NCBI GenBank assembly: GCA_902515355.1
Contig: CABXUA010000008.1
Location: 1 to 44,184 of the forward strand
DNA length: 44,184 nucleotides
Direction of reading: 5' to 3'
Source of the DNA: an uncultured Pelagibacteraceae bacterium
GTDB lineage: Bacteria > Pseudomonadota > Alphaproteobacteria > Pelagibacterales > Pelagibacteraceae
The translations under genes and the position numbers were made by a program. This document shows positions 1 through 44,184 of the stretch, piece after piece; within the stretch, counting starts at the first letter, position 1, and every line of letters begins with the position of its first letter. The notes below the pieces were generated by a model that was given only the letters and a program-made list of their open reading frames with translations, had not been told where the DNA came from and searched no databases.

Positions 1-1
1 T

Positions 2-565
2 TGTCTAAAAAATAAAATAAAATTAATTTATTCAGCTACGTCTGCTTCATTAGGAAACAAAGGAGAGGATAAAAATCTATCACCTTATGCTTTTACAAAA
101 GCTAAAAATCTAGAAATTTTAGAAAATTTAAAAAAATGGTTTAAATTTAAATATGAAGTTATTTATTTTTATAATGTTTATGGACCAAACCAAATTTGTA
201 AAGGTAAAATGGCTACAGTAATTGGAATATTTGAAAATCATTTTAAATTAAATAAACCTCTACCTGTAGTAAAACCCGGGACACAAACAAGAAGATTTAC
301 TCATATTAATGATACTGTGAAGACATGTTATTTTGCTTGGAAAAAAAATAGGTGTAGGCATTACAGTATTGCTAATCGCAAAACTTATTCTGTTTTAGAA
401 GTAGCTAAATTATTTAAAACTAAAATTAAATATTTACCAAAAAGACCTGGAGAAAGATATGCTTCGGCTTTAACTAATATGAACCTTTCAAATAGAGTAT
501 ATAAAATATTTGGAAAAATCGATCTAAGAGATTATATAAAAGAATTTTTAATAAAAAACAGTTAA
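2..565 (+). CDS. NAD-dependent sugar epimerase/dehydratase, C-terminal part (cut by window edge)
   Basis: The frame is open from base 2 and reads well before the first ATG at 209, so the gene starts outside the window. Upstream of that ATG it encodes YSATSAS, then SPYAFTK, which is the YxxxK catalytic pair of extended short-chain dehydrogenases, followed by YNVYGPNQ. These are the usual order and spacing for UDP-glucose 4-epimerase-like enzymes. Further on, a TRRFTHINDT stretch matches the family's substrate-side segment (usually RDFxxVxD). About 187 residues are visible; the N-terminal NAD-binding GxxGxxG part is missing. It probably makes an activated sugar for surface polysaccharide, in line with the glycosyltransferases elsewhere in the window. 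The exact substrate cannot be told. Its stop codon overlaps the end of the convergent apt gene by 4 bp. Confidence 0.85.
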   Translation, partial: CLKNKIKLIYSATSASLGNKGEDKNLSPYAFTKAKNLEILENLKKWFKFKYEVIYFYNVYGPNQICKGKMATVIGIFENHFKLNKPLPVVKPGTQTRRFTHINDTVKTCYFAWKKNRCRHYSIANRKTYSVLEVAKLFKTKIKYLPKRPGERYASALTNMNLSNRVYKIFGKIDLRDYIKEFLIKNS

Positions 566-1089
566 TGTCCAGGAAAGTCAATTAAACATTTAACTAAATA
601 AGATTTCTTTTCTAGTAGTTTTTTGCCAGGTAAATCAAAAAGGTTAATAACAAAAACAAAACCTGCAACAGATCCCCCTGACATTTCAATCAATTTAGCA
701 GCTGCCTCAGCAGTTCCTCCAGTAGCAATTAGGTCATCAATAACTAATATATTTTCATTTTTTGATATAGAATCTTTATGAACTTCTATTGTAGCGCTTC
801 CATATTCGAGTTGAAAATCAACAGAGTGTCTATCGGCAGGTAATTTATTTTTTTTTCTTAATAATACCAATGGCTTATTAGTTAAATAAGATACAGCTGA
901 CGCAAAAACAAAGCCCCTTGATTCTATTGCCGAAATTTTATCGAACTTCATTCCTTTTGATAATTCTACAATCTTATCTACTGTAAAGTTAAAAGCATCA
1001 GGATGTTTTATTAAAGTAGTAATATCTCTAAACAAAATACCTTTTTTAGGATAGTCTTTTATTGATCTTATGTGTTTTTTCAAATCCAT
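562..1089 (-). CDS. apt: Adenine phosphoribosyltransferase
   Basis: Converts adenine and PRPP to AMP and pyrophosphate in the cytosol. The PRPP-binding motif VIDDLIATGGTA lies near residues 116-127, and the N-terminal DYPKKGILFRDIT block is typical of bacterial Apt. About 175 residues is the normal length. I start at the ATG at 1089; the frame is open to a TTG at 1101, but the family normally begins close to this ATG. The gene is divergent from mtnP, with 43 bp between the starts. Context gives it a clear job: MtnP releases adenine from methylthioadenosine and Apt returns it to AMP. The 3' end overlaps the convergent epimerase by 4 bp. Confidence 0.95.
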   Translation of the reverse strand: MDLKKHIRSIKDYPKKGILFRDITTLIKHPDAFNFTVDKIVELSKGMKFDKISAIESRGFVFASAVSYLTNKPLVLLRKKNKLPADRHSVDFQLEYGSATIEVHKDSISKNENILVIDDLIATGGTAEAAAKLIEMSGGSVAGFVFVINLFDLPGKKLLEKKSYLVKCLIDFPGH

Positions 1090-1132
1090 ATTTAGCTTCA
1101 ATATCTAGCAAAAAAGGATTAATAATTAAATC

Positions 1133-1999
1133 ATGAAAAAAAGAAAACTTGGGATAATTGGGGGTAGCGGCTTATACAAAATCGAAGGATTTGAAAATGA
1201 AAAGTGGAAAAAGGTTAAAACTGCTTGGGGAGAGCCTTCTGGAATGCTTACTGCAAGCTTAAATAAAGAAGAAGTTTGTTTCATTCCTAGACATAGCAAA
1301 GGTCATAGAATTAATCCTACAAAAATAAATTATAGAGCTAATATAGATGCACTTAAAAGATTAGGGGTAACTGATATTGTTTCAGTTTCTGCAGTGGGAT
1401 CACTTCAAGAACATTTGTTACCTGGTACATTTGTGATTATAGATCAATTTATCGACAGAACGTTTTCAAGAGAAAAAACTTTTTTTGACAATGAAATAGT
1501 TGCCCATGTCTCTATGGCAAAACCTACAAGTCCATCACTTATGAAATGTTGTGAGTCGGCACTCATAAAATCAAAAATTAGTTACCAAAATGGTGGCACA
1601 TATTTAGTTATGGAAGGACCTCAATTTTCTAGTTTAGCTGAATCTAAAATGTATAGATCTTGGAAAGCAGATGTCATTGGTATGACCAATATGCCAGAGG
1701 CTAAATTGGCAAGGGAGGCAGAAATTAGATATTGCACTGTAGCTATGGTTACAGATTTTGACTGTTGGCACCCAGATCATGATGAGGTCGATGTGCCTAC
1801 TGTAATTAAAACTTTACAACAAAATGCTTCCAATGCTCAAAATATGATTAAAGAAATTATAAAGACATTTAAATCTTTTCCACCTAAAAACGATCCTGCT
1901 AATGACTGTTTAGACACTGCTATTGTCACTGCTCCAAAATTTAGAACAAAAAAAACAATTAGCAAACTTAGAATAGTTGCTGGAAGAGTATTAAAGTGA
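1133..1999 (+). CDS. mtnP: S-methyl-5'-thioadenosine phosphorylase
   Basis: Cleaves 5'-methylthioadenosine with phosphate to adenine and 5-methylthioribose-1-phosphate. The N-terminal phosphate loop GIIGGSGLY, the PRHSKGHRINPTKINY block and the MEGPQFSSLAES segment are all present. VTDFDCW near residues 207-212 places two aspartates (D208, D210) where human MTAP has D220 and D222, which read the 6-amino group of adenine. This favours MTA over hypoxanthine-type nucleosides. 288 residues is normal. Its last codons overlap the GTG start of mtnA (GTGA). It is the first gene of a same-strand run with mtnA, a class II aldolase and speDE. MTA phosphorylases of this type can often also use 5'-deoxyadenosine. 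Confidence 0.95.
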   Translation: MKKRKLGIIGGSGLYKIEGFENEKWKKVKTAWGEPSGMLTASLNKEEVCFIPRHSKGHRINPTKINYRANIDALKRLGVTDIVSVSAVGSLQEHLLPGTFVIIDQFIDRTFSREKTFFDNEIVAHVSMAKPTSPSLMKCCESALIKSKISYQNGGTYLVMEGPQFSSLAESKMYRSWKADVIGMTNMPEAKLAREAEIRYCTVAMVTDFDCWHPDHDEVDVPTVIKTLQQNASNAQNMIKEIIKTFKSFPPKNDPANDCLDTAIVTAPKFRTKKTISKLRIVAGRVLK

Positions 2000-3066
2000 G
2001 AATAAATGGAATAAAATATCGTACAATTTGGTTTGAAAATAATACTGTTAAAATTATTGATCAAACAAAGCTTCCGCATAAGTTCATTATAAAAGATCTT
2101 AAGACAGTAAGTGATGCGATTAATGCTATTAAAGTTATGGAGGTAAGGGGCGCACCCTTAATAGGAGCAACAGCTGCTTATGGGATGGTTCTTTCAATTA
2201 TTGAAAATAATGATCAATCGTTTTTAAAAAAGTCTGCACAAGATTTAATTAATTCTAGACCGACTGCAATCAATTTAAAATGGGCTGTTGATAGGATGAC
2301 TAAAAAGCTTTCAGGAGTTAATAGTGAAAAGATCTTAGAATTAGCATTAAATGAAGCTAATGAAATTTGCGAGGAGGATATCAAATTTTGTGAAAATATT
2401 GGATTAAATGGTCTTAAGGTAATTGAGGAAATTTATAATAAAAAAAAAGATACAGTTAATATTTTAACTCATTGTAATGCTGGCTGGCTGGCAACTATTG
2501 ACTGGGGTACAGCCACTTCTCCTATTTATCATGCTCATCAAAAAGGAATTAAAGTTCATGTTTGGGTAGATGAAACCAGACCAAGGAATCAAGGGGCCAA
2601 TTTAACATCCTATGAATTTAATGAAGAAAAAATTCCTAACACTGTAATCACTGATAATGCAGGAGGAATTTTAATGCAAAGAGGTCAAGTTGACATGTGT
2701 ATTGTAGGTACTGATAGAACTTTATCTAATGGCGATGTATGTAATAAAGTCGGCACCTACTTAAAAGCACTAGCTGCAAAAGATAATAATGTTCCATTTT
2801 ATGTGGCATTACCAAGTTCAACTATTGATTGGAATATCAAAGACTATAAACAAATTCCAATCGAGGAGAGAAATTCAGATGAATTATCTTATGTAGAAGG
2901 GATAGACAAAGACAATAAGGTCACGAAAGTTAGAATTTACCCACCAAAAAGTAAAGCCATGAATTTAGCATTCGATATAACACCAGCAAAATACGTTTCA
3001 GGTTTAATTACCGAAAAAGGAATTTGTGAGGCTTCAGAAAGAGGTTTAAAAGGATTGTTTAAGTGA
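1996..3066 (+). CDS. mtnA: S-methyl-5-thioribose-1-phosphate isomerase
   Basis: Isomerises methylthioribose-1-phosphate to methylthioribulose-1-phosphate. Relative of eIF2B-alpha. The motifs VRGAPLIG, LTHCNAGWLAT and VGTDRT are intact; the catalytic cysteine and aspartate fall at C160 and D240, the same numbers as in the Bacillus subtilis enzyme. 356 residues is the usual length. Translation starts at GTG, overlapping the mtnP stop by 4 bp (GTGA), and its own stop overlaps the GTG of the next gene in the same way, which implies translational coupling through the three genes. No mtnK kinase is needed because MtnP already yields the 1-phosphate. Confidence 0.95.
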   Translation: MRINGIKYRTIWFENNTVKIIDQTKLPHKFIIKDLKTVSDAINAIKVMEVRGAPLIGATAAYGMVLSIIENNDQSFLKKSAQDLINSRPTAINLKWAVDRMTKKLSGVNSEKILELALNEANEICEEDIKFCENIGLNGLKVIEEIYNKKKDTVNILTHCNAGWLATIDWGTATSPIYHAHQKGIKVHVWVDETRPRNQGANLTSYEFNEEKIPNTVITDNAGGILMQRGQVDMCIVGTDRTLSNGDVCNKVGTYLKALAAKDNNVPFYVALPSSTIDWNIKDYKQIPIEERNSDELSYVEGIDKDNKVTKVRIYPPKSKAMNLAFDITPAKYVSGLITEKGICEASERGLKGLFK

Positions 3067-3707
3067 GCAAATTAAAATCTGAAATAATTAAATATTCTAA
3101 AAAATTAAATAACACAAATTTATCAGCTTTAAGATCTGGAAATATTTCAGCAAGAGGAAAAGTGAATGGTGTTGATGGATTTTATATAACACCTTCAGGA
3201 AAAAAATACTCCTCTTTAAAACCAAAAGATATAGTTTTTGTGACTTTAAAAGGGAGATTCGATAAAAATAAAGGGAAACCCTCTTCAGAATGGAGATTTC
3301 ATCAAGATATTTATGTGAATAAAAAAGAAGCTAAAGCCATAGTCCATGCACATTCTACTTGTGCTACTGCAGTATCCACCCATCAAAAATCAATTCCTGC
3401 TTTTCATTATATGGTTGCAGTAGCAGGAGGCGAGGACATAAAATGCGCTAAATACGCAACTTTTGGAACAAGAAATTTATCTAAAAATATATTATCCGCA
3501 CTAAAGAATAGATCAGCGTGTTTAATTTCAAATCACGGACAGATTGCTTTTGGTTCAAATTTGGACCATGCCTTTGAGTTAGCACAAGAAGTAGAAAATA
3601 TTTGCCATCAATATATAAATGCCCTAAGAATTGGAATACCTAAAATACTTTCAAAAAAAGAAATAAAAATAGTTTTAGGTAAAATGAAAAATTATAAGAA
3701 AGGATAG
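3063..3707 (+). CDS. Class II (FucA/Ald2-type) aldolase, probable methylthioribulose-1-phosphate aldolase
   Basis: 214-residue zinc-dependent class II aldolase. The catalytic glutamate is E76 in PSSEWRFH, and the three zinc histidines are H95 and H97 (HAHS) plus H158 (NHGQ). All four sit exactly three positions after E73, H92, H94 and H155 of E. coli L-fuculose-1-phosphate aldolase, and the AGGEDIKCAKYATFGTR region is also FucA-like. The related dehydratase MtnB uses a different acid, so aldol cleavage is the better guess. Next to mtnP-mtnA with GTGA coupling, the likely substrate is methylthioribulose-1-phosphate (and perhaps 5-deoxyribulose-1-phosphate), giving DHAP and 2-(methylthio)acetaldehyde. 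This is the Ald2 role known from Rhodospirillum rubrum and some E. coli strains. Family assignment is firm; substrate is inferred from context. MtnB remains the main alternative. Confidence 0.85.
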   Translation: MSKLKSEIIKYSKKLNNTNLSALRSGNISARGKVNGVDGFYITPSGKKYSSLKPKDIVFVTLKGRFDKNKGKPSSEWRFHQDIYVNKKEAKAIVHAHSTCATAVSTHQKSIPAFHYMVAVAGGEDIKCAKYATFGTRNLSKNILSALKNRSACLISNHGQIAFGSNLDHAFELAQEVENICHQYINALRIGIPKILSKKEIKIVLGKMKNYKKG

Positions 3708-3713
3708 TTTTTT

Positions 3714-4754
3714 ATGATTAAAGTTGGAGAACATATTACTCTCGATTTCTTAGGTGTTAAAAAAGATTATTCGCCGTCTTTCTACGAAAAACTTATATAC
3801 AAAATTGCAAAATCTGCAAAAGTACAAATACTCAACGTTAATAGTCATGAATTTGAACCACAAGGATTTACCACAGTTGCGTTATTATCTGAAAGCCACA
3901 TGAGCTTTCATACATTTCCGGAGAGAGGAGTAATTAGTTTTGATTTTTTTACTTGCGGAAAAGTTCATCCAAAAATAGCTTTAAAAATTTTGAGGAAAGA
4001 AATTCAGCATGAAAGAGTAGTTACGAAGAGTTTCGATAGAAGTAGTATTAGTTTATATGATGATATTTATAGTACTCCTGGTCAAAAGAAGTATTATGTT
4101 GTGAAGGATGTTTTAGAAAGAATGACTACTAAAGTAGGCCAATACGTTGAGATTTTAAATCTTGAGGAGTTTGGAAATGCTTTATTTATTGATCATGAAA
4201 TTCAAGTTGCGGAAAAAGATGAAAAAGTTTACAGCTCAGCTTTCTTCAAATCAAGTTATGATTTAAGTAAAAAAAATTCTAATGTCGCAATTATTGGAGG
4301 TGGCGACGGCGGAGTAGCAAGAGCCTGTATAGAAAATAATTCAAACTTTATAGACTGGTATGAGTTGGACCCAGAAGTAGTAAATGTTTGTTATAAGCAT
4401 CTTCCTAAAGTTTGTTCTAAAGTAAAAAAAAGCAATAAAATAAAAACTTTCTGGGGCGATGCTTTCGAAAGTATTAAATCAATAGAAGACTCTAAATATG
4501 ATAAAATATTTGTAGATTTAAATGATGATCAGTATTGCATAGATCTTGCTAGAAAAAATATGAAAGGTCTGAAAAGAATTTTGAAAAAAGGAGGGGTAAT
4601 TACTGCGCAAGTAGGTAGCAACGATAAAAAACCTAAACAAGTTAACAACTGGTGCAGAGTTTTTGAAAAAAGTTTTGGAAATGTAACCTTGTCTGGCGCT
4701 CATATTCCAAGTTTTGATTGTAATTGGAATTTTGCATCTTCAATTATGAAATAA
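3714..4754 (+). CDS. Fused S-adenosylmethionine decarboxylase - spermidine synthase-like protein
   Basis: Two enzymes in one 346-residue chain. Residues 1 to about 115 are a class 1B SpeD proenzyme: LLSESHMSFHTFPE holds the E60/S61 self-cleavage site, H66 and C81 follow, each two positions before S63, H68 and C83 of Thermotoga SpeD. Cleavage at S61 would create the pyruvoyl cofactor. Residues from about 120 on are an aminopropyltransferase with GGGDGG (195-200), E217/D219 for the nucleoside, D249, and VDLNDD holding D268 and D271. The usual DPxGPA after this is absent (DDQYCID), and the YxE of the acceptor side reads YSS, so the polyamine pocket is unusual. Products would be an aminopropylated amine plus MTA, which feeds mtnP upstream. 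It starts at ATG 6 bp after the aldolase, with AAGGA as ribosome site. Confidence 0.88.
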   Translation: MIKVGEHITLDFLGVKKDYSPSFYEKLIYKIAKSAKVQILNVNSHEFEPQGFTTVALLSESHMSFHTFPERGVISFDFFTCGKVHPKIALKILRKEIQHERVVTKSFDRSSISLYDDIYSTPGQKKYYVVKDVLERMTTKVGQYVEILNLEEFGNALFIDHEIQVAEKDEKVYSSAFFKSSYDLSKKNSNVAIIGGGDGGVARACIENNSNFIDWYELDPEVVNVCYKHLPKVCSKVKKSNKIKTFWGDAFESIKSIEDSKYDKIFVDLNDDQYCIDLARKNMKGLKRILKKGGVITAQVGSNDKKPKQVNNWCRVFEKSFGNVTLSGAHIPSFDCNWNFASSIMK

Positions 4755-4766
4755 TTTTAGTTATTG

Positions 4767-4782
4767 AAGATTAATTTATCTT
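4767..4782. terminator. Weak AT-rich hairpin between convergent genes
   Basis: AAGAT-TAATTT-ATCTT can fold to a 5 bp stem followed on the plus side by TTTATATT. It lies between the convergent ends of speDE and the DUF6165 gene. The stem is short and has a single GC pair, so a terminator role is only possible. Confidence 0.25.
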
Positions 4783-4786
4783 TATA

Positions 4787-5179
4787 TTAATAAGATTTTA
4801 TTTCTTTAATGTTTGATCCTAAGTTTTGATTTATTTCTAATTTTATTTTTGCCCTTAAATCATTTAATTTATAAACATTTCTTGATAGTTGAATAAAATT
4901 TTCTCCGAAATCTTGTTTTTTTTCACACTCCCTTTTACCATCCTCTATGTCCCATAATTTTAAGTTGATCTCTTTTAGTTGAATAAAATGCTTTTCAATA
5001 ATGGATTTATTAGGGATAAATTTATCAAATGTTTTCTTTAAAGAATCGAGTTCTTTATTTACTTCATCTACATTTTTCTTATTAGAAATTTTATTTTTCT
5101 TAATTTCAAGTATTGTTATTTTATCTACTAATTCACCGGCTGATATCTCTGCCAATATCTTGTCCATTTTGGTATTCAT
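4787..5179 (-). CDS. DUF6165 family protein
   Basis: 130-residue soluble, charged protein of unknown function. The N-terminal ISAGELVDKITILEIKKNKI block, followed by a helical, coiled-coil-like middle (KELDSLKKTFDKF) and LWDIEDGKRECE, is the pattern I associate with DUF6165. There are two in-frame ATGs (5179 and 5167); the second would put the conserved block at the family's usual distance from the start. No signal peptide or membrane segment is visible. It is divergent from a GT9 glycosyltransferase with about 50 bp between them. Members of this family are often seen beside glycosyltransferase genes, so a role in surface-glycan synthesis is a reasonable but unproven guess. Confidence 0.75.
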   Translation of the reverse strand: MNTKMDKILAEISAGELVDKITILEIKKNKISNKKNVDEVNKELDSLKKTFDKFIPNKSIIEKHFIQLKEINLKLWDIEDGKRECEKKQDFGENFIQLSRNVYKLNDLRAKIKLEINQNLGSNIKEIKSY

Positions 5180-5189
5180 AAAGTAATAA

Positions 5190-5217
5190 TTGACTATACT
5201 AGATAATTAAATATATG
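5190..5217 (+). promoter_or_regulatory. Candidate sigma-70 promoter for the GT9 gene
   Basis: TTGACT, a 16 bp spacer, then TATATG. A transcript starting 6-8 bases later would have only about a 5-base leader before the ATG at 5229. The -35 matches consensus at five of six positions. On the opposite strand, TATAGT (5198-5193) could serve the DUF6165 gene. Confidence 0.5.
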
Positions 5218-5228
5218 CAGTTAAAATA

Positions 5229-6164
5229 ATGTCAAATATATTAATAATAAAACACGGATCCTTAGGAGATTTGATACAAGCTAACGGAGCAATTCAAGAT
5301 ATTAAAAGTTCATTCAAAAATTCAAAAATTTATCTACTCACTTCAAAACAATATGTAAATCTTATGACCACATGTCCTTATTTAGATGGAGTTCTGATAG
5401 ACAAAAGACTTCCTCGATGGAATATATTTTATCTTATATCCTTAAAAAAAATGTTGTCTAAGTTTAACTTTTCACATGTTTTTGATTTGCAAAATTCAAG
5501 CAGGACCAAGTTTTATAGAAAATATTTATTATCAAAAAATTTTTGGTCTTCAACAGAAACAACCCTTGAAAAAGGACAAAAAAAAGAAGATTTCGATCAA
5601 GAACCAGTTTTGCAAAGAATGGAGTTACAATTAAAAAAAAGTGGAGTTAAAACTAATAAAACTAAAAATATTGATCTTTCATGGGCTTTTGTTGAAATTG
5701 ATAATTTATTAAAAAAATACACTAGCAAAGAGTATATTTTAATTTTCCCTTTTTGCTCTAAGAAACACCCTCAAAAAAAATGGCCTTTTTTTAAAGATTT
5801 AATAAAAAAAATAATGGAGATTTACAAAAATAAATATTCAATTTTAATATCTCCCGGACCGGGAGAAATCGATGAAGCAAAATCTTTCAATACAGAAATT
5901 GTTCTTTCTGATAAAAAAAAACCTTTAGATATTAATCAATTGATCACTCTAATAAATAATTCGTCGTTTGTAATATCTAATGATACTGGTCCCGCACATA
6001 TTTGCTCTCATCTTAATAAAAAAGGTTTAGTGTTGTTTGGCAAACACACTTCTCCGAAAAAAGTTAGTATTGAAAAACCAAATTTTGAAGCAATATCAGT
6101 CCAAGATCTAAGCATGCTTACTGTTGATACCGTTATTAGAAAAGTTAAAAATGGTTTAAATTAA
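5229..6164 (+). CDS. Glycosyltransferase family 9 (heptosyltransferase-like)
   Basis: 311 residues with the two hallmarks of ADP-heptose:LPS heptosyltransferases: the N-terminal ILIIKHGSLGDLIQA segment, and ISNDTGPAHICSHL near residue 250, which holds the nucleotide-sugar DTGPxH motif. FPFCSKKHPQKKWPF in the middle is the variant of the family's KxWP block. It is probably a cytosolic or membrane-associated enzyme adding a sugar to LPS core or another surface glycan; donor and acceptor cannot be told. The 3' end overlaps the convergent GT4 gene by 9 bp. A second GT9 lies at 39571-40545. Confidence 0.85.
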   Translation: MSNILIIKHGSLGDLIQANGAIQDIKSSFKNSKIYLLTSKQYVNLMTTCPYLDGVLIDKRLPRWNIFYLISLKKMLSKFNFSHVFDLQNSSRTKFYRKYLLSKNFWSSTETTLEKGQKKEDFDQEPVLQRMELQLKKSGVKTNKTKNIDLSWAFVEIDNLLKKYTSKEYILIFPFCSKKHPQKKWPFFKDLIKKIMEIYKNKYSILISPGPGEIDEAKSFNTEIVLSDKKKPLDINQLITLINNSSFVISNDTGPAHICSHLNKKGLVLFGKHTSPKKVSIEKPNFEAISVQDLSMLTVDTVIRKVKNGLN

Positions 6165-7247
6165 TTCTAAATATTTTTTAACAATTTTGTTCCATTTAAA
6201 ATTTTTAGAATATTCAAAAGCATTCATACCAAATTTTTTATAATTATCATTCTCAAAAAACTTAATAATAGTCTCATGAATTGAACTTAAATTAGTTCCA
6301 TCACACAAATACCCTGTTTCTCCGTCTTTAATGGAATCTCTTTCACCTCCATGTATTCCTCCAATGGATCCTTTGCCATAACAGCCAGCTTCAAGAAAAG
6401 AGATACCGAAACCTTCTACAGATTTTTTATATACAACCGATGGCATTAAGAACAAATCACAATTTTTAAGTATAGCTACCTTTAATTGTTCATTAGATTG
6501 ATATAAAAAATTTACTTCATCGTTCAATTTTAATTCTTTCTTTAAATTCTCAAGGTTATTTCTTTCGTCACCATCCCCAATTGAAATATATTTTATTTTA
6601 GGGAATTTAGTTTTTAAGTTTTTAATAGTCATTAATATATTCTGATGACCTTTTCTTTTATCTAAACGTGCGATTGTTACTATCTTGGGAAAAGCATTTC
6701 CAAAAATTTTTTTAGCTTCAATATCATATTCTTTTTTTATTTCGATTGGATAATTTGATCCCGGATTAATCACATAAATTTTTTCATTATTTACCCCAAG
6801 ATCATTTGCTAGCTTTTTTGTAAACCTAGAGTTGGCAATTATAAATTTAGCTTTATTCAATGATTTTATCATTCTTTTATTCAAATAACTATTAACTGAA
6901 TGATTAATTTCTTTGGAATGAATTAAACAGAAGGTTGGGATATTTTTAAAAATATTATAATTTAAATTCTCTAAACTTTTCCAGTGATCTAAAAAAATTG
7001 CTCTTATATTATTGTTTTTGACATAATCATGAATCAGATTTGCTTTTCTATACTTTTTAAATATTTTAAAACCTGAAACTCTGCTTATATCTATGGTTGA
7101 ATTTTTGTCATATTTTTCAGAGTCCGTATGGGAGTCAGCAAAAACTTTCACTGGTCCATGACTTACAAGAGCATGAGCTAAACCTTCCATTAGATTCTGA
7201 ATACCTCCAACATCTGGAGGAAAATTTCTTGTAGAAATGACAAACAT
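6156..7247 (-). CDS. Glycosyltransferase family 4
   Basis: 363-residue GT-B fold retaining glycosyltransferase. The acceptor domain starts at once with ISTRNFPPDVGGIQNLMEGL, the glycine-rich loop of GT4 enzymes. The donor domain carries ARLDKRKGH, IGDGDERNNLE and SVEGFGISFLEAGCYG, the Ex7E donor motif. There is no signal peptide or membrane span. It is co-directional with the upstream redoxin gene, whose stop overlaps its ATG by one base, and convergent with the GT9 gene. It probably elongates a surface polysaccharide; sugar specificity is unknown. Confidence 0.87.
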   Translation of the reverse strand: MFVISTRNFPPDVGGIQNLMEGLAHALVSHGPVKVFADSHTDSEKYDKNSTIDISRVSGFKIFKKYRKANLIHDYVKNNNIRAIFLDHWKSLENLNYNIFKNIPTFCLIHSKEINHSVNSYLNKRMIKSLNKAKFIIANSRFTKKLANDLGVNNEKIYVINPGSNYPIEIKKEYDIEAKKIFGNAFPKIVTIARLDKRKGHQNILMTIKNLKTKFPKIKYISIGDGDERNNLENLKKELKLNDEVNFLYQSNEQLKVAILKNCDLFLMPSVVYKKSVEGFGISFLEAGCYGKGSIGGIHGGERDSIKDGETGYLCDGTNLSSIHETIIKFFENDNYKKFGMNAFEYSKNFKWNKIVKKYLELI

Positions 7248-7801
7248 TAATTAATCCACTTTATATTACATCCCATGCTAGGAATTTGTACCTTAGGTCC
7301 TTGGCCAGTTTTTGAAATTATTTTCATAGCATTTAGTAATTCACTTTCTAAATTGTTGACTGGTTTAAGATCCTTCAACTCTTTAATTCTACCTCTATAT
7401 TGAAGCTCTAAATTTTTATTATATCCAAAAAAATCTGGTGTACATACGGCACCATACTTTTTAGCAACTTTTTGATCTTCATCTATTAAGTAAGGAAAAT
7501 TAAAGCTATGAGTTTTAGAAAATTCCTTCATTTTATGAAATGAGTCCTCGGGATAATTTTTTGTATCATTTGACATTATTGCTAGAGAATTTATACCAAA
7601 CTTTTTTAACTCAATAGCGTCTTTAATTATATCTTTAATAACAGCTTTAACATATGGACAATGATTACAAATAAACATGATTAAAGTTCCTTTTTTTCCC
7701 AAACAATCTTCTAGTCTATGCAACTTATTATCTATGCCTTTTAACTCAAAACTATGTAGTTTTTCCCCAAAGTTACAAATAGGTGTTTTTGTTAGAACCA
7801 T
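7247..7801 (-). CDS. Thioredoxin-fold redoxin (AhpC/TSA-like, CxxC)
   Basis: 184 residues with a thioredoxin fold. The active site is ICNHCPYVKAV with C45 and C48, preceded by the redoxin TLIMFICN strand, and GAVCTPDFF places a third cysteine (C120) beside the cis-proline P122. This is the 'thioredoxin family protein' set often found as a lone gene in proteobacteria. A peroxiredoxin-like or thiol-transfer role is likely, though the physiological partner is unknown. No signal peptide is visible, so it is probably cytosolic. It is divergent from the gamma-carbonic anhydrase with 20 bp between the starts, which is AT only. Confidence 0.8.
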   Translation of the reverse strand: MVLTKTPICNFGEKLHSFELKGIDNKLHRLEDCLGKKGTLIMFICNHCPYVKAVIKDIIKDAIELKKFGINSLAIMSNDTKNYPEDSFHKMKEFSKTHSFNFPYLIDEDQKVAKKYGAVCTPDFFGYNKNLELQYRGRIKELKDLKPVNNLESELLNAMKIISKTGQGPKVQIPSMGCNIKWIN

Positions 7802-7806
7802 AATAT

Positions 7807-7820
7807 ATTATAATTATAAT
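7807..7820. promoter_or_regulatory. Symmetric -10-like element shared by two divergent genes
   Basis: This 14 bp AT-only block holds TATAAT on the plus strand at 7809-7814 and on the minus strand at 7812-7807 and 7818-7813. The plus copy ends 7 bases before the ATG at 7822, and the minus copies end 5 and 11 bases before the ATG at 7801. Starts would fall at or next to both initiation codons. AT-rich sequence makes chance matches common, so this is suggestive only. Confidence 0.4.
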
Positions 7821-7821
7821 A

Positions 7822-8325
7822 ATGATTTATGATTTCAACAATATAAGTCCAAAGTTAGACAAAGAAAGTTGGTTTGCACCAAATTCAGTTTTAATTGGGA
7901 ATGTTACATTAAAAAAAGATGCGAACATTTGGTTCAATGCAACTTTAAGAGGAGATGTTGAGCCAATCATCATAGGCGAGGGCTCCAATATTCAAGATGG
8001 TAGCGTTGTTCACACAGATCCAGGCTGCCCAGCAACAATTGGGAAAAATGTTACAGTCGGACATTTAGTTATGCTACATGGATGCATTATTGAAGATGAC
8101 TGTTTAATAGGAATTGGAAGCACAATACTTAATAAAGCAAAAATAGGAAAATTCTCTATCATAGGAGCAAATGCTCTTGTTACAGAAAACAAAGTTATAC
8201 CAGAAAGATCTTTAGTTATTGGCAGTCCTGGCAAAGTGATTAGACAAGTCACTGATGAAGAAATCAAACATATAAGAGAAAATGCTGAGCACTATGTCCA
8301 AAATTACAAAAAGTATAAAAAGTAA
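7822..8325 (+). CDS. Gamma-class carbonic anhydrase family protein
   Basis: 167-residue left-handed beta-helix protein. Hexapeptide repeats run from about residue 20 to 140. The three metal histidines are H64 (VVHTD), H81 and H86 (GHLVMLHGC), and R43, D45 and Q58 of the NATLRGD and NIQDG segments are kept. A C-terminal helix (EEIKHIRENAEHY) follows. Family members form trimers with zinc or iron at the interfaces. Some hydrate CO2, others (PaaY, YrdA, CaiE) act as thioesterases or have unknown roles, so the reaction is not certain. The gene ends 11 bp from the convergent oxidoreductase. Confidence 0.88.
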   Translation: MIYDFNNISPKLDKESWFAPNSVLIGNVTLKKDANIWFNATLRGDVEPIIIGEGSNIQDGSVVHTDPGCPATIGKNVTVGHLVMLHGCIIEDDCLIGIGSTILNKAKIGKFSIIGANALVTENKVIPERSLVIGSPGKVIRQVTDEEIKHIRENAEHYVQNYKKYKK

Positions 8326-8336
8326 TTTTTTTATAA

Positions 8337-8945
8337 TTAGGGGACCAGCCAGGTAAATTTTTTTGTACCATCAAAATTAATTAGTGCTCTTCGATGACCT
8401 TTTGCAGCTAGATAAAGCCATTCTATGCTTTTTATTTTACATTTAATAACACAAAAATTTTTATATCCTGCTTCACTTTCTTGTTTGGTAAAATCGAAAT
8501 TATTAAATTTATCTTCCAAACCTGATGTTGGTTTGTCTGATTTAGTACCAGGACCATTAGTAACTAAATAACATTTTCTACTTACATGACCTGTCTTTTT
8601 CCAGGACTCTTTTGTTGTATCATTGTCAAAGTTTATTTCACACTCTGCTTTTACTCTTAACTGTATCTTTTCCTCTTTTCCATAAAACAGAATTGAACAA
8701 TTTGGATTTTTTTTTATTTTTTCTATTTTAGATGATCTAATATCACTGTGATATTGTATTAAATTATTTTGCCTATCAGTCTTTCTTAATACAACGACTC
8801 TTCCATCTAAATCTTTTTCATTTCCACAAATAAAAACCGGAGTTCTAAATTCAGAAGATCTATTTTTCACTGCATCGGATAAAAGATCCCATATTTTTTT
8901 TTCAATTTCTAGTGAATTTTCGTAATAACTTACTGTTTCTGACAC
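8337..8945 (-). CDS. Pyridoxamine 5'-phosphate oxidase-like FMN protein
   Basis: 202 residues with a split-barrel flavin-binding fold. The segment LDGRVVVLRK, then QYHSDIRSSKIEKIKKNPNC and SILFYGKEEKIQLRVKAE, is the FMN-binding core of this family. The C-terminal IEWLYLAAKGHRRALINF replaces the PdxH substrate motif, so this is the 'general' family branch rather than certain PdxH. It starts at GTG, with no other start nearby, 3 bp downstream of the dehydrogenase gene and on the same strand, so the two are likely cotranscribed. Cytosolic; substrate unknown. Confidence 0.75.
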   Translation of the reverse strand: MSETVSYYENSLEIEKKIWDLLSDAVKNRSSEFRTPVFICGNEKDLDGRVVVLRKTDRQNNLIQYHSDIRSSKIEKIKKNPNCSILFYGKEEKIQLRVKAECEINFDNDTTKESWKKTGHVSRKCYLVTNGPGTKSDKPTSGLEDKFNNFDFTKQESEAGYKNFCVIKCKIKSIEWLYLAAKGHRRALINFDGTKKFTWLVP

Positions 8946-8948
8946 TTT

Positions 8949-9818
8949 TTATTTTCTAAATCTTTTAATTAAGCTAGAAGTATCCCACCTTTGACCACCC
9001 ATTTTTTGAACTTCGGCGTAATATTCATCAATTATTTTTGTAATAGGTAAAGGCGAATTATTTTTTTTTGCCTCATCCATTGCTATTTTCAAATCTTTTC
9101 TCATCCAATCTACCGCAAAACCATAATCAAATTTATTCTCTATCATAGTTTTATGTCTATTTTCCATTTGCCATGATTGAGCAGCTCCTTTTGAAATAAC
9201 CTCTATAACTTCTTGCATATTTAATCCAGCATTCATTCCAAAGTTTATTGCTTCAGATAGCCCTTGAACAAGTCCAGCGATGCAAATTTGATTTACCATT
9301 TTAGTTAATTGACCGCTTCCTGAAGGTCCTAGTAATTTTATTTTTTTACTATAGCAATCAATAATAGGCTCAGCTTTTCTAAAAGGTGAGTCATCCCCAC
9401 CAACCATTACTGTAAGTATTCCACCTTCAGCACCTGCTTGACCTCCTGAAATAGGTGCATCCAAGAAATCAAATTCTTTTGTTTTAGCTTCTTTGTAGAG
9501 TTCTCTAGCGATGTTTGCCGATGCAGTAGTATTGTCGACATATATTGCTCCTTTTTTTGCTGTTTTATATAAACCCTTATCTCCTAAAGTAACCTCTCTT
9601 AAATCATTGTCATTTCCAACACAGGTAAAAATAAAATCACAACCTTTAGAAGCATCCATTGGGGTGTCTGCCACTTTACCTTTGTATGTTTTAACCCATT
9701 TTTCAGCTTTAGATTTTGTACGATTATAAACAGTTACATCATGACCAGCTTTTGATATATATCCTGCCATAGGGTAACCCATTACACCCAAACCAATGAA
9801 AGCAACTTTAAAGCTCAT
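8949..9818 (-). CDS. Beta-hydroxyacid dehydrogenase (3-hydroxyisobutyrate / tartronate semialdehyde reductase family)
   Basis: 289 residues, the standard length. The Rossmann motif GLGVMGYPMA begins at residue 9, YNRTKSK follows the second strand and suggests NADP preference. The substrate signature DAPISGGQAGAEGG lies at 120-133. The catalytic lysine is K173 with N176 in GSGQLTKMVNQ. Candidate reactions are oxidation of 3-hydroxyisobutyrate (valine breakdown) or reduction of tartronate semialdehyde; the sequence alone does not decide. Phosphoglycolate phosphatase elsewhere in the window makes the glyoxylate-linked option possible. The ATG lies only 2 bp from the divergent MFS gene's ATG. Confidence 0.87.
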   Translation of the reverse strand: MSFKVAFIGLGVMGYPMAGYISKAGHDVTVYNRTKSKAEKWVKTYKGKVADTPMDASKGCDFIFTCVGNDNDLREVTLGDKGLYKTAKKGAIYVDNTTASANIARELYKEAKTKEFDFLDAPISGGQAGAEGGILTVMVGGDDSPFRKAEPIIDCYSKKIKLLGPSGSGQLTKMVNQICIAGLVQGLSEAINFGMNAGLNMQEVIEVISKGAAQSWQMENRHKTMIENKFDYGFAVDWMRKDLKIAMDEAKKNNSPLPITKIIDEYYAEVQKMGGQRWDTSSLIKRFRK

Positions 9819-9820
9819 TA

Positions 9821-11038
9821 ATGATTAACCTTTCGTTAAATAAAAAAGTAATAATTTTTGGATTTATATTTACATTTTTTTCAAGTTTTGGACAGAGCTT
9901 TTTTTTGGGATTGTTTAACGCACCTATTAGAAATGAATTAGGTATATCCCATGGTCAATTTGGAAATATTTATGCTATTGCAACAATATTTTCTAGTTTA
10001 TTATTAATTTGGGTAGGCAAGAAAATCGATGAGTATCAAATAATTTATTATTCTTTTTTTGTAATAATATTATTATTTTTATCTTCTCTTTTTTTTTCTT
10101 TCATAAATAGTATTTATTTTTTTGCAGTAGGAATTTTTTTGATGAGATTCTCCGGACAAGGTTTAATGAGCCACACATCTACTACTACTATTTCAAGATT
10201 TTTTGAAAAATCAAGAGGTAAAGCTCTTAGTACTATCTGGTTTGGTTTATCATCAGCTGAATTTGTTTTGCCAGTTCTTATAACTTATTTATTTATGATT
10301 TATTCATGGAGAACAGTTTGGCAAGGTATCGCTCTAATCATTATTATATTTTTGCCTTTGATAATCCTAAATACAATTAGGACTATTAATTTAGAATCTA
10401 GAGAAATAGACAAAGATAAGGATATTAAAAATATAAAGATTAAGAGCTGGAGAAGAGGTGAGGTAATAAAAGATTATAGATTCTATATTGTTTCTTTAAA
10501 TATGTTGGCAATGCCATGGATTGCTACTGGTGTTTTTGTATACCAATCTTTTATATCAGAGTCGAAAATGTGGAGTCTATATACAATCCCAAAAGCCTTT
10601 ATGGTTTATTCAATTACATCAATTGTAACATTATTTTTTTCTGGCTATTTGGTAGACAAATTTACTAGTAGAAAATTAATTCCATTAATAAACTTACCTT
10701 TACTTTTATCTATGTTTGTTCTTTTTACTAATAAACACGAAATATCTGCTTATGTTTTTCTAGGGCTAGTTGGTATTTCTAACGGTTTAGCTAATGTTCT
10801 TGGCTCATCTACCTGGGCAGAAATTTACGGAGTAAAATTTATAGGTTCAATTAAAGCATTAACCACAGCTTTTATGGTATTTTCTACTGCTTTTGGAACT
10901 GCGGTATTTGGATTATTAATTGATAACGGATTTTCGATAGAGGATATTGCTTTAGTTTCAGGAATTTATATCCTTATTTCATTAGTTCTTTTAATTATTA
11001 TTAGGAAAAGTCTAGAACCAACAAAGCTATCAAAATAA
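9821..11038 (+). CDS. Major facilitator superfamily transporter
   Basis: 405-residue inner-membrane protein with about 12 hydrophobic helices in two six-helix halves and a charged central loop (DKDKDIKNIKIKSWRRGE, near residue 200). The loop between helices 2 and 3 reads GKKIDEY, a weak form of the MFS GxxxD motif. Substrate is not evident. The start is secure because no other initiation codon lies before helix 1. The ATG is 2 bp from the divergent dehydrogenase start, so the promoter must lie inside that gene. It may carry a substrate or product of that dehydrogenase, but this rests on position only. Confidence 0.85.
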   Translation: MINLSLNKKVIIFGFIFTFFSSFGQSFFLGLFNAPIRNELGISHGQFGNIYAIATIFSSLLLIWVGKKIDEYQIIYYSFFVIILLFLSSLFFSFINSIYFFAVGIFLMRFSGQGLMSHTSTTTISRFFEKSRGKALSTIWFGLSSAEFVLPVLITYLFMIYSWRTVWQGIALIIIIFLPLIILNTIRTINLESREIDKDKDIKNIKIKSWRRGEVIKDYRFYIVSLNMLAMPWIATGVFVYQSFISESKMWSLYTIPKAFMVYSITSIVTLFFSGYLVDKFTSRKLIPLINLPLLLSMFVLFTNKHEISAYVFLGLVGISNGLANVLGSSTWAEIYGVKFIGSIKALTTAFMVFSTAFGTAVFGLLIDNGFSIEDIALVSGIYILISLVLLIIIRKSLEPTKLSK

Positions 11039-11040
11039 TA

Positions 11041-11071
11041 TTGATTTATTTGGATTATTTGAATATATACT
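11041..11071 (+). promoter_or_regulatory. Candidate promoter of rpoZ
   Basis: TTGATT, a long 19 bp spacer, then TATACT ending 7 bases before the rpoZ ATG at 11079. The start point would fall on or next to the ATG, so a leaderless message is expected. The -10 is good (five of six); the -35 spacing is poor. Confidence 0.4.
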
Positions 11072-11078
11072 CAGCATC

Positions 11079-11519
11079 ATGGCACGAATAACCGTAGAAG
11101 ATTGTCTTGCTCAAATAGATAACCAGTATGATTTGGTTTTATTAGCTAAAGAGAGAACAACTCAATTAAACTCTGGTGCCCAAATGTTAGTAGAGGAAGA
11201 CAATGATAAAAAAACTATTATCTCTCTTAGAGAAATTGGAGATGGCAAAATTTCGATTAATGAATTAGAAAAAAGTGCGATTAGTAGACTAAGAAAAGAG
11301 CCTGATGAAGAAGCCAACCAAGAGGAAGTTGAGGTTGAAGAAAACGACGAATTTGAAAATCTTTACAAAGGTCAAATTTCAAAAAGTGGTGTAGCAATAC
11401 TACCTTCAAAAAGAACAAGAAAGATACCTGAATTAAAAAAAGAGAAGCCCCTAGAACTTAAAGAGGAAGCTTTAGAATTAAAAGAAGAAATTAAAGTTCC
11501 CACAGAAGAAAATAAATAA
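11079..11519 (+). CDS. rpoZ: RNA polymerase omega subunit
   Basis: The N-terminal domain MARITVEDCLAQIDNQYDLV, LLAKERTTQL and KKTIISLREI over residues 1-52 is the omega core that braces the beta-prime subunit. The family core needs only about 70-90 residues; this protein has 146. The rest is a charged, low-complexity tail rich in Glu and Lys, with the hexapeptide LELKEE repeated at 125-130 and 132-137. Longer, acidic omega tails occur in alphaproteobacteria. It is directly followed by dusA, which starts on the next base. Confidence 0.92.
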   Translation: MARITVEDCLAQIDNQYDLVLLAKERTTQLNSGAQMLVEEDNDKKTIISLREIGDGKISINELEKSAISRLRKEPDEEANQEEVEVEENDEFENLYKGQISKSGVAILPSKRTRKIPELKKEKPLELKEEALELKEEIKVPTEENK

Positions 11520-12512
11520 TTGAAAATAAATAGAAAAGTCTCTGTTGCTCCTATGATGGATTGCACAGATAGACATGAAAGATATTTTTTACGTTTGTTA
11601 AGCAAGAAAGTGATGCTTTACACAGAAATGGTTGCAACTAAATCAGCAATTCATGGAGATAGAAATAAGATTTTAGGATTTAATAAAATTGAAAAACCGT
11701 TAGGCCTTCAAGTAGGTGGTTCTGATAAAAAAGAATTATCTACGGTATGCAAAATAGCAGAAGATTTAGGTTATGACGAAATAAATATTAATCTTGGATG
11801 TCCGAGTAAAAAAGTCCAACAAAATAAATTTGGTGCGTGTTTAATTAAAGAACCTGATTTGGTAGCAGAATGTGTAAATGAAATGGTTAAATCTTGCAGT
11901 ATACCAGTAACTGCTAAAACAAGAATCGGATTCGACGACACTGAAAATTTTCAATATTTAAACAATTTTGTTAATAAAATTTCTGCGGCTGGTTGCAAAA
12001 CAATAATTCTTCATGCACGAAAAGCAATATTAAAAGGTTTAACACCCAAAGAAAACTTAAAAATACCTAAATTAAATTATCCAATGGTATATGAAATTAA
12101 AAAAAATAATCCTAATTTAGAAATTGTTATTAATGGAGGTATTACTAATTGTTTACAGATTAAAGAGCATCTTCAAAAATGTGATGGCGTGATGATAGGT
12201 AGAGCGATTTATCAAAACCCATACTTTTTGGCAGAAATAGAAAATGAAATCTTTAGTAATTTAAATGTACCTTCAAGATCTGAAATAACTGAAAAATTAG
12301 TTGAATATGTAAAAGAAGAAACACAAAAGGGTACTAGAGTAAATCAGATAATGAGACATACAGTAGGACTTTATTACGGACAAAATGGAGCAAATAAATG
12401 GAAAAGATTTTTAAGTGATAATATGATGGCAAGAGATTCTGATTTTCAGAAAGTAGATCATATTATGGAAATTGCACAAAATAATGAAAAAGCAAACCAG
12501 CCGATCTCATGA
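11520..12512 (+). CDS. dusA: tRNA-dihydrouridine synthase A
   Basis: FMN enzyme that reduces uridines in the tRNA D-loop. The start VAPMMDCTDRHERYFLRLLS and LYTEMVATKSAIHG are DusA-specific. The catalytic cysteine is C94 in NLGCPSKKVQ, followed by FGACL; HARKAILKGLTPKENLKIP and IMRHTVGLYYGQNGANKWKR are DusA blocks. 330 residues is normal. Translation starts at TTG, one base after the rpoZ stop; no ATG lies before the conserved start. Its stop overlaps the ATG of the TauE-type gene (ATGA). Confidence 0.93.
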   Translation: MKINRKVSVAPMMDCTDRHERYFLRLLSKKVMLYTEMVATKSAIHGDRNKILGFNKIEKPLGLQVGGSDKKELSTVCKIAEDLGYDEININLGCPSKKVQQNKFGACLIKEPDLVAECVNEMVKSCSIPVTAKTRIGFDDTENFQYLNNFVNKISAAGCKTIILHARKAILKGLTPKENLKIPKLNYPMVYEIKKNNPNLEIVINGGITNCLQIKEHLQKCDGVMIGRAIYQNPYFLAEIENEIFSNLNVPSRSEITEKLVEYVKEETQKGTRVNQIMRHTVGLYYGQNGANKWKRFLSDNMMARDSDFQKVDHIMEIAQNNEKANQPIS

Positions 12513-13342
12513 TAGAAATTCTAGAAGCTAACAACATTTTATTTTTTATTATTATTATGTTGATTACAGCTATACCAGTTGGTTTTTTTGCAGGTCTTTT
12601 TGGGATTGGAGGTGGGCTTATAACTGTACCTTTTCTTTTTTTTATTTTTGAAACATTAAATATAGACAAACAATATTTAATGCATTTAGCTGTAGGAACT
12701 TCATTTGCCATAATCATCCCAACCTCTATAGTTTCTGTTTTAACCCACAAAAAACACAAAGCTGTAGATAATAACATTATAAAAACCTATGGAGCTTATG
12801 TTATTTTAGGAGTTTTATTAGGAACACTTTTCGCTGCGTTAATGCAAACAAAATCACTAATGGTTTTTTTTTCAATTGTAGTCTACTTTTTGGGCACATA
12901 TTTATTATTACTTCAAGAAAAAACGAAAAAAATAAAAAAAAAATTTGGCATATACCATAAAATTGTTTTTGGATTTATCTCAGGATTTGTCTCGGCACCA
13001 ATGGGTATAGGTGGAGCAGTCATGAATGTTCCAATTTTAAGATATTTTGGGTATTCAATTAATATTGCAATAGGAAGTGCAGCTGCAGTGGGATTTATAA
13101 TAGCTTTATTTGGTGCAGTGGGTTTTTTGGTTTCAGGTTCATTTCTAAAGGCAAATTTGCCTCTAAGCGTTGGATTTATTAATATTCCAGCATTTTTAAT
13201 CTTTATTCCTGTAACCACATTTATGGCAAGAATTGGGGCTAATACAGCTCATGAGATAGATAAAATTAAATTACAAAAATTTTTTGGTATCTTTCTTTAC
13301 GTTATAGGAACAATATTTTTATACAGATATTTAAATATATAA
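12509..13342 (+). CDS. TauE/SafE (DUF81) family membrane exporter
   Basis: 277-residue inner-membrane protein of about eight helices in two related halves. Each half opens with the family signature: VGFFAGLFGIGGGLITVPFL at the start and GFISGFVSAPMGIGGAVMNV in the middle. Family members are linked to export of sulfite, sulfoacetate and other organosulfur anions, though many are uncharacterised. In an organism that uses reduced sulfur compounds, sulfite export is an attractive but unproven role. The ATG overlaps the dusA stop by 4 bp. It ends 1 bp from the convergent mutase. Confidence 0.88.
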   Translation: MIEILEANNILFFIIIMLITAIPVGFFAGLFGIGGGLITVPFLFFIFETLNIDKQYLMHLAVGTSFAIIIPTSIVSVLTHKKHKAVDNNIIKTYGAYVILGVLLGTLFAALMQTKSLMVFFSIVVYFLGTYLLLLQEKTKKIKKKFGIYHKIVFGFISGFVSAPMGIGGAVMNVPILRYFGYSINIAIGSAAAVGFIIALFGAVGFLVSGSFLKANLPLSVGFINIPAFLIFIPVTTFMARIGANTAHEIDKIKLQKFFGIFLYVIGTIFLYRYLNI

Positions 13343-13343
13343 T

Positions 13344-14786
13344 TTAAATTTTTTGATCATACTTTCCAACTTTTCCAGTTTTTTTAAGCAACTCATCAAT
13401 AAATTTAAAAATATTATTTTTTCTACTATCTGAGGTTGGGCTTTCTATTACAACTACTAGAGAGGGTTTATTAGATGAAGCTCTAATTAGACCCCAAGAT
13501 CCGTCTTTAAAAGAAAATCTAATTCCATTTATAGTCAGTATTTCGTCAATTAATTGTCCATCAATTTCTATCTTATTATTTTTAATTTCTTTAATTTCTT
13601 TAATAAGGTTATTAACAACCAAATATTTTTCTTCATCCTTACAAAAAGGAGCCATAGTCGGCGATTGAAAAGTAACAGGCAATTCGTCTAATAATTTACT
13701 TATATTTTTATCTTGATTATCTAACAAATGACAAATTTGAATAGCTGAATTAATTCCATCATCATAGCCATATCCAACGGGTTTATTAAAAAAGAAATGA
13801 CCACTTTTTTCAAAACCAGCTAAAGCTTTTTCAATTTTCACTTTTCTTTTTATATGAGAATGTCCAGTTTTCCAATATATTGTTTTACATTGATTTTTTA
13901 AAAGAACTTTGTCTTTTAAGAAAAGTCCAGTTGATTTTACGTCAATTACAAATTTATTTTTTTTAAATTTTGATGAAAGATTTCTTGCTATCAATAATCC
14001 TATTTTATCTGAAAAGATTTCTTGACCTCTGTTATCTATAACACCAACTCTATCTCCATCTCCATCAAAACCAAAACCAATATCAGCTTTATTTTCCTTG
14101 ACACATTTTGAAATAGCATGGAGCATCTTTAAATCTTCTGGGTTAGGATTATAATTAGGAAAATTAAAATCTAAATTACAATCTAATTCAATTACTTCGC
14201 ATCCAATTCCTTTTAAAATTTCAGGCGCAAATACCCCAGCAGTTCCATTTCCACATGCTACAACAGCTTTAATTTTCTTTTTCAATTTATTTTTTTTTAT
14301 AAGATCTTTTATATATATTTGATTAAAATCTTTTATTTTTTTCTCATTTCCAACACCTTTAATGAAATTTTGATTTAAAGTTATTTTTTTTAATTCGTTC
14401 ATTTCCTCTGGAGCATGGGTTAAACCTTTTTCAATACCCATTTTTACTCCAGTCCAACCATTTTCGTTATGACTAGCTGTTACCATTGCTATCGCATCTG
14501 CATCTAATTCAAATTGAGCAAAGTAGACAGTAGGGGACAAGGCTAGACCTATATCTTCTACATAACATCCAGTAGAAATTAATCCTTTCTTCAGGGCAAA
14601 TTTAATCTCTTCGCTGTATGATCTATAATCTTGCCCAACAATAATCCTAGGGTTTAGTTTTTTAGTATGATTTATTACTTGAGTTCCAAGACCTTTACCT
14701 AATGACTCTATACCGCTCAGGTCTATTTCCTCCTTATATAACCATCTAGCGTCGTACTCTCGAAAACCGTTTGGGTTTATTAGCAT
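13344..14786 (-). CDS. Phosphomannomutase/phosphoglucomutase
   Basis: 480-residue alpha-D-phosphohexomutase. The phosphoserine loop is VTASHNENGWTG, the metal-binding loop is GFDGDGDRVGVID, the sugar-binding loop contains FEKSGHFFF, and the C-terminal phosphate site is RASSNKPSLVVVIES. TASHNENGWTGVK is the pattern of alphaproteobacterial PMM/PGM (ManB/AlgC-like) rather than of GlmM. It interconverts hexose-6- and -1-phosphates for nucleotide-sugar and glycan synthesis. It is divergent from nrdA across a 172 bp spacer, the largest in the window. GlmM activity cannot be excluded. Confidence 0.87.
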   Translation of the reverse strand: MLINPNGFREYDARWLYKEEIDLSGIESLGKGLGTQVINHTKKLNPRIIVGQDYRSYSEEIKFALKKGLISTGCYVEDIGLALSPTVYFAQFELDADAIAMVTASHNENGWTGVKMGIEKGLTHAPEEMNELKKITLNQNFIKGVGNEKKIKDFNQIYIKDLIKKNKLKKKIKAVVACGNGTAGVFAPEILKGIGCEVIELDCNLDFNFPNYNPNPEDLKMLHAISKCVKENKADIGFGFDGDGDRVGVIDNRGQEIFSDKIGLLIARNLSSKFKKNKFVIDVKSTGLFLKDKVLLKNQCKTIYWKTGHSHIKRKVKIEKALAGFEKSGHFFFNKPVGYGYDDGINSAIQICHLLDNQDKNISKLLDELPVTFQSPTMAPFCKDEEKYLVVNNLIKEIKEIKNNKIEIDGQLIDEILTINGIRFSFKDGSWGLIRASSNKPSLVVVIESPTSDSRKNNIFKFIDELLKKTGKVGKYDQKI

Positions 14787-14878
14787 TATATTTTCTGAAT
14801 TTTATTAGTAATTGTTTATCAACAAAATTTAATACTTTACAAAATAAATTAATGTTCTTATAATGTTCTGTTGATGTT

Positions 14879-14894
14879 ATCATTTATGTAGTAT
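14879..14894. promoter_or_regulatory. Candidate upstream NrdR box
   Basis: This 16-mer agrees with the NrdR consensus acaCwAtATaTwGtgt at 10 of 16 positions, mostly in the right half (TAT-TAGT-T). It lies exactly 31 bp before a better box, about three helical turns, which is the pairing known for NrdR. It overlaps a possible -10 (TATATT, 14892-14897). Confidence 0.4.
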
Positions 14895-14897
14895 ATT
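14892..14897 (+). promoter_or_regulatory. Candidate nrdA -10 element
   Basis: TATATT, with TTGATG (14871-14876) 15 bp before it or TGTTGA (14869-14874) at 17 bp as a possible -35. The two NrdR-like boxes flank and overlap it, which would fit repression. Confidence 0.35.
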
Positions 14898-14909
14898 AGT
14901 GGAATAGTA

Positions 14910-14925
14910 ACACAACATATAGTTG
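14910..14925. promoter_or_regulatory. Candidate downstream NrdR box
   Basis: ACACAACATATAGTTG agrees with the NrdR consensus acaCwAtATaTwGtgt at 13 of 16 positions and has dyad symmetry (ACAAC-ATATA-GTTGT). It lies 33 bp before the nrdA ATG. Together with the upstream box it suggests dATP/ATP-dependent repression by NrdR. Confidence 0.6.
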
Positions 14926-14958
14926 TTTTAATAAATTAGTCGTAAAGAAAGTAATATT

Positions 14959-16911
14959 ATGAACAAAAACGTATCTTTGGCAATAGAAAAGGCTGTGAGC
15001 AGTCTAAGCACTAAAAAAGATAAAAGCGTTCTAAGGGATAATGGTCCTAAAAAACCAGATTTATTTTCTCTCTCTGGAGAAACAGAGCTATTTCAAAATG
15101 AAAAGGGGATAACAATAAAAATTGACAGATCCAGAGATTCGAATCTTACAGACTTTGGAAAAGCTACTCTGACGGATAGGTATCTTGGTTATGGAGAATC
15201 ATTTCAGGACTTGTTTGCAAGAGTGGCTAGCGTTTATGCTGATAATAATCTTCATGCTCAAAGAATTTATAATTATATAAGCAACTTATGGTTCATGCCT
15301 GCTACGCCTGTTTTATCAAATGGTGGTACTGAAAGAGGTTTACCAATTTCCTGTTTTTTAAACGAAGCAGGAGACAGCCTTGAGGGCATTTTAGATTTAT
15401 GGAGTGAAAACGTTTGGTTAGCTGCAAGAGGAGGAGGCATAGGAAGTTATTGGGGAAATCTTAGATCTATAGGAGAGAAAATTGGAAAAGTTGGAAAAAC
15501 TTCTGGAATTATCCCTTTTATCAAAGTTATGGACTCTTTAACGCTTGCTATTAGCCAAGGATCTCTAAGAAGAGGTTCAGCAGCATGTTATCTGCCGATT
15601 GATCATCCAGAGATTGAAGAATTTATAGAAATGCGTAGACCAACAGGAGGCGATGTTAACAGAAGATCTTTAAATTTACACCATGGCGTTTTGGTATCTG
15701 ATGCTTTCATGAGAGCAGTAGAAACAGATTCTCAATGGGCTCTAAGAAGTCCGAAAGATGGATCAGTACAATCAACTTTGTCTGCTAGAAATTTATGGAT
15801 TAGACTTTTGACAGCTAGGGTAGAAACTGGCGAACCTTATATTATATATATAGATACGGTAAATAGACAAATTCCTCAACATCACAAGCTTGCTGGTTTA
15901 ACAGTTAAGACTTCAAATTTATGTAGCGAGATTACTTTACCTACTGGAGTAGACAATCAAGGAAATGAAAGAACCGCAGTGTGTTGTCTATCTTCTTTGA
16001 ACTTAGAAAAATACGATGAATGGAAAGAAGATGAACAATTTGTAGAAGATGTTATGAGATTTCTAGACAACGTTATGACAGATTTTATTAATAGGGCTCC
16101 AGATACTTTCAAACATGCAAAATATTCTGCGATGAGAGAAAGAAGTGTTGGGTTAGGAGTTATGGGTTTACATTCATATTTTCAAAAGAAAAAAATTCCA
16201 TTTGGTTCGGTTATGAGCAAAGTTTGGAACAAAAAAGTTTTTAAAGACATTCAAGAAAAAGTTGATGTGGCTTCTATAATTCTAGCTGAGGAGAGAGGCC
16301 CTTGCCCTGATGCAGAAGAATATGGAATAAAGGAGAGATTTTCTAACAAAACTGCTATAGCACCTACAGCTTCGATATCAATAATTTGTGGCGGTGCTTC
16401 ACCTGGAATAGAACCTATCGCAGCAAACAGTTATACCCATAAAACTCTTTCGGGCTCTTACAACGTGAGAAATAAATATTTGGCTGAAGTTCTAAAAAAA
16501 TATAATAAAAATAATGATGAGGTTTGGTCTAGTATTACAACAAACCAAGGTTCAGTTTCACATCTAGATTTTTTAACAAATGATGAAAAAGAGACTTTTA
16601 AAACTGCTTTTGAAATTGATCAAAAATGGATAGTAGAACTGGGTGCAGATAGAACGCCCCATATTTCTCAAGCACAATCAGTTAACGTATTTATACCTGC
16701 CGATATTCATAAAAAAGAATTACACATGATTCACTTTCAAGCGTGGAAAAAGGGTCTCAAGAGTCTTTATTATTGTAGATCAAAATCAATTCAAAGAGCT
16801 GAAAATATTAACTCAGGTTCATCAACAGATGTGACAAAGAATGTTTATTCAAATAAGAAAGAATCAAGTAATGAAGATAGTAAATACGAGGAGTGTTTAT
16901 CATGTCAGTAA
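14959..16911 (+). CDS. nrdA: Class I ribonucleotide reductase, large (alpha) subunit
   Basis: Reduces ribonucleotides to deoxyribonucleotides with NrdB. The active-site loop is NLCSEI with N320, C322 (thiyl radical) and E324; the redox pair is C132 (ISCFLNE) with a cysteine at 342/343; the C-terminal shuttle pair C646/C649 lies in ECLSCQ. GGASPGIEPIAANSYTHKT is also characteristic. At 650 residues it is about 100 shorter than E. coli NrdA: the N-terminal ATP-cone that senses dATP/ATP is missing, and residues 1-60 look like a linker. Overall activity may therefore not be switched off by dATP in the usual way. NrdR-like boxes lie upstream. nrdB overlaps the 3' end. Confidence 0.93.
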   Translation: MNKNVSLAIEKAVSSLSTKKDKSVLRDNGPKKPDLFSLSGETELFQNEKGITIKIDRSRDSNLTDFGKATLTDRYLGYGESFQDLFARVASVYADNNLHAQRIYNYISNLWFMPATPVLSNGGTERGLPISCFLNEAGDSLEGILDLWSENVWLAARGGGIGSYWGNLRSIGEKIGKVGKTSGIIPFIKVMDSLTLAISQGSLRRGSAACYLPIDHPEIEEFIEMRRPTGGDVNRRSLNLHHGVLVSDAFMRAVETDSQWALRSPKDGSVQSTLSARNLWIRLLTARVETGEPYIIYIDTVNRQIPQHHKLAGLTVKTSNLCSEITLPTGVDNQGNERTAVCCLSSLNLEKYDEWKEDEQFVEDVMRFLDNVMTDFINRAPDTFKHAKYSAMRERSVGLGVMGLHSYFQKKKIPFGSVMSKVWNKKVFKDIQEKVDVASIILAEERGPCPDAEEYGIKERFSNKTAIAPTASISIICGGASPGIEPIAANSYTHKTLSGSYNVRNKYLAEVLKKYNKNNDEVWSSITTNQGSVSHLDFLTNDEKETFKTAFEIDQKWIVELGADRTPHISQAQSVNVFIPADIHKKELHMIHFQAWKKGLKSLYYCRSKSIQRAENINSGSSTDVTKNVYSNKKESSNEDSKYEECLSCQ

Positions 16912-17903
16912 TTGATTTAAAAAAAAATAAAGAAGTTTTTAAAGGTGGATTATTAGTAGAAAATCCAGTTTATAAACCTTTTAGATATCCGTGGTGTTAT
17001 GATGCTTGGCTAACACAACAAAGAATACATTGGCTACCAGAGGAAGTCCCTCTAGGAGATGATGTTAGAGACTGGCAAAAAAATTTATCCCAGGAAGAGA
17101 AAAACTTACTTACTCAAATTTTCAGATTTTTTACTCAGGCTGATGTTGAAGTCAATAATTGCTATTTGAGACACTATACTACTGTATTTAAACCCACTGA
17201 AGTTTTGATGATGATGACAGCCTTTGCTGCGATGGAGACGGTGCATATAGCAGCATATTCACACTTACTGGATACAATAGGAATGCCCGAGTCAGAATAC
17301 TCAGCCTTCATGAAGTACAAAGAGATGAAAGACAAATATGATTACATGCAAGGATTTAATGTTAATTCAAAAGCAGACATAGCTAAAACCGTTGCGGTCT
17401 TCAGTGCTTTTACTGAAGGGCTTCAACTTTTTGCGAGTTTTGCAATTCTTCTTAATTTTCCAAGACACAACAAAATGAAAGGCATGGGCCAAATTGTTAC
17501 TTGGTCAGTAAGAGACGAAACGCTTCATTGTAATTCTATGATTAGACTTTTTAGAGCATTTATAAAAGAAAATCCGGAAATCTGGAATGAAAAACTACAA
17601 AAAGAAATTTATGATGCTTGCAGAACTATTGTAGATCACGAGGATGCTTTTATAGATTTAGCATTTAGAATGGGTCCAATACAAGGTTTGAAAGCAGATG
17701 AAGTAAAACAGTATATTAGATGGATTGGTGACAGAAGATTAATCCAGCTTGGATTAAAACCGATTTACAAAGTCAAAGAAAACCCACTTACTTGGCTAGA
17801 TACTATGCTTAACGCTGTTGAGCACATGAACTTCTTTGAAGGTAGAGCAACAGAGTATTCTAAAGCATCTACAAAGGGATCTTGGGCTGAGGCCTTTTCA
17901 TAA
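16902..17903 (+). CDS. nrdB: Class I ribonucleotide reductase, small (beta) subunit
   Basis: Di-iron tyrosyl-radical subunit. Metal ligands and radical site are all present: D81, E112, H115 with Y119 (ETVHIAAY), E172 (EGLQLF), E206 and H209 (RDETLH). The first four are offset by 3 from E. coli D84, E115, H118 and Y122, so this is a classic tyrosyl-radical protein. I choose the ATG at 16902 because GAGGAG (16888-16893) lies 8 bases upstream; the frame is open to a GTG at 16893. The start overlaps the nrdA end by 10 bp. 333 residues; no ATP-cone at this N-terminus either. Confidence 0.94.
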   Translation: MSVIDLKKNKEVFKGGLLVENPVYKPFRYPWCYDAWLTQQRIHWLPEEVPLGDDVRDWQKNLSQEEKNLLTQIFRFFTQADVEVNNCYLRHYTTVFKPTEVLMMMTAFAAMETVHIAAYSHLLDTIGMPESEYSAFMKYKEMKDKYDYMQGFNVNSKADIAKTVAVFSAFTEGLQLFASFAILLNFPRHNKMKGMGQIVTWSVRDETLHCNSMIRLFRAFIKENPEIWNEKLQKEIYDACRTIVDHEDAFIDLAFRMGPIQGLKADEVKQYIRWIGDRRLIQLGLKPIYKVKENPLTWLDTMLNAVEHMNFFEGRATEYSKASTKGSWAEAFS

Positions 17904-17904
17904 A

Positions 17905-17918
17905 AGTCTTTGAAGACT
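17905..17918 (+). other. Short inverted repeat after nrdB
   Basis: AGTCTT-TG-AAGACT starts one base past the nrdB stop codon. It could fold as a small hairpin ending the nrdAB message, but no run of T follows, so an intrinsic terminator is uncertain. Confidence 0.3.
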
Positions 17919-17945
17919 AAATACAAGACATATTGTTACTAATAA

Positions 17946-18038
17946 AAAAATGATTTATTTGAAGATGAAAATGGAAATATTTATGTTTCAGCGGACAAAA
18001 AAGGTATTTACAAAATTAATTTTTCTAATTTCAGATAA
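17946..18038 (+). pseudogene. Possible remnant reading frame between nrdB and prpC
   Basis: The 136 bp between nrdB and the convergent prpC contains a frame without an ATG, GTG or TTG start that reads DLFEDENGNIYVSADKKG and then IYKINFSNFR before a stop at 18036. A stop (17943) precedes it. The composition is protein-like, resembling one blade of a repeat or propeller protein, but it is only about 30 codons. It may be the tail of a lost gene or chance. Confidence 0.2.
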
Positions 18039-18039
18039 T

Positions 18040-19164
18040 TTATCTTATATTTAAAGCCAGAACTTCTCTGTGTTCGTTACCTTTGTATTTAGATAAAGGT
18101 CTTATCAATTTATTAGCTGTATGTTGTTCCATAATGTGTGCGGACCAGCCAGTAATTCTTGCCATTACAAAAATTGGTGTAAAAAAATCTGTGTCTATAC
18201 CCATTAAGTGGTAGGTTGGTCCACACGGGTAATCTACATTAGGATGAATATTCTTTTTCTCAAGCATAACTTTCTCTAATATGTCGTATATTTTAGGATA
18301 TTTTGTATTTTTCATTAATTCCGCAACTTTAAAGAAATATTTTTTCATTGTAGGTACTCTAGAGTCACCGCTTCTATAAACTCTATGACCAAAACCCATA
18401 ACTACCCTTTTTTTATCTAAAGCATTATTAATCCAGGATTTTGCTTTTTCTGGTTTATTAATTTCTTTAAACATGTCCATAACTGCTTCGTTAGCACCAC
18501 CGTGCAGAGGTCCCTTGAGACTAGCTATGGCCCCCGTTATAGCTCCGTGCATATCTGACAAGCTGCTAGTTATTGTTCGTGCTGTAAAAGTTGAAACATT
18601 AAAACTATGCTCTGCATAAAGAATCATTGAAACATCAAAAGCATCTACAATCTCTTTTTTTGGTACTTTGCCAAACATCATATGAAAGAAATTTTCAGAA
18701 TAAGATAATTTTTTATTTGGCGGTATAAATTTTTTACCTTTTCTAGCTCTGAAATAAGCTGCGACAGCAGTCGGAGTTTGTGCAAAAATTCTCATTGCTT
18801 TTCGCATATTTGCTTTGGGTGAATTATCTCTTGCATCCTTATCTTCTAAACCCATCAAACTTACTGCAGTTCTAATAGCATCCATTGGATGTGCTTTCTT
18901 TGGCATGTTTTTTATATCATTTAATATTTGTTTGGATAATTTTCGATTATTTCTTTCTTCATTTTCAAATTTTTTTAATTCTTTCGATCTAGGAAGCTCA
19001 CCATTTAAAACAAGGTAAGCTACCTCCTCAAAAATACATTTATCACAAAGATCTTGTACCTTATATCCTCTATAGGTAAGTGAATTTATTTCTGGCATAA
19101 CTTGGGAAATGGTAGTTTCGTCAACCACAATACCCATCAATCCTTTTTTTATTTCATCGCTCAT
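18040..19164 (-). CDS. prpC: 2-methylcitrate synthase
   Basis: Condenses propionyl-CoA with oxaloacetate to 2-methylcitrate. 374 residues with the small citrate-synthase fold: SLKGPLHGGANE and MGFGHRVYRSGDSR carry the two catalytic histidines, and DTDFFTP the aspartate. YPCGPTYHLMGI is the pattern I associate with PrpC rather than housekeeping citrate synthase. It lies 3 bp downstream of prpB on the same strand, which settles the assignment well. Some PrpC enzymes also make citrate. No prpD or methylaconitase gene is present in the window, so the middle of the cycle must be encoded elsewhere or shared with aconitase. Confidence 0.9.
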   Translation of the reverse strand: MSDEIKKGLMGIVVDETTISQVMPEINSLTYRGYKVQDLCDKCIFEEVAYLVLNGELPRSKELKKFENEERNNRKLSKQILNDIKNMPKKAHPMDAIRTAVSLMGLEDKDARDNSPKANMRKAMRIFAQTPTAVAAYFRARKGKKFIPPNKKLSYSENFFHMMFGKVPKKEIVDAFDVSMILYAEHSFNVSTFTARTITSSLSDMHGAITGAIASLKGPLHGGANEAVMDMFKEINKPEKAKSWINNALDKKRVVMGFGHRVYRSGDSRVPTMKKYFFKVAELMKNTKYPKIYDILEKVMLEKKNIHPNVDYPCGPTYHLMGIDTDFFTPIFVMARITGWSAHIMEQHTANKLIRPLSKYKGNEHREVLALNIR

Positions 19165-19167
19165 TTT

Positions 19168-20064
19168 CTATTCGTGTCCATCAGTTTTAAAATCAGTAAT
19201 TTTTTTATCTGGAGTGTTATATTTTTCATATTCAACTAGTTCATACAATCTTTTTCTGGTTTGCATTTTATCTATAATATTATTTTGATGTCCATCCTTA
19301 AAAATAGACCTGAGACCATCTTCTACACTTTTCATAGCTAACCTTTGGGTTGTTACAGGGTAAATCACTATATTGTAACCTAAATTCTCTAATTCCTTCA
19401 CGGACAATAGCTTTGATTTTCCAAACTCTGTCATATTAGCAAGCAGATAAACCTTAGAATTTTTTCTTACCTTTTCAAACTCTTTTTCATCTTTCATTGA
19501 CTCTGGGAAAATGATATCTGCACCTGCATCTTCATACGCTTTAATTCTATCAAGAGTTTTTTCAAGTCCTTCTACTAGATTTGCATCTGTCCTCACTATT
19601 ATAGAAAAGTTCTTGTCTTTTCTTGCGCTAACAGCATCTTTTATTTTCTCTATCATTTCATTTGTTGAAATAAGCTCTTTGTTATCTAGGTGTCCGCATC
19701 TTTTTTCAGCTATTTGATCTTCTATATGACATCCCGCAAGACCAAAACTTTCAAAAGTTTCTATAGTTTTTTTACAATCTGAGAATCCTGTGTCGGCATC
19801 AACTATTGAAGGCAAGTCAGTTACCTTAGAAATTTGGTTTGCTCTATAACTAACATGTTTTAGAGTATTTAGTCCTATGTCTGGAATTCCCAGATCATTT
19901 GACATAACACCACCTGAAATATAAATACCGTCAAATCCAATTTCTGTAATTAATTTTGCACACAAAGGGTTATAAGCACCAGGAAATCTTAATAATTTTT
20001 TTTCCTTTAGACTATTAATAAAATCGTTTCTTTTTTGTTCGACATTTTTTTTTGTAAAATGCAT
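19168..20064 (-). CDS. prpB: 2-methylisocitrate lyase
   Basis: Splits 2-methylisocitrate into pyruvate and succinate. TIM-barrel of the isocitrate lyase/PEP mutase superfamily: VDADTGFS holds the metal aspartates, IEDQIAEKRCGH holds K121 and the catalytic C123, and IFPESM follows. 298 residues matches PrpB. The ATG at 20064 is preferred over a TTG one codon upstream, because a good promoter (TTGATT-17-TATAAA) ends 6 bases before it. The message may therefore be leaderless. prpC follows after 3 bp. Together they let propionyl-CoA from odd-chain, branched-chain or DMSP breakdown enter the TCA cycle. Confidence 0.92.
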   Translation of the reverse strand: MHFTKKNVEQKRNDFINSLKEKKLLRFPGAYNPLCAKLITEIGFDGIYISGGVMSNDLGIPDIGLNTLKHVSYRANQISKVTDLPSIVDADTGFSDCKKTIETFESFGLAGCHIEDQIAEKRCGHLDNKELISTNEMIEKIKDAVSARKDKNFSIIVRTDANLVEGLEKTLDRIKAYEDAGADIIFPESMKDEKEFEKVRKNSKVYLLANMTEFGKSKLLSVKELENLGYNIVIYPVTTQRLAMKSVEDGLRSIFKDGHQNNIIDKMQTRKRLYELVEYEKYNTPDKKITDFKTDGHE

Positions 20065-20070
20065 CAAGTT

Positions 20071-20099
20071 TTTATATTAAACCAGAAATACAAAATCAA
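20071..20099 (-). promoter_or_regulatory. Strong candidate promoter of prpBC
   Basis: On the minus strand: TTGATT (20099-20094), a 17 bp spacer, and TATAAA (20076-20071). The -10 ends 6 bases before the prpB ATG at 20064, so transcription would begin at or next to the start codon. Confidence 0.6.
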
Positions 20100-20102
20100 A
20101 GA

Positions 20103-20702
20103 TTATTTTAAAAGTATTACAAATGCTGTTAAAACCAACAAAATTGCTAAAATATACTCAATTATTTTTTTTGTTTTATTGTCTTTAATAAATAATCTTA
20201 AGCTATTTCCAAAAATAGCCCAAACACATATAGAAGGAAAACAAACTAACGCTGCTGTTAGTGTCAAGAAAGCAGTAGCGATAAAAAAATTTTCTTCTGT
20301 AGGAAAAAAGGCTGAGACAACAGTAATTGCTATTGTCCAAGCTTTTGGATTAATAAACTGAAAAGCGGCAGCTTCATAAAGTTTTAAAGGTCTTCCACTT
20401 TCTCTCTTAATTAAACTAAATGAGCCTATTATTGTCCAACCCAGATATAGAAGATAAAAAAAACACAATACTTTCATATAAAACTGTAAATTTGGAAATT
20501 TTAAAAATAGATTTCCTAAACCTAAAGACACAAGGCCTATTTGAACAATGTGTCCCGATGGTATCCCAATCAAATGAGGAAGAGTTCTAACAAAACCAAA
20601 TTTCATTCCTGAAGCAGTGAGCATTGCATTATTAGGACCAGGAGTAATGAACATTATAAAATAATAAGTAATCAAAGCAGATAAAAGTGAAAAACTTATC
20701 AT
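20103..20702 (-). CDS. LysE/RhtB family amino-acid exporter
   Basis: 199-residue inner-membrane protein with about six hydrophobic segments. The family signature TPGPNNAMLTASG lies near residues 21-33, followed by GFVRTLPHLIGIPSGH, and FQFINPKAWTIAI in the second half. Family members export amino acids such as homoserine, threonine, lysine or arginine; the substrate here is unknown. Its ATG overlaps the stop of the upstream phosphatase gene (ATGA), so the two are probably coexpressed. prpB follows 38 bp downstream with its own promoter. Confidence 0.88.
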   Translation of the reverse strand: MISFSLLSALITYYFIMFITPGPNNAMLTASGMKFGFVRTLPHLIGIPSGHIVQIGLVSLGLGNLFLKFPNLQFYMKVLCFFYLLYLGWTIIGSFSLIKRESGRPLKLYEAAAFQFINPKAWTIAITVVSAFFPTEENFFIATAFLTLTAALVCFPSICVWAIFGNSLRLFIKDNKTKKIIEYILAILLVLTAFVILLK

Positions 20703-21361
20703 AAATACTTTTCTATAATCTTTTCAAAATTAAAAAAATTTTTAATTAATTCGTCGTGCGGTATCTGATCCTTAGTCTTTTCTGTATATCCATCTTGAAC
20801 TAAAATAAATGGAATTTTAGCATTTTTTGCTGACATAGAATCTACTTCACTGTCTCCCACCATGACCGTTTTGTTTATTTTTCCCTGAATAATTTCTAAA
20901 ACATTAGTTAGATGTCTAGGATCAGGCTTGTTATAATCAAATGTATCTGAACCAGCAATGTATTCAAAATAACTATAAAGATTTAATTTTTTTAATAAGT
21001 CTATAGCTAACCTTTCTTGCTTATTTGTGCATATAGCCATAGAAATATTTTTAGATTTTGCCCATTTTAAAAATTCTAGTACTCCTGGAAAGACATTACT
21101 TCCTCTGTTAATATTTTTACTGTAATAATCTATAAATTCTTTTGTCATTTCTTTTTTGATCTTTTCATCATTTATTTCTTCTTTAAAAGATCTTTGCATC
21201 ATTATCCAAGCTCCTTTGCCAGCTAAACGCTTTATATCGGAGAGTTTTTTTTGAGTATGACCAAATTTTTTCATCACGTGATTGTGTGCTGCCATTAAAT
21301 CTGGCGCTGTATCAACTAAAGTACCATCTAAGTCAAAAAGGATAGTAAATTTTTGAGTCAT
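20699..21361 (-). CDS. gph: Phosphoglycolate phosphatase-like HAD hydrolase
   Basis: 220-residue HAD-superfamily phosphatase with a helical cap. Motif I is DLDGTLVDTAPDL at residues 10-22 (catalytic aspartates at positions 1 and 3), motif II is CTNK, the motif III lysine is in NKPDP, and motif IV is GDSEVDSMSA. The TAPDL ending of motif I and the cap sequence match Gph. It would dephosphorylate 2-phosphoglycolate, for instance from DNA repair of 3'-phosphoglycolate ends. Related HADs act on other small phosphates. It is divergent from the glmU-like gene with 71 bp between. Confidence 0.83.
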   Translation of the reverse strand: MTQKFTILFDLDGTLVDTAPDLMAAHNHVMKKFGHTQKKLSDIKRLAGKGAWIMMQRSFKEEINDEKIKKEMTKEFIDYYSKNINRGSNVFPGVLEFLKWAKSKNISMAICTNKQERLAIDLLKKLNLYSYFEYIAGSDTFDYNKPDPRHLTNVLEIIQGKINKTVMVGDSEVDSMSAKNAKIPFILVQDGYTEKTKDQIPHDELIKNFFNFEKIIEKYL

Positions 21362-21387
21362 TTTAATAAGTATTAAAAAGAAATATT

Positions 21388-21416
21388 TTGTGAGTTATCT
21401 CAATACATTTTCTAAT
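21388..21416 (+). promoter_or_regulatory. Candidate promoter of the glmU-like/glmS pair
   Basis: TTGTGA, 17 bp, then TCTAAT. The start would lie near 21423, about 10 bases before the ATG at 21433. Both elements differ slightly from consensus but spacing is ideal. Confidence 0.42.
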
Positions 21417-21432
21417 GTAAAGAGAAATTTCA

Positions 21433-22083
21433 ATGAATACAAATATAAAAATTAATAAAGCTAATTCTTATAGACTTTTGCAGGAAAGTCTTAGAAACAA
21501 AGCGATGACAATGGGAGTAACTTTAATAGCTCCAGAAACTATTTTTTTATCAAAAGATACAAAGTTTGGAAGGAATGTAATCATAGAGCCTTATGTTGTA
21601 ATAGGATCTAATGTGAAAATCGGTAACTCAGTTTTGATAAAATCATTTAGCCATCTAGAAGGTGCAAGAGTAGAAAATAAGGTGACCATCGGCCCCTATG
21701 CTAGAATTAGACCGGGCACTAATTTAAAATCGAATTCTAAGATTGGTAATTTTGTTGAAACTAAAAATTCTAAAATAAATTCTAATTCAAAAATCAATCA
21801 TCTTTCTTACATAGGTGATACTAAAATTGGAAAAAATTCAAACATCGGAGCTGGAACTATTACTTGCAATTACGACGGAGTTAAAAAAAACAAAACAATA
21901 ATCTCTGACAACGTTTTTGTAGGTTCGAATTCTTCGCTGGTTGCACCTATAAGATTAAATAAAAATTCTGTAGTTGGCGCTGGATCAGTAATTACTAAAA
22001 ACGTAAGTAAGGGCGCTTTAGCATTGACCAGATCCTCTCAAATAGAAAAAAAAAAATACAAAAGAAAGAAAAGTAAAAGATAA
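21433..22083 (+). CDS. Stand-alone GlmU acetyltransferase domain (N-terminal uridylyltransferase absent)
   Basis: 216-residue left-handed beta-helix matching only the C-terminal half of GlmU, which acetylates glucosamine-1-phosphate. Every acetyltransferase residue lines up with E. coli GlmU at a constant offset of 240: R93, K111, H123 (catalytic, HLSYIGD), Y126, N137, N146/Y147 (CNYDG), S165 and R200. The protein begins in the linker helix (SYRLLQESLRNKAM) that follows the uridylyltransferase domain in full-length GlmU of about 455 residues. Upstream there is only 71 bp and a divergent gene, so the missing half is not merely frameshifted nearby. UDP-GlcNAc synthesis then needs a separate uridylyltransferase. 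glmS follows with a one-base overlap (TAATG). Confidence 0.9.
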   Translation: MNTNIKINKANSYRLLQESLRNKAMTMGVTLIAPETIFLSKDTKFGRNVIIEPYVVIGSNVKIGNSVLIKSFSHLEGARVENKVTIGPYARIRPGTNLKSNSKIGNFVETKNSKINSNSKINHLSYIGDTKIGKNSNIGAGTITCNYDGVKKNKTIISDNVFVGSNSSLVAPIRLNKNSVVGAGSVITKNVSKGALALTRSSQIEKKKYKRKKSKR

Positions 22084-23900
22084 TGTGCGGAATTATAGGT
22101 ATAGCTAGCAATAAGTCAGTTTCTTCAAATATTATTAACTCATTAAAAAAACTTGAATATAGAGGATATGACTCTGCAGGTCTCGCTACATTAAAAAATA
22201 ATGTTATAAATGAGAAAAAATGTTCTGGTAGAGTCGAGCAACTTGAGAAAATTTTATTTAAAACTCCAGCAGAAGGAAGTCTAGGCATCGGTCACGTTCG
22301 ATGGGCAACTCATGGAATACCAAATGAGATAAATGCACATCCTCATTCAACAGAGGTTGTTTCAGTCGTACATAATGGAATTATTGAAAATTCAAGTGAT
22401 CTAAAAAGATCCTTAGAAAATAAAGGAAAAAAATTTAAATCACAAACTGATACTGAAGTTATTACACTTTTACTAGCAGAAGAATTAAAAAATAAAAAAC
22501 CATTAGAGGCTGTTCAAGATACACTAGTAAAACTTAAGGGAAGTTTCGCTCTTGGCATTATTTTTAAAAATTTTAACAATATTATTATTGGAGCTAGAAG
22601 AGGAAGTCCGTTAGCAGTTGGTTATTCAAAAAACGAGAATTATATTGGTTCAGACTCATACGCTCTTAAATCTATGACTAATAAAATATCTTACTTAGAA
22701 GATGGAGATGTTTGTATTTTAACCAAAGATAGTGTGGAATTTTATGACTCAAACAAGAAAAAAATTAATAAAAAGGTTTTAATTCTTTCAGAAGACAAAA
22801 ATATAGCCCAAAAAGGCGATTATAAAAACTTTATGTCCAAGGAAATTTTTGAGCAACCAATTACTGCTAAAAATTGCATAAATGAATATATAGATAAATC
22901 AAGAGACGAAATTAATTTCTATAATTTTCCTTTAAATCCTAAAACTGTCAACAAAGTTGTTCTTATAGGTTGTGGCACAGCATACCATTCATGCTTGGTT
23001 GCCAAGTATTGGTTCGAGGAATTTACGTCGCTATCAGTTGAGACAGATATAGCTTCAGAATTTAGATATAGGAGTATAAAATTTAGCAAAGATTGTTTGT
23101 ATTTATTTGTCTCCCAATCAGGTGAGACTGCCGATACTTCAGCTGCATTGGATTTGTGTAAAAAAAATAAAGTAAAAACATGTTCAATAGTAAACGTTGT
23201 TGAGAGTTCGATCGCAAGGAATGCTGACTGGGTTTTACCCATACATGCTGGACCAGAAATAGGGGTAGCTTCTACAAAAGCCTTTTTAGGACAAATGCTA
23301 TTACTTTACATGTTGTCTATAAAATTAGCAGATTTAAGAAATGAGATAGACAAGAAAGAATATCAAACAAAAATTTCTGACCTAAAAAAACTCCCTAATC
23401 TTTTAGAGAAATGTTTAAAATCTGAAGAAAAAATCCAGTTTGTTGCAAAAGATTTTTTAAATTCTAAAGGTTCAATGTTTTTAGGAAGAGGTTTTTCTTT
23501 TCCAATTGCTTTAGAAGGGGCTTTAAAACTAAAAGAATTATCTTATTTACACGCTGAAGGCTATCCAGCTGGTGAAATGAAACACGGTCCACTAGCTTTA
23601 ATAGAAGATGGTCTTCCAGTAATTGTAGTTGCACCAAATGATAAATACTTTCATAAAACTTTATCTAATATGCAAGAGGTAATTGCTAGAGGCGGTAAAA
23701 TTTTACTTATAACTAACAATAACGATAGCGTTATTAGTGAAAATGTTAGATTTACAATTAATTTACCATCTATCGAAAAATCTTTATCTCCATTTTTGAG
23801 CACGATACCTCTTCAACTACTTGCTTATCATGTTGCGTTACTGAAAAAATGTGACATAGATAAACCTAGAAATCTTGCCAAATCAGTAACTGTTGAATAA
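22083..23900 (+). CDS. glmS: Glutamine-fructose-6-phosphate aminotransferase (isomerising)
   Basis: First step of amino-sugar synthesis: fructose-6-phosphate and glutamine to glucosamine-6-phosphate. It begins MCGIIGIAS, so Cys-1 is the glutaminase nucleophile after Met removal; GHVRWATHG and HNGIIENSSDLK complete the glutaminase site. Two SIS sugar-isomerase domains follow, with VSQSGETADT and a C-terminal NLAKSVTVE ending that is diagnostic of GlmS. 605 residues is the normal length. It is directly coupled to the acetyltransferase upstream, so GlcN-6-P formation and GlcN-1-P acetylation are coexpressed. GlmM is not in this pair. No glmS ribozyme is seen. Confidence 0.97.
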   Translation: MCGIIGIASNKSVSSNIINSLKKLEYRGYDSAGLATLKNNVINEKKCSGRVEQLEKILFKTPAEGSLGIGHVRWATHGIPNEINAHPHSTEVVSVVHNGIIENSSDLKRSLENKGKKFKSQTDTEVITLLLAEELKNKKPLEAVQDTLVKLKGSFALGIIFKNFNNIIIGARRGSPLAVGYSKNENYIGSDSYALKSMTNKISYLEDGDVCILTKDSVEFYDSNKKKINKKVLILSEDKNIAQKGDYKNFMSKEIFEQPITAKNCINEYIDKSRDEINFYNFPLNPKTVNKVVLIGCGTAYHSCLVAKYWFEEFTSLSVETDIASEFRYRSIKFSKDCLYLFVSQSGETADTSAALDLCKKNKVKTCSIVNVVESSIARNADWVLPIHAGPEIGVASTKAFLGQMLLLYMLSIKLADLRNEIDKKEYQTKISDLKKLPNLLEKCLKSEEKIQFVAKDFLNSKGSMFLGRGFSFPIALEGALKLKELSYLHAEGYPAGEMKHGPLALIEDGLPVIVVAPNDKYFHKTLSNMQEVIARGGKILLITNNNDSVISENVRFTINLPSIEKSLSPFLSTIPLQLLAYHVALLKKCDIDKPRNLAKSVTVE

Positions 23901-23908
23901 AAGCTCAT

Positions 23909-23914
23909 TATAAT
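23909..23914 (+). promoter_or_regulatory. Possible -10 element upstream of the DAHP synthase gene
   Basis: A perfect TATAAT lies 9 bp after the glmS stop and 24 bp before the ATG of the DAHP synthase gene. No good -35 is seen at the proper spacing. Confidence 0.35.
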
Positions 23915-23938
23915 ATAAACATCACCCTAGGGTTGAAA

Positions 23939-25315
23939 ATGAAAAAATGGAATTTAAATAGTTGGAAAAATTATCCCGCAAAACATCTTCCGAAATATGA
24001 TGATGTTAAAGAGCTGGATATGGTTTTAGGAAAAATAAAGAAATATCCTCCTTTAGTTTTTGCTGGAGAATCAAGATCGCTAAAAAAATCTTTAGCTGAA
24101 GTAGTAGAGGGAAAAGCTTTTTTATTACAAGGTGGCGATTGTGCTGAAAGTTTTGCAGAATTTAATCCGGATAATATTAGAGATACTTTTAAGGCGATAT
24201 TACAAATGTCATTAGTTTTAACTCATTCGGCATCATTGCCTGTAGTAAAAGTTGGACGAATAGCTGGTCAATTTTCAAAACCAAGAAGTTCTCCCACAGA
24301 AAAAAAAGATGGCAAGGAATTGCCTAGTTATTTAGGAGACAATATTAACGGTATGGATTTTACTGAAAAAGCAAGAATCCCAGATGCTAAAAGATTGTTT
24401 AGAGCATATTCTCAGTCAGCATCAACATTAAATCTTATTAGGGCGTTTTCGCAGGGAGGATTTGCTGATTTGAGACAAGTTCATTTATGGAATTTAGGCT
24501 TTATAAATAAAAAAACTAAAGGGAAATATAAAGAGATAGAAGACAAAATAAGTGATGCCTTATCTTTTATGGAAGCCTGTGGAATTAATCCAGAAAACAA
24601 TAGAAGACTAAGAACTGTAAATTTTTATACCTCTCATGAAGCTCTTTTACTTCCTTTCGAAGAAGCTATGACAAGAATAGATTCTACCACTGGAGAATAT
24701 CACGATACTTCCGCTCACTTTGTTTGGATTGGAGACAGGACGAGACAACCAGATGGTGCTCATATTGAATTTTGTAGAGGCATTAAAAATCCTTTAGGAT
24801 TGAAATGTGGTCCCACTTTGAAACCAGATGAGTTAATTAAGCTATGTAACATTCTTAATCCAGAGAATGAACCTGGTAGATTAACTTTAATATCTAGGTT
24901 TGGAGCAAATAATGTAGAAAAATATTTACCAAAACTGATTAAAACAATTAAAAAAGAGGGATTAAAAGTTATTTGGTCCTGTGATCCTATGCACGGAAAC
25001 ACAATTAAGGCAGCTAGTGGATTAAAAACAAGACCTTTTGATAACGTTCTTAAAGAGGTCAAAAATGTATTTGGAATTCATCAATCAGAAGGAAGTTATG
25101 CTGGAGGACTTCATGTAGAAATGACCGGTCAAGATGTGACAGAATGTACTGGTGGTGCTCAAAAAATTTCTGAAAAAGAGCTATCAAATAGATATAGAAC
25201 GCATTGCGATCCAAGACTAAACGCAAGTCAGGCCTTAGAACTTGCTTTTCTAATTTCTGACGAAATTAAGAAAAATTCAACATATTCAAAAAATATTATT
25301 CAAGCAGCGTCTTAA
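23939..25315 (+). CDS. 3-deoxy-7-phosphoheptulonate synthase, class II (plant type)
   Basis: Makes DAHP from phosphoenolpyruvate and erythrose-4-phosphate, the entry to the shikimate pathway. Class II features are QGGDCAESFAEF near residue 68, KVGRIAGQFSKPRS, TSHEALLLPFEEA, VWIGDRTRQPDGAH and SCDPMHGN. 458 residues is the usual length. I start at the ATG at 23939, with AGGG (23929-23932) 6 bases before it; a TTG two codons upstream is the alternative. A -10-like element in the 30 bp spacer suggests its own promoter. Class II enzymes are typical of alphaproteobacteria and plants. Confidence 0.95.
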   Translation: MKKWNLNSWKNYPAKHLPKYDDVKELDMVLGKIKKYPPLVFAGESRSLKKSLAEVVEGKAFLLQGGDCAESFAEFNPDNIRDTFKAILQMSLVLTHSASLPVVKVGRIAGQFSKPRSSPTEKKDGKELPSYLGDNINGMDFTEKARIPDAKRLFRAYSQSASTLNLIRAFSQGGFADLRQVHLWNLGFINKKTKGKYKEIEDKISDALSFMEACGINPENNRRLRTVNFYTSHEALLLPFEEAMTRIDSTTGEYHDTSAHFVWIGDRTRQPDGAHIEFCRGIKNPLGLKCGPTLKPDELIKLCNILNPENEPGRLTLISRFGANNVEKYLPKLIKTIKKEGLKVIWSCDPMHGNTIKAASGLKTRPFDNVLKEVKNVFGIHQSEGSYAGGLHVEMTGQDVTECTGGAQKISEKELSNRYRTHCDPRLNASQALELAFLISDEIKKNSTYSKNIIQAAS

Positions 25316-25337
25316 TAATTATTATATAATTATTAAG
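25311..25337. terminator. Perfect 11 bp AT-rich inverted repeat at the end of the DAHP synthase gene
   Basis: CTTAATAATTA, loop TTATA, TAATTATTAAG. The first arm includes the stop codon. An 11 bp perfect stem is long for chance even here. It could end or slow transcription, protect a 3' end or bind a protein. No T-run follows, so the terminator call is tentative. Confidence 0.4.
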
Positions 25338-25342
25338 AAAGA

Positions 25343-25356
25343 ATCCTGAAAAGGAT
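25343..25356 (+). other. Small GAAA-loop hairpin in the nadE leader
   Basis: ATCCT-GAAA-AGGAT folds to a 5 bp stem closed by a GNRA tetraloop, directly before the ribosome-binding site AGAGGGAG (25357-25364). It may shape access to that site. Confidence 0.35.
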
Positions 25357-25374
25357 AGAGGGAGTTTATTAATT

Positions 25375-26121
25375 ATGGATGTAAAAAAAAGAACAGAAAT
25401 TATAATTAAGTGGATAGATGATTATTGTAAATCTATGCCATCTACTCCAAAGGCTTTAGTCGTTGGAATATCGGGAGGTATAGACTCTTCAGTAGTAAGT
25501 ACCTTAAGCGCAATGACTGGCAGAAAAACTATTGTTATAAGCATGCCTATTAAACAAATTAAGTCTCAACATGATTTAAGTTTGATGCATGGAAAATGGC
25601 TATCCTCTAAATTTAAAAATGTTGATTATAATTTAATAGAATTAGAAAATTTATTTAATACTTTTAAAGAAACATTAAATAAATTTGATAACGAACATGG
25701 GCTAGCAAATTCAAGAGCTCGCCTAAGAATGTCAACATTATATCAAGCAGCTGCTGCTAATACAGGCATAGTAGTTGGAACAGGAAATAAAGTTGAAGAT
25801 TTTGGAGTAGGTTTCTACACAAAATATGGTGATGGTGGCGTAGACATTTCTCCTATAGCCGATTGTACTAAAACTCAAGTATGGGAAATAGGTAAATATC
25901 TTGGTATATCAAAAGAAATTATAAATGCAGAACCAACAGATGGTTTATGGGATGATGGTAGATCAGATGTGAAACAACTTGGCATGTCTTACCAAGACTT
26001 AGAAAAAGCTATGCAAAATGATAAAGATCCAAATTATGAAAAATATTTGAGTATAAGAAAAAAAAATCTTCATAAAATGGAACCTATACCTGTATGTAAA
26101 TTTAATAATGACAAATCTTAA
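25375..26121 (+). CDS. nadE: NAD+ synthetase, ammonia-dependent
   Basis: Amidates nicotinic acid adenine dinucleotide to NAD+ using ATP and ammonia. The PP-loop VVGISGGIDSS lies near residues 29-39, and ANSRARLRMSTLYQ, GTGNKVEDFGVGFYTKYGDG and EPTDGLWDDGRSD are typical NadE blocks. At 248 residues it lacks the N-terminal glutaminase domain, so it should use free ammonia. It starts at an ATG 10 bases after AGAGGGAG, the clearest ribosome site in the window. Its 3' end overlaps cysS by 14 bp. Confidence 0.95.
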   Translation: MDVKKRTEIIIKWIDDYCKSMPSTPKALVVGISGGIDSSVVSTLSAMTGRKTIVISMPIKQIKSQHDLSLMHGKWLSSKFKNVDYNLIELENLFNTFKETLNKFDNEHGLANSRARLRMSTLYQAAAANTGIVVGTGNKVEDFGVGFYTKYGDGGVDISPIADCTKTQVWEIGKYLGISKEIINAEPTDGLWDDGRSDVKQLGMSYQDLEKAMQNDKDPNYEKYLSIRKKNLHKMEPIPVCKFNNDKS

Positions 26122-27463
26122 AATATCTAACACTTTAACTCGAACAAAAGAATTATTTAAACCTATAGATAGCAAAAATATTACAATGTATGCTTGCGGT
26201 CCCACGGTTTACGATAGTCCTCACGTAGGCAATGCTCGTTCTTTAGTTATTTTTGATTTGTTGTTTAGAGTGTTAAAAAAATTATATGGAGAAAAAAATG
26301 TTACCTATGTTAGAAATATAACAGATATCGATGATAAAATTATAGATATTGCTAAAGAAAAAAAATTGCAAATTGATCAAGTAACTACAAATATAACAAA
26401 AGAATTTCATTTAGCTTGCAATCTTCTTAATTGTTTAAAACCTACTTTTGAACCTAAAGCTACAGAACATGTTAATGAAATGATTAAAATGACTGAGTCG
26501 TTAATTAAAAAAGGTTTTGCCTACGTAAATGAGGACCATGTTTATTTTGCAATTTCTACTTACAAAAATTATGGAAAACTCTCAAACAAAAAGCCAAATG
26601 ACCTAAAAGCCGGTAAAAGAGTTGAAATTTCTAATCTAAAAAAAAATCCTTTAGACTTCGTGCTTTGGAAACCTTCAGAAGAAAATGATCCTGGATGGAA
26701 TTCTCCATGGGGACGTGGACGTCCAGGTTGGCACCTTGAATGCTCAGTGATGAGTGAAAAATATTTGGGGAAAATATTTGACATTCATGGAGGAGGGTTA
26801 GACCTTATATTTCCTCACCATGAAAATGAGATAGCGCAAACTTGTTGTAATAATTCTAATGAAAAAATGGCAAACTATTGGGTGCACAATGGTTTTTTAA
26901 ATATGGGAAAAGAAAAAATGTCTAAATCCTTAGGAAACATAATTAGCATAAATAGTGCTATAGAAGAATATAACGGCCAAGTGGTAAGACTAGCTCTTTT
27001 AAGTTCACATTATAGGCAACCTTTAGATTGGAACAAGGATCTATTAGAGCAACAAAAAAAAACTCTTAATAAATGGTATTCATTATATCAAGATCAAATT
27101 TATCTAGAAAAATCTAATGACTGCTTTGATTATTTATTAGATGATCTAAATACTCCAGGTTATATATCAAAGTTACATGAGCTTTATAATGACGCATCAA
27201 AAGGCGATGAAAATAAAAAAAATTCTTTCAATAATGCCTGTCGTTTAATTGGCATTTTTAATGAGAACGAAATTAAATGGAATAAATATAAGAAAAAATC
27301 AGTAAAACTTACTGAAAAATCTATAATGGTTAAAATTAATGAGCGATTAGTTGCTAGAGAGAAAGGAGATTTTGAATTAGCTGATAAAATAAGAAATGAA
27401 CTAGATCAAGAAGGTGTATTGATTGAGGATAAAAAAAATAAAACAGAGTGGAAATACAAATGA
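26108..27463 (+). CDS. cysS: Cysteinyl-tRNA synthetase
   Basis: Class I aminoacyl-tRNA synthetase. YACGPTVYDSPHVGNARS holds the first zinc cysteine and the HIGH-type motif (HVGN); WHLECSVMS, GGGLDLIFPHHENEIAQ complete the zinc site; KEKMSKSLGN is the KMSKS loop. 451 residues is normal. It overlaps nadE by 14 bp at the start and cimA by 4 bp (ATGA) at the end, so the four genes nadE-cysS-cimA-trmJ read as one transcription unit. Confidence 0.97.
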   Translation: MTNLKISNTLTRTKELFKPIDSKNITMYACGPTVYDSPHVGNARSLVIFDLLFRVLKKLYGEKNVTYVRNITDIDDKIIDIAKEKKLQIDQVTTNITKEFHLACNLLNCLKPTFEPKATEHVNEMIKMTESLIKKGFAYVNEDHVYFAISTYKNYGKLSNKKPNDLKAGKRVEISNLKKNPLDFVLWKPSEENDPGWNSPWGRGRPGWHLECSVMSEKYLGKIFDIHGGGLDLIFPHHENEIAQTCCNNSNEKMANYWVHNGFLNMGKEKMSKSLGNIISINSAIEEYNGQVVRLALLSSHYRQPLDWNKDLLEQQKKTLNKWYSLYQDQIYLEKSNDCFDYLLDDLNTPGYISKLHELYNDASKGDENKKNSFNNACRLIGIFNENEIKWNKYKKKSVKLTEKSIMVKINERLVAREKGDFELADKIRNELDQEGVLIEDKKNKTEWKYK

Positions 27464-29064
27464 GTAAAGATAAATTATACATTTTTGATACTACACTTAG
27501 AGATGGAGCTCAAACTGAGGGTGTAGACTTCTCTATTGATGATAAAAATAAGATAGCAAAAATACTCTCAAATATAGGTGTCGATTACATTGAGGGTGGT
27601 TGGCCTGGTGCTAACCCTATTGACACAGAATTTTTTAACAAATCACCAAAATTTAATAATAGTATCTTTACTGCTTTTGGAATGACGAAAAAAAGTGGGA
27701 GAAGTGCTGAAAATGATCCAGGCTTGTCATCTCTATTAAATGCTAATTCACAAGCAGTTTGTGTAGTCGGAAAATCGTGGGACTTCCATGTCAAGATAGC
27801 CTTAGGTATCAAAAACCAAGAAAACTTAGAAAATATAAGAGAGACAGCGAAACATTTTGTAAAAAACAAAAAAGAATTTCTATTTGATGCGGAACATTTT
27901 TTTGACGGATTTAAAAATAATCCTCAATATGCAGTAGACTGCTTAAAACAAGCTTATGATGAAGGTGCTAGATGGGTTGTATTATGTGATACTAACGGTG
28001 GAACACTTCCACACGAAGTTAGCGAAATAGTCAGCAAGGTAACAAAAATAATACCAGGTAAAAATATAGGCATTCATGCACATAATGACACTGAAAATGC
28101 TGTCGCGAATTCTTTAGCAGCTGTTCTTGCTGGAGCCAGACAAATCCAAGGTACTATAAATGGTTTAGGCGAAAGATGCGGTAATGCAAACCTATCTTCG
28201 ATTATTCCGACTTTATTTTTGAAAAAAACATTTAATGAAAAATTTGATCTTAATATTAAAAAAGAAAATTTATCAACGCTTACTGAGTGTTCTAGATTTT
28301 TAGACGAGATATTAAACAAAAAACCAAATAAAAATATGGCCTATGTAGGAGCGTCAGCTTTTTCACATAAAGGCGGTTTACATGTATCAGCAGTTAAAAA
28401 AGATCCTAGAACTTATGAGCATATTGATCCTAAATTAGTAGGAAACCATAGAAACATAATTGTTTCGAATCAATCAGGAAGATCAAATATTTTATCCAGA
28501 TTAGAAAATTATGGAGTTAAAATAGACTCTAAAGATCCTAAAGTGCAAAAAATTCTTGACGAAGTAAAAGGAAGAGAGTTTAGCGGGTATTCTTACGATG
28601 GTGCAGATGCATCTTTTGAGTTACTTGCAAACAAACTTTTGGGCAAACTCCCTGAATATCTAAAAGTAAAAAATTATAATGTTAATGTTAAAAAATCAGT
28701 CTCAATCGAAACTACTGCTGAGGTTACTTTTATAATTGATGGCAAGGAAATAAAGTGTTCTGGATCTGGAAATGGACCAGTAAATGCTCTAGACAATGCA
28801 ATAAGATCCAATTTTAAAAGAGTTGAGAAATATCATAAATATTTTTCTGATCTAAAACTTTTAGACTACAAAGTAAGAATATTAAACACTGGAACAGGCG
28901 CAACCACTCGTGTTCTTATTGAGAGCTCAGATAATTCTGGTAAAAGTTGGTTTACCATAGGCGTATCTCAAAATATTATAGAAGCTTCATTCAAAGCTCT
29001 CATTGACAGTTTAGAGTATAAACTCTTTAAAGAGAAAGCCCCAGCTAATATAAATGAAAAATAA
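27460..29064 (+). CDS. cimA: (R)-citramalate synthase
   Basis: Joins pyruvate and acetyl-CoA to citramalate, giving 2-oxobutyrate for isoleucine without threonine deaminase. DRE-TIM barrel: DTTLRDGAQTEGVDFS at the start (R13, D14), VDYIEGGWPGANP, LCDTNGGTLPHEV and GIHAHNDTENAVANS with the metal histidines, plus LNGLGERCGNAN-type region (reads INGLGERCGNAN). The length of 534 residues, the GGWPG pattern and the C-terminal regulatory domain fit CimA better than isopropylmalate or homocitrate synthase. I start at the ATG at 27460, overlapping the cysS stop by 4 bp; the frame is open to a GTG at 27448. Confidence 0.9.
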   Translation: MSKDKLYIFDTTLRDGAQTEGVDFSIDDKNKIAKILSNIGVDYIEGGWPGANPIDTEFFNKSPKFNNSIFTAFGMTKKSGRSAENDPGLSSLLNANSQAVCVVGKSWDFHVKIALGIKNQENLENIRETAKHFVKNKKEFLFDAEHFFDGFKNNPQYAVDCLKQAYDEGARWVVLCDTNGGTLPHEVSEIVSKVTKIIPGKNIGIHAHNDTENAVANSLAAVLAGARQIQGTINGLGERCGNANLSSIIPTLFLKKTFNEKFDLNIKKENLSTLTECSRFLDEILNKKPNKNMAYVGASAFSHKGGLHVSAVKKDPRTYEHIDPKLVGNHRNIIVSNQSGRSNILSRLENYGVKIDSKDPKVQKILDEVKGREFSGYSYDGADASFELLANKLLGKLPEYLKVKNYNVNVKKSVSIETTAEVTFIIDGKEIKCSGSGNGPVNALDNAIRSNFKRVEKYHKYFSDLKLLDYKVRILNTGTGATTRVLIESSDNSGKSWFTIGVSQNIIEASFKALIDSLEYKLFKEKAPANINEK

Positions 29065-29779
29065 ATTTGGTTTTATACTTATAAGGCCTCAGTTAGGGCA
29101 AAATATAGGTTCCTGTGCCAGAGTAATTAAAAATTTTGGTTTTTCAAAATTAAGCATAGTAAATCCAAGGGACGGATGGCCAAATTATAAAGCTCGAATG
29201 ACTTCGGTAGGAGCTTTTGATATGCTAAAAAAAGTTAAAGTCTACAACAACACCCTAGAGTCTATAAAAAAATACGATCTTGTTCTCTCGGCAACAGCAA
29301 GAAAAAGAGATATCAATAAAAAACACATTTCAATTGCTAATTTTACAAAATTAATTGAAACAAAAAAAGGATTAAACATTGGAATAATGTTTGGTCCAGA
29401 AGCTTCAGGCCTTTCAAACGAAGATCTATCCTATTCAAATTCAATAATTCAAATACCGACATCAAAGAAATTTAGTTCGATGAATCTTTCTCATTCAATG
29501 ACAGTGATATGTTATGAAATATTTAAAACGTTAAACAAGAGTAAATTTAAAAAAGATGTTAAATCTCTTAAAATTATTTCAAAAAAGAATATTTCAAAAT
29601 TTCTCAGTCATTTAATTAATCTTTTAAACAATAAAAATTTTTTTAAACCTAAAGAAAAAAGAGAGGCGATGTTATTAAATATTAATAATCTCTTTTATCG
29701 ATGTGAACTTAGCAACAAAGAATTAAGGATTTTAGCCAGTATTGTAAGCAACTTAAGTAAAAAAAACTTCAAAGCATAA
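29054..29779 (+). CDS. trmJ: tRNA 2'-O-methyltransferase, TrmJ type (SpoU family)
   Basis: 241-residue SPOUT enzyme. ILIRPQLGQNIGSCARVIKN is motif 1, with the conserved Asn and Arg; MFGPEASGLSNEDL is motif 2; and SSMNLSHSMTVICYE is motif 3, forming the knotted SAM site. FSKLSIVNPRDGWPN and the C-terminal helical extension fit TrmJ, which methylates residue 32 of some tRNAs, rather than TrmL or TrmH. It overlaps the cimA end by 11 bp. A strong rpsD promoter begins right at its stop codon. Confidence 0.87.
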   Translation: MKNKFGFILIRPQLGQNIGSCARVIKNFGFSKLSIVNPRDGWPNYKARMTSVGAFDMLKKVKVYNNTLESIKKYDLVLSATARKRDINKKHISIANFTKLIETKKGLNIGIMFGPEASGLSNEDLSYSNSIIQIPTSKKFSSMNLSHSMTVICYEIFKTLNKSKFKKDVKSLKIISKKNISKFLSHLINLLNNKNFFKPKEKREAMLLNINNLFYRCELSNKELRILASIVSNLSKKNFKA

Positions 29780-29807
29780 TTGACAATTACCCTACAAAGA
29801 CTATAAA
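29780..29807 (+). promoter_or_regulatory. rpsD promoter, near-consensus sigma-70
   Basis: A perfect TTGACA, a 16 bp spacer and TATAAA. The start point would be near 29814, leaving a leader of about 8 bases before the rpsD ATG at 29822, too short for a normal ribosome site. This is the best promoter match in the window. Confidence 0.7.
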
Positions 29808-29821
29808 CAATTTCAATAAAT

Positions 29822-30439
29822 ATGACAAAACGACTTAAATCGAAACACAAAGTAGACAGAAGATTAAAAGTTAATCTTTGGGGTAGACCCAAAAGCCCAT
29901 TTAATAGTAGAGCTTATCCTCCGGGCCAACATGGGCAAACAAGAAAAGGAAAACCAACAGATTACGGAATACAATTAAATGCAAAACAAAAGCTTAAATC
30001 TTATTATGGAAACATAAATGAAAGACAGTTTAGAAACATCTATAGAAAAGCCCTTGCAAAGCGAGGAGATACAACAGAAAATTTAATTGCGATTTTAGAA
30101 AGTAGACTTGATACTATAGTGTATAGAAGCAAGTTCGCGCCTACAGTTTTTTCAGCCAGACAACTTATTAATCATGGACATATAAGAGTTAATAAAAAAA
30201 AAGTTAATGTTTCTAGCTATCTGGTTAAAGAGGCAGATGTTATTGAAGTTAAAGAAAATTCAAAGAAACTTAATGTAATAGAAGTTTCTATTTCAAATAA
30301 AGAAAGAGACATTCCTGACTACATCCAACCTGATGATAAAAAAAAATCTGTTAAATTTATCCGAGTACCAAAATTTGAGGAAGTCCCATATCCCGTTATT
30401 ATGGAACCTAGTTTAGTAATTGAGTATTATTCAAGATAA
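29822..30439 (+). CDS. rpsD: 30S ribosomal protein S4
   Basis: Primary 16S rRNA-binding protein and assembly nucleator. 205 residues beginning [44 protein letters not shown] and the S4 RNA-binding domain [30 protein letters not shown] are intact, and the C-terminus ends [18 protein letters not shown]. The N-terminus lacks the zinc cysteines, so it is the C-minus form. It stands alone with its own near-consensus promoter, outside the rpoA operon. Confidence 0.98.
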
Positions 30440-30441
30440 TA

Positions 30442-31185
30442 TTGAATTTTTTTAGTTTATATAAAAGAAATTTTTTATACCTCATAAAAAAAAAAATTAA
30501 TATTGATAACGAAATTAATTTAAAAAAAAAGTCATTAGAAAATTTATTTAGCTATTATGGAACTGACAAAGCTAATCTATGGGGAAAAGGCAAAACTAAA
30601 GGTCACGGTTATTCTAAATATTACGAGAAACACTTATTTCAACTTAAAGAAAAATCAATTAATTTATTAGAAATAGGGTCCTATTCAGGATCATCAGCTG
30701 CGAGTTTTGCAAAATATTTTACCCAAGCAAATATATTTTGCATAGATATTAATATCTCAAATTTTAAATTTTACTCAAAAAGAATAGATGTTTTTGGTAT
30801 GGATGTGTCAAATTATAAATCGATTTTAAATTTTTATAAAAAAATAAACTTAACAAAAGAAGAAAGTTTTTTTGATATTATAATTGATGATGGTTCTCAT
30901 AAACTTAGCGATATATTGTTTACATTAAATAATTTTTTTCAAAATTTAAATAAAGGAGGATTTTATATTATAGAAGATTTTAAATTTCCTAATTATTTTA
31001 AACATTTAAACGACACCGATGAAATTATGATAGACGAATTAATTGAAAAAATTGAGAATAAAAAAGATTTTCACTCAAATATAATTAGCAAAGAGGTGTT
31101 AAGAAGTTTAAAAAATAATACTAAAATAAATTGTTATAAAGGTAATTCTGGTTACTCAGATATAGTTTTTATTCAAAAAACATAA
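30442..31185 (+). CDS. Class I SAM-dependent methyltransferase, MycE/TylF-like
   Basis: 247 residues. The SAM motif I is LLEIGSYSGSSAASF near residues 75-89; FCIDIN follows as the acidic end of strand 2; IIIDDGSHKLSD (D149, D150) and GGFYIIEDF (E178, D179) would form the metal site of macrocin/mycinamicin-type sugar O-methyltransferases. YYGTDKANLWGKGKTKGHGY upstream is also a family block. It starts at TTG 2 bp after the rpsD stop; no ATG lies before the conserved region, and no clear ribosome site is visible. It is more lysine- and AT-rich than its neighbours. A role in methylating a surface sugar is plausible. It sits between core genes and may be a later arrival. Confidence 0.72.
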   Translation: MNFFSLYKRNFLYLIKKKINIDNEINLKKKSLENLFSYYGTDKANLWGKGKTKGHGYSKYYEKHLFQLKEKSINLLEIGSYSGSSAASFAKYFTQANIFCIDINISNFKFYSKRIDVFGMDVSNYKSILNFYKKINLTKEESFFDIIIDDGSHKLSDILFTLNNFFQNLNKGGFYIIEDFKFPNYFKHLNDTDEIMIDELIEKIENKKDFHSNIISKEVLRSLKNNTKINCYKGNSGYSDIVFIQKT

Positions 31186-31187
31186 TA

Positions 31188-31505
31188 TTACTTTAAAGAT
31201 TTTTCTTTAAGCAGATTTAATAACTCTCCTTTTTCGAACATTTCTTTTACTATATCACATCCTCCTATAAACTCACCTTTAATATAAAGTTGAGGGATAG
31301 TTGGCCAGTCGCTAAAATCTTTTATTCCTTGCCTCAAATTTTGATTTTCTAAAACATTGATACTTTTAAAATTTACATTTAAATGTTTTAATACATTTGC
31401 TACAGCCATCGAAAAACCACACTGGGGCGCATCAGGAGTTCCTTTCATGAAAAGACAAATATCATTTTTTTGAACTATATCTTTTATTTCATTTTGAATA
31501 TTCAT
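31188..31505 (-). CDS. grxD: Monothiol glutaredoxin, Grx4 family
   Basis: 105-residue glutaredoxin with the CGFS active site (C29) in MKGTPDAPQCGFS, then WPTIPQLYIKGEFIGGCDIV, which holds the glutathione-binding cis-Pro and GGCD. CGFS proteins bind a bridged [2Fe-2S] cluster with glutathione and pass it on, commonly with BolA. Its ATG overlaps the bolA stop by 4 bp, and it is the last gene of the minus-strand chain starting with sfsA. Confidence 0.96.
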   Translation of the reverse strand: MNIQNEIKDIVQKNDICLFMKGTPDAPQCGFSMAVANVLKHLNVNFKSINVLENQNLRQGIKDFSDWPTIPQLYIKGEFIGGCDIVKEMFEKGELLNLLKEKSLK

Positions 31506-31738
31506 ATTTTTTTTTCAACAGTCTTAAAGGAAAATGCATGTAGTTCATTTCCCATTTTCCCTTTTAGTGATTTATAAACTAATTTATGTTGTTCAATCTT
31601 TGACTTACCATTAAATATTTTAGAAGATATAGTTGCTGAATAATGATTATTATCACCAGCTAGATCTTTGATTTCAACAATAGCATCAGGAATTGATTCT
31701 TTGATTAAATTAGTTATTTCTTTTTCTGATAAGGACAT
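31502..31738 (-). CDS. BolA family protein
   Basis: 78-residue BolA-fold protein. The sequence NLIKESIPDAIVEIKDLAGD, HYSATISSKIFNGKSKIEQH and VYKSLKGKMGNELHAFSFKT is the entire family core, including the C-terminal histidine. BolA proteins pair with CGFS glutaredoxins around a [2Fe-2S] cluster, and grxD follows directly with an overlap. The stop codon of purL overlaps its ATG by one base. IbaG-type short BolA is the closest fit. Confidence 0.93.
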   Translation of the reverse strand: MSLSEKEITNLIKESIPDAIVEIKDLAGDNNHYSATISSKIFNGKSKIEQHKLVYKSLKGKMGNELHAFSFKTVEKKI

Positions 31739-33918
31739 TAGTAGTTATAATACCATTTATTATTAATTTTAGACAGTTCTTTAATATCAATATTAAATTC
31801 TCCAGCAAGTTCAAAATTGTCTTTTTGAGTAACACCTATCATTTCGTGAAAAATATTGTTTTTTTTGAATAAATCTTTAACTTTATTTAAATTATTTTTA
31901 TCTATCTCAACCAAGTATCTTCCTTGATCCTCACCAAAAAAATACTCAAATATGTTGTTTAAATTTTTAGGCTTTTCAATTTTAACCCCTAAACTAGAAT
32001 CTATACTCATTTCAGCTAAACTTACTATAGTACCACCAGCAGAAACATCATGAACAGATAAAGCTAAATTTTGCTTTATAAGTTCTAAAACAAATTCACC
32101 ATTATTTTTTTCATTCGTTAAATTAATTTCTGGAGGTGGTCCTTCGTTAATTGATAATATCTCATTTGAAAAAGCGCTTTGATATAAATGACCAAAAGTT
32201 TTACCAATCAACAAAACTGAGTTTCCAGCTTTTTTAAATAGGTGGTTTATTTTTTTTTCTGGCTTTTGAATTATTCCGACACCACCAATAACTGGAGTAG
32301 GAAAGATATTTTTTTTGTTAGTGCCATTATAAAAAGAAACATTTCCTGAAACTACAGGATAATCTAAATATTCACATGCTTCTTTGATTCCAATAATTGT
32401 CTCGGCGAATTGACCCATTATTTCCGGATTTTCAGGATTTCCAAAATTTAAACAGTTTGTAATTGCAATAGGTTTAGCCCCCATAGAGATTAAATTTCTC
32501 CAATTTTCACAAACAATTTGTTTACCTCCAGTGATAGGGTGTGATTTGCAGTAATTAGCGGAAGAGTCAACAGCAACGGCTATGGCTTTATTTTTTTTAT
32601 GTATTCTTATTATAGCAGCATCGCTTCCAGATTTTTGAATTGTATCGCACATCACCATCTGATCGTACTGTTCAGTTATCCATTTTTTGTTAGAGTGATT
32701 TGACGAAGAGATAATCTTTAAAAAACTTTCTTTAAAATTTATTTTTTTTAAATTTTTAAAGTTTGCTTCTTTTTTAGGTAGTTCTGTTTTTGTCCATTTT
32801 CTTTCATACTGAGGAGCTTTAGATGACAAAGCTTCTATAGGTATGTCTGCTACTAGATCTTTTTTATAATGCAGTTTAAGTTTTTTGGTTTCTATTGTTT
32901 TTCCTATAACTACAAAATCTAAGTCCCATTTATCAAATATTTTTTTAGCTTCATTTTCTTTTCCATCTTCTAAAATAATTAACATTCTTTCTTGACTTTC
33001 TGAGAGCATCATTTCATATGGTGTCATCTTTTCTTCCCTACAAGGCACTTTATCTAAATTAATTTCTATCCCTAAATCTCCTTTAAAAGCCATCTCTACA
33101 CTTGAGGAAGTTAGCCCAGCCGCACCCATGTCTTGAATAGATATTATTGAGTTATCTTTCATTAATTCTAGGCAAGCTTCCATAAGTAATTTTTCAGTAA
33201 AAGGATCTCCCACTTGGACTGTAGGTTTTTTTTCCTCCGAGTCGTCATCGAACTCTGCTGATGCCATAGACGCTCCATGAATACCATCTCGACCTGTCTT
33301 AGAACCAACGTAGACAACAGATTTACCTATTCCCTTTGCTTTTGAATAAAAAATTTTGTTCTTTTTTACATGACCAACCGCCATTGCGTTTACTAATATA
33401 TTCTCATTATATGTTTTATTAAATTTTGTTTCTCCCGCTACAGTTGGTATCCCTATACAATTACCGTAACCACCTATTCCAGAAACAACTCCATGTAATA
33501 GATTTCTAGTTTTTGTGTTTTCAGGTGATCCGAAATGAATAGAGTTTAATAATGCTATAGGTCTTGCTCCCATTGTAAAAACATCTCTAAGTATCCCGCC
33601 CACACCAGTTGCTGCTCCTTGATAAGGTTCTATAAATGAAGGGTGATTATGACTTTCAATTTTAAAAACTATTGCATCTCCATCGCCTATGTCTACTATC
33701 CCAGCATTTTCCCCAGGACCTTGTATAACATTCTTATTTTTTGTCGGTAGCTTTTTTAAATGAATTTTAGAAGATTTATAAGAGCAATGTTCATTCCACA
33801 TTGCAGAAAAAATTCCAAGCTCTAAAATATTTGGTTCTCTTTGTAAAAGATTTTTAATTACCAAGAACTCATCTGCAGTAAGACCATGTTTTTCAATAAC
33901 TTCTTTAGTTATATTCAT
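31738..33918 (-). CDS. purL: Phosphoribosylformylglycinamidine synthase, PurL subunit
   Basis: ATP-dependent synthetase subunit of FGAM synthase, step four of purine synthesis. 726 residues is the small PurL form that needs PurQ and PurS, both encoded just upstream. Typical blocks are [12 protein letters not shown] near the N-terminus, [40 protein letters not shown], and [18 protein letters not shown]. The second half repeats the AIRS-like fold with SVHDVSAGG. It directly abuts purQ and overlaps bolA by one base. Confidence 0.97.
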
Positions 33919-34596
33919 TTAATTTAATAGACTTGAAAAAAGACTAATGCCGTCATCTCCAGACACAGACTTTTCAATCATTCGTTCAGGGTGAGGCATC
34001 ATACCTAAAATATTCTTATTTTTGTTAAATATACCTGCAATACTATTTAAAGAACCATTAGGATTTGAATTCTGATTTATACTTCCTTTTTCATCACAGT
34101 ATTTAAATGCAATTAAGTTGTTATCTTCTAATTCTTTTAGATGATCTTTATTTGTAAAATAATTTCCCTCATTATGAGCAATATTAAGTTTAATTATTTG
34201 TCCTAGTTTATATTTCTTACAAAATTTATTATTTATGGCATTAACCCTAAGAGAGACATTTTTGTTAATAAATTTTAAATTCTTATTTCTTAACAAAGCT
34301 CCCTTTAGTAATCCAGTTTCTATTAAAATTTGAAATCCATTACAAACTCCCAAAACTAAACAACCTTCATTAGCAGCTTTTATAACTTCATTAATTATTC
34401 TTGACTTTGCTGCTATAGCACCAGATCTCAAATAATCGCCGTAAGAAAATCCTCCTGGTATTACAATTAAATCTGACTTGGGTAAATTAGTATCTTTATG
34501 CCAAACTAATTTGTTTTTAAATTGCATTTTTTCTAATGCAACGGCAATATCTCTATCGCAGTTAGATCCAGGAAATACGATAACAGATGAATTCAT
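33919..34596 (-). CDS. purQ: Phosphoribosylformylglycinamidine synthase, PurQ glutaminase subunit
   Basis: Supplies ammonia from glutamine to PurL. Class I amidotransferase: VIVFPGSNCDRDIA at the start, IPGGFSYGDYLRSGAIAA, the nucleophile in VLGVCNGFQIL, and the C-terminal MMPHPERM with catalytic His and Glu. I start at the ATG at 34596, one base after the purS stop and at the family's normal N-terminus; the frame is open to a TTG at 34626 that would overlap purS. 225 residues fits PurQ. Confidence 0.95.
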   Translation of the reverse strand: MNSSVIVFPGSNCDRDIAVALEKMQFKNKLVWHKDTNLPKSDLIVIPGGFSYGDYLRSGAIAAKSRIINEVIKAANEGCLVLGVCNGFQILIETGLLKGALLRNKNLKFINKNVSLRVNAINNKFCKKYKLGQIIKLNIAHNEGNYFTNKDHLKELEDNNLIAFKYCDEKGSINQNSNPNGSLNSIAGIFNKNKNILGMMPHPERMIEKSVSGDDGISLFSSLLN

Positions 34597-34597
34597 T

Positions 34598-34837
34598 TTA
34601 TAATTTAGAAATTTTAAAATCTTCAATAATTAAATTTGCTAATAATTTTTTACACATTTCATCAACTTTATCCTTGGCTATTTTTTCATCATTTTCATTT
34701 ATATCCACCTCAAAATACTTTCCTTGACGAAGATCTCTTAGTGTTTTCATGCCCATATCCTGTAAAGTTTGTTGAACAACTTTACCTTGAGGATCTAGTA
34801 CATCTTTTTTCAAAGTGACTGTAACTGAAAATTTCAA
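34598..34837 (-). CDS. purS: Phosphoribosylformylglycinamidine synthase, PurS subunit
   Basis: 79-residue bridging subunit that holds PurL and PurQ together. KFSVTVTLKKDVLDPQGKVV, LGM-type centre (DMGMKTLRDLRQGKYFEVDI) and CKKLLANLIIEDFKI are the full family pattern. Translation seems to start at TTG (34837), because the conserved first strand begins at once and no ATG precedes it. It lies 1 bp after purC and 1 bp before purQ, matching the usual purC-S-Q-L order. Confidence 0.94.
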   Translation of the reverse strand: MKFSVTVTLKKDVLDPQGKVVQQTLQDMGMKTLRDLRQGKYFEVDINENDEKIAKDKVDEMCKKLLANLIIEDFKISKL

Positions 34838-34838
34838 T

Positions 34839-35624
34839 TTATTTTTTCTTGATATCTACCGATTTAGGTTTTCCGAATTTGACTTCGCTAATGTTAGTTT
34901 CTTCTGGCATTATACCCAATCTTCTTGCTACTTCTTGATATGCTTGAATAATATTACCTAAATCCTTTCTAAATCTATCTTTATCTAATTTTCGCTCACT
35001 TTTAATATCCCAAAGCCTACAAGTATCAGGACTAATTTCATCAGCTAAAACTATTTCTTGTTTATCCTTTTCCCATACTTTTCCATATTCTAGTTTGAAA
35101 TCTACCAACTTTATTCCAACACCTCTAAACATTCCTTGCAATAAATCATTTATTCTATGAGTTGTTTTATCTATTAAATCTATTTCATCCTTTTTTGCCC
35201 AACCAAAAGCAAATATATGCTCTTTAGATACAACCGGATCACCTAAATCATCATTTTTGTAGCAATATTCTAGTAAAGGAGTTTCAAAAACAGTACCGTC
35301 TGCTATTCCTAATCTTTTTGAAAGTGAACCAGTAGCTATATTTCTTACAATGAATTCTATTGGAAAAATTTCAGCATGTTTAATAAGTTGCTCTCTCATA
35401 TTTAATCTTTTAACTAAATGAGTTTTTACTCCACATTGATTTAAATTAGTTAATATATGTTCAGATATTCTATTATTAAGAACACCCTTTCCTTCTACGT
35501 TTGCTTTTTTTAAATTGTTAAAAGCTGTTGCGTCATCTTTAAAATGTTGAATTACAAGACCTTTTTCTTTAGTCTCGTAAATTATCTTAGCTTTACCTTC
35601 GTATAGTTTTTTTCCTTTATTCAT
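34839..35624 (-). CDS. purC: SAICAR synthetase
   Basis: Phosphoribosylaminoimidazole-succinocarboxamide synthase, joining aspartate to CAIR with ATP. The N-terminal [14 protein letters not shown] strand, [30 protein letters not shown] and [13 protein letters not shown] are typical PurC blocks. 261 residues is normal. It lies 5 bp downstream of purB and 1 bp upstream of purS in the same minus-strand chain. Confidence 0.97.
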
Positions 35625-35629
35625 AAAAT

Positions 35630-36925
35630 TTATTTTTTCAAACTTCTATTGAAAATTATATTAATTCTTCTTGTATGGTAACTAAAATTAAATAGTTTTT
35701 TCAATTTATTAACAGGTATTTTGTCATTAATTTTATTGTCATTTAATAAGTTTTTATAAAACGAGGATTTGTTACTCCAAGATTTCATAGCATTTTTTTG
35801 AACTAGCCTGTAAGCTTCTTCCCTTGAAACTCCTTGACTAGTCAGTTCTAGCATTACTCGTTGCGAAAAAAATAAACCATTAGTTAAATTTAAATTTTTT
35901 AACATATTCTTTTGATAAATATTCATATTTTTTATTATCTCGTTGAGTCTGTTTAAGGCAAAATCCAAAGCTATTGTTGTATCAGGACCAATATTTCTTT
36001 CTACGCTAGAATGAGATATGTCTCTTTCGTGCCAAAGTGCAACATTTTCTAAAGCGGGTATGACACTTGACCGAATTAATCTAGCAAGACCAGTTAAATT
36101 TTCACTTAAAATTGGATTTTTTTTGTGGGGCATCGCAGATGATCCTTTTTGTTTTTTTCCAAAAAATTCTTCCACTTCTAAAACTTCTGTTCTTTGTAAA
36201 TGTCTGATTTCGATTGAGAGTCTCTCTATAGAGCTTGCTATTATAGAAAGAGTAGAAAAATATTGTGCATGCCTATCTCTAGGAATAACTTGGGTTGAAA
36301 CCGGTTCTATTTTTAATTTCAACTTTTTAGCTACATATCCCTCGACTCTAGGATCTACATTCGCAAATGTTCCAACTGCACCAGATATTGCGCATGTAGA
36401 GATTTCTTTAATCGAATCTTCTAATCTTTTTTTATTTCTTAAAAATTCTTGATAAAAAGTTAACATTTTTAATCCAAACGTAATTGGTTCAGCATGAATC
36501 CCATGGCTTCTGCCAATACATAAAGTGAACTTGTGTTTTAAAGATTGCTTTTTTAATGAAGTTAATAAAATATTAAGATCTCTTAATAAAATTTCTCCAG
36601 ATTGTTTTAATTGTAGATTAAAACAAGTGTCTAAAACATCTGAAGAAGTCATACCTTTATGTAGATGCCTAGCTTCTTTTCCTACCTTTTCATTGATTGA
36701 CGTCAAGAAAGCAATAACGTCATGTTTAACTTTTTTTTCAATTTGGTGAATTCTTTTTACATTAATTTTTGCTTTTAATTTTATTTTTTTTGCAACACCG
36801 CTTGGAATTATTTTAAATTTTTCCATAGCTTCTGCTGCGACTATCTCGATTTTTAACCAAAGATTATATTTGTTTTCTTCTTCCCAAATACCTTTCATTT
36901 CTTTTCTTGAATATCTTTCTATCAT
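35630..36925 (-). CDS. purB: Adenylosuccinate lyase
   Basis: Removes fumarate from SAICAR and from adenylosuccinate. Fumarase/aspartase superfamily: [26 protein letters not shown] with a catalytic histidine, and the signature loop [15 protein letters not shown]. 431 residues is normal. It begins [20 protein letters not shown], the typical N-terminus. The ATG overlaps the map stop (ATGA), and purC follows after 5 bp. It is one of five purine genes in a row. Confidence 0.97.
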
Positions 36926-37698
36926 GATGAGTATGGAGGAAAATCTAAACCTTTGTTTGATAAGGTAAAAACTTCGTATCCATCATTTTTTATACCAACA
37001 GTGTGTTCAAATTGTGCTGATAGTTTTTTATCCTTCGTTACAGCAGTCCAACCATCATTCAAAACTTTGGTCTCGTAATTTCCCTCATTTACCATTGGCT
37101 CTATAGTAAATATCATTCCTGGTTCAAGTTTAGCTCCTGTACCTTTTTTTCCATAGTGTAATACATTAGGATCTTCATGAAATTTTTTTCCTATTCCATG
37201 ACCGCAAAAATCTCTTACAATTGAGAAACCTCTTTTTTCAACATAATTTTGTATTGTTGACCCTATATCTCCTAAAAATATATCTTTATTTAATATTTTG
37301 ATTGACTCCATCATTGCCTGGTAAGTTGTTTGTACAAGATTTTTTGCTTTAATAGAAACTTCGCCAACAAAAAACATTCTGCTAGTATCTCCGTGCCAAT
37401 TATTTTTGTAGGCAGTTACATCTACATTTATTATATCTCCATCATTAAGAACTTTATCTCCAGGGATACCATGGCAAACTATATGGTTAGCAGATATACA
37501 ACAAGATTTTGGATATCCTCTATAATATAAAGGTGCAGAGTATGCTCCATTATCATTTATAAATTCGTAACAAATGGTATCAATTTTTTTGGTATTAATT
37601 CCAGGTTTTATTATTTTCGTAATTTCATCAAGTGCTCCAGATGCTATGGTGCCTGCTTCTCTTGTTTTATCAAATGCTTCTTGAAAATCTTTACCCAT
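36922..37698 (-). CDS. map: Methionine aminopeptidase, type I
   Basis: Removes the initiator methionine from nascent proteins. All five metal ligands are present: D93, D104, H167, E200 and E231, each four positions before their E. coli counterparts, in VDVTAYKNNWHGDT, GHGIGKKFHE, IEPMV and FEHTV. H76 in CHGIPG is also kept. 258 residues; no N-terminal zinc-finger extension. The start overlaps the sfsA end by 8 bp and the stop overlaps purB by 4 bp. Confidence 0.97.
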   Translation of the reverse strand: MGKDFQEAFDKTREAGTIASGALDEITKIIKPGINTKKIDTICYEFINDNGAYSAPLYYRGYPKSCCISANHIVCHGIPGDKVLNDGDIINVDVTAYKNNWHGDTSRMFFVGEVSIKAKNLVQTTYQAMMESIKILNKDIFLGDIGSTIQNYVEKRGFSIVRDFCGHGIGKKFHEDPNVLHYGKKGTGAKLEPGMIFTIEPMVNEGNYETKVLNDGWTAVTKDKKLSAQFEHTVGIKNDGYEVFTLSNKGLDFPPYSS

Positions 37699-38392
37699 TA
37701 ATTTTTAATTTAATTTCTTTATTTAGTTTTATTCCTTTTGAACTAAATTTACAATCATAGCAAAGTACTTTTACATTTTTTTTTATAGCATATGTTAATA
37801 CTTCAAAATATTTAGGATCCAAATCTTTAGCAATTTTAAAAGAATTACAATCTTCTCTTTGTATAACAAAAAGAATATAAGCGTTATATCCTTTATCTAA
37901 AGAATTTATCAATTCATGTAAGTGCTTTTTACCTCTCTCTGTGATTGCATCAGGAAACTCTGCTAAGCTTTTCTCTCTTACAAGAGTGACATTTTTTACT
38001 TCCAAAAAAGATTTTTTGTTATTATCATTTAACAAAAAATCGAACCTTGTATTTTGACCAAATTTTTGTTCTGGTTTAATCTGAACTTTTTTACTAAAAA
38101 AAGGAATTAAATTTTTTTTCAAACCCTCAAGCACGATCTTATTAGTAAGATGAGTATTTACTCCTACCTTGTTGCCATTTACCTCAATTATTTGCAAAGT
38201 ATACCTTAATTTTCTTTTTTTGTTATTAGACTCAGAAATCCATACTTTATTATTTTTTTTTAATAAACCCATCATTGATCCTGAATTAGGACAATGGGCA
38301 GTTACTAATTTATTTTTTACTTTTATATCTACAAAAAAACGTTTGTATCTTTTTATTAAAACACCTGGTATTAATTCATTCTCAAAATTCAT
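37691..38392 (-). CDS. sfsA: SfsA family nuclease-like protein
   Basis: Sugar fermentation stimulation family; members have an OB-like N-terminal domain and a PD-(D/E)XK nuclease-like core. TAHCPNSGSMMGLL near residue 35, NTRFDFLL followed by SFLEVKNVTLV (the D-ExK core) and FPDAITERGKKHLHEL are diagnostic. I start at the ATG at 38392 (233 residues); the frame is open to a TTG at 38407. It is the first gene of the nine-gene minus-strand chain and is divergent from the CinA-type gene, with 18 bp between starts. Confidence 0.93.
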   Translation of the reverse strand: MNFENELIPGVLIKRYKRFFVDIKVKNKLVTAHCPNSGSMMGLLKKNNKVWISESNNKKRKLRYTLQIIEVNGNKVGVNTHLTNKIVLEGLKKNLIPFFSKKVQIKPEQKFGQNTRFDFLLNDNNKKSFLEVKNVTLVREKSLAEFPDAITERGKKHLHELINSLDKGYNAYILFVIQREDCNSFKIAKDLDPKYFEVLTYAIKKNVKVLCYDCKFSSKGIKLNKEIKLKING

Positions 38393-38410
38393 ATTTAATT
38401 GTAACAAACT

Positions 38411-39172
38411 ATGAAGAATATTAAAAAAAAAAAAATTAATGCAGCTATATTAATTATAGGCAATGAAATTTTATCAGGAAGAACACAGGATTTGAATGTT
38501 TCTTTTCTTTCAGTTTGGTTAAATAAAAATTGTGGAATATCAGTAGAGGAAGTAAGAATAATTCCAGACTCAGAAAAAAAAATCATAAAAAATATTCAAA
38601 ATTTGAAAGGTAGATTTAATTACGTTTTTACCACCGGCGGTATTGGTCCTACCCATGACGATATTACGGCCATCTCTATGTCAAAAGCATTTAAGACCAA
38701 ATATGAATATCACAAGGAGGCTTATTCAATATTAGAGAAATATTATGGAAAAAAAAATTTCAATGATGGTAGGAAAAAAATGTCTAAAATGCCAAGAGGA
38801 TCTAGTTTGATTTATAATCCATCAAGCGCAGCACCAGGATTTATAATAAAGAATGTTTTTTGTTTACCAGGGGTCCCTTCAATTCTTAGATCAATGATAA
38901 CAAATGTGGAAAAATATTTAAAAAAAGGCTTGATCATAAAAAATAAGTCAATCAACGTTCACACCGTTGAAAGTGATATTTCTAAAGAATTAACAAAAAT
39001 ACAAAAAAAATATTTAAGAAAAGTAGATATTGGAAGCTACCCCTTTTTTAGATTAGGACGTATAGGTGTTTCTATTGTTTTAAGATCAAGTATTAAAAAA
39101 AAACTTGATTCATGTTTTTTTGATATTAAAAAAATGATTAAAAAGAAAAAATTAAAAGTTTTTAAAAATTAA
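38411..39172 (+). CDS. CinA N-terminal (molybdopterin-binding-like) domain protein
   Basis: 253 residues matching the COG1058 domain of CinA: AAILIIGNEILSGRTQDLN at the start, VFTTGGIGPTHDDITA in the middle and FCLPGVPSILRSM near residue 160. The C-terminal PncC (NMN deamidase) domain of full CinA proteins is missing, as in many alphaproteobacteria with this single-domain form. The domain has been tied to ADP-ribose or pyridine-nucleotide hydrolysis in some proteins; function here is not certain. It sits 1 bp before the cyclotransferase-like gene. Confidence 0.88.
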   Translation: MKNIKKKKINAAILIIGNEILSGRTQDLNVSFLSVWLNKNCGISVEEVRIIPDSEKKIIKNIQNLKGRFNYVFTTGGIGPTHDDITAISMSKAFKTKYEYHKEAYSILEKYYGKKNFNDGRKKMSKMPRGSSLIYNPSSAAPGFIIKNVFCLPGVPSILRSMITNVEKYLKKGLIIKNKSINVHTVESDISKELTKIQKKYLRKVDIGSYPFFRLGRIGVSIVLRSSIKKKLDSCFFDIKKMIKKKKLKVFKN

Positions 39173-39173
39173 T

Positions 39174-39602
39174 ATGCTCTATTTTGCTTACGGAAGTAAT
39201 CTATTTCATAAACAAATGAAGAAACGTTGCAAAGATTCAATATATATAAAATGTTTTATATTAAAAAATTATAAACTATATTTTAGGAATAATTATTTGG
39301 GAGGAGGTGTTGCAGATATTCAGAAAAGAAAAAATCATAAAGTTTTAGGAGCTTTATATAAAATATCAAAAAAGGATGAAAAAAAATTAGATGTATATGA
39401 AAATTTTCCGAAAACTTATGTAAAGAAATATTTTCGAATTTCTGGAAAAAAAGTCATGTTTTATTATATGCCCAAAAAAACTAAATATAATCCACCGAGT
39501 AAAAGATATTTAAACTTAATACTTCAAGGTTATAAAGATTGTGGATGGAATAAAAAAATACTCTTAAAAACTATAAAAACTTTAAAACGTCGTCTAGTTT
39601 AA
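39174..39602 (+). CDS. Gamma-glutamylcyclotransferase-like (AIG2/GGCT fold) protein
   Basis: 142 residues. YFAYGSNLFHKQMKKRC at the start is the family's substrate loop (YGSNL), followed by YFRNNYLGGGVADI, VLGALYKISKKDEKKLDVYE with the probable catalytic glutamate, and NFPKTYVKKYF. This fold releases 5-oxoproline from gamma-glutamyl compounds in glutathione turnover, though bacterial members are poorly characterised. It lies 1 bp after the CinA-type gene. Its 3' end overlaps the convergent GT9 gene by 32 bp, the largest overlap seen here. Confidence 0.83.
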   Translation: MLYFAYGSNLFHKQMKKRCKDSIYIKCFILKNYKLYFRNNYLGGGVADIQKRKNHKVLGALYKISKKDEKKLDVYENFPKTYVKKYFRISGKKVMFYYMPKKTKYNPPSKRYLNLILQGYKDCGWNKKILLKTIKTLKRRLV

Positions 39603-40545
39603 TTTTTGAAACATCCTTTGAATCATACATTTGTTTACTATCTAATATTGTAATATTTTTTTGATCTGGTTTAAATTTTTTTGAGTTAGTTGGGCCGAAC
39701 AATACTATCATGGGCACCGAAGCTAGACTTATCATGTGCATTATTCCATTATCAATTGATACAGCTTTATCCAATCTAGTAGACAAAGCGGTTACAAGTG
39801 CAGGGCATGATAAAGAAGTATTTTGTTCAGGAAATAAAGCTCCTTTCATTTGTGATTTAATTTTTTCTATTATTATTTTATTTGACTTATCAATAAAGAA
39901 AACCGGCTTCTTGTTTTTTGACTGAACCTTTTTTGCTAAAGAAACAAACATGTTTAAGGGCCAACTTTTTTTTCTATACTCATTACCTTGAGTTAAGGAA
40001 AAACCAATGTATCCATTTTCTGGTAGCAATCTTTTTGACTCTTCTATGTACCGAGCAGGTAGCTGGTTTATTTGATACTTAATTCTTTCAATTTTTATAT
40101 TTAAAAAATTTTCTAAATTAAGTAACGTCATTTCAGAAATATTGTCTCTCTTAACAAATGAGAATTTATTTGAACAAAAATTGAATCCATAGGTTGAAGA
40201 ATAAAATTTTTTTGATGGAATTCTCTTTAATATTAAGGTGTTTCTAAATTTTGATTGTAGATCTATAATTAAGTCAAATTCATTTATCTTTAAATTTAAG
40301 AAATTTTTCTTAGCGCTCAACAAATGCCACCATCTAAAACCAAAATATTTTAATTTTAAATCTAGTGTTTCTAAATTTTTAATACCATACTCTTTTAATT
40401 TTTTGGAAAAATGGTTTTCATGCGCACTTAGGTAATAAAATTTATAATGCTTAAAATAATTTTGTAAGCTTAAAATAAGTGGAAAAAGCTGAATTGAATC
40501 TCCTAGACCTCCACCTGAATTATAGATCAATATCTTTTTATTCAT
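39571..40545 (-). CDS. Glycosyltransferase family 9 (heptosyltransferase-like)
   Basis: 324 residues. ILIYNSGGGLGDSIQLFPLI at the start and SIDNGIMHMISLASVPMIVL with LFGPTNSKKFKP near residue 265 mark GT9; the DNGxMH reading replaces the usual DTGxMH. FSLTQGNEYRKKSWPLNMF is the KxWP block. It is probably a surface-glycan or LPS-core sugar transferase. It differs clearly from the GT9 at 5229-6164, so it is not a recent duplicate. The coding strand faces away from tRNA-Leu, 66 bp off. Confidence 0.83.
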   Translation of the reverse strand: MNKKILIYNSGGGLGDSIQLFPLILSLQNYFKHYKFYYLSAHENHFSKKLKEYGIKNLETLDLKLKYFGFRWWHLLSAKKNFLNLKINEFDLIIDLQSKFRNTLILKRIPSKKFYSSTYGFNFCSNKFSFVKRDNISEMTLLNLENFLNIKIERIKYQINQLPARYIEESKRLLPENGYIGFSLTQGNEYRKKSWPLNMFVSLAKKVQSKNKKPVFFIDKSNKIIIEKIKSQMKGALFPEQNTSLSCPALVTALSTRLDKAVSIDNGIMHMISLASVPMIVLFGPTNSKKFKPDQKNITILDSKQMYDSKDVSKIKLDDVLKFL

Positions 40546-40611
40546 TAATAATTATTACTTTATAAGATTAAAAAAATAATATAAACGTATTTACATAATT
40601 AACAAGAATGT

Positions 40612-40697
40612 GCCCTCGTGGTGAAATTGGTAGACACAAAGGACTTAAAATCCTTGCCCTTTTGGGAGTGCCAGTTCGAGTCTGGCCGAGGGCACCA
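40612..40697 (+). tRNA. tRNA-Leu (anticodon UAA)
   Basis: 86 nt with encoded CCA. The acceptor stem GCCCTCG pairs fully with CGAGGGC, the discriminator is A. The anticodon stem AAGGA/TCCTT closes the loop CTTAAAA, with anticodon TAA at 40646-40648. A long variable arm (GCCCTTTTGGGAGT) and TTCGAGT T-loop follow, as in class II tRNAs. Reads UUA and UUG, the main leucine codons in this AT-rich genome. nadK begins 17 bp downstream and may be cotranscribed. Confidence 0.97.
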
Positions 40698-40714
40698 AAA
40701 AATAGTTTTATACA

Positions 40715-41488
40715 ATGAAAAAATTACACTTTATTTTCGATAAGAGATCAAAAAAAGCACAAAATTTAAAAAAAAAAATTTTAAAAAAATATAATAATAC
40801 TTCACCTAAAAAATCGGAATGTATAGTGGTGGCCGGAGGAGACGGGTTTATGCTTAATGTGTTAAAGCGTTTTTATATGATCAAAAAACCTTTTTATGGA
40901 ATCAATTGTGGAACCTTTGGTTTTTTAATGAATAAATTTATTTTCACCGATATAGAAAAAAAAATTAGCAAAGCCAGAAAAACTTTAATTAATCCATTAG
41001 AACTAACTACGATTGATAAAAATAATAAAAGAAAAAAATTAATAGCTATCAACGAAGTCTCTCTTTTCAGAGAAAGCAGACAAACTGCTTTAATAAAAAT
41101 TAATGTTGGAAAAAAAATAATTATGAAAAAACTTATAGGTGATGGCGTATTGATCTCAACACCCGCAGGTAGTACCGCATATAATTTATCAGTCCATGGA
41201 CCGATCTTATCTTTAAACTCAGGGAAGTTGGCAATTACACCTATCAGTCCTTTTAGACCAAGAAGATGGAAGGGGAGAATTATCTCTAATAATATGAAAG
41301 TAAAAATAAAAAATTTAGATATTTTTAAAAGACCTATAGCTGCAGTAGCAGATAATGTGGAAGTTAGAGGCGTTAAATCTTTAATGATAAAGATTAATAA
41401 AAATATTAAACTTGTATTACTACATGATAGAGATAGAAGTTTAGTTAAAAAGATAAAAATTGAACAGCTTAAAAAAAATATCAAATAA
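40715..41488 (+). CDS. nadK: NAD kinase
   Basis: Phosphorylates NAD+ to NADP+. IVVAGGDGFMLNVLKRF carries the GGDG motif near residues 41-44, GINCGTFGFLMNKF follows, and STPAGSTAYNLSVHGPIL is the conserved glycine-rich loop. 257 residues is the short bacterial form. It lies just after tRNA-Leu and before the GT39-like gene. A 196-codon open frame on the other strand is a shadow caused by lysine-rich AAA codons. Confidence 0.95.
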   Translation: MKKLHFIFDKRSKKAQNLKKKILKKYNNTSPKKSECIVVAGGDGFMLNVLKRFYMIKKPFYGINCGTFGFLMNKFIFTDIEKKISKARKTLINPLELTTIDKNNKRKKLIAINEVSLFRESRQTALIKINVGKKIIMKKLIGDGVLISTPAGSTAYNLSVHGPILSLNSGKLAITPISPFRPRRWKGRIISNNMKVKIKNLDIFKRPIAAVADNVEVRGVKSLMIKINKNIKLVLLHDRDRSLVKKIKIEQLKKNIK

Positions 41489-41505
41489 TTCTTACAAATA
41501 TTTTC

Positions 41506-42945
41506 ATGAATTATAAAATTACTGAAAATTATTATTTCTATTTTATAATTTTAGCTATAGGTATAATTATAAGATTATATTATTCAAATTTCGAAAGCTA
41601 TTGGATAGACGAACAAATAGCTTTTTTTGTATCCGATCCAACTTTAAATTTGAAAGAAACAATAATTAGAAGTCTTAATTCTGACTATAGCCCTCTTTTA
41701 TATAATTTTTTTCTAAAAGTATTTTTTAGTATTTTTGGGTACTCACCGGATGTAGGAAGATATTTTTCGATATTAGTTGGATTTTTAAGTATAATTCTTT
41801 TAGCCTACATTTCATTTTCAATTTCTAAAAAAAGATCTGTCTTTATAGCTATTTTTTTATCAAGCATGAATATATATCTTATATCTTATTCAGCAGAAAC
41901 AAGAGCTTATTCTACAATTTTTTTATTAAGCTTAGTAAACATATACTTATTTTTTTGTGTATTTATATTTAAAAATAAAAATAAATTTTTTGAAATAGCT
42001 TTTCCTTTTTCAGTATTTTTAATCTTATTATCACACCCATTCACAAGTTTAATAATTATCTCTGAAATTATATTTATTTTCATTCAAGATTTAAAAAAAA
42101 GAAAAATTAATTATAAATATTACACGATCACCTTTGTAACAATATTGCTGTATGCTATTATAGAACATGATTACCTTAAACTTTTATTTAGTTACAATCC
42201 TCCGGATTTCTTCGTTAAAAATCCTGATTTAGTTTTTTTTACAAATTTTTATTTTGATCGTTTTTTTGGATCAAAAATTATGGGTTATATTTTTCTTTTT
42301 TTATTAATTTTCTTATTGGTAAAAAATAAACAAAAAATTCTTAATAACAAATTTTATCAGTTCCTATTAATTCTTTTAATTACTATCTATCTTATTCCTA
42401 TATTATACGGTTTAATAATTAATCCTGTACTTAAGGACAAATATATAATTTTTGTATTAATCCCAGTTATATTATTGATCTCTTGTTTAATTTTTGAGAT
42501 TCGAAACTTAAGATTAAGAAGGTTATTAATTGGATTAATTTTAATATCTACAATAACTAATCAATTTTTTGAGATTTATAATAAAAAATTAAGCAAACCT
42601 GACTTTAAATCTATATTTAAGAAATTAAATGAACAGGAAGTTAAAAATATAGCTGTAATTACATTAGATGTAAATCATGAGTATATGATGGATATAGAAA
42701 AAAAAGATCCATATAGAGAGAGAGATATCATAAAAAATTACATTAAAAATTTTGATAATATTGATAAAAATTTTGTATTTCTTAATCAAGAAAAGATACC
42801 CACAGAGTTTAATAGTATATGGTTAATTTGTTATGAACCAATTGTAGATGGTAAATGTGAAAAGAATATAAGAGTTAACAAAAATTATAAAATCAAAAAA
42901 GAAATATCATCTTATCAACTGACTTCTTATTTGCTTAAAAAATAA
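41506..42945 (+). CDS. GT39/ArnT-like polytopic membrane glycosyltransferase
   Basis: 479-residue membrane protein with roughly ten hydrophobic helices. After the first helix comes ESYWIDEQIAFF, the acidic-pair loop found in polyprenol-phosphate-sugar-using GT-C enzymes (PMT/ArnT), then SDYSPLLYNFFLKVFFSIFG, which is the second conserved loop. The C-terminal 110 residues are soluble and probably periplasmic. It would transfer a lipid-linked sugar to a surface glycan or lipid. Family assignment is good, donor unknown. The 3' end overlaps the convergent GT2 gene by 19 bp, and GT2 enzymes of that type can make polyprenol-phosphate sugars. Confidence 0.78.
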   Translation: MNYKITENYYFYFIILAIGIIIRLYYSNFESYWIDEQIAFFVSDPTLNLKETIIRSLNSDYSPLLYNFFLKVFFSIFGYSPDVGRYFSILVGFLSIILLAYISFSISKKRSVFIAIFLSSMNIYLISYSAETRAYSTIFLLSLVNIYLFFCVFIFKNKNKFFEIAFPFSVFLILLSHPFTSLIIISEIIFIFIQDLKKRKINYKYYTITFVTILLYAIIEHDYLKLLFSYNPPDFFVKNPDLVFFTNFYFDRFFGSKIMGYIFLFLLIFLLVKNKQKILNNKFYQFLLILLITIYLIPILYGLIINPVLKDKYIIFVLIPVILLISCLIFEIRNLRLRRLLIGLILISTITNQFFEIYNKKLSKPDFKSIFKKLNEQEVKNIAVITLDVNHEYMMDIEKKDPYRERDIIKNYIKNFDNIDKNFVFLNQEKIPTEFNSIWLICYEPIVDGKCEKNIRVNKNYKIKKEISSYQLTSYLLKK

Positions 42946-43670
42946 TCCAATTTTAAAAAATAAATAATACTAATAATTAAAAACTTTATTGCATACATAA
43001 TATGTAATTGAGATCTTTCATCTGCATATATAGTCTTTATGGGAATTTCTTTTATTTGTAGTTTTTTTTGAATTATTTTAATTCTAATTAACTGATCAAA
43101 ATTAAATGTATTTGGCAGTTCATTTAATTTGATTTTATTAAAAATATCCATTCTATAAGCCCACATACCTGTATGCGCATCTTTAAAATTTGTTTTAAAA
43201 ACAAAGTTAAAAAATTTAGTTAAAAAAATATTTCCAATTAATTTGTATAGTGGCATCCCACCATGTATTGCGCTTAATATTCCTGATTTTAATCTAGACC
43301 CAGTTGATGCATAATAATTTTTTTCTTTTAAAGCCATTACAAGTTCTTTAATATATATAGGTGAATATTGACCATCTCCGTGAATCATCACAGCATACTT
43401 AAATTTATTTTTAATTGCGAACGATAGACATTTTTTAATATTACCTCCGTACCCTAAATTTTTTTTATTTATATTTAGTTTTGCATGTTTAAATTTTTTT
43501 AAAATTTCTTTACTATAATAAATAGTTTTGTCCCTAGAACAATCATCACTTATTAATAAATGAACTTGATAGTTTTTAATTTTTTTAAAATTAATTTTCT
43601 TAAAAACGTTATAAAGACGTTTTTTAGCTTTGTATGTTATTATAAAAATTAGAAGTTTTTCTTTTTTCAT
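42927..43670 (-). CDS. Glycosyltransferase family 2
   Basis: 247 residues, GT-A fold. FIITYKAKKRLYNVFKKI, then LLISDDCSRDKT holds the first acidic pair, YGGNIKKCLSFAIKNKFK is the family helix, and VMIHGDGQYSPIYI is the DxD-like motif. STGSRLKSG and DAHTGMWAYRMDIFNK follow, as in dolichyl- or polyprenyl-phosphate sugar synthases. A single hydrophobic segment near the C-terminus (FLIISIIYFLKL) may anchor it. It may supply a lipid-linked sugar to the adjacent GT39-like protein. It lies 7 bp downstream of tRNA-Thr on the same strand. Confidence 0.85.
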   Translation of the reverse strand: MKKEKLLIFIITYKAKKRLYNVFKKINFKKIKNYQVHLLISDDCSRDKTIYYSKEILKKFKHAKLNINKKNLGYGGNIKKCLSFAIKNKFKYAVMIHGDGQYSPIYIKELVMALKEKNYYASTGSRLKSGILSAIHGGMPLYKLIGNIFLTKFFNFVFKTNFKDAHTGMWAYRMDIFNKIKLNELPNTFNFDQLIRIKIIQKKLQIKEIPIKTIYADERSQLHIMYAIKFLIISIIYFLKLDYFLSK

Positions 43671-43677
43671 TTTAAGA

Positions 43678-43753
43678 TGGTGCCCTCACACGGACTCGAA
43701 CCGCGAACCTACTGATTACAAATCAGTTGCTCTACCAATTGAGCTATGAGGGC
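43678..43753 (-). tRNA. tRNA-Thr (anticodon UGU)
   Basis: 76 nt with encoded CCA. The acceptor stem GCCCTCA pairs with TGAGGGC, and the discriminator is A. The D-arm AGCTCAATTGGTAGAGC is standard; the anticodon stem ACTGA/TCAGT closes the loop TTTGTAA with anticodon TGT (43720-43718), and the T-loop is TTCGAGT. It decodes ACA and other threonine codons by wobble. It lies between the RlmB-type gene and the GT2 gene, all on the minus strand. Confidence 0.97.
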
Positions 43754-43795
43754 TTAAATGTCTATCTAGCATAATATTGTTTAATTTTAAAATAT

Positions 43796-44184
43796 TTATT
43801 CACTTTTCTTAATAATGTGAGAGATATGATGACAAACTATAGATACAGTATTTGATATATTAAGACTTTCTATGTTTTCATTTATATTAATTTTAAATTT
43901 AAAATCAGAGTTTTCTAATGTTTTTTCTTTTATGCCGAATCCCTCTGAACCAAATAAGAGTACATTTCTTCCTGCCCAATCATGACTTGTAAAATCTTTT
44001 TTTGCTGACACATCAAATGCACTTATCCAAAAATTTTTTGTTTTTAAAAATTTTAAAGTACTATTTATGTTTGAAACTTTAAATAAATTTATATGCTCAA
44101 TACCACCACTAGCACTTTTGTATAAGAGTTTACTTTTTGCTGGAAAAGATCTCTCTTTAACAATTATTCCATCAATTCCAAAAG
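43796..44184 (-). CDS. TrmH/RlmB-type 2'-O-methyltransferase, C-terminal part (cut by window edge)
   Basis: The frame stays open to the last base of the window, so the visible 129 codons are the C-terminal SPOUT domain. FGIDGIIVKERSFP and KSASGGIEHINLFKVSNI (from codons above the first possible start at 44011) come first, then LLFGSEGFGIKEKTLE and ESLNISNTVSIVCHHISH, the second and third SpoU motifs that form the SAM knot. The SGGxEHI and SEGxG patterns fit RlmB (23S rRNA G2251), but other TrmH relatives remain possible without the N-terminal domain. Confidence 0.85.
   Translation of the reverse strand, partial: FGIDGIIVKERSFPAKSKLLYKSASGGIEHINLFKVSNINSTLKFLKTKNFWISAFDVSAKKDFTSHDWAGRNVLLFGSEGFGIKEKTLENSDFKFKININENIESLNISNTVSIVCHHISHIIKKSE

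What the first reader, a model, noticed from the sequence alone, without database searches (positions are those of the whole stretch)
562..4754. Compact MTA-to-DHAP salvage line: apt, mtnP, mtnA, FucA-type aldolase and SpeD-SpeE together
Seen: four plus-strand genes with GTGA couplings or a 6 bp gap, plus divergent apt. MtnP keeps the adenine-reading aspartates, MtnA keeps C160/D240, and the aldolase keeps FucA E76 and H95/H97/H158. Known: the MTA/5'-deoxyadenosine DHAP shunt of Rhodospirillum rubrum and some E. coli uses MtnP (or a nucleosidase plus kinase), MtnA and the class II aldolase Ald2, and makes 2-(methylthio)acetaldehyde. Inference: this streamlined bacterium pairs that shunt directly with the polyamine enzyme that generates MTA, regaining adenine and a C3 unit, with the methylthio carbon leaving as a C2 aldehyde. 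In a lineage thought to depend on reduced sulfur, the fate of that sulfur is a striking open point.
Basis: partly seen in the sequence, partly recalled or inferred. Interest (0 to 1): 0.78.

Follow-up and report, generated by a model that had tools for sequence, protein, structure and literature searches.

The report
Swappable aldolases in SAR11 MTA disposal
A small ocean bacterium keeps the enzymes that break down MTA, a by-product of polyamine synthesis, next to the polyamine enzyme itself, and many of its relatives have put a quite different two-in-one enzyme in place of the last step.

Summary
Window 562-4754 encodes apt (divergent), mtnP, mtnA, a FucA-fold class II aldolase and a SpeD-SpeE fusion, with the stated couplings and catalytic residues. 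The genome (75% complete) has no MtnB, MtnD or MtnK match, and its only FGGY sugar kinase is GlpK, so neither canonical methionine salvage nor fucose/rhamnose catabolism fits. Best reading: an MtnP-type DHAP shunt coupled to spermidine synthesis; activity untested.

The larger result lies in relatives. In 78 same-family loci spanning apt to SpeDE, the aldolase slot holds the small aldolase (47), a 677-aa aldolase/short-chain-dehydrogenase fusion on the opposite strand (26), a small nucleosidase-like gene without mtnA (4) or mtnP alone (1). No genome of 118 has both aldolase types. Of 289 genomes of the class, 129 have MtnA: 71 with the small aldolase only, 42 with the fusion only, 3 both, 13 neither. 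The fusion resembles the rhamnose enzyme RhaEW but forms a separate clade, misses the rhamnose model's cut-off and often sits beside mtnA/mtnP. I propose that it cleaves methylthioribulose-1-phosphate and oxidises the methylthio-aldehyde in one protein. I found no paper saying so. The shunt is known; the fusion variant appears new.

The parts
562..1101 (-). apt, adenine phosphoribosyltransferase (reclaims the adenine freed by MtnP)
   Evidence: TIGR01090 198.5 bits, cut-off 185.85; apt present in 78 of 94 family loci with SpeDE, the other 16 mostly at contig ends
1133..1999 (+). mtnP, 5'-methylthioadenosine phosphorylase: MTA + Pi to adenine + 5-methylthioribose-1-phosphate
   Evidence: TIGR01694 294.6 bits, cut-off 274.85; TDFD at residues 207-210; the only PF01048 match in the own genome
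1996..3066 (+). mtnA, 5-methylthioribose-1-phosphate isomerase
   Evidence: TIGR00512 421.7 bits, cut-off 279; C160 and D240 present; GTGA overlap with mtnP
3063..3707 (+). FucA-fold class II aldolase, predicted Ald2/DrdA-type: 5-methylthioribulose-1-phosphate to DHAP + 2-(methylthio)acetaldehyde
   Evidence: PF00596 8.4e-49; E76, H95, H97, H158, Y116 invariant in 16 aligned family copies; clade with mtnA-adjacent aldolases, E. coli FucA outside; the only PF00596 match in the genome
3714..4754 (+). speD-speE fusion: S-adenosylmethionine decarboxylase + aminopropyltransferase, the MTA source
   Evidence: PF02675 3e-26 and PF01564 3e-22; SESH at 59 and GGGDGG at 195; 6-bp gap after the aldolase

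Best explanation
The cluster is an MtnP-type DHAP shunt placed beside the enzyme that makes its substrate. SpeD-SpeE makes a triamine and releases 5'-methylthioadenosine (MTA). MtnP splits MTA by phosphorolysis into adenine (recovered by Apt) and methylthioribose-1-phosphate, MtnA isomerises this to methylthioribulose-1-phosphate, and the zinc-dependent class II aldolase cleaves that to DHAP and 2-(methylthio)acetaldehyde. The same three enzymes would handle 5'-deoxyadenosine, giving acetaldehyde. Shown here: gene identity, order, coupling, active-site conservation, absence of MtnB, MtnD and MtnK matches, and conserved linkage to SpeDE. Inferred: the reactions. Unknown: what happens to the methylthio-aldehyde in this organism. 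In relatives the aldolase slot is filled instead by an aldolase/dehydrogenase fusion that would also process the aldehyde.
For: Families and residues. No MtnB in the own genome, no MtnD or MtnK over cut-off in 118. Only FGGY kinase in the own genome is GlpK. Aldolase in the mtnA-adjacent clade, FucA outside. In 54 of 74 class genomes with both MtnA and this aldolase they lie within 5 kb. MtnA-SpeD co-occurrence 84/4/10/20 of 118. Literature: MtnP, MtnA and Ald2 make 2-(methylthio)acetaldehyde and DHAP in R. rubrum and R. palustris (PMC5893883, passages); DrdK, DrdI and DrdA cleave the methylthio substrate in vitro (PMC6079011, passages); the SAR11 SpeE is described as a multidomain fusion of broad substrate range (PMC8437039, passages).
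Against: No biochemistry. The genome is 75% complete, so an absence there is weak alone, although 118 relatives agree for MtnD and MtnK. MtnC and MtnE were not searched. By pairwise score the aldolase is nearer E. coli FucA (E 1e-47) than chain 6btd (4e-36), which I recall as the B. thuringiensis 5-deoxyribulose-1-phosphate aldolase. In four relatives a nucleosidase-like gene without MtnA stands beside SpeDE, so the shunt is dispensable in the group.
Confidence: 0.85

Rival explanations
1. The trio serves mainly 5'-deoxyadenosine / 5-deoxyribose disposal (a DrdA-type route) and the SpeDE neighbour is incidental.
For: Beaudoin et al. show such trios acting on 5-deoxyribose and find them in six phyla (PMC6079011, passages). 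The shunt is described as serving both substrates (PMC10986504, introduction).
Against: Of 94 family loci fetched around SpeDE, 93 have at least one of mtnP, the nucleosidase-like gene, mtnA, the aldolase or the fusion nearby; the one without is a contig end. MtnA and SpeD both lack a match in 20 of 118 genomes, including 2 of 21 of the window's genus (G084, G106).
Confidence: 0.2
2. The aldolase is a true L-fuculose-1-phosphate aldolase of fucose catabolism that happens to lie here.
For: The best named match is E. coli FucA and the catalytic residues are the same.
Against: It scores below the cut-offs of the FucA models. There is no FGGY match besides GlpK in the own genome, and only 28 of 56 family genomes with this aldolase have any FGGY match (those others were not identified further). 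It overlaps mtnA and clusters with mtnA-adjacent aldolases.
Confidence: 0.05
3. The cluster is a truncated canonical methionine salvage pathway whose later genes lie elsewhere.
For: MtnP and MtnA are shared with that pathway; the genome is incomplete; MtnC and MtnE were not searched.
Against: PF00596 finds no MtnB in the own genome; MtnD is over cut-off in 0 of 118 family genomes and in 12 of 289 class genomes.
Confidence: 0.03
4. For the fusion found in relatives: it is an ordinary RhaEW rhamnose enzyme whose position beside mtnA is accidental.
For: Same two-domain architecture; RhaEW is characterised (PMC3870299, passages). 45 of 80 named fusion loci show no mtnA or mtnP in the fetched flank.
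Against: TIGR02632 gives 446-460 bits for the 3 MTA-type copies scored (cut-off 567.75) against 853 and 1027 for two copies that lie beside rhamnose genes. Separate clade by a long branch. mtnA or mtnP lies in 24 of 37 fetched MTA-type neighbourhoods and 0 of 2 of the distant type. 45 of 49 genomes with the MTA-type have MtnA against 0 of 4 with the distant type.
Confidence: 0.07

Closest known systems
DHAP shunt (MtnP, MtnA, Ald2) of Rhodospirillum rubrum and Rhodopseudomonas palustris
   Same: Same three enzyme families in the same order of action; MtnP rather than nucleosidase plus kinase
   Different: Joined to the polyamine locus (apt and SpeDE alongside); no downstream enzyme for the methylthio-aldehyde seen in the window cluster; in relatives the aldolase is replaced by a dehydrogenase fusion
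5-deoxyribose disposal cluster DrdK-DrdI-DrdA of Bacillus thuringiensis
   Same: Isomerase plus FucA-fold aldolase; may share both substrates
   Different: Phosphorylase instead of kinase; tied to SpeDE and apt
SpeD-SpeE fusion of SAR11 (Green et al. 2011, cited in PMC8437039; not held, not read)
   Same: A multidomain SpeE fusion and, by inference, the same lineage
   Different: Nothing known to differ; what is added here is its constant MTA-disposal neighbour
RhaEW, bifunctional L-rhamnulose-1-phosphate aldolase / L-lactaldehyde dehydrogenase
   Same: Architecture of the fusion that replaces the small aldolase in relatives: class II aldolase plus NAD-type SDR
   Different: MTA-type fusions form another clade (NF006192), miss the TIGR02632 cut-off and often lie by mtnA/mtnP, whereas Rodionova et al. 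state that RhaEW orthologs are always within rha loci

Membership tests
DHAP shunt, MtnP variety | MTA phosphorylase MtnP | tested here: met
   TIGR01694 294.6 over 274.85
DHAP shunt, MtnP variety | MtnA isomerase with catalytic Cys and Asp | tested here: met
   TIGR00512 421.7 over 279; C160, D240
DHAP shunt, MtnP variety | Ald2-type class II aldolase encoded with mtnA | tested here: met
   PF00596, catalytic residues, mtnA overlap, clade placement; no direct comparison with the R. rubrum Ald2 sequence was made
DHAP shunt, MtnP variety | Cleavage of methylthioribulose-1-phosphate to DHAP and 2-(methylthio)acetaldehyde | not testable with these tools
   needs purified enzyme
DHAP shunt, MtnP variety | Enzyme that reduces or oxidises the aldehyde | not tested
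   none in the window cluster; genome-wide alcohol/aldehyde dehydrogenases not surveyed
Canonical methionine salvage | MtnB dehydratase | tested here: not met
   single PF00596 match in own genome is this aldolase; genome 75% complete
Canonical methionine salvage | MtnD acireductone dioxygenase | tested here: not met
   0 of 118 family genomes over the PF03079 cut-off
Canonical methionine salvage | MtnC enolase-phosphatase and MtnE transaminase | not tested
   not searched
Fucose catabolism (FucA) | FucK-type FGGY kinase | tested here: not met
   own genome has one FGGY match, GlpK over both cut-offs; genome 75% complete
Fucose catabolism (FucA) | Curated FucA score | tested here: not met
   TIGR01086 186.1 against 400.25; NF005984 202.4 against 264
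RhaEW (for the fusion in relatives) | Aldolase + SDR architecture with both active sites | tested here: met
   aldolase E125, H139, H141, H200 and the SDR N, S, Y, K invariant in alignments of 14, 16 and 18 copies (the sets overlap)
RhaEW (for the fusion in relatives) | TIGR02632 score over cut-off | tested here: not met
   448, 460 and 447 against 567.75 for the 3 copies scored
RhaEW (for the fusion in relatives) | Location in a rhamnose locus | tested here: inconclusive
   24 of 37 MTA-type loci have mtnA or mtnP; the only rhamnose genes identified lie beside the 2 distant copies, but the neighbours of the other 13 MTA-type loci were not annotated
RhaEW (for the fusion in relatives) | Activity on L-rhamnulose-1-phosphate and L-lactaldehyde | not testable with these tools
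   needs purified enzyme

The most novel reading that the evidence does not exclude
A large share of alphaproteobacterial MTA shunts (42 of 129 MtnA genomes surveyed with the fusion only, and 34 of 118 genomes of the window's family) end in an uncharacterised enzyme family (NCBIfam NF006192) that is known only by its architecture and its likeness to a rhamnose enzyme. It is a 680-aa fusion that cleaves methylthioribulose-1-phosphate (and 5-deoxyribulose-1-phosphate) and at once oxidises the released 2-(methylthio)acetaldehyde with NAD+ to 2-(methylthio)acetate (or acetate). This would be an oxidative, self-contained DHAP shunt that avoids a free reactive aldehyde and sets the fate of the sulfur, in contrast with the reduction to 2-(methylthio)ethanol known from R. 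rubrum, R. palustris and E. coli. The locus swaps the two solutions repeatedly.
Probability: 0.5. Interest if true: 0.78.

Novelty: new variant of a known kind. Interest (0 to 1): 0.62.

Why it matters
SAR11-type cells are abundant and are thought to need reduced sulfur (recalled), so how they dispose of MTA decides whether a methylthio group is kept or lost each time spermidine is made. The window shows a shunt that would recover adenine and three carbons. The relatives show a second enzyme in the same slot with a built-in dehydrogenase, which gives a function, a substrate and a product to test for a widespread protein family now named only by its architecture. The mutual exclusion of two different solutions at one locus is a natural experiment.

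Tried and rejected
Considered and rejected: canonical salvage (no MtnB, MtnD or MtnK); fucose catabolism (only GlpK among FGGY kinases of the own genome); fusion as an ordinary RhaEW. Led nowhere: Rfam on the window and six loci gave only three tRNAs, no riboswitch at the cluster; among the rows shown no solved structure covers the whole fusion, only one half or the other. Literature searches that did not yield a paper joining the fusion with MTA, or the aldolase with SAR11: (listings; 8 papers opened in part); North et al. 2020 and Green et al. 2011 are not held. PMC8437039 was counted as holding mtnA and mtnP once each, but neither is in its main text, so a supplementary legend may mention them; I could not read it.

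Against my reading: 45 of 80 named fusion loci show no mtnA or mtnP in the fetched flank (several are short contigs), among them Reyranella soli, Enhydrobacter aerosaccus, Paramagnetospirillum caucaseum, Terasakiella and Defluviicoccus. 18 of 45 class genomes with MtnA have the fusion more than 5 kb from it or on another contig, 4 of 49 fusion genomes have no MtnA match, 3 MtnA genomes have both aldolases, 8 of 82 small-aldolase genomes have no MtnA match, and 6 fusion genomes also carry MtnD. The small-aldolase set of the class is not pure: of 20 copies fetched, 3 fell outside the mtnA-linked clade, on the FucA side, and 2 of those 3 genomes (G275, G145) count among the 71. In the family, PF00596 proteins of 233-255 aa elsewhere in some genomes, fusion genomes among them, were left out of the two-type count as a different kind, by length and score only. 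One genome (G100) has apt, mtnP and mtnA but no aldolase of either type and no SpeD match. The Fisher tests are not corrected for phylogeny. The nucleosidase-like protein was profiled in one copy only and is below the NCBIfam cut-offs. For the fusion only the 14, 16 and 18 copies in A1, A3 and A4 were checked residue by residue. The fusion tree used 11 of 31 complete family copies and 39 class loci and is a quick tree with a warning about long branches; the locus tree used the 70 of 101 loci with at least three of four flank markers. 49 against 4 fusion hits were split by me at a gap in E-value (8.9e-137 against 3.6e-106).
Full report
THE OBSERVATION. The two inner junctions are GTGA overlaps and the gap before speDE is 6 bp. 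Apt, MtnP and MtnA pass curated cut-offs (TIGR01090, TIGR01694, TIGR00512). The aldolase is a PF00596 protein whose best named relatives are FucA-like but below the FucA cut-offs.

THE OWN GENOME. The window is contig 8 of a 765,861-base genome in 28 contigs, 75% complete. I take it for a SAR11-type (Pelagibacterales) genome from its small size, the 29% G+C of the window and the SpeD-SpeE fusion described for SAR11 (PMC8437039, passages); no tool here named it. PF00596, which covers MtnB as well as FucA and RhaD relatives, has one match in the genome, this aldolase. No MtnD or MtnK match was reported for it. Its one FGGY kinase is glycerol kinase over both cut-offs, so no kinase is seen that could make fuculose- or rhamnulose-1-phosphate. 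MtnC and MtnE were not searched.

WHAT IT IS. This is the enzyme set of the DHAP shunt in its MtnP form. In R. rubrum and R. [quoted passage not shown] In E. coli strains with the shunt, methylthioethanol accumulates (PMC10986504, abstract, introduction and discussion). A related trio disposes of 5-deoxyribose in B. thuringiensis and also cleaves the methylthio substrate in vitro (PMC6079011, passages). In a tree of 34 aldolases the window copy lies in a clade of 30 (97/95) made of 13 family copies, 12 class copies adjacent to mtnA and 5 others; E. coli FucA and three class copies lie outside.

PAIRING WITH SPERMIDINE SYNTHESIS. I surveyed 118 genomes of the family. MtnA and SpeD occur together in 84, MtnA without SpeD in 4, SpeD without MtnA in 10, neither in 20. 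I fetched 100 loci from 99 genomes, nearly all around SpeD matches, and clustered their genes together with the window. Of 94 loci that hold SpeDE, 93 hold at least one of mtnP, a nucleosidase-like gene, mtnA, the aldolase or the fusion; 78 also hold apt. This linkage is the best argument that MTA from SpeDE is the main substrate.

THE SLOT CHANGES HANDS. In the 78 loci with apt and SpeDE (window included) the aldolase slot holds the small aldolase in 47, always on the SpeDE strand; a 677-aa-type protein in 26, always on the opposite strand; a 174-178-aa nucleosidase-like protein and no mtnA in 4; and mtnP alone in 1. The large protein is an aldolase/short-chain-dehydrogenase fusion (PF00596 at 30-222, SDR at 431-670). 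The nucleosidase-like protein is nearest to MTA/SAH nucleosidases but below their cut-offs (one copy). Genome-wide, by my sorting of the PF00596 matches, 56 of 118 genomes have the small aldolase, 34 the fusion, none both, 28 neither; PF00596 proteins of 233-255 aa elsewhere in some genomes were set aside as another kind. On a tree of flank genes from 70 loci the small-aldolase and fusion states need 5 changes by parsimony, and both occur within single genera (g2, g4). The 11 family copies of the fusion put in a tree form one clade.

BEYOND THE FAMILY. In 289 genomes of the class (3 of them from the family) the MTA-type fusion is found in 49, MtnA at E 1e-30 in 129, 126 of them over the cut-off, the small aldolase at E 1e-30 in 82 and MtnD in 12. 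Among the 129 MtnA genomes 71 have the small aldolase only, 42 the fusion only, 3 both and 13 neither (Fisher p 7.6e-19, not corrected for phylogeny). With one genome per family the counts are 43, 21, 1 and 6 of 71 (p 1e-11). Some small-aldolase hits are probably true FucA (two of the 20 fetched copies that count among the 71 lie on the FucA side of the tree). The fusion is within 5 kb of mtnA in 27 of 45 genomes that have both. Of 37 fetched MTA-type neighbourhoods 24 hold mtnA or mtnP. Methyloceanibacter superfactus, a Magnetovibrio and a Ferrovibrio assembly are among the 35; Reyranella soli, Enhydrobacter aerosaccus, Paramagnetospirillum caucaseum, Terasakiella and Defluviicoccus among the 45.

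NOT RHAEW. The only characterised fusion of this build that I found is RhaEW, L-rhamnulose-1-phosphate aldolase joined to an NAD+-dependent L-lactaldehyde dehydrogenase; the authors saw no activity with NADH and state that orthologs are always within rha loci (PMC3870299, passages). Two distant class copies lie beside an L-rhamnose isomerase and a rhamnose-binding protein and score 1027 and 853 on TIGR02632 (cut-off 567.75). Three MTA-type copies score 446-460 there and 887-975 on NF006192 (cut-off 639), where the rhamnose copies score 408 and 442. The tree separates the two kinds by a long branch. None of the 4 genomes with a distant copy has MtnA, against 45 of 49 with the MTA kind.

HOW THE FUSION MOST LIKELY WORKS. 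The aldolase half keeps the catalytic Glu and three His (E125, H139, H141, H200), and the SDR half keeps the Asn, Ser, Tyr and Lys, in every copy of three overlapping alignments of 14, 16 and 18. An Asp closes the second strand in the 14 family copies and stands invariant at D462 in the two wider alignments, which points to NAD rather than NADP (general knowledge of SDRs, recalled). A model of one class copy (mean pLDDT 81.5) matches a class II aldolase domain (3m4r) and SDRs. By analogy with RhaEW the dehydrogenase should oxidise the released aldehyde, here to 2-(methylthio)acetate. Aldol cleavage of the MTA-derived sugar phosphate is the better supported step (context and exclusion); oxidation rather than reduction is the weaker one.

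NOVELTY. The shunt is known, the SpeD-SpeE fusion is known, and SAR11 mtnA and mtnP may already be mentioned in a supplement that I could not read. I found no paper that assigns the NF006192 fusion to MTA, or that reports the exclusion between the two aldolases (in an open-licence library only). I therefore rate this a new variant of a known kind.

LIMITS. Everything about function is inference from sequence, context and analogy. The own genome is incomplete, many genomes surveyed are incomplete, and the counts are not corrected for shared descent except for the one-per-family check.

Noticed in passing
Relatives L032, L038, L084, L085: The mtnP-mtnA-aldolase set is replaced by one 174-178-aa nucleosidase-like gene between apt and SpeDE, which would imply release of adenine and loss of methylthioribose; MtnK was over its cut-off in none of 118 genomes.
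   Followed up: partly
Relatives G084 and G106 (same genus as the window): MtnA, the PF00596 aldolase, the PF01048 phosphorylase and SpeD all lack a match in these 93% and 89% complete genomes, as if the MTA source and its disposal were lost together.
   Followed up: no
Between mtnP, mtnA and the aldolase or fusion in relatives, e.g. L031, L034, L067, L076, L086, L095: Variable cargo genes: tautomerase, alpha/beta hydrolase, Ldh_2 dehydrogenase, formaldehyde-activating-type enzyme, small multidrug transporter, enoyl-CoA hydratase with a CoA-binding protein. Some could act on the methylthio product.
   Followed up: partly
Downstream of SpeDE in relatives, e.g. L033 and L031: A polar amino-acid ABC transporter (binding protein and two permeases), a nitrilase-type amidase, or both follow SpeDE in many relatives; neither is in the window.
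   Followed up: partly
L266:5486-9977 (Reyranella soli): A fusion without mtn genes nearby sits after a xanthine phosphoribosyltransferase and an alcohol-dehydrogenase-family gene and before a taurine-dioxygenase-like gene, so purine and sulfur links may persist.
   Followed up: partly
G150, G195, G215, G228, G278, G375: Six class genomes carry both the MTA-type fusion and MtnD, so the fusion can coexist with acireductone dioxygenase.
   Followed up: no
window 4787-5179: A DUF6165 protein follows SpeDE on the minus strand; its cluster is found in 81 of the 101 family loci examined.
   Followed up: no
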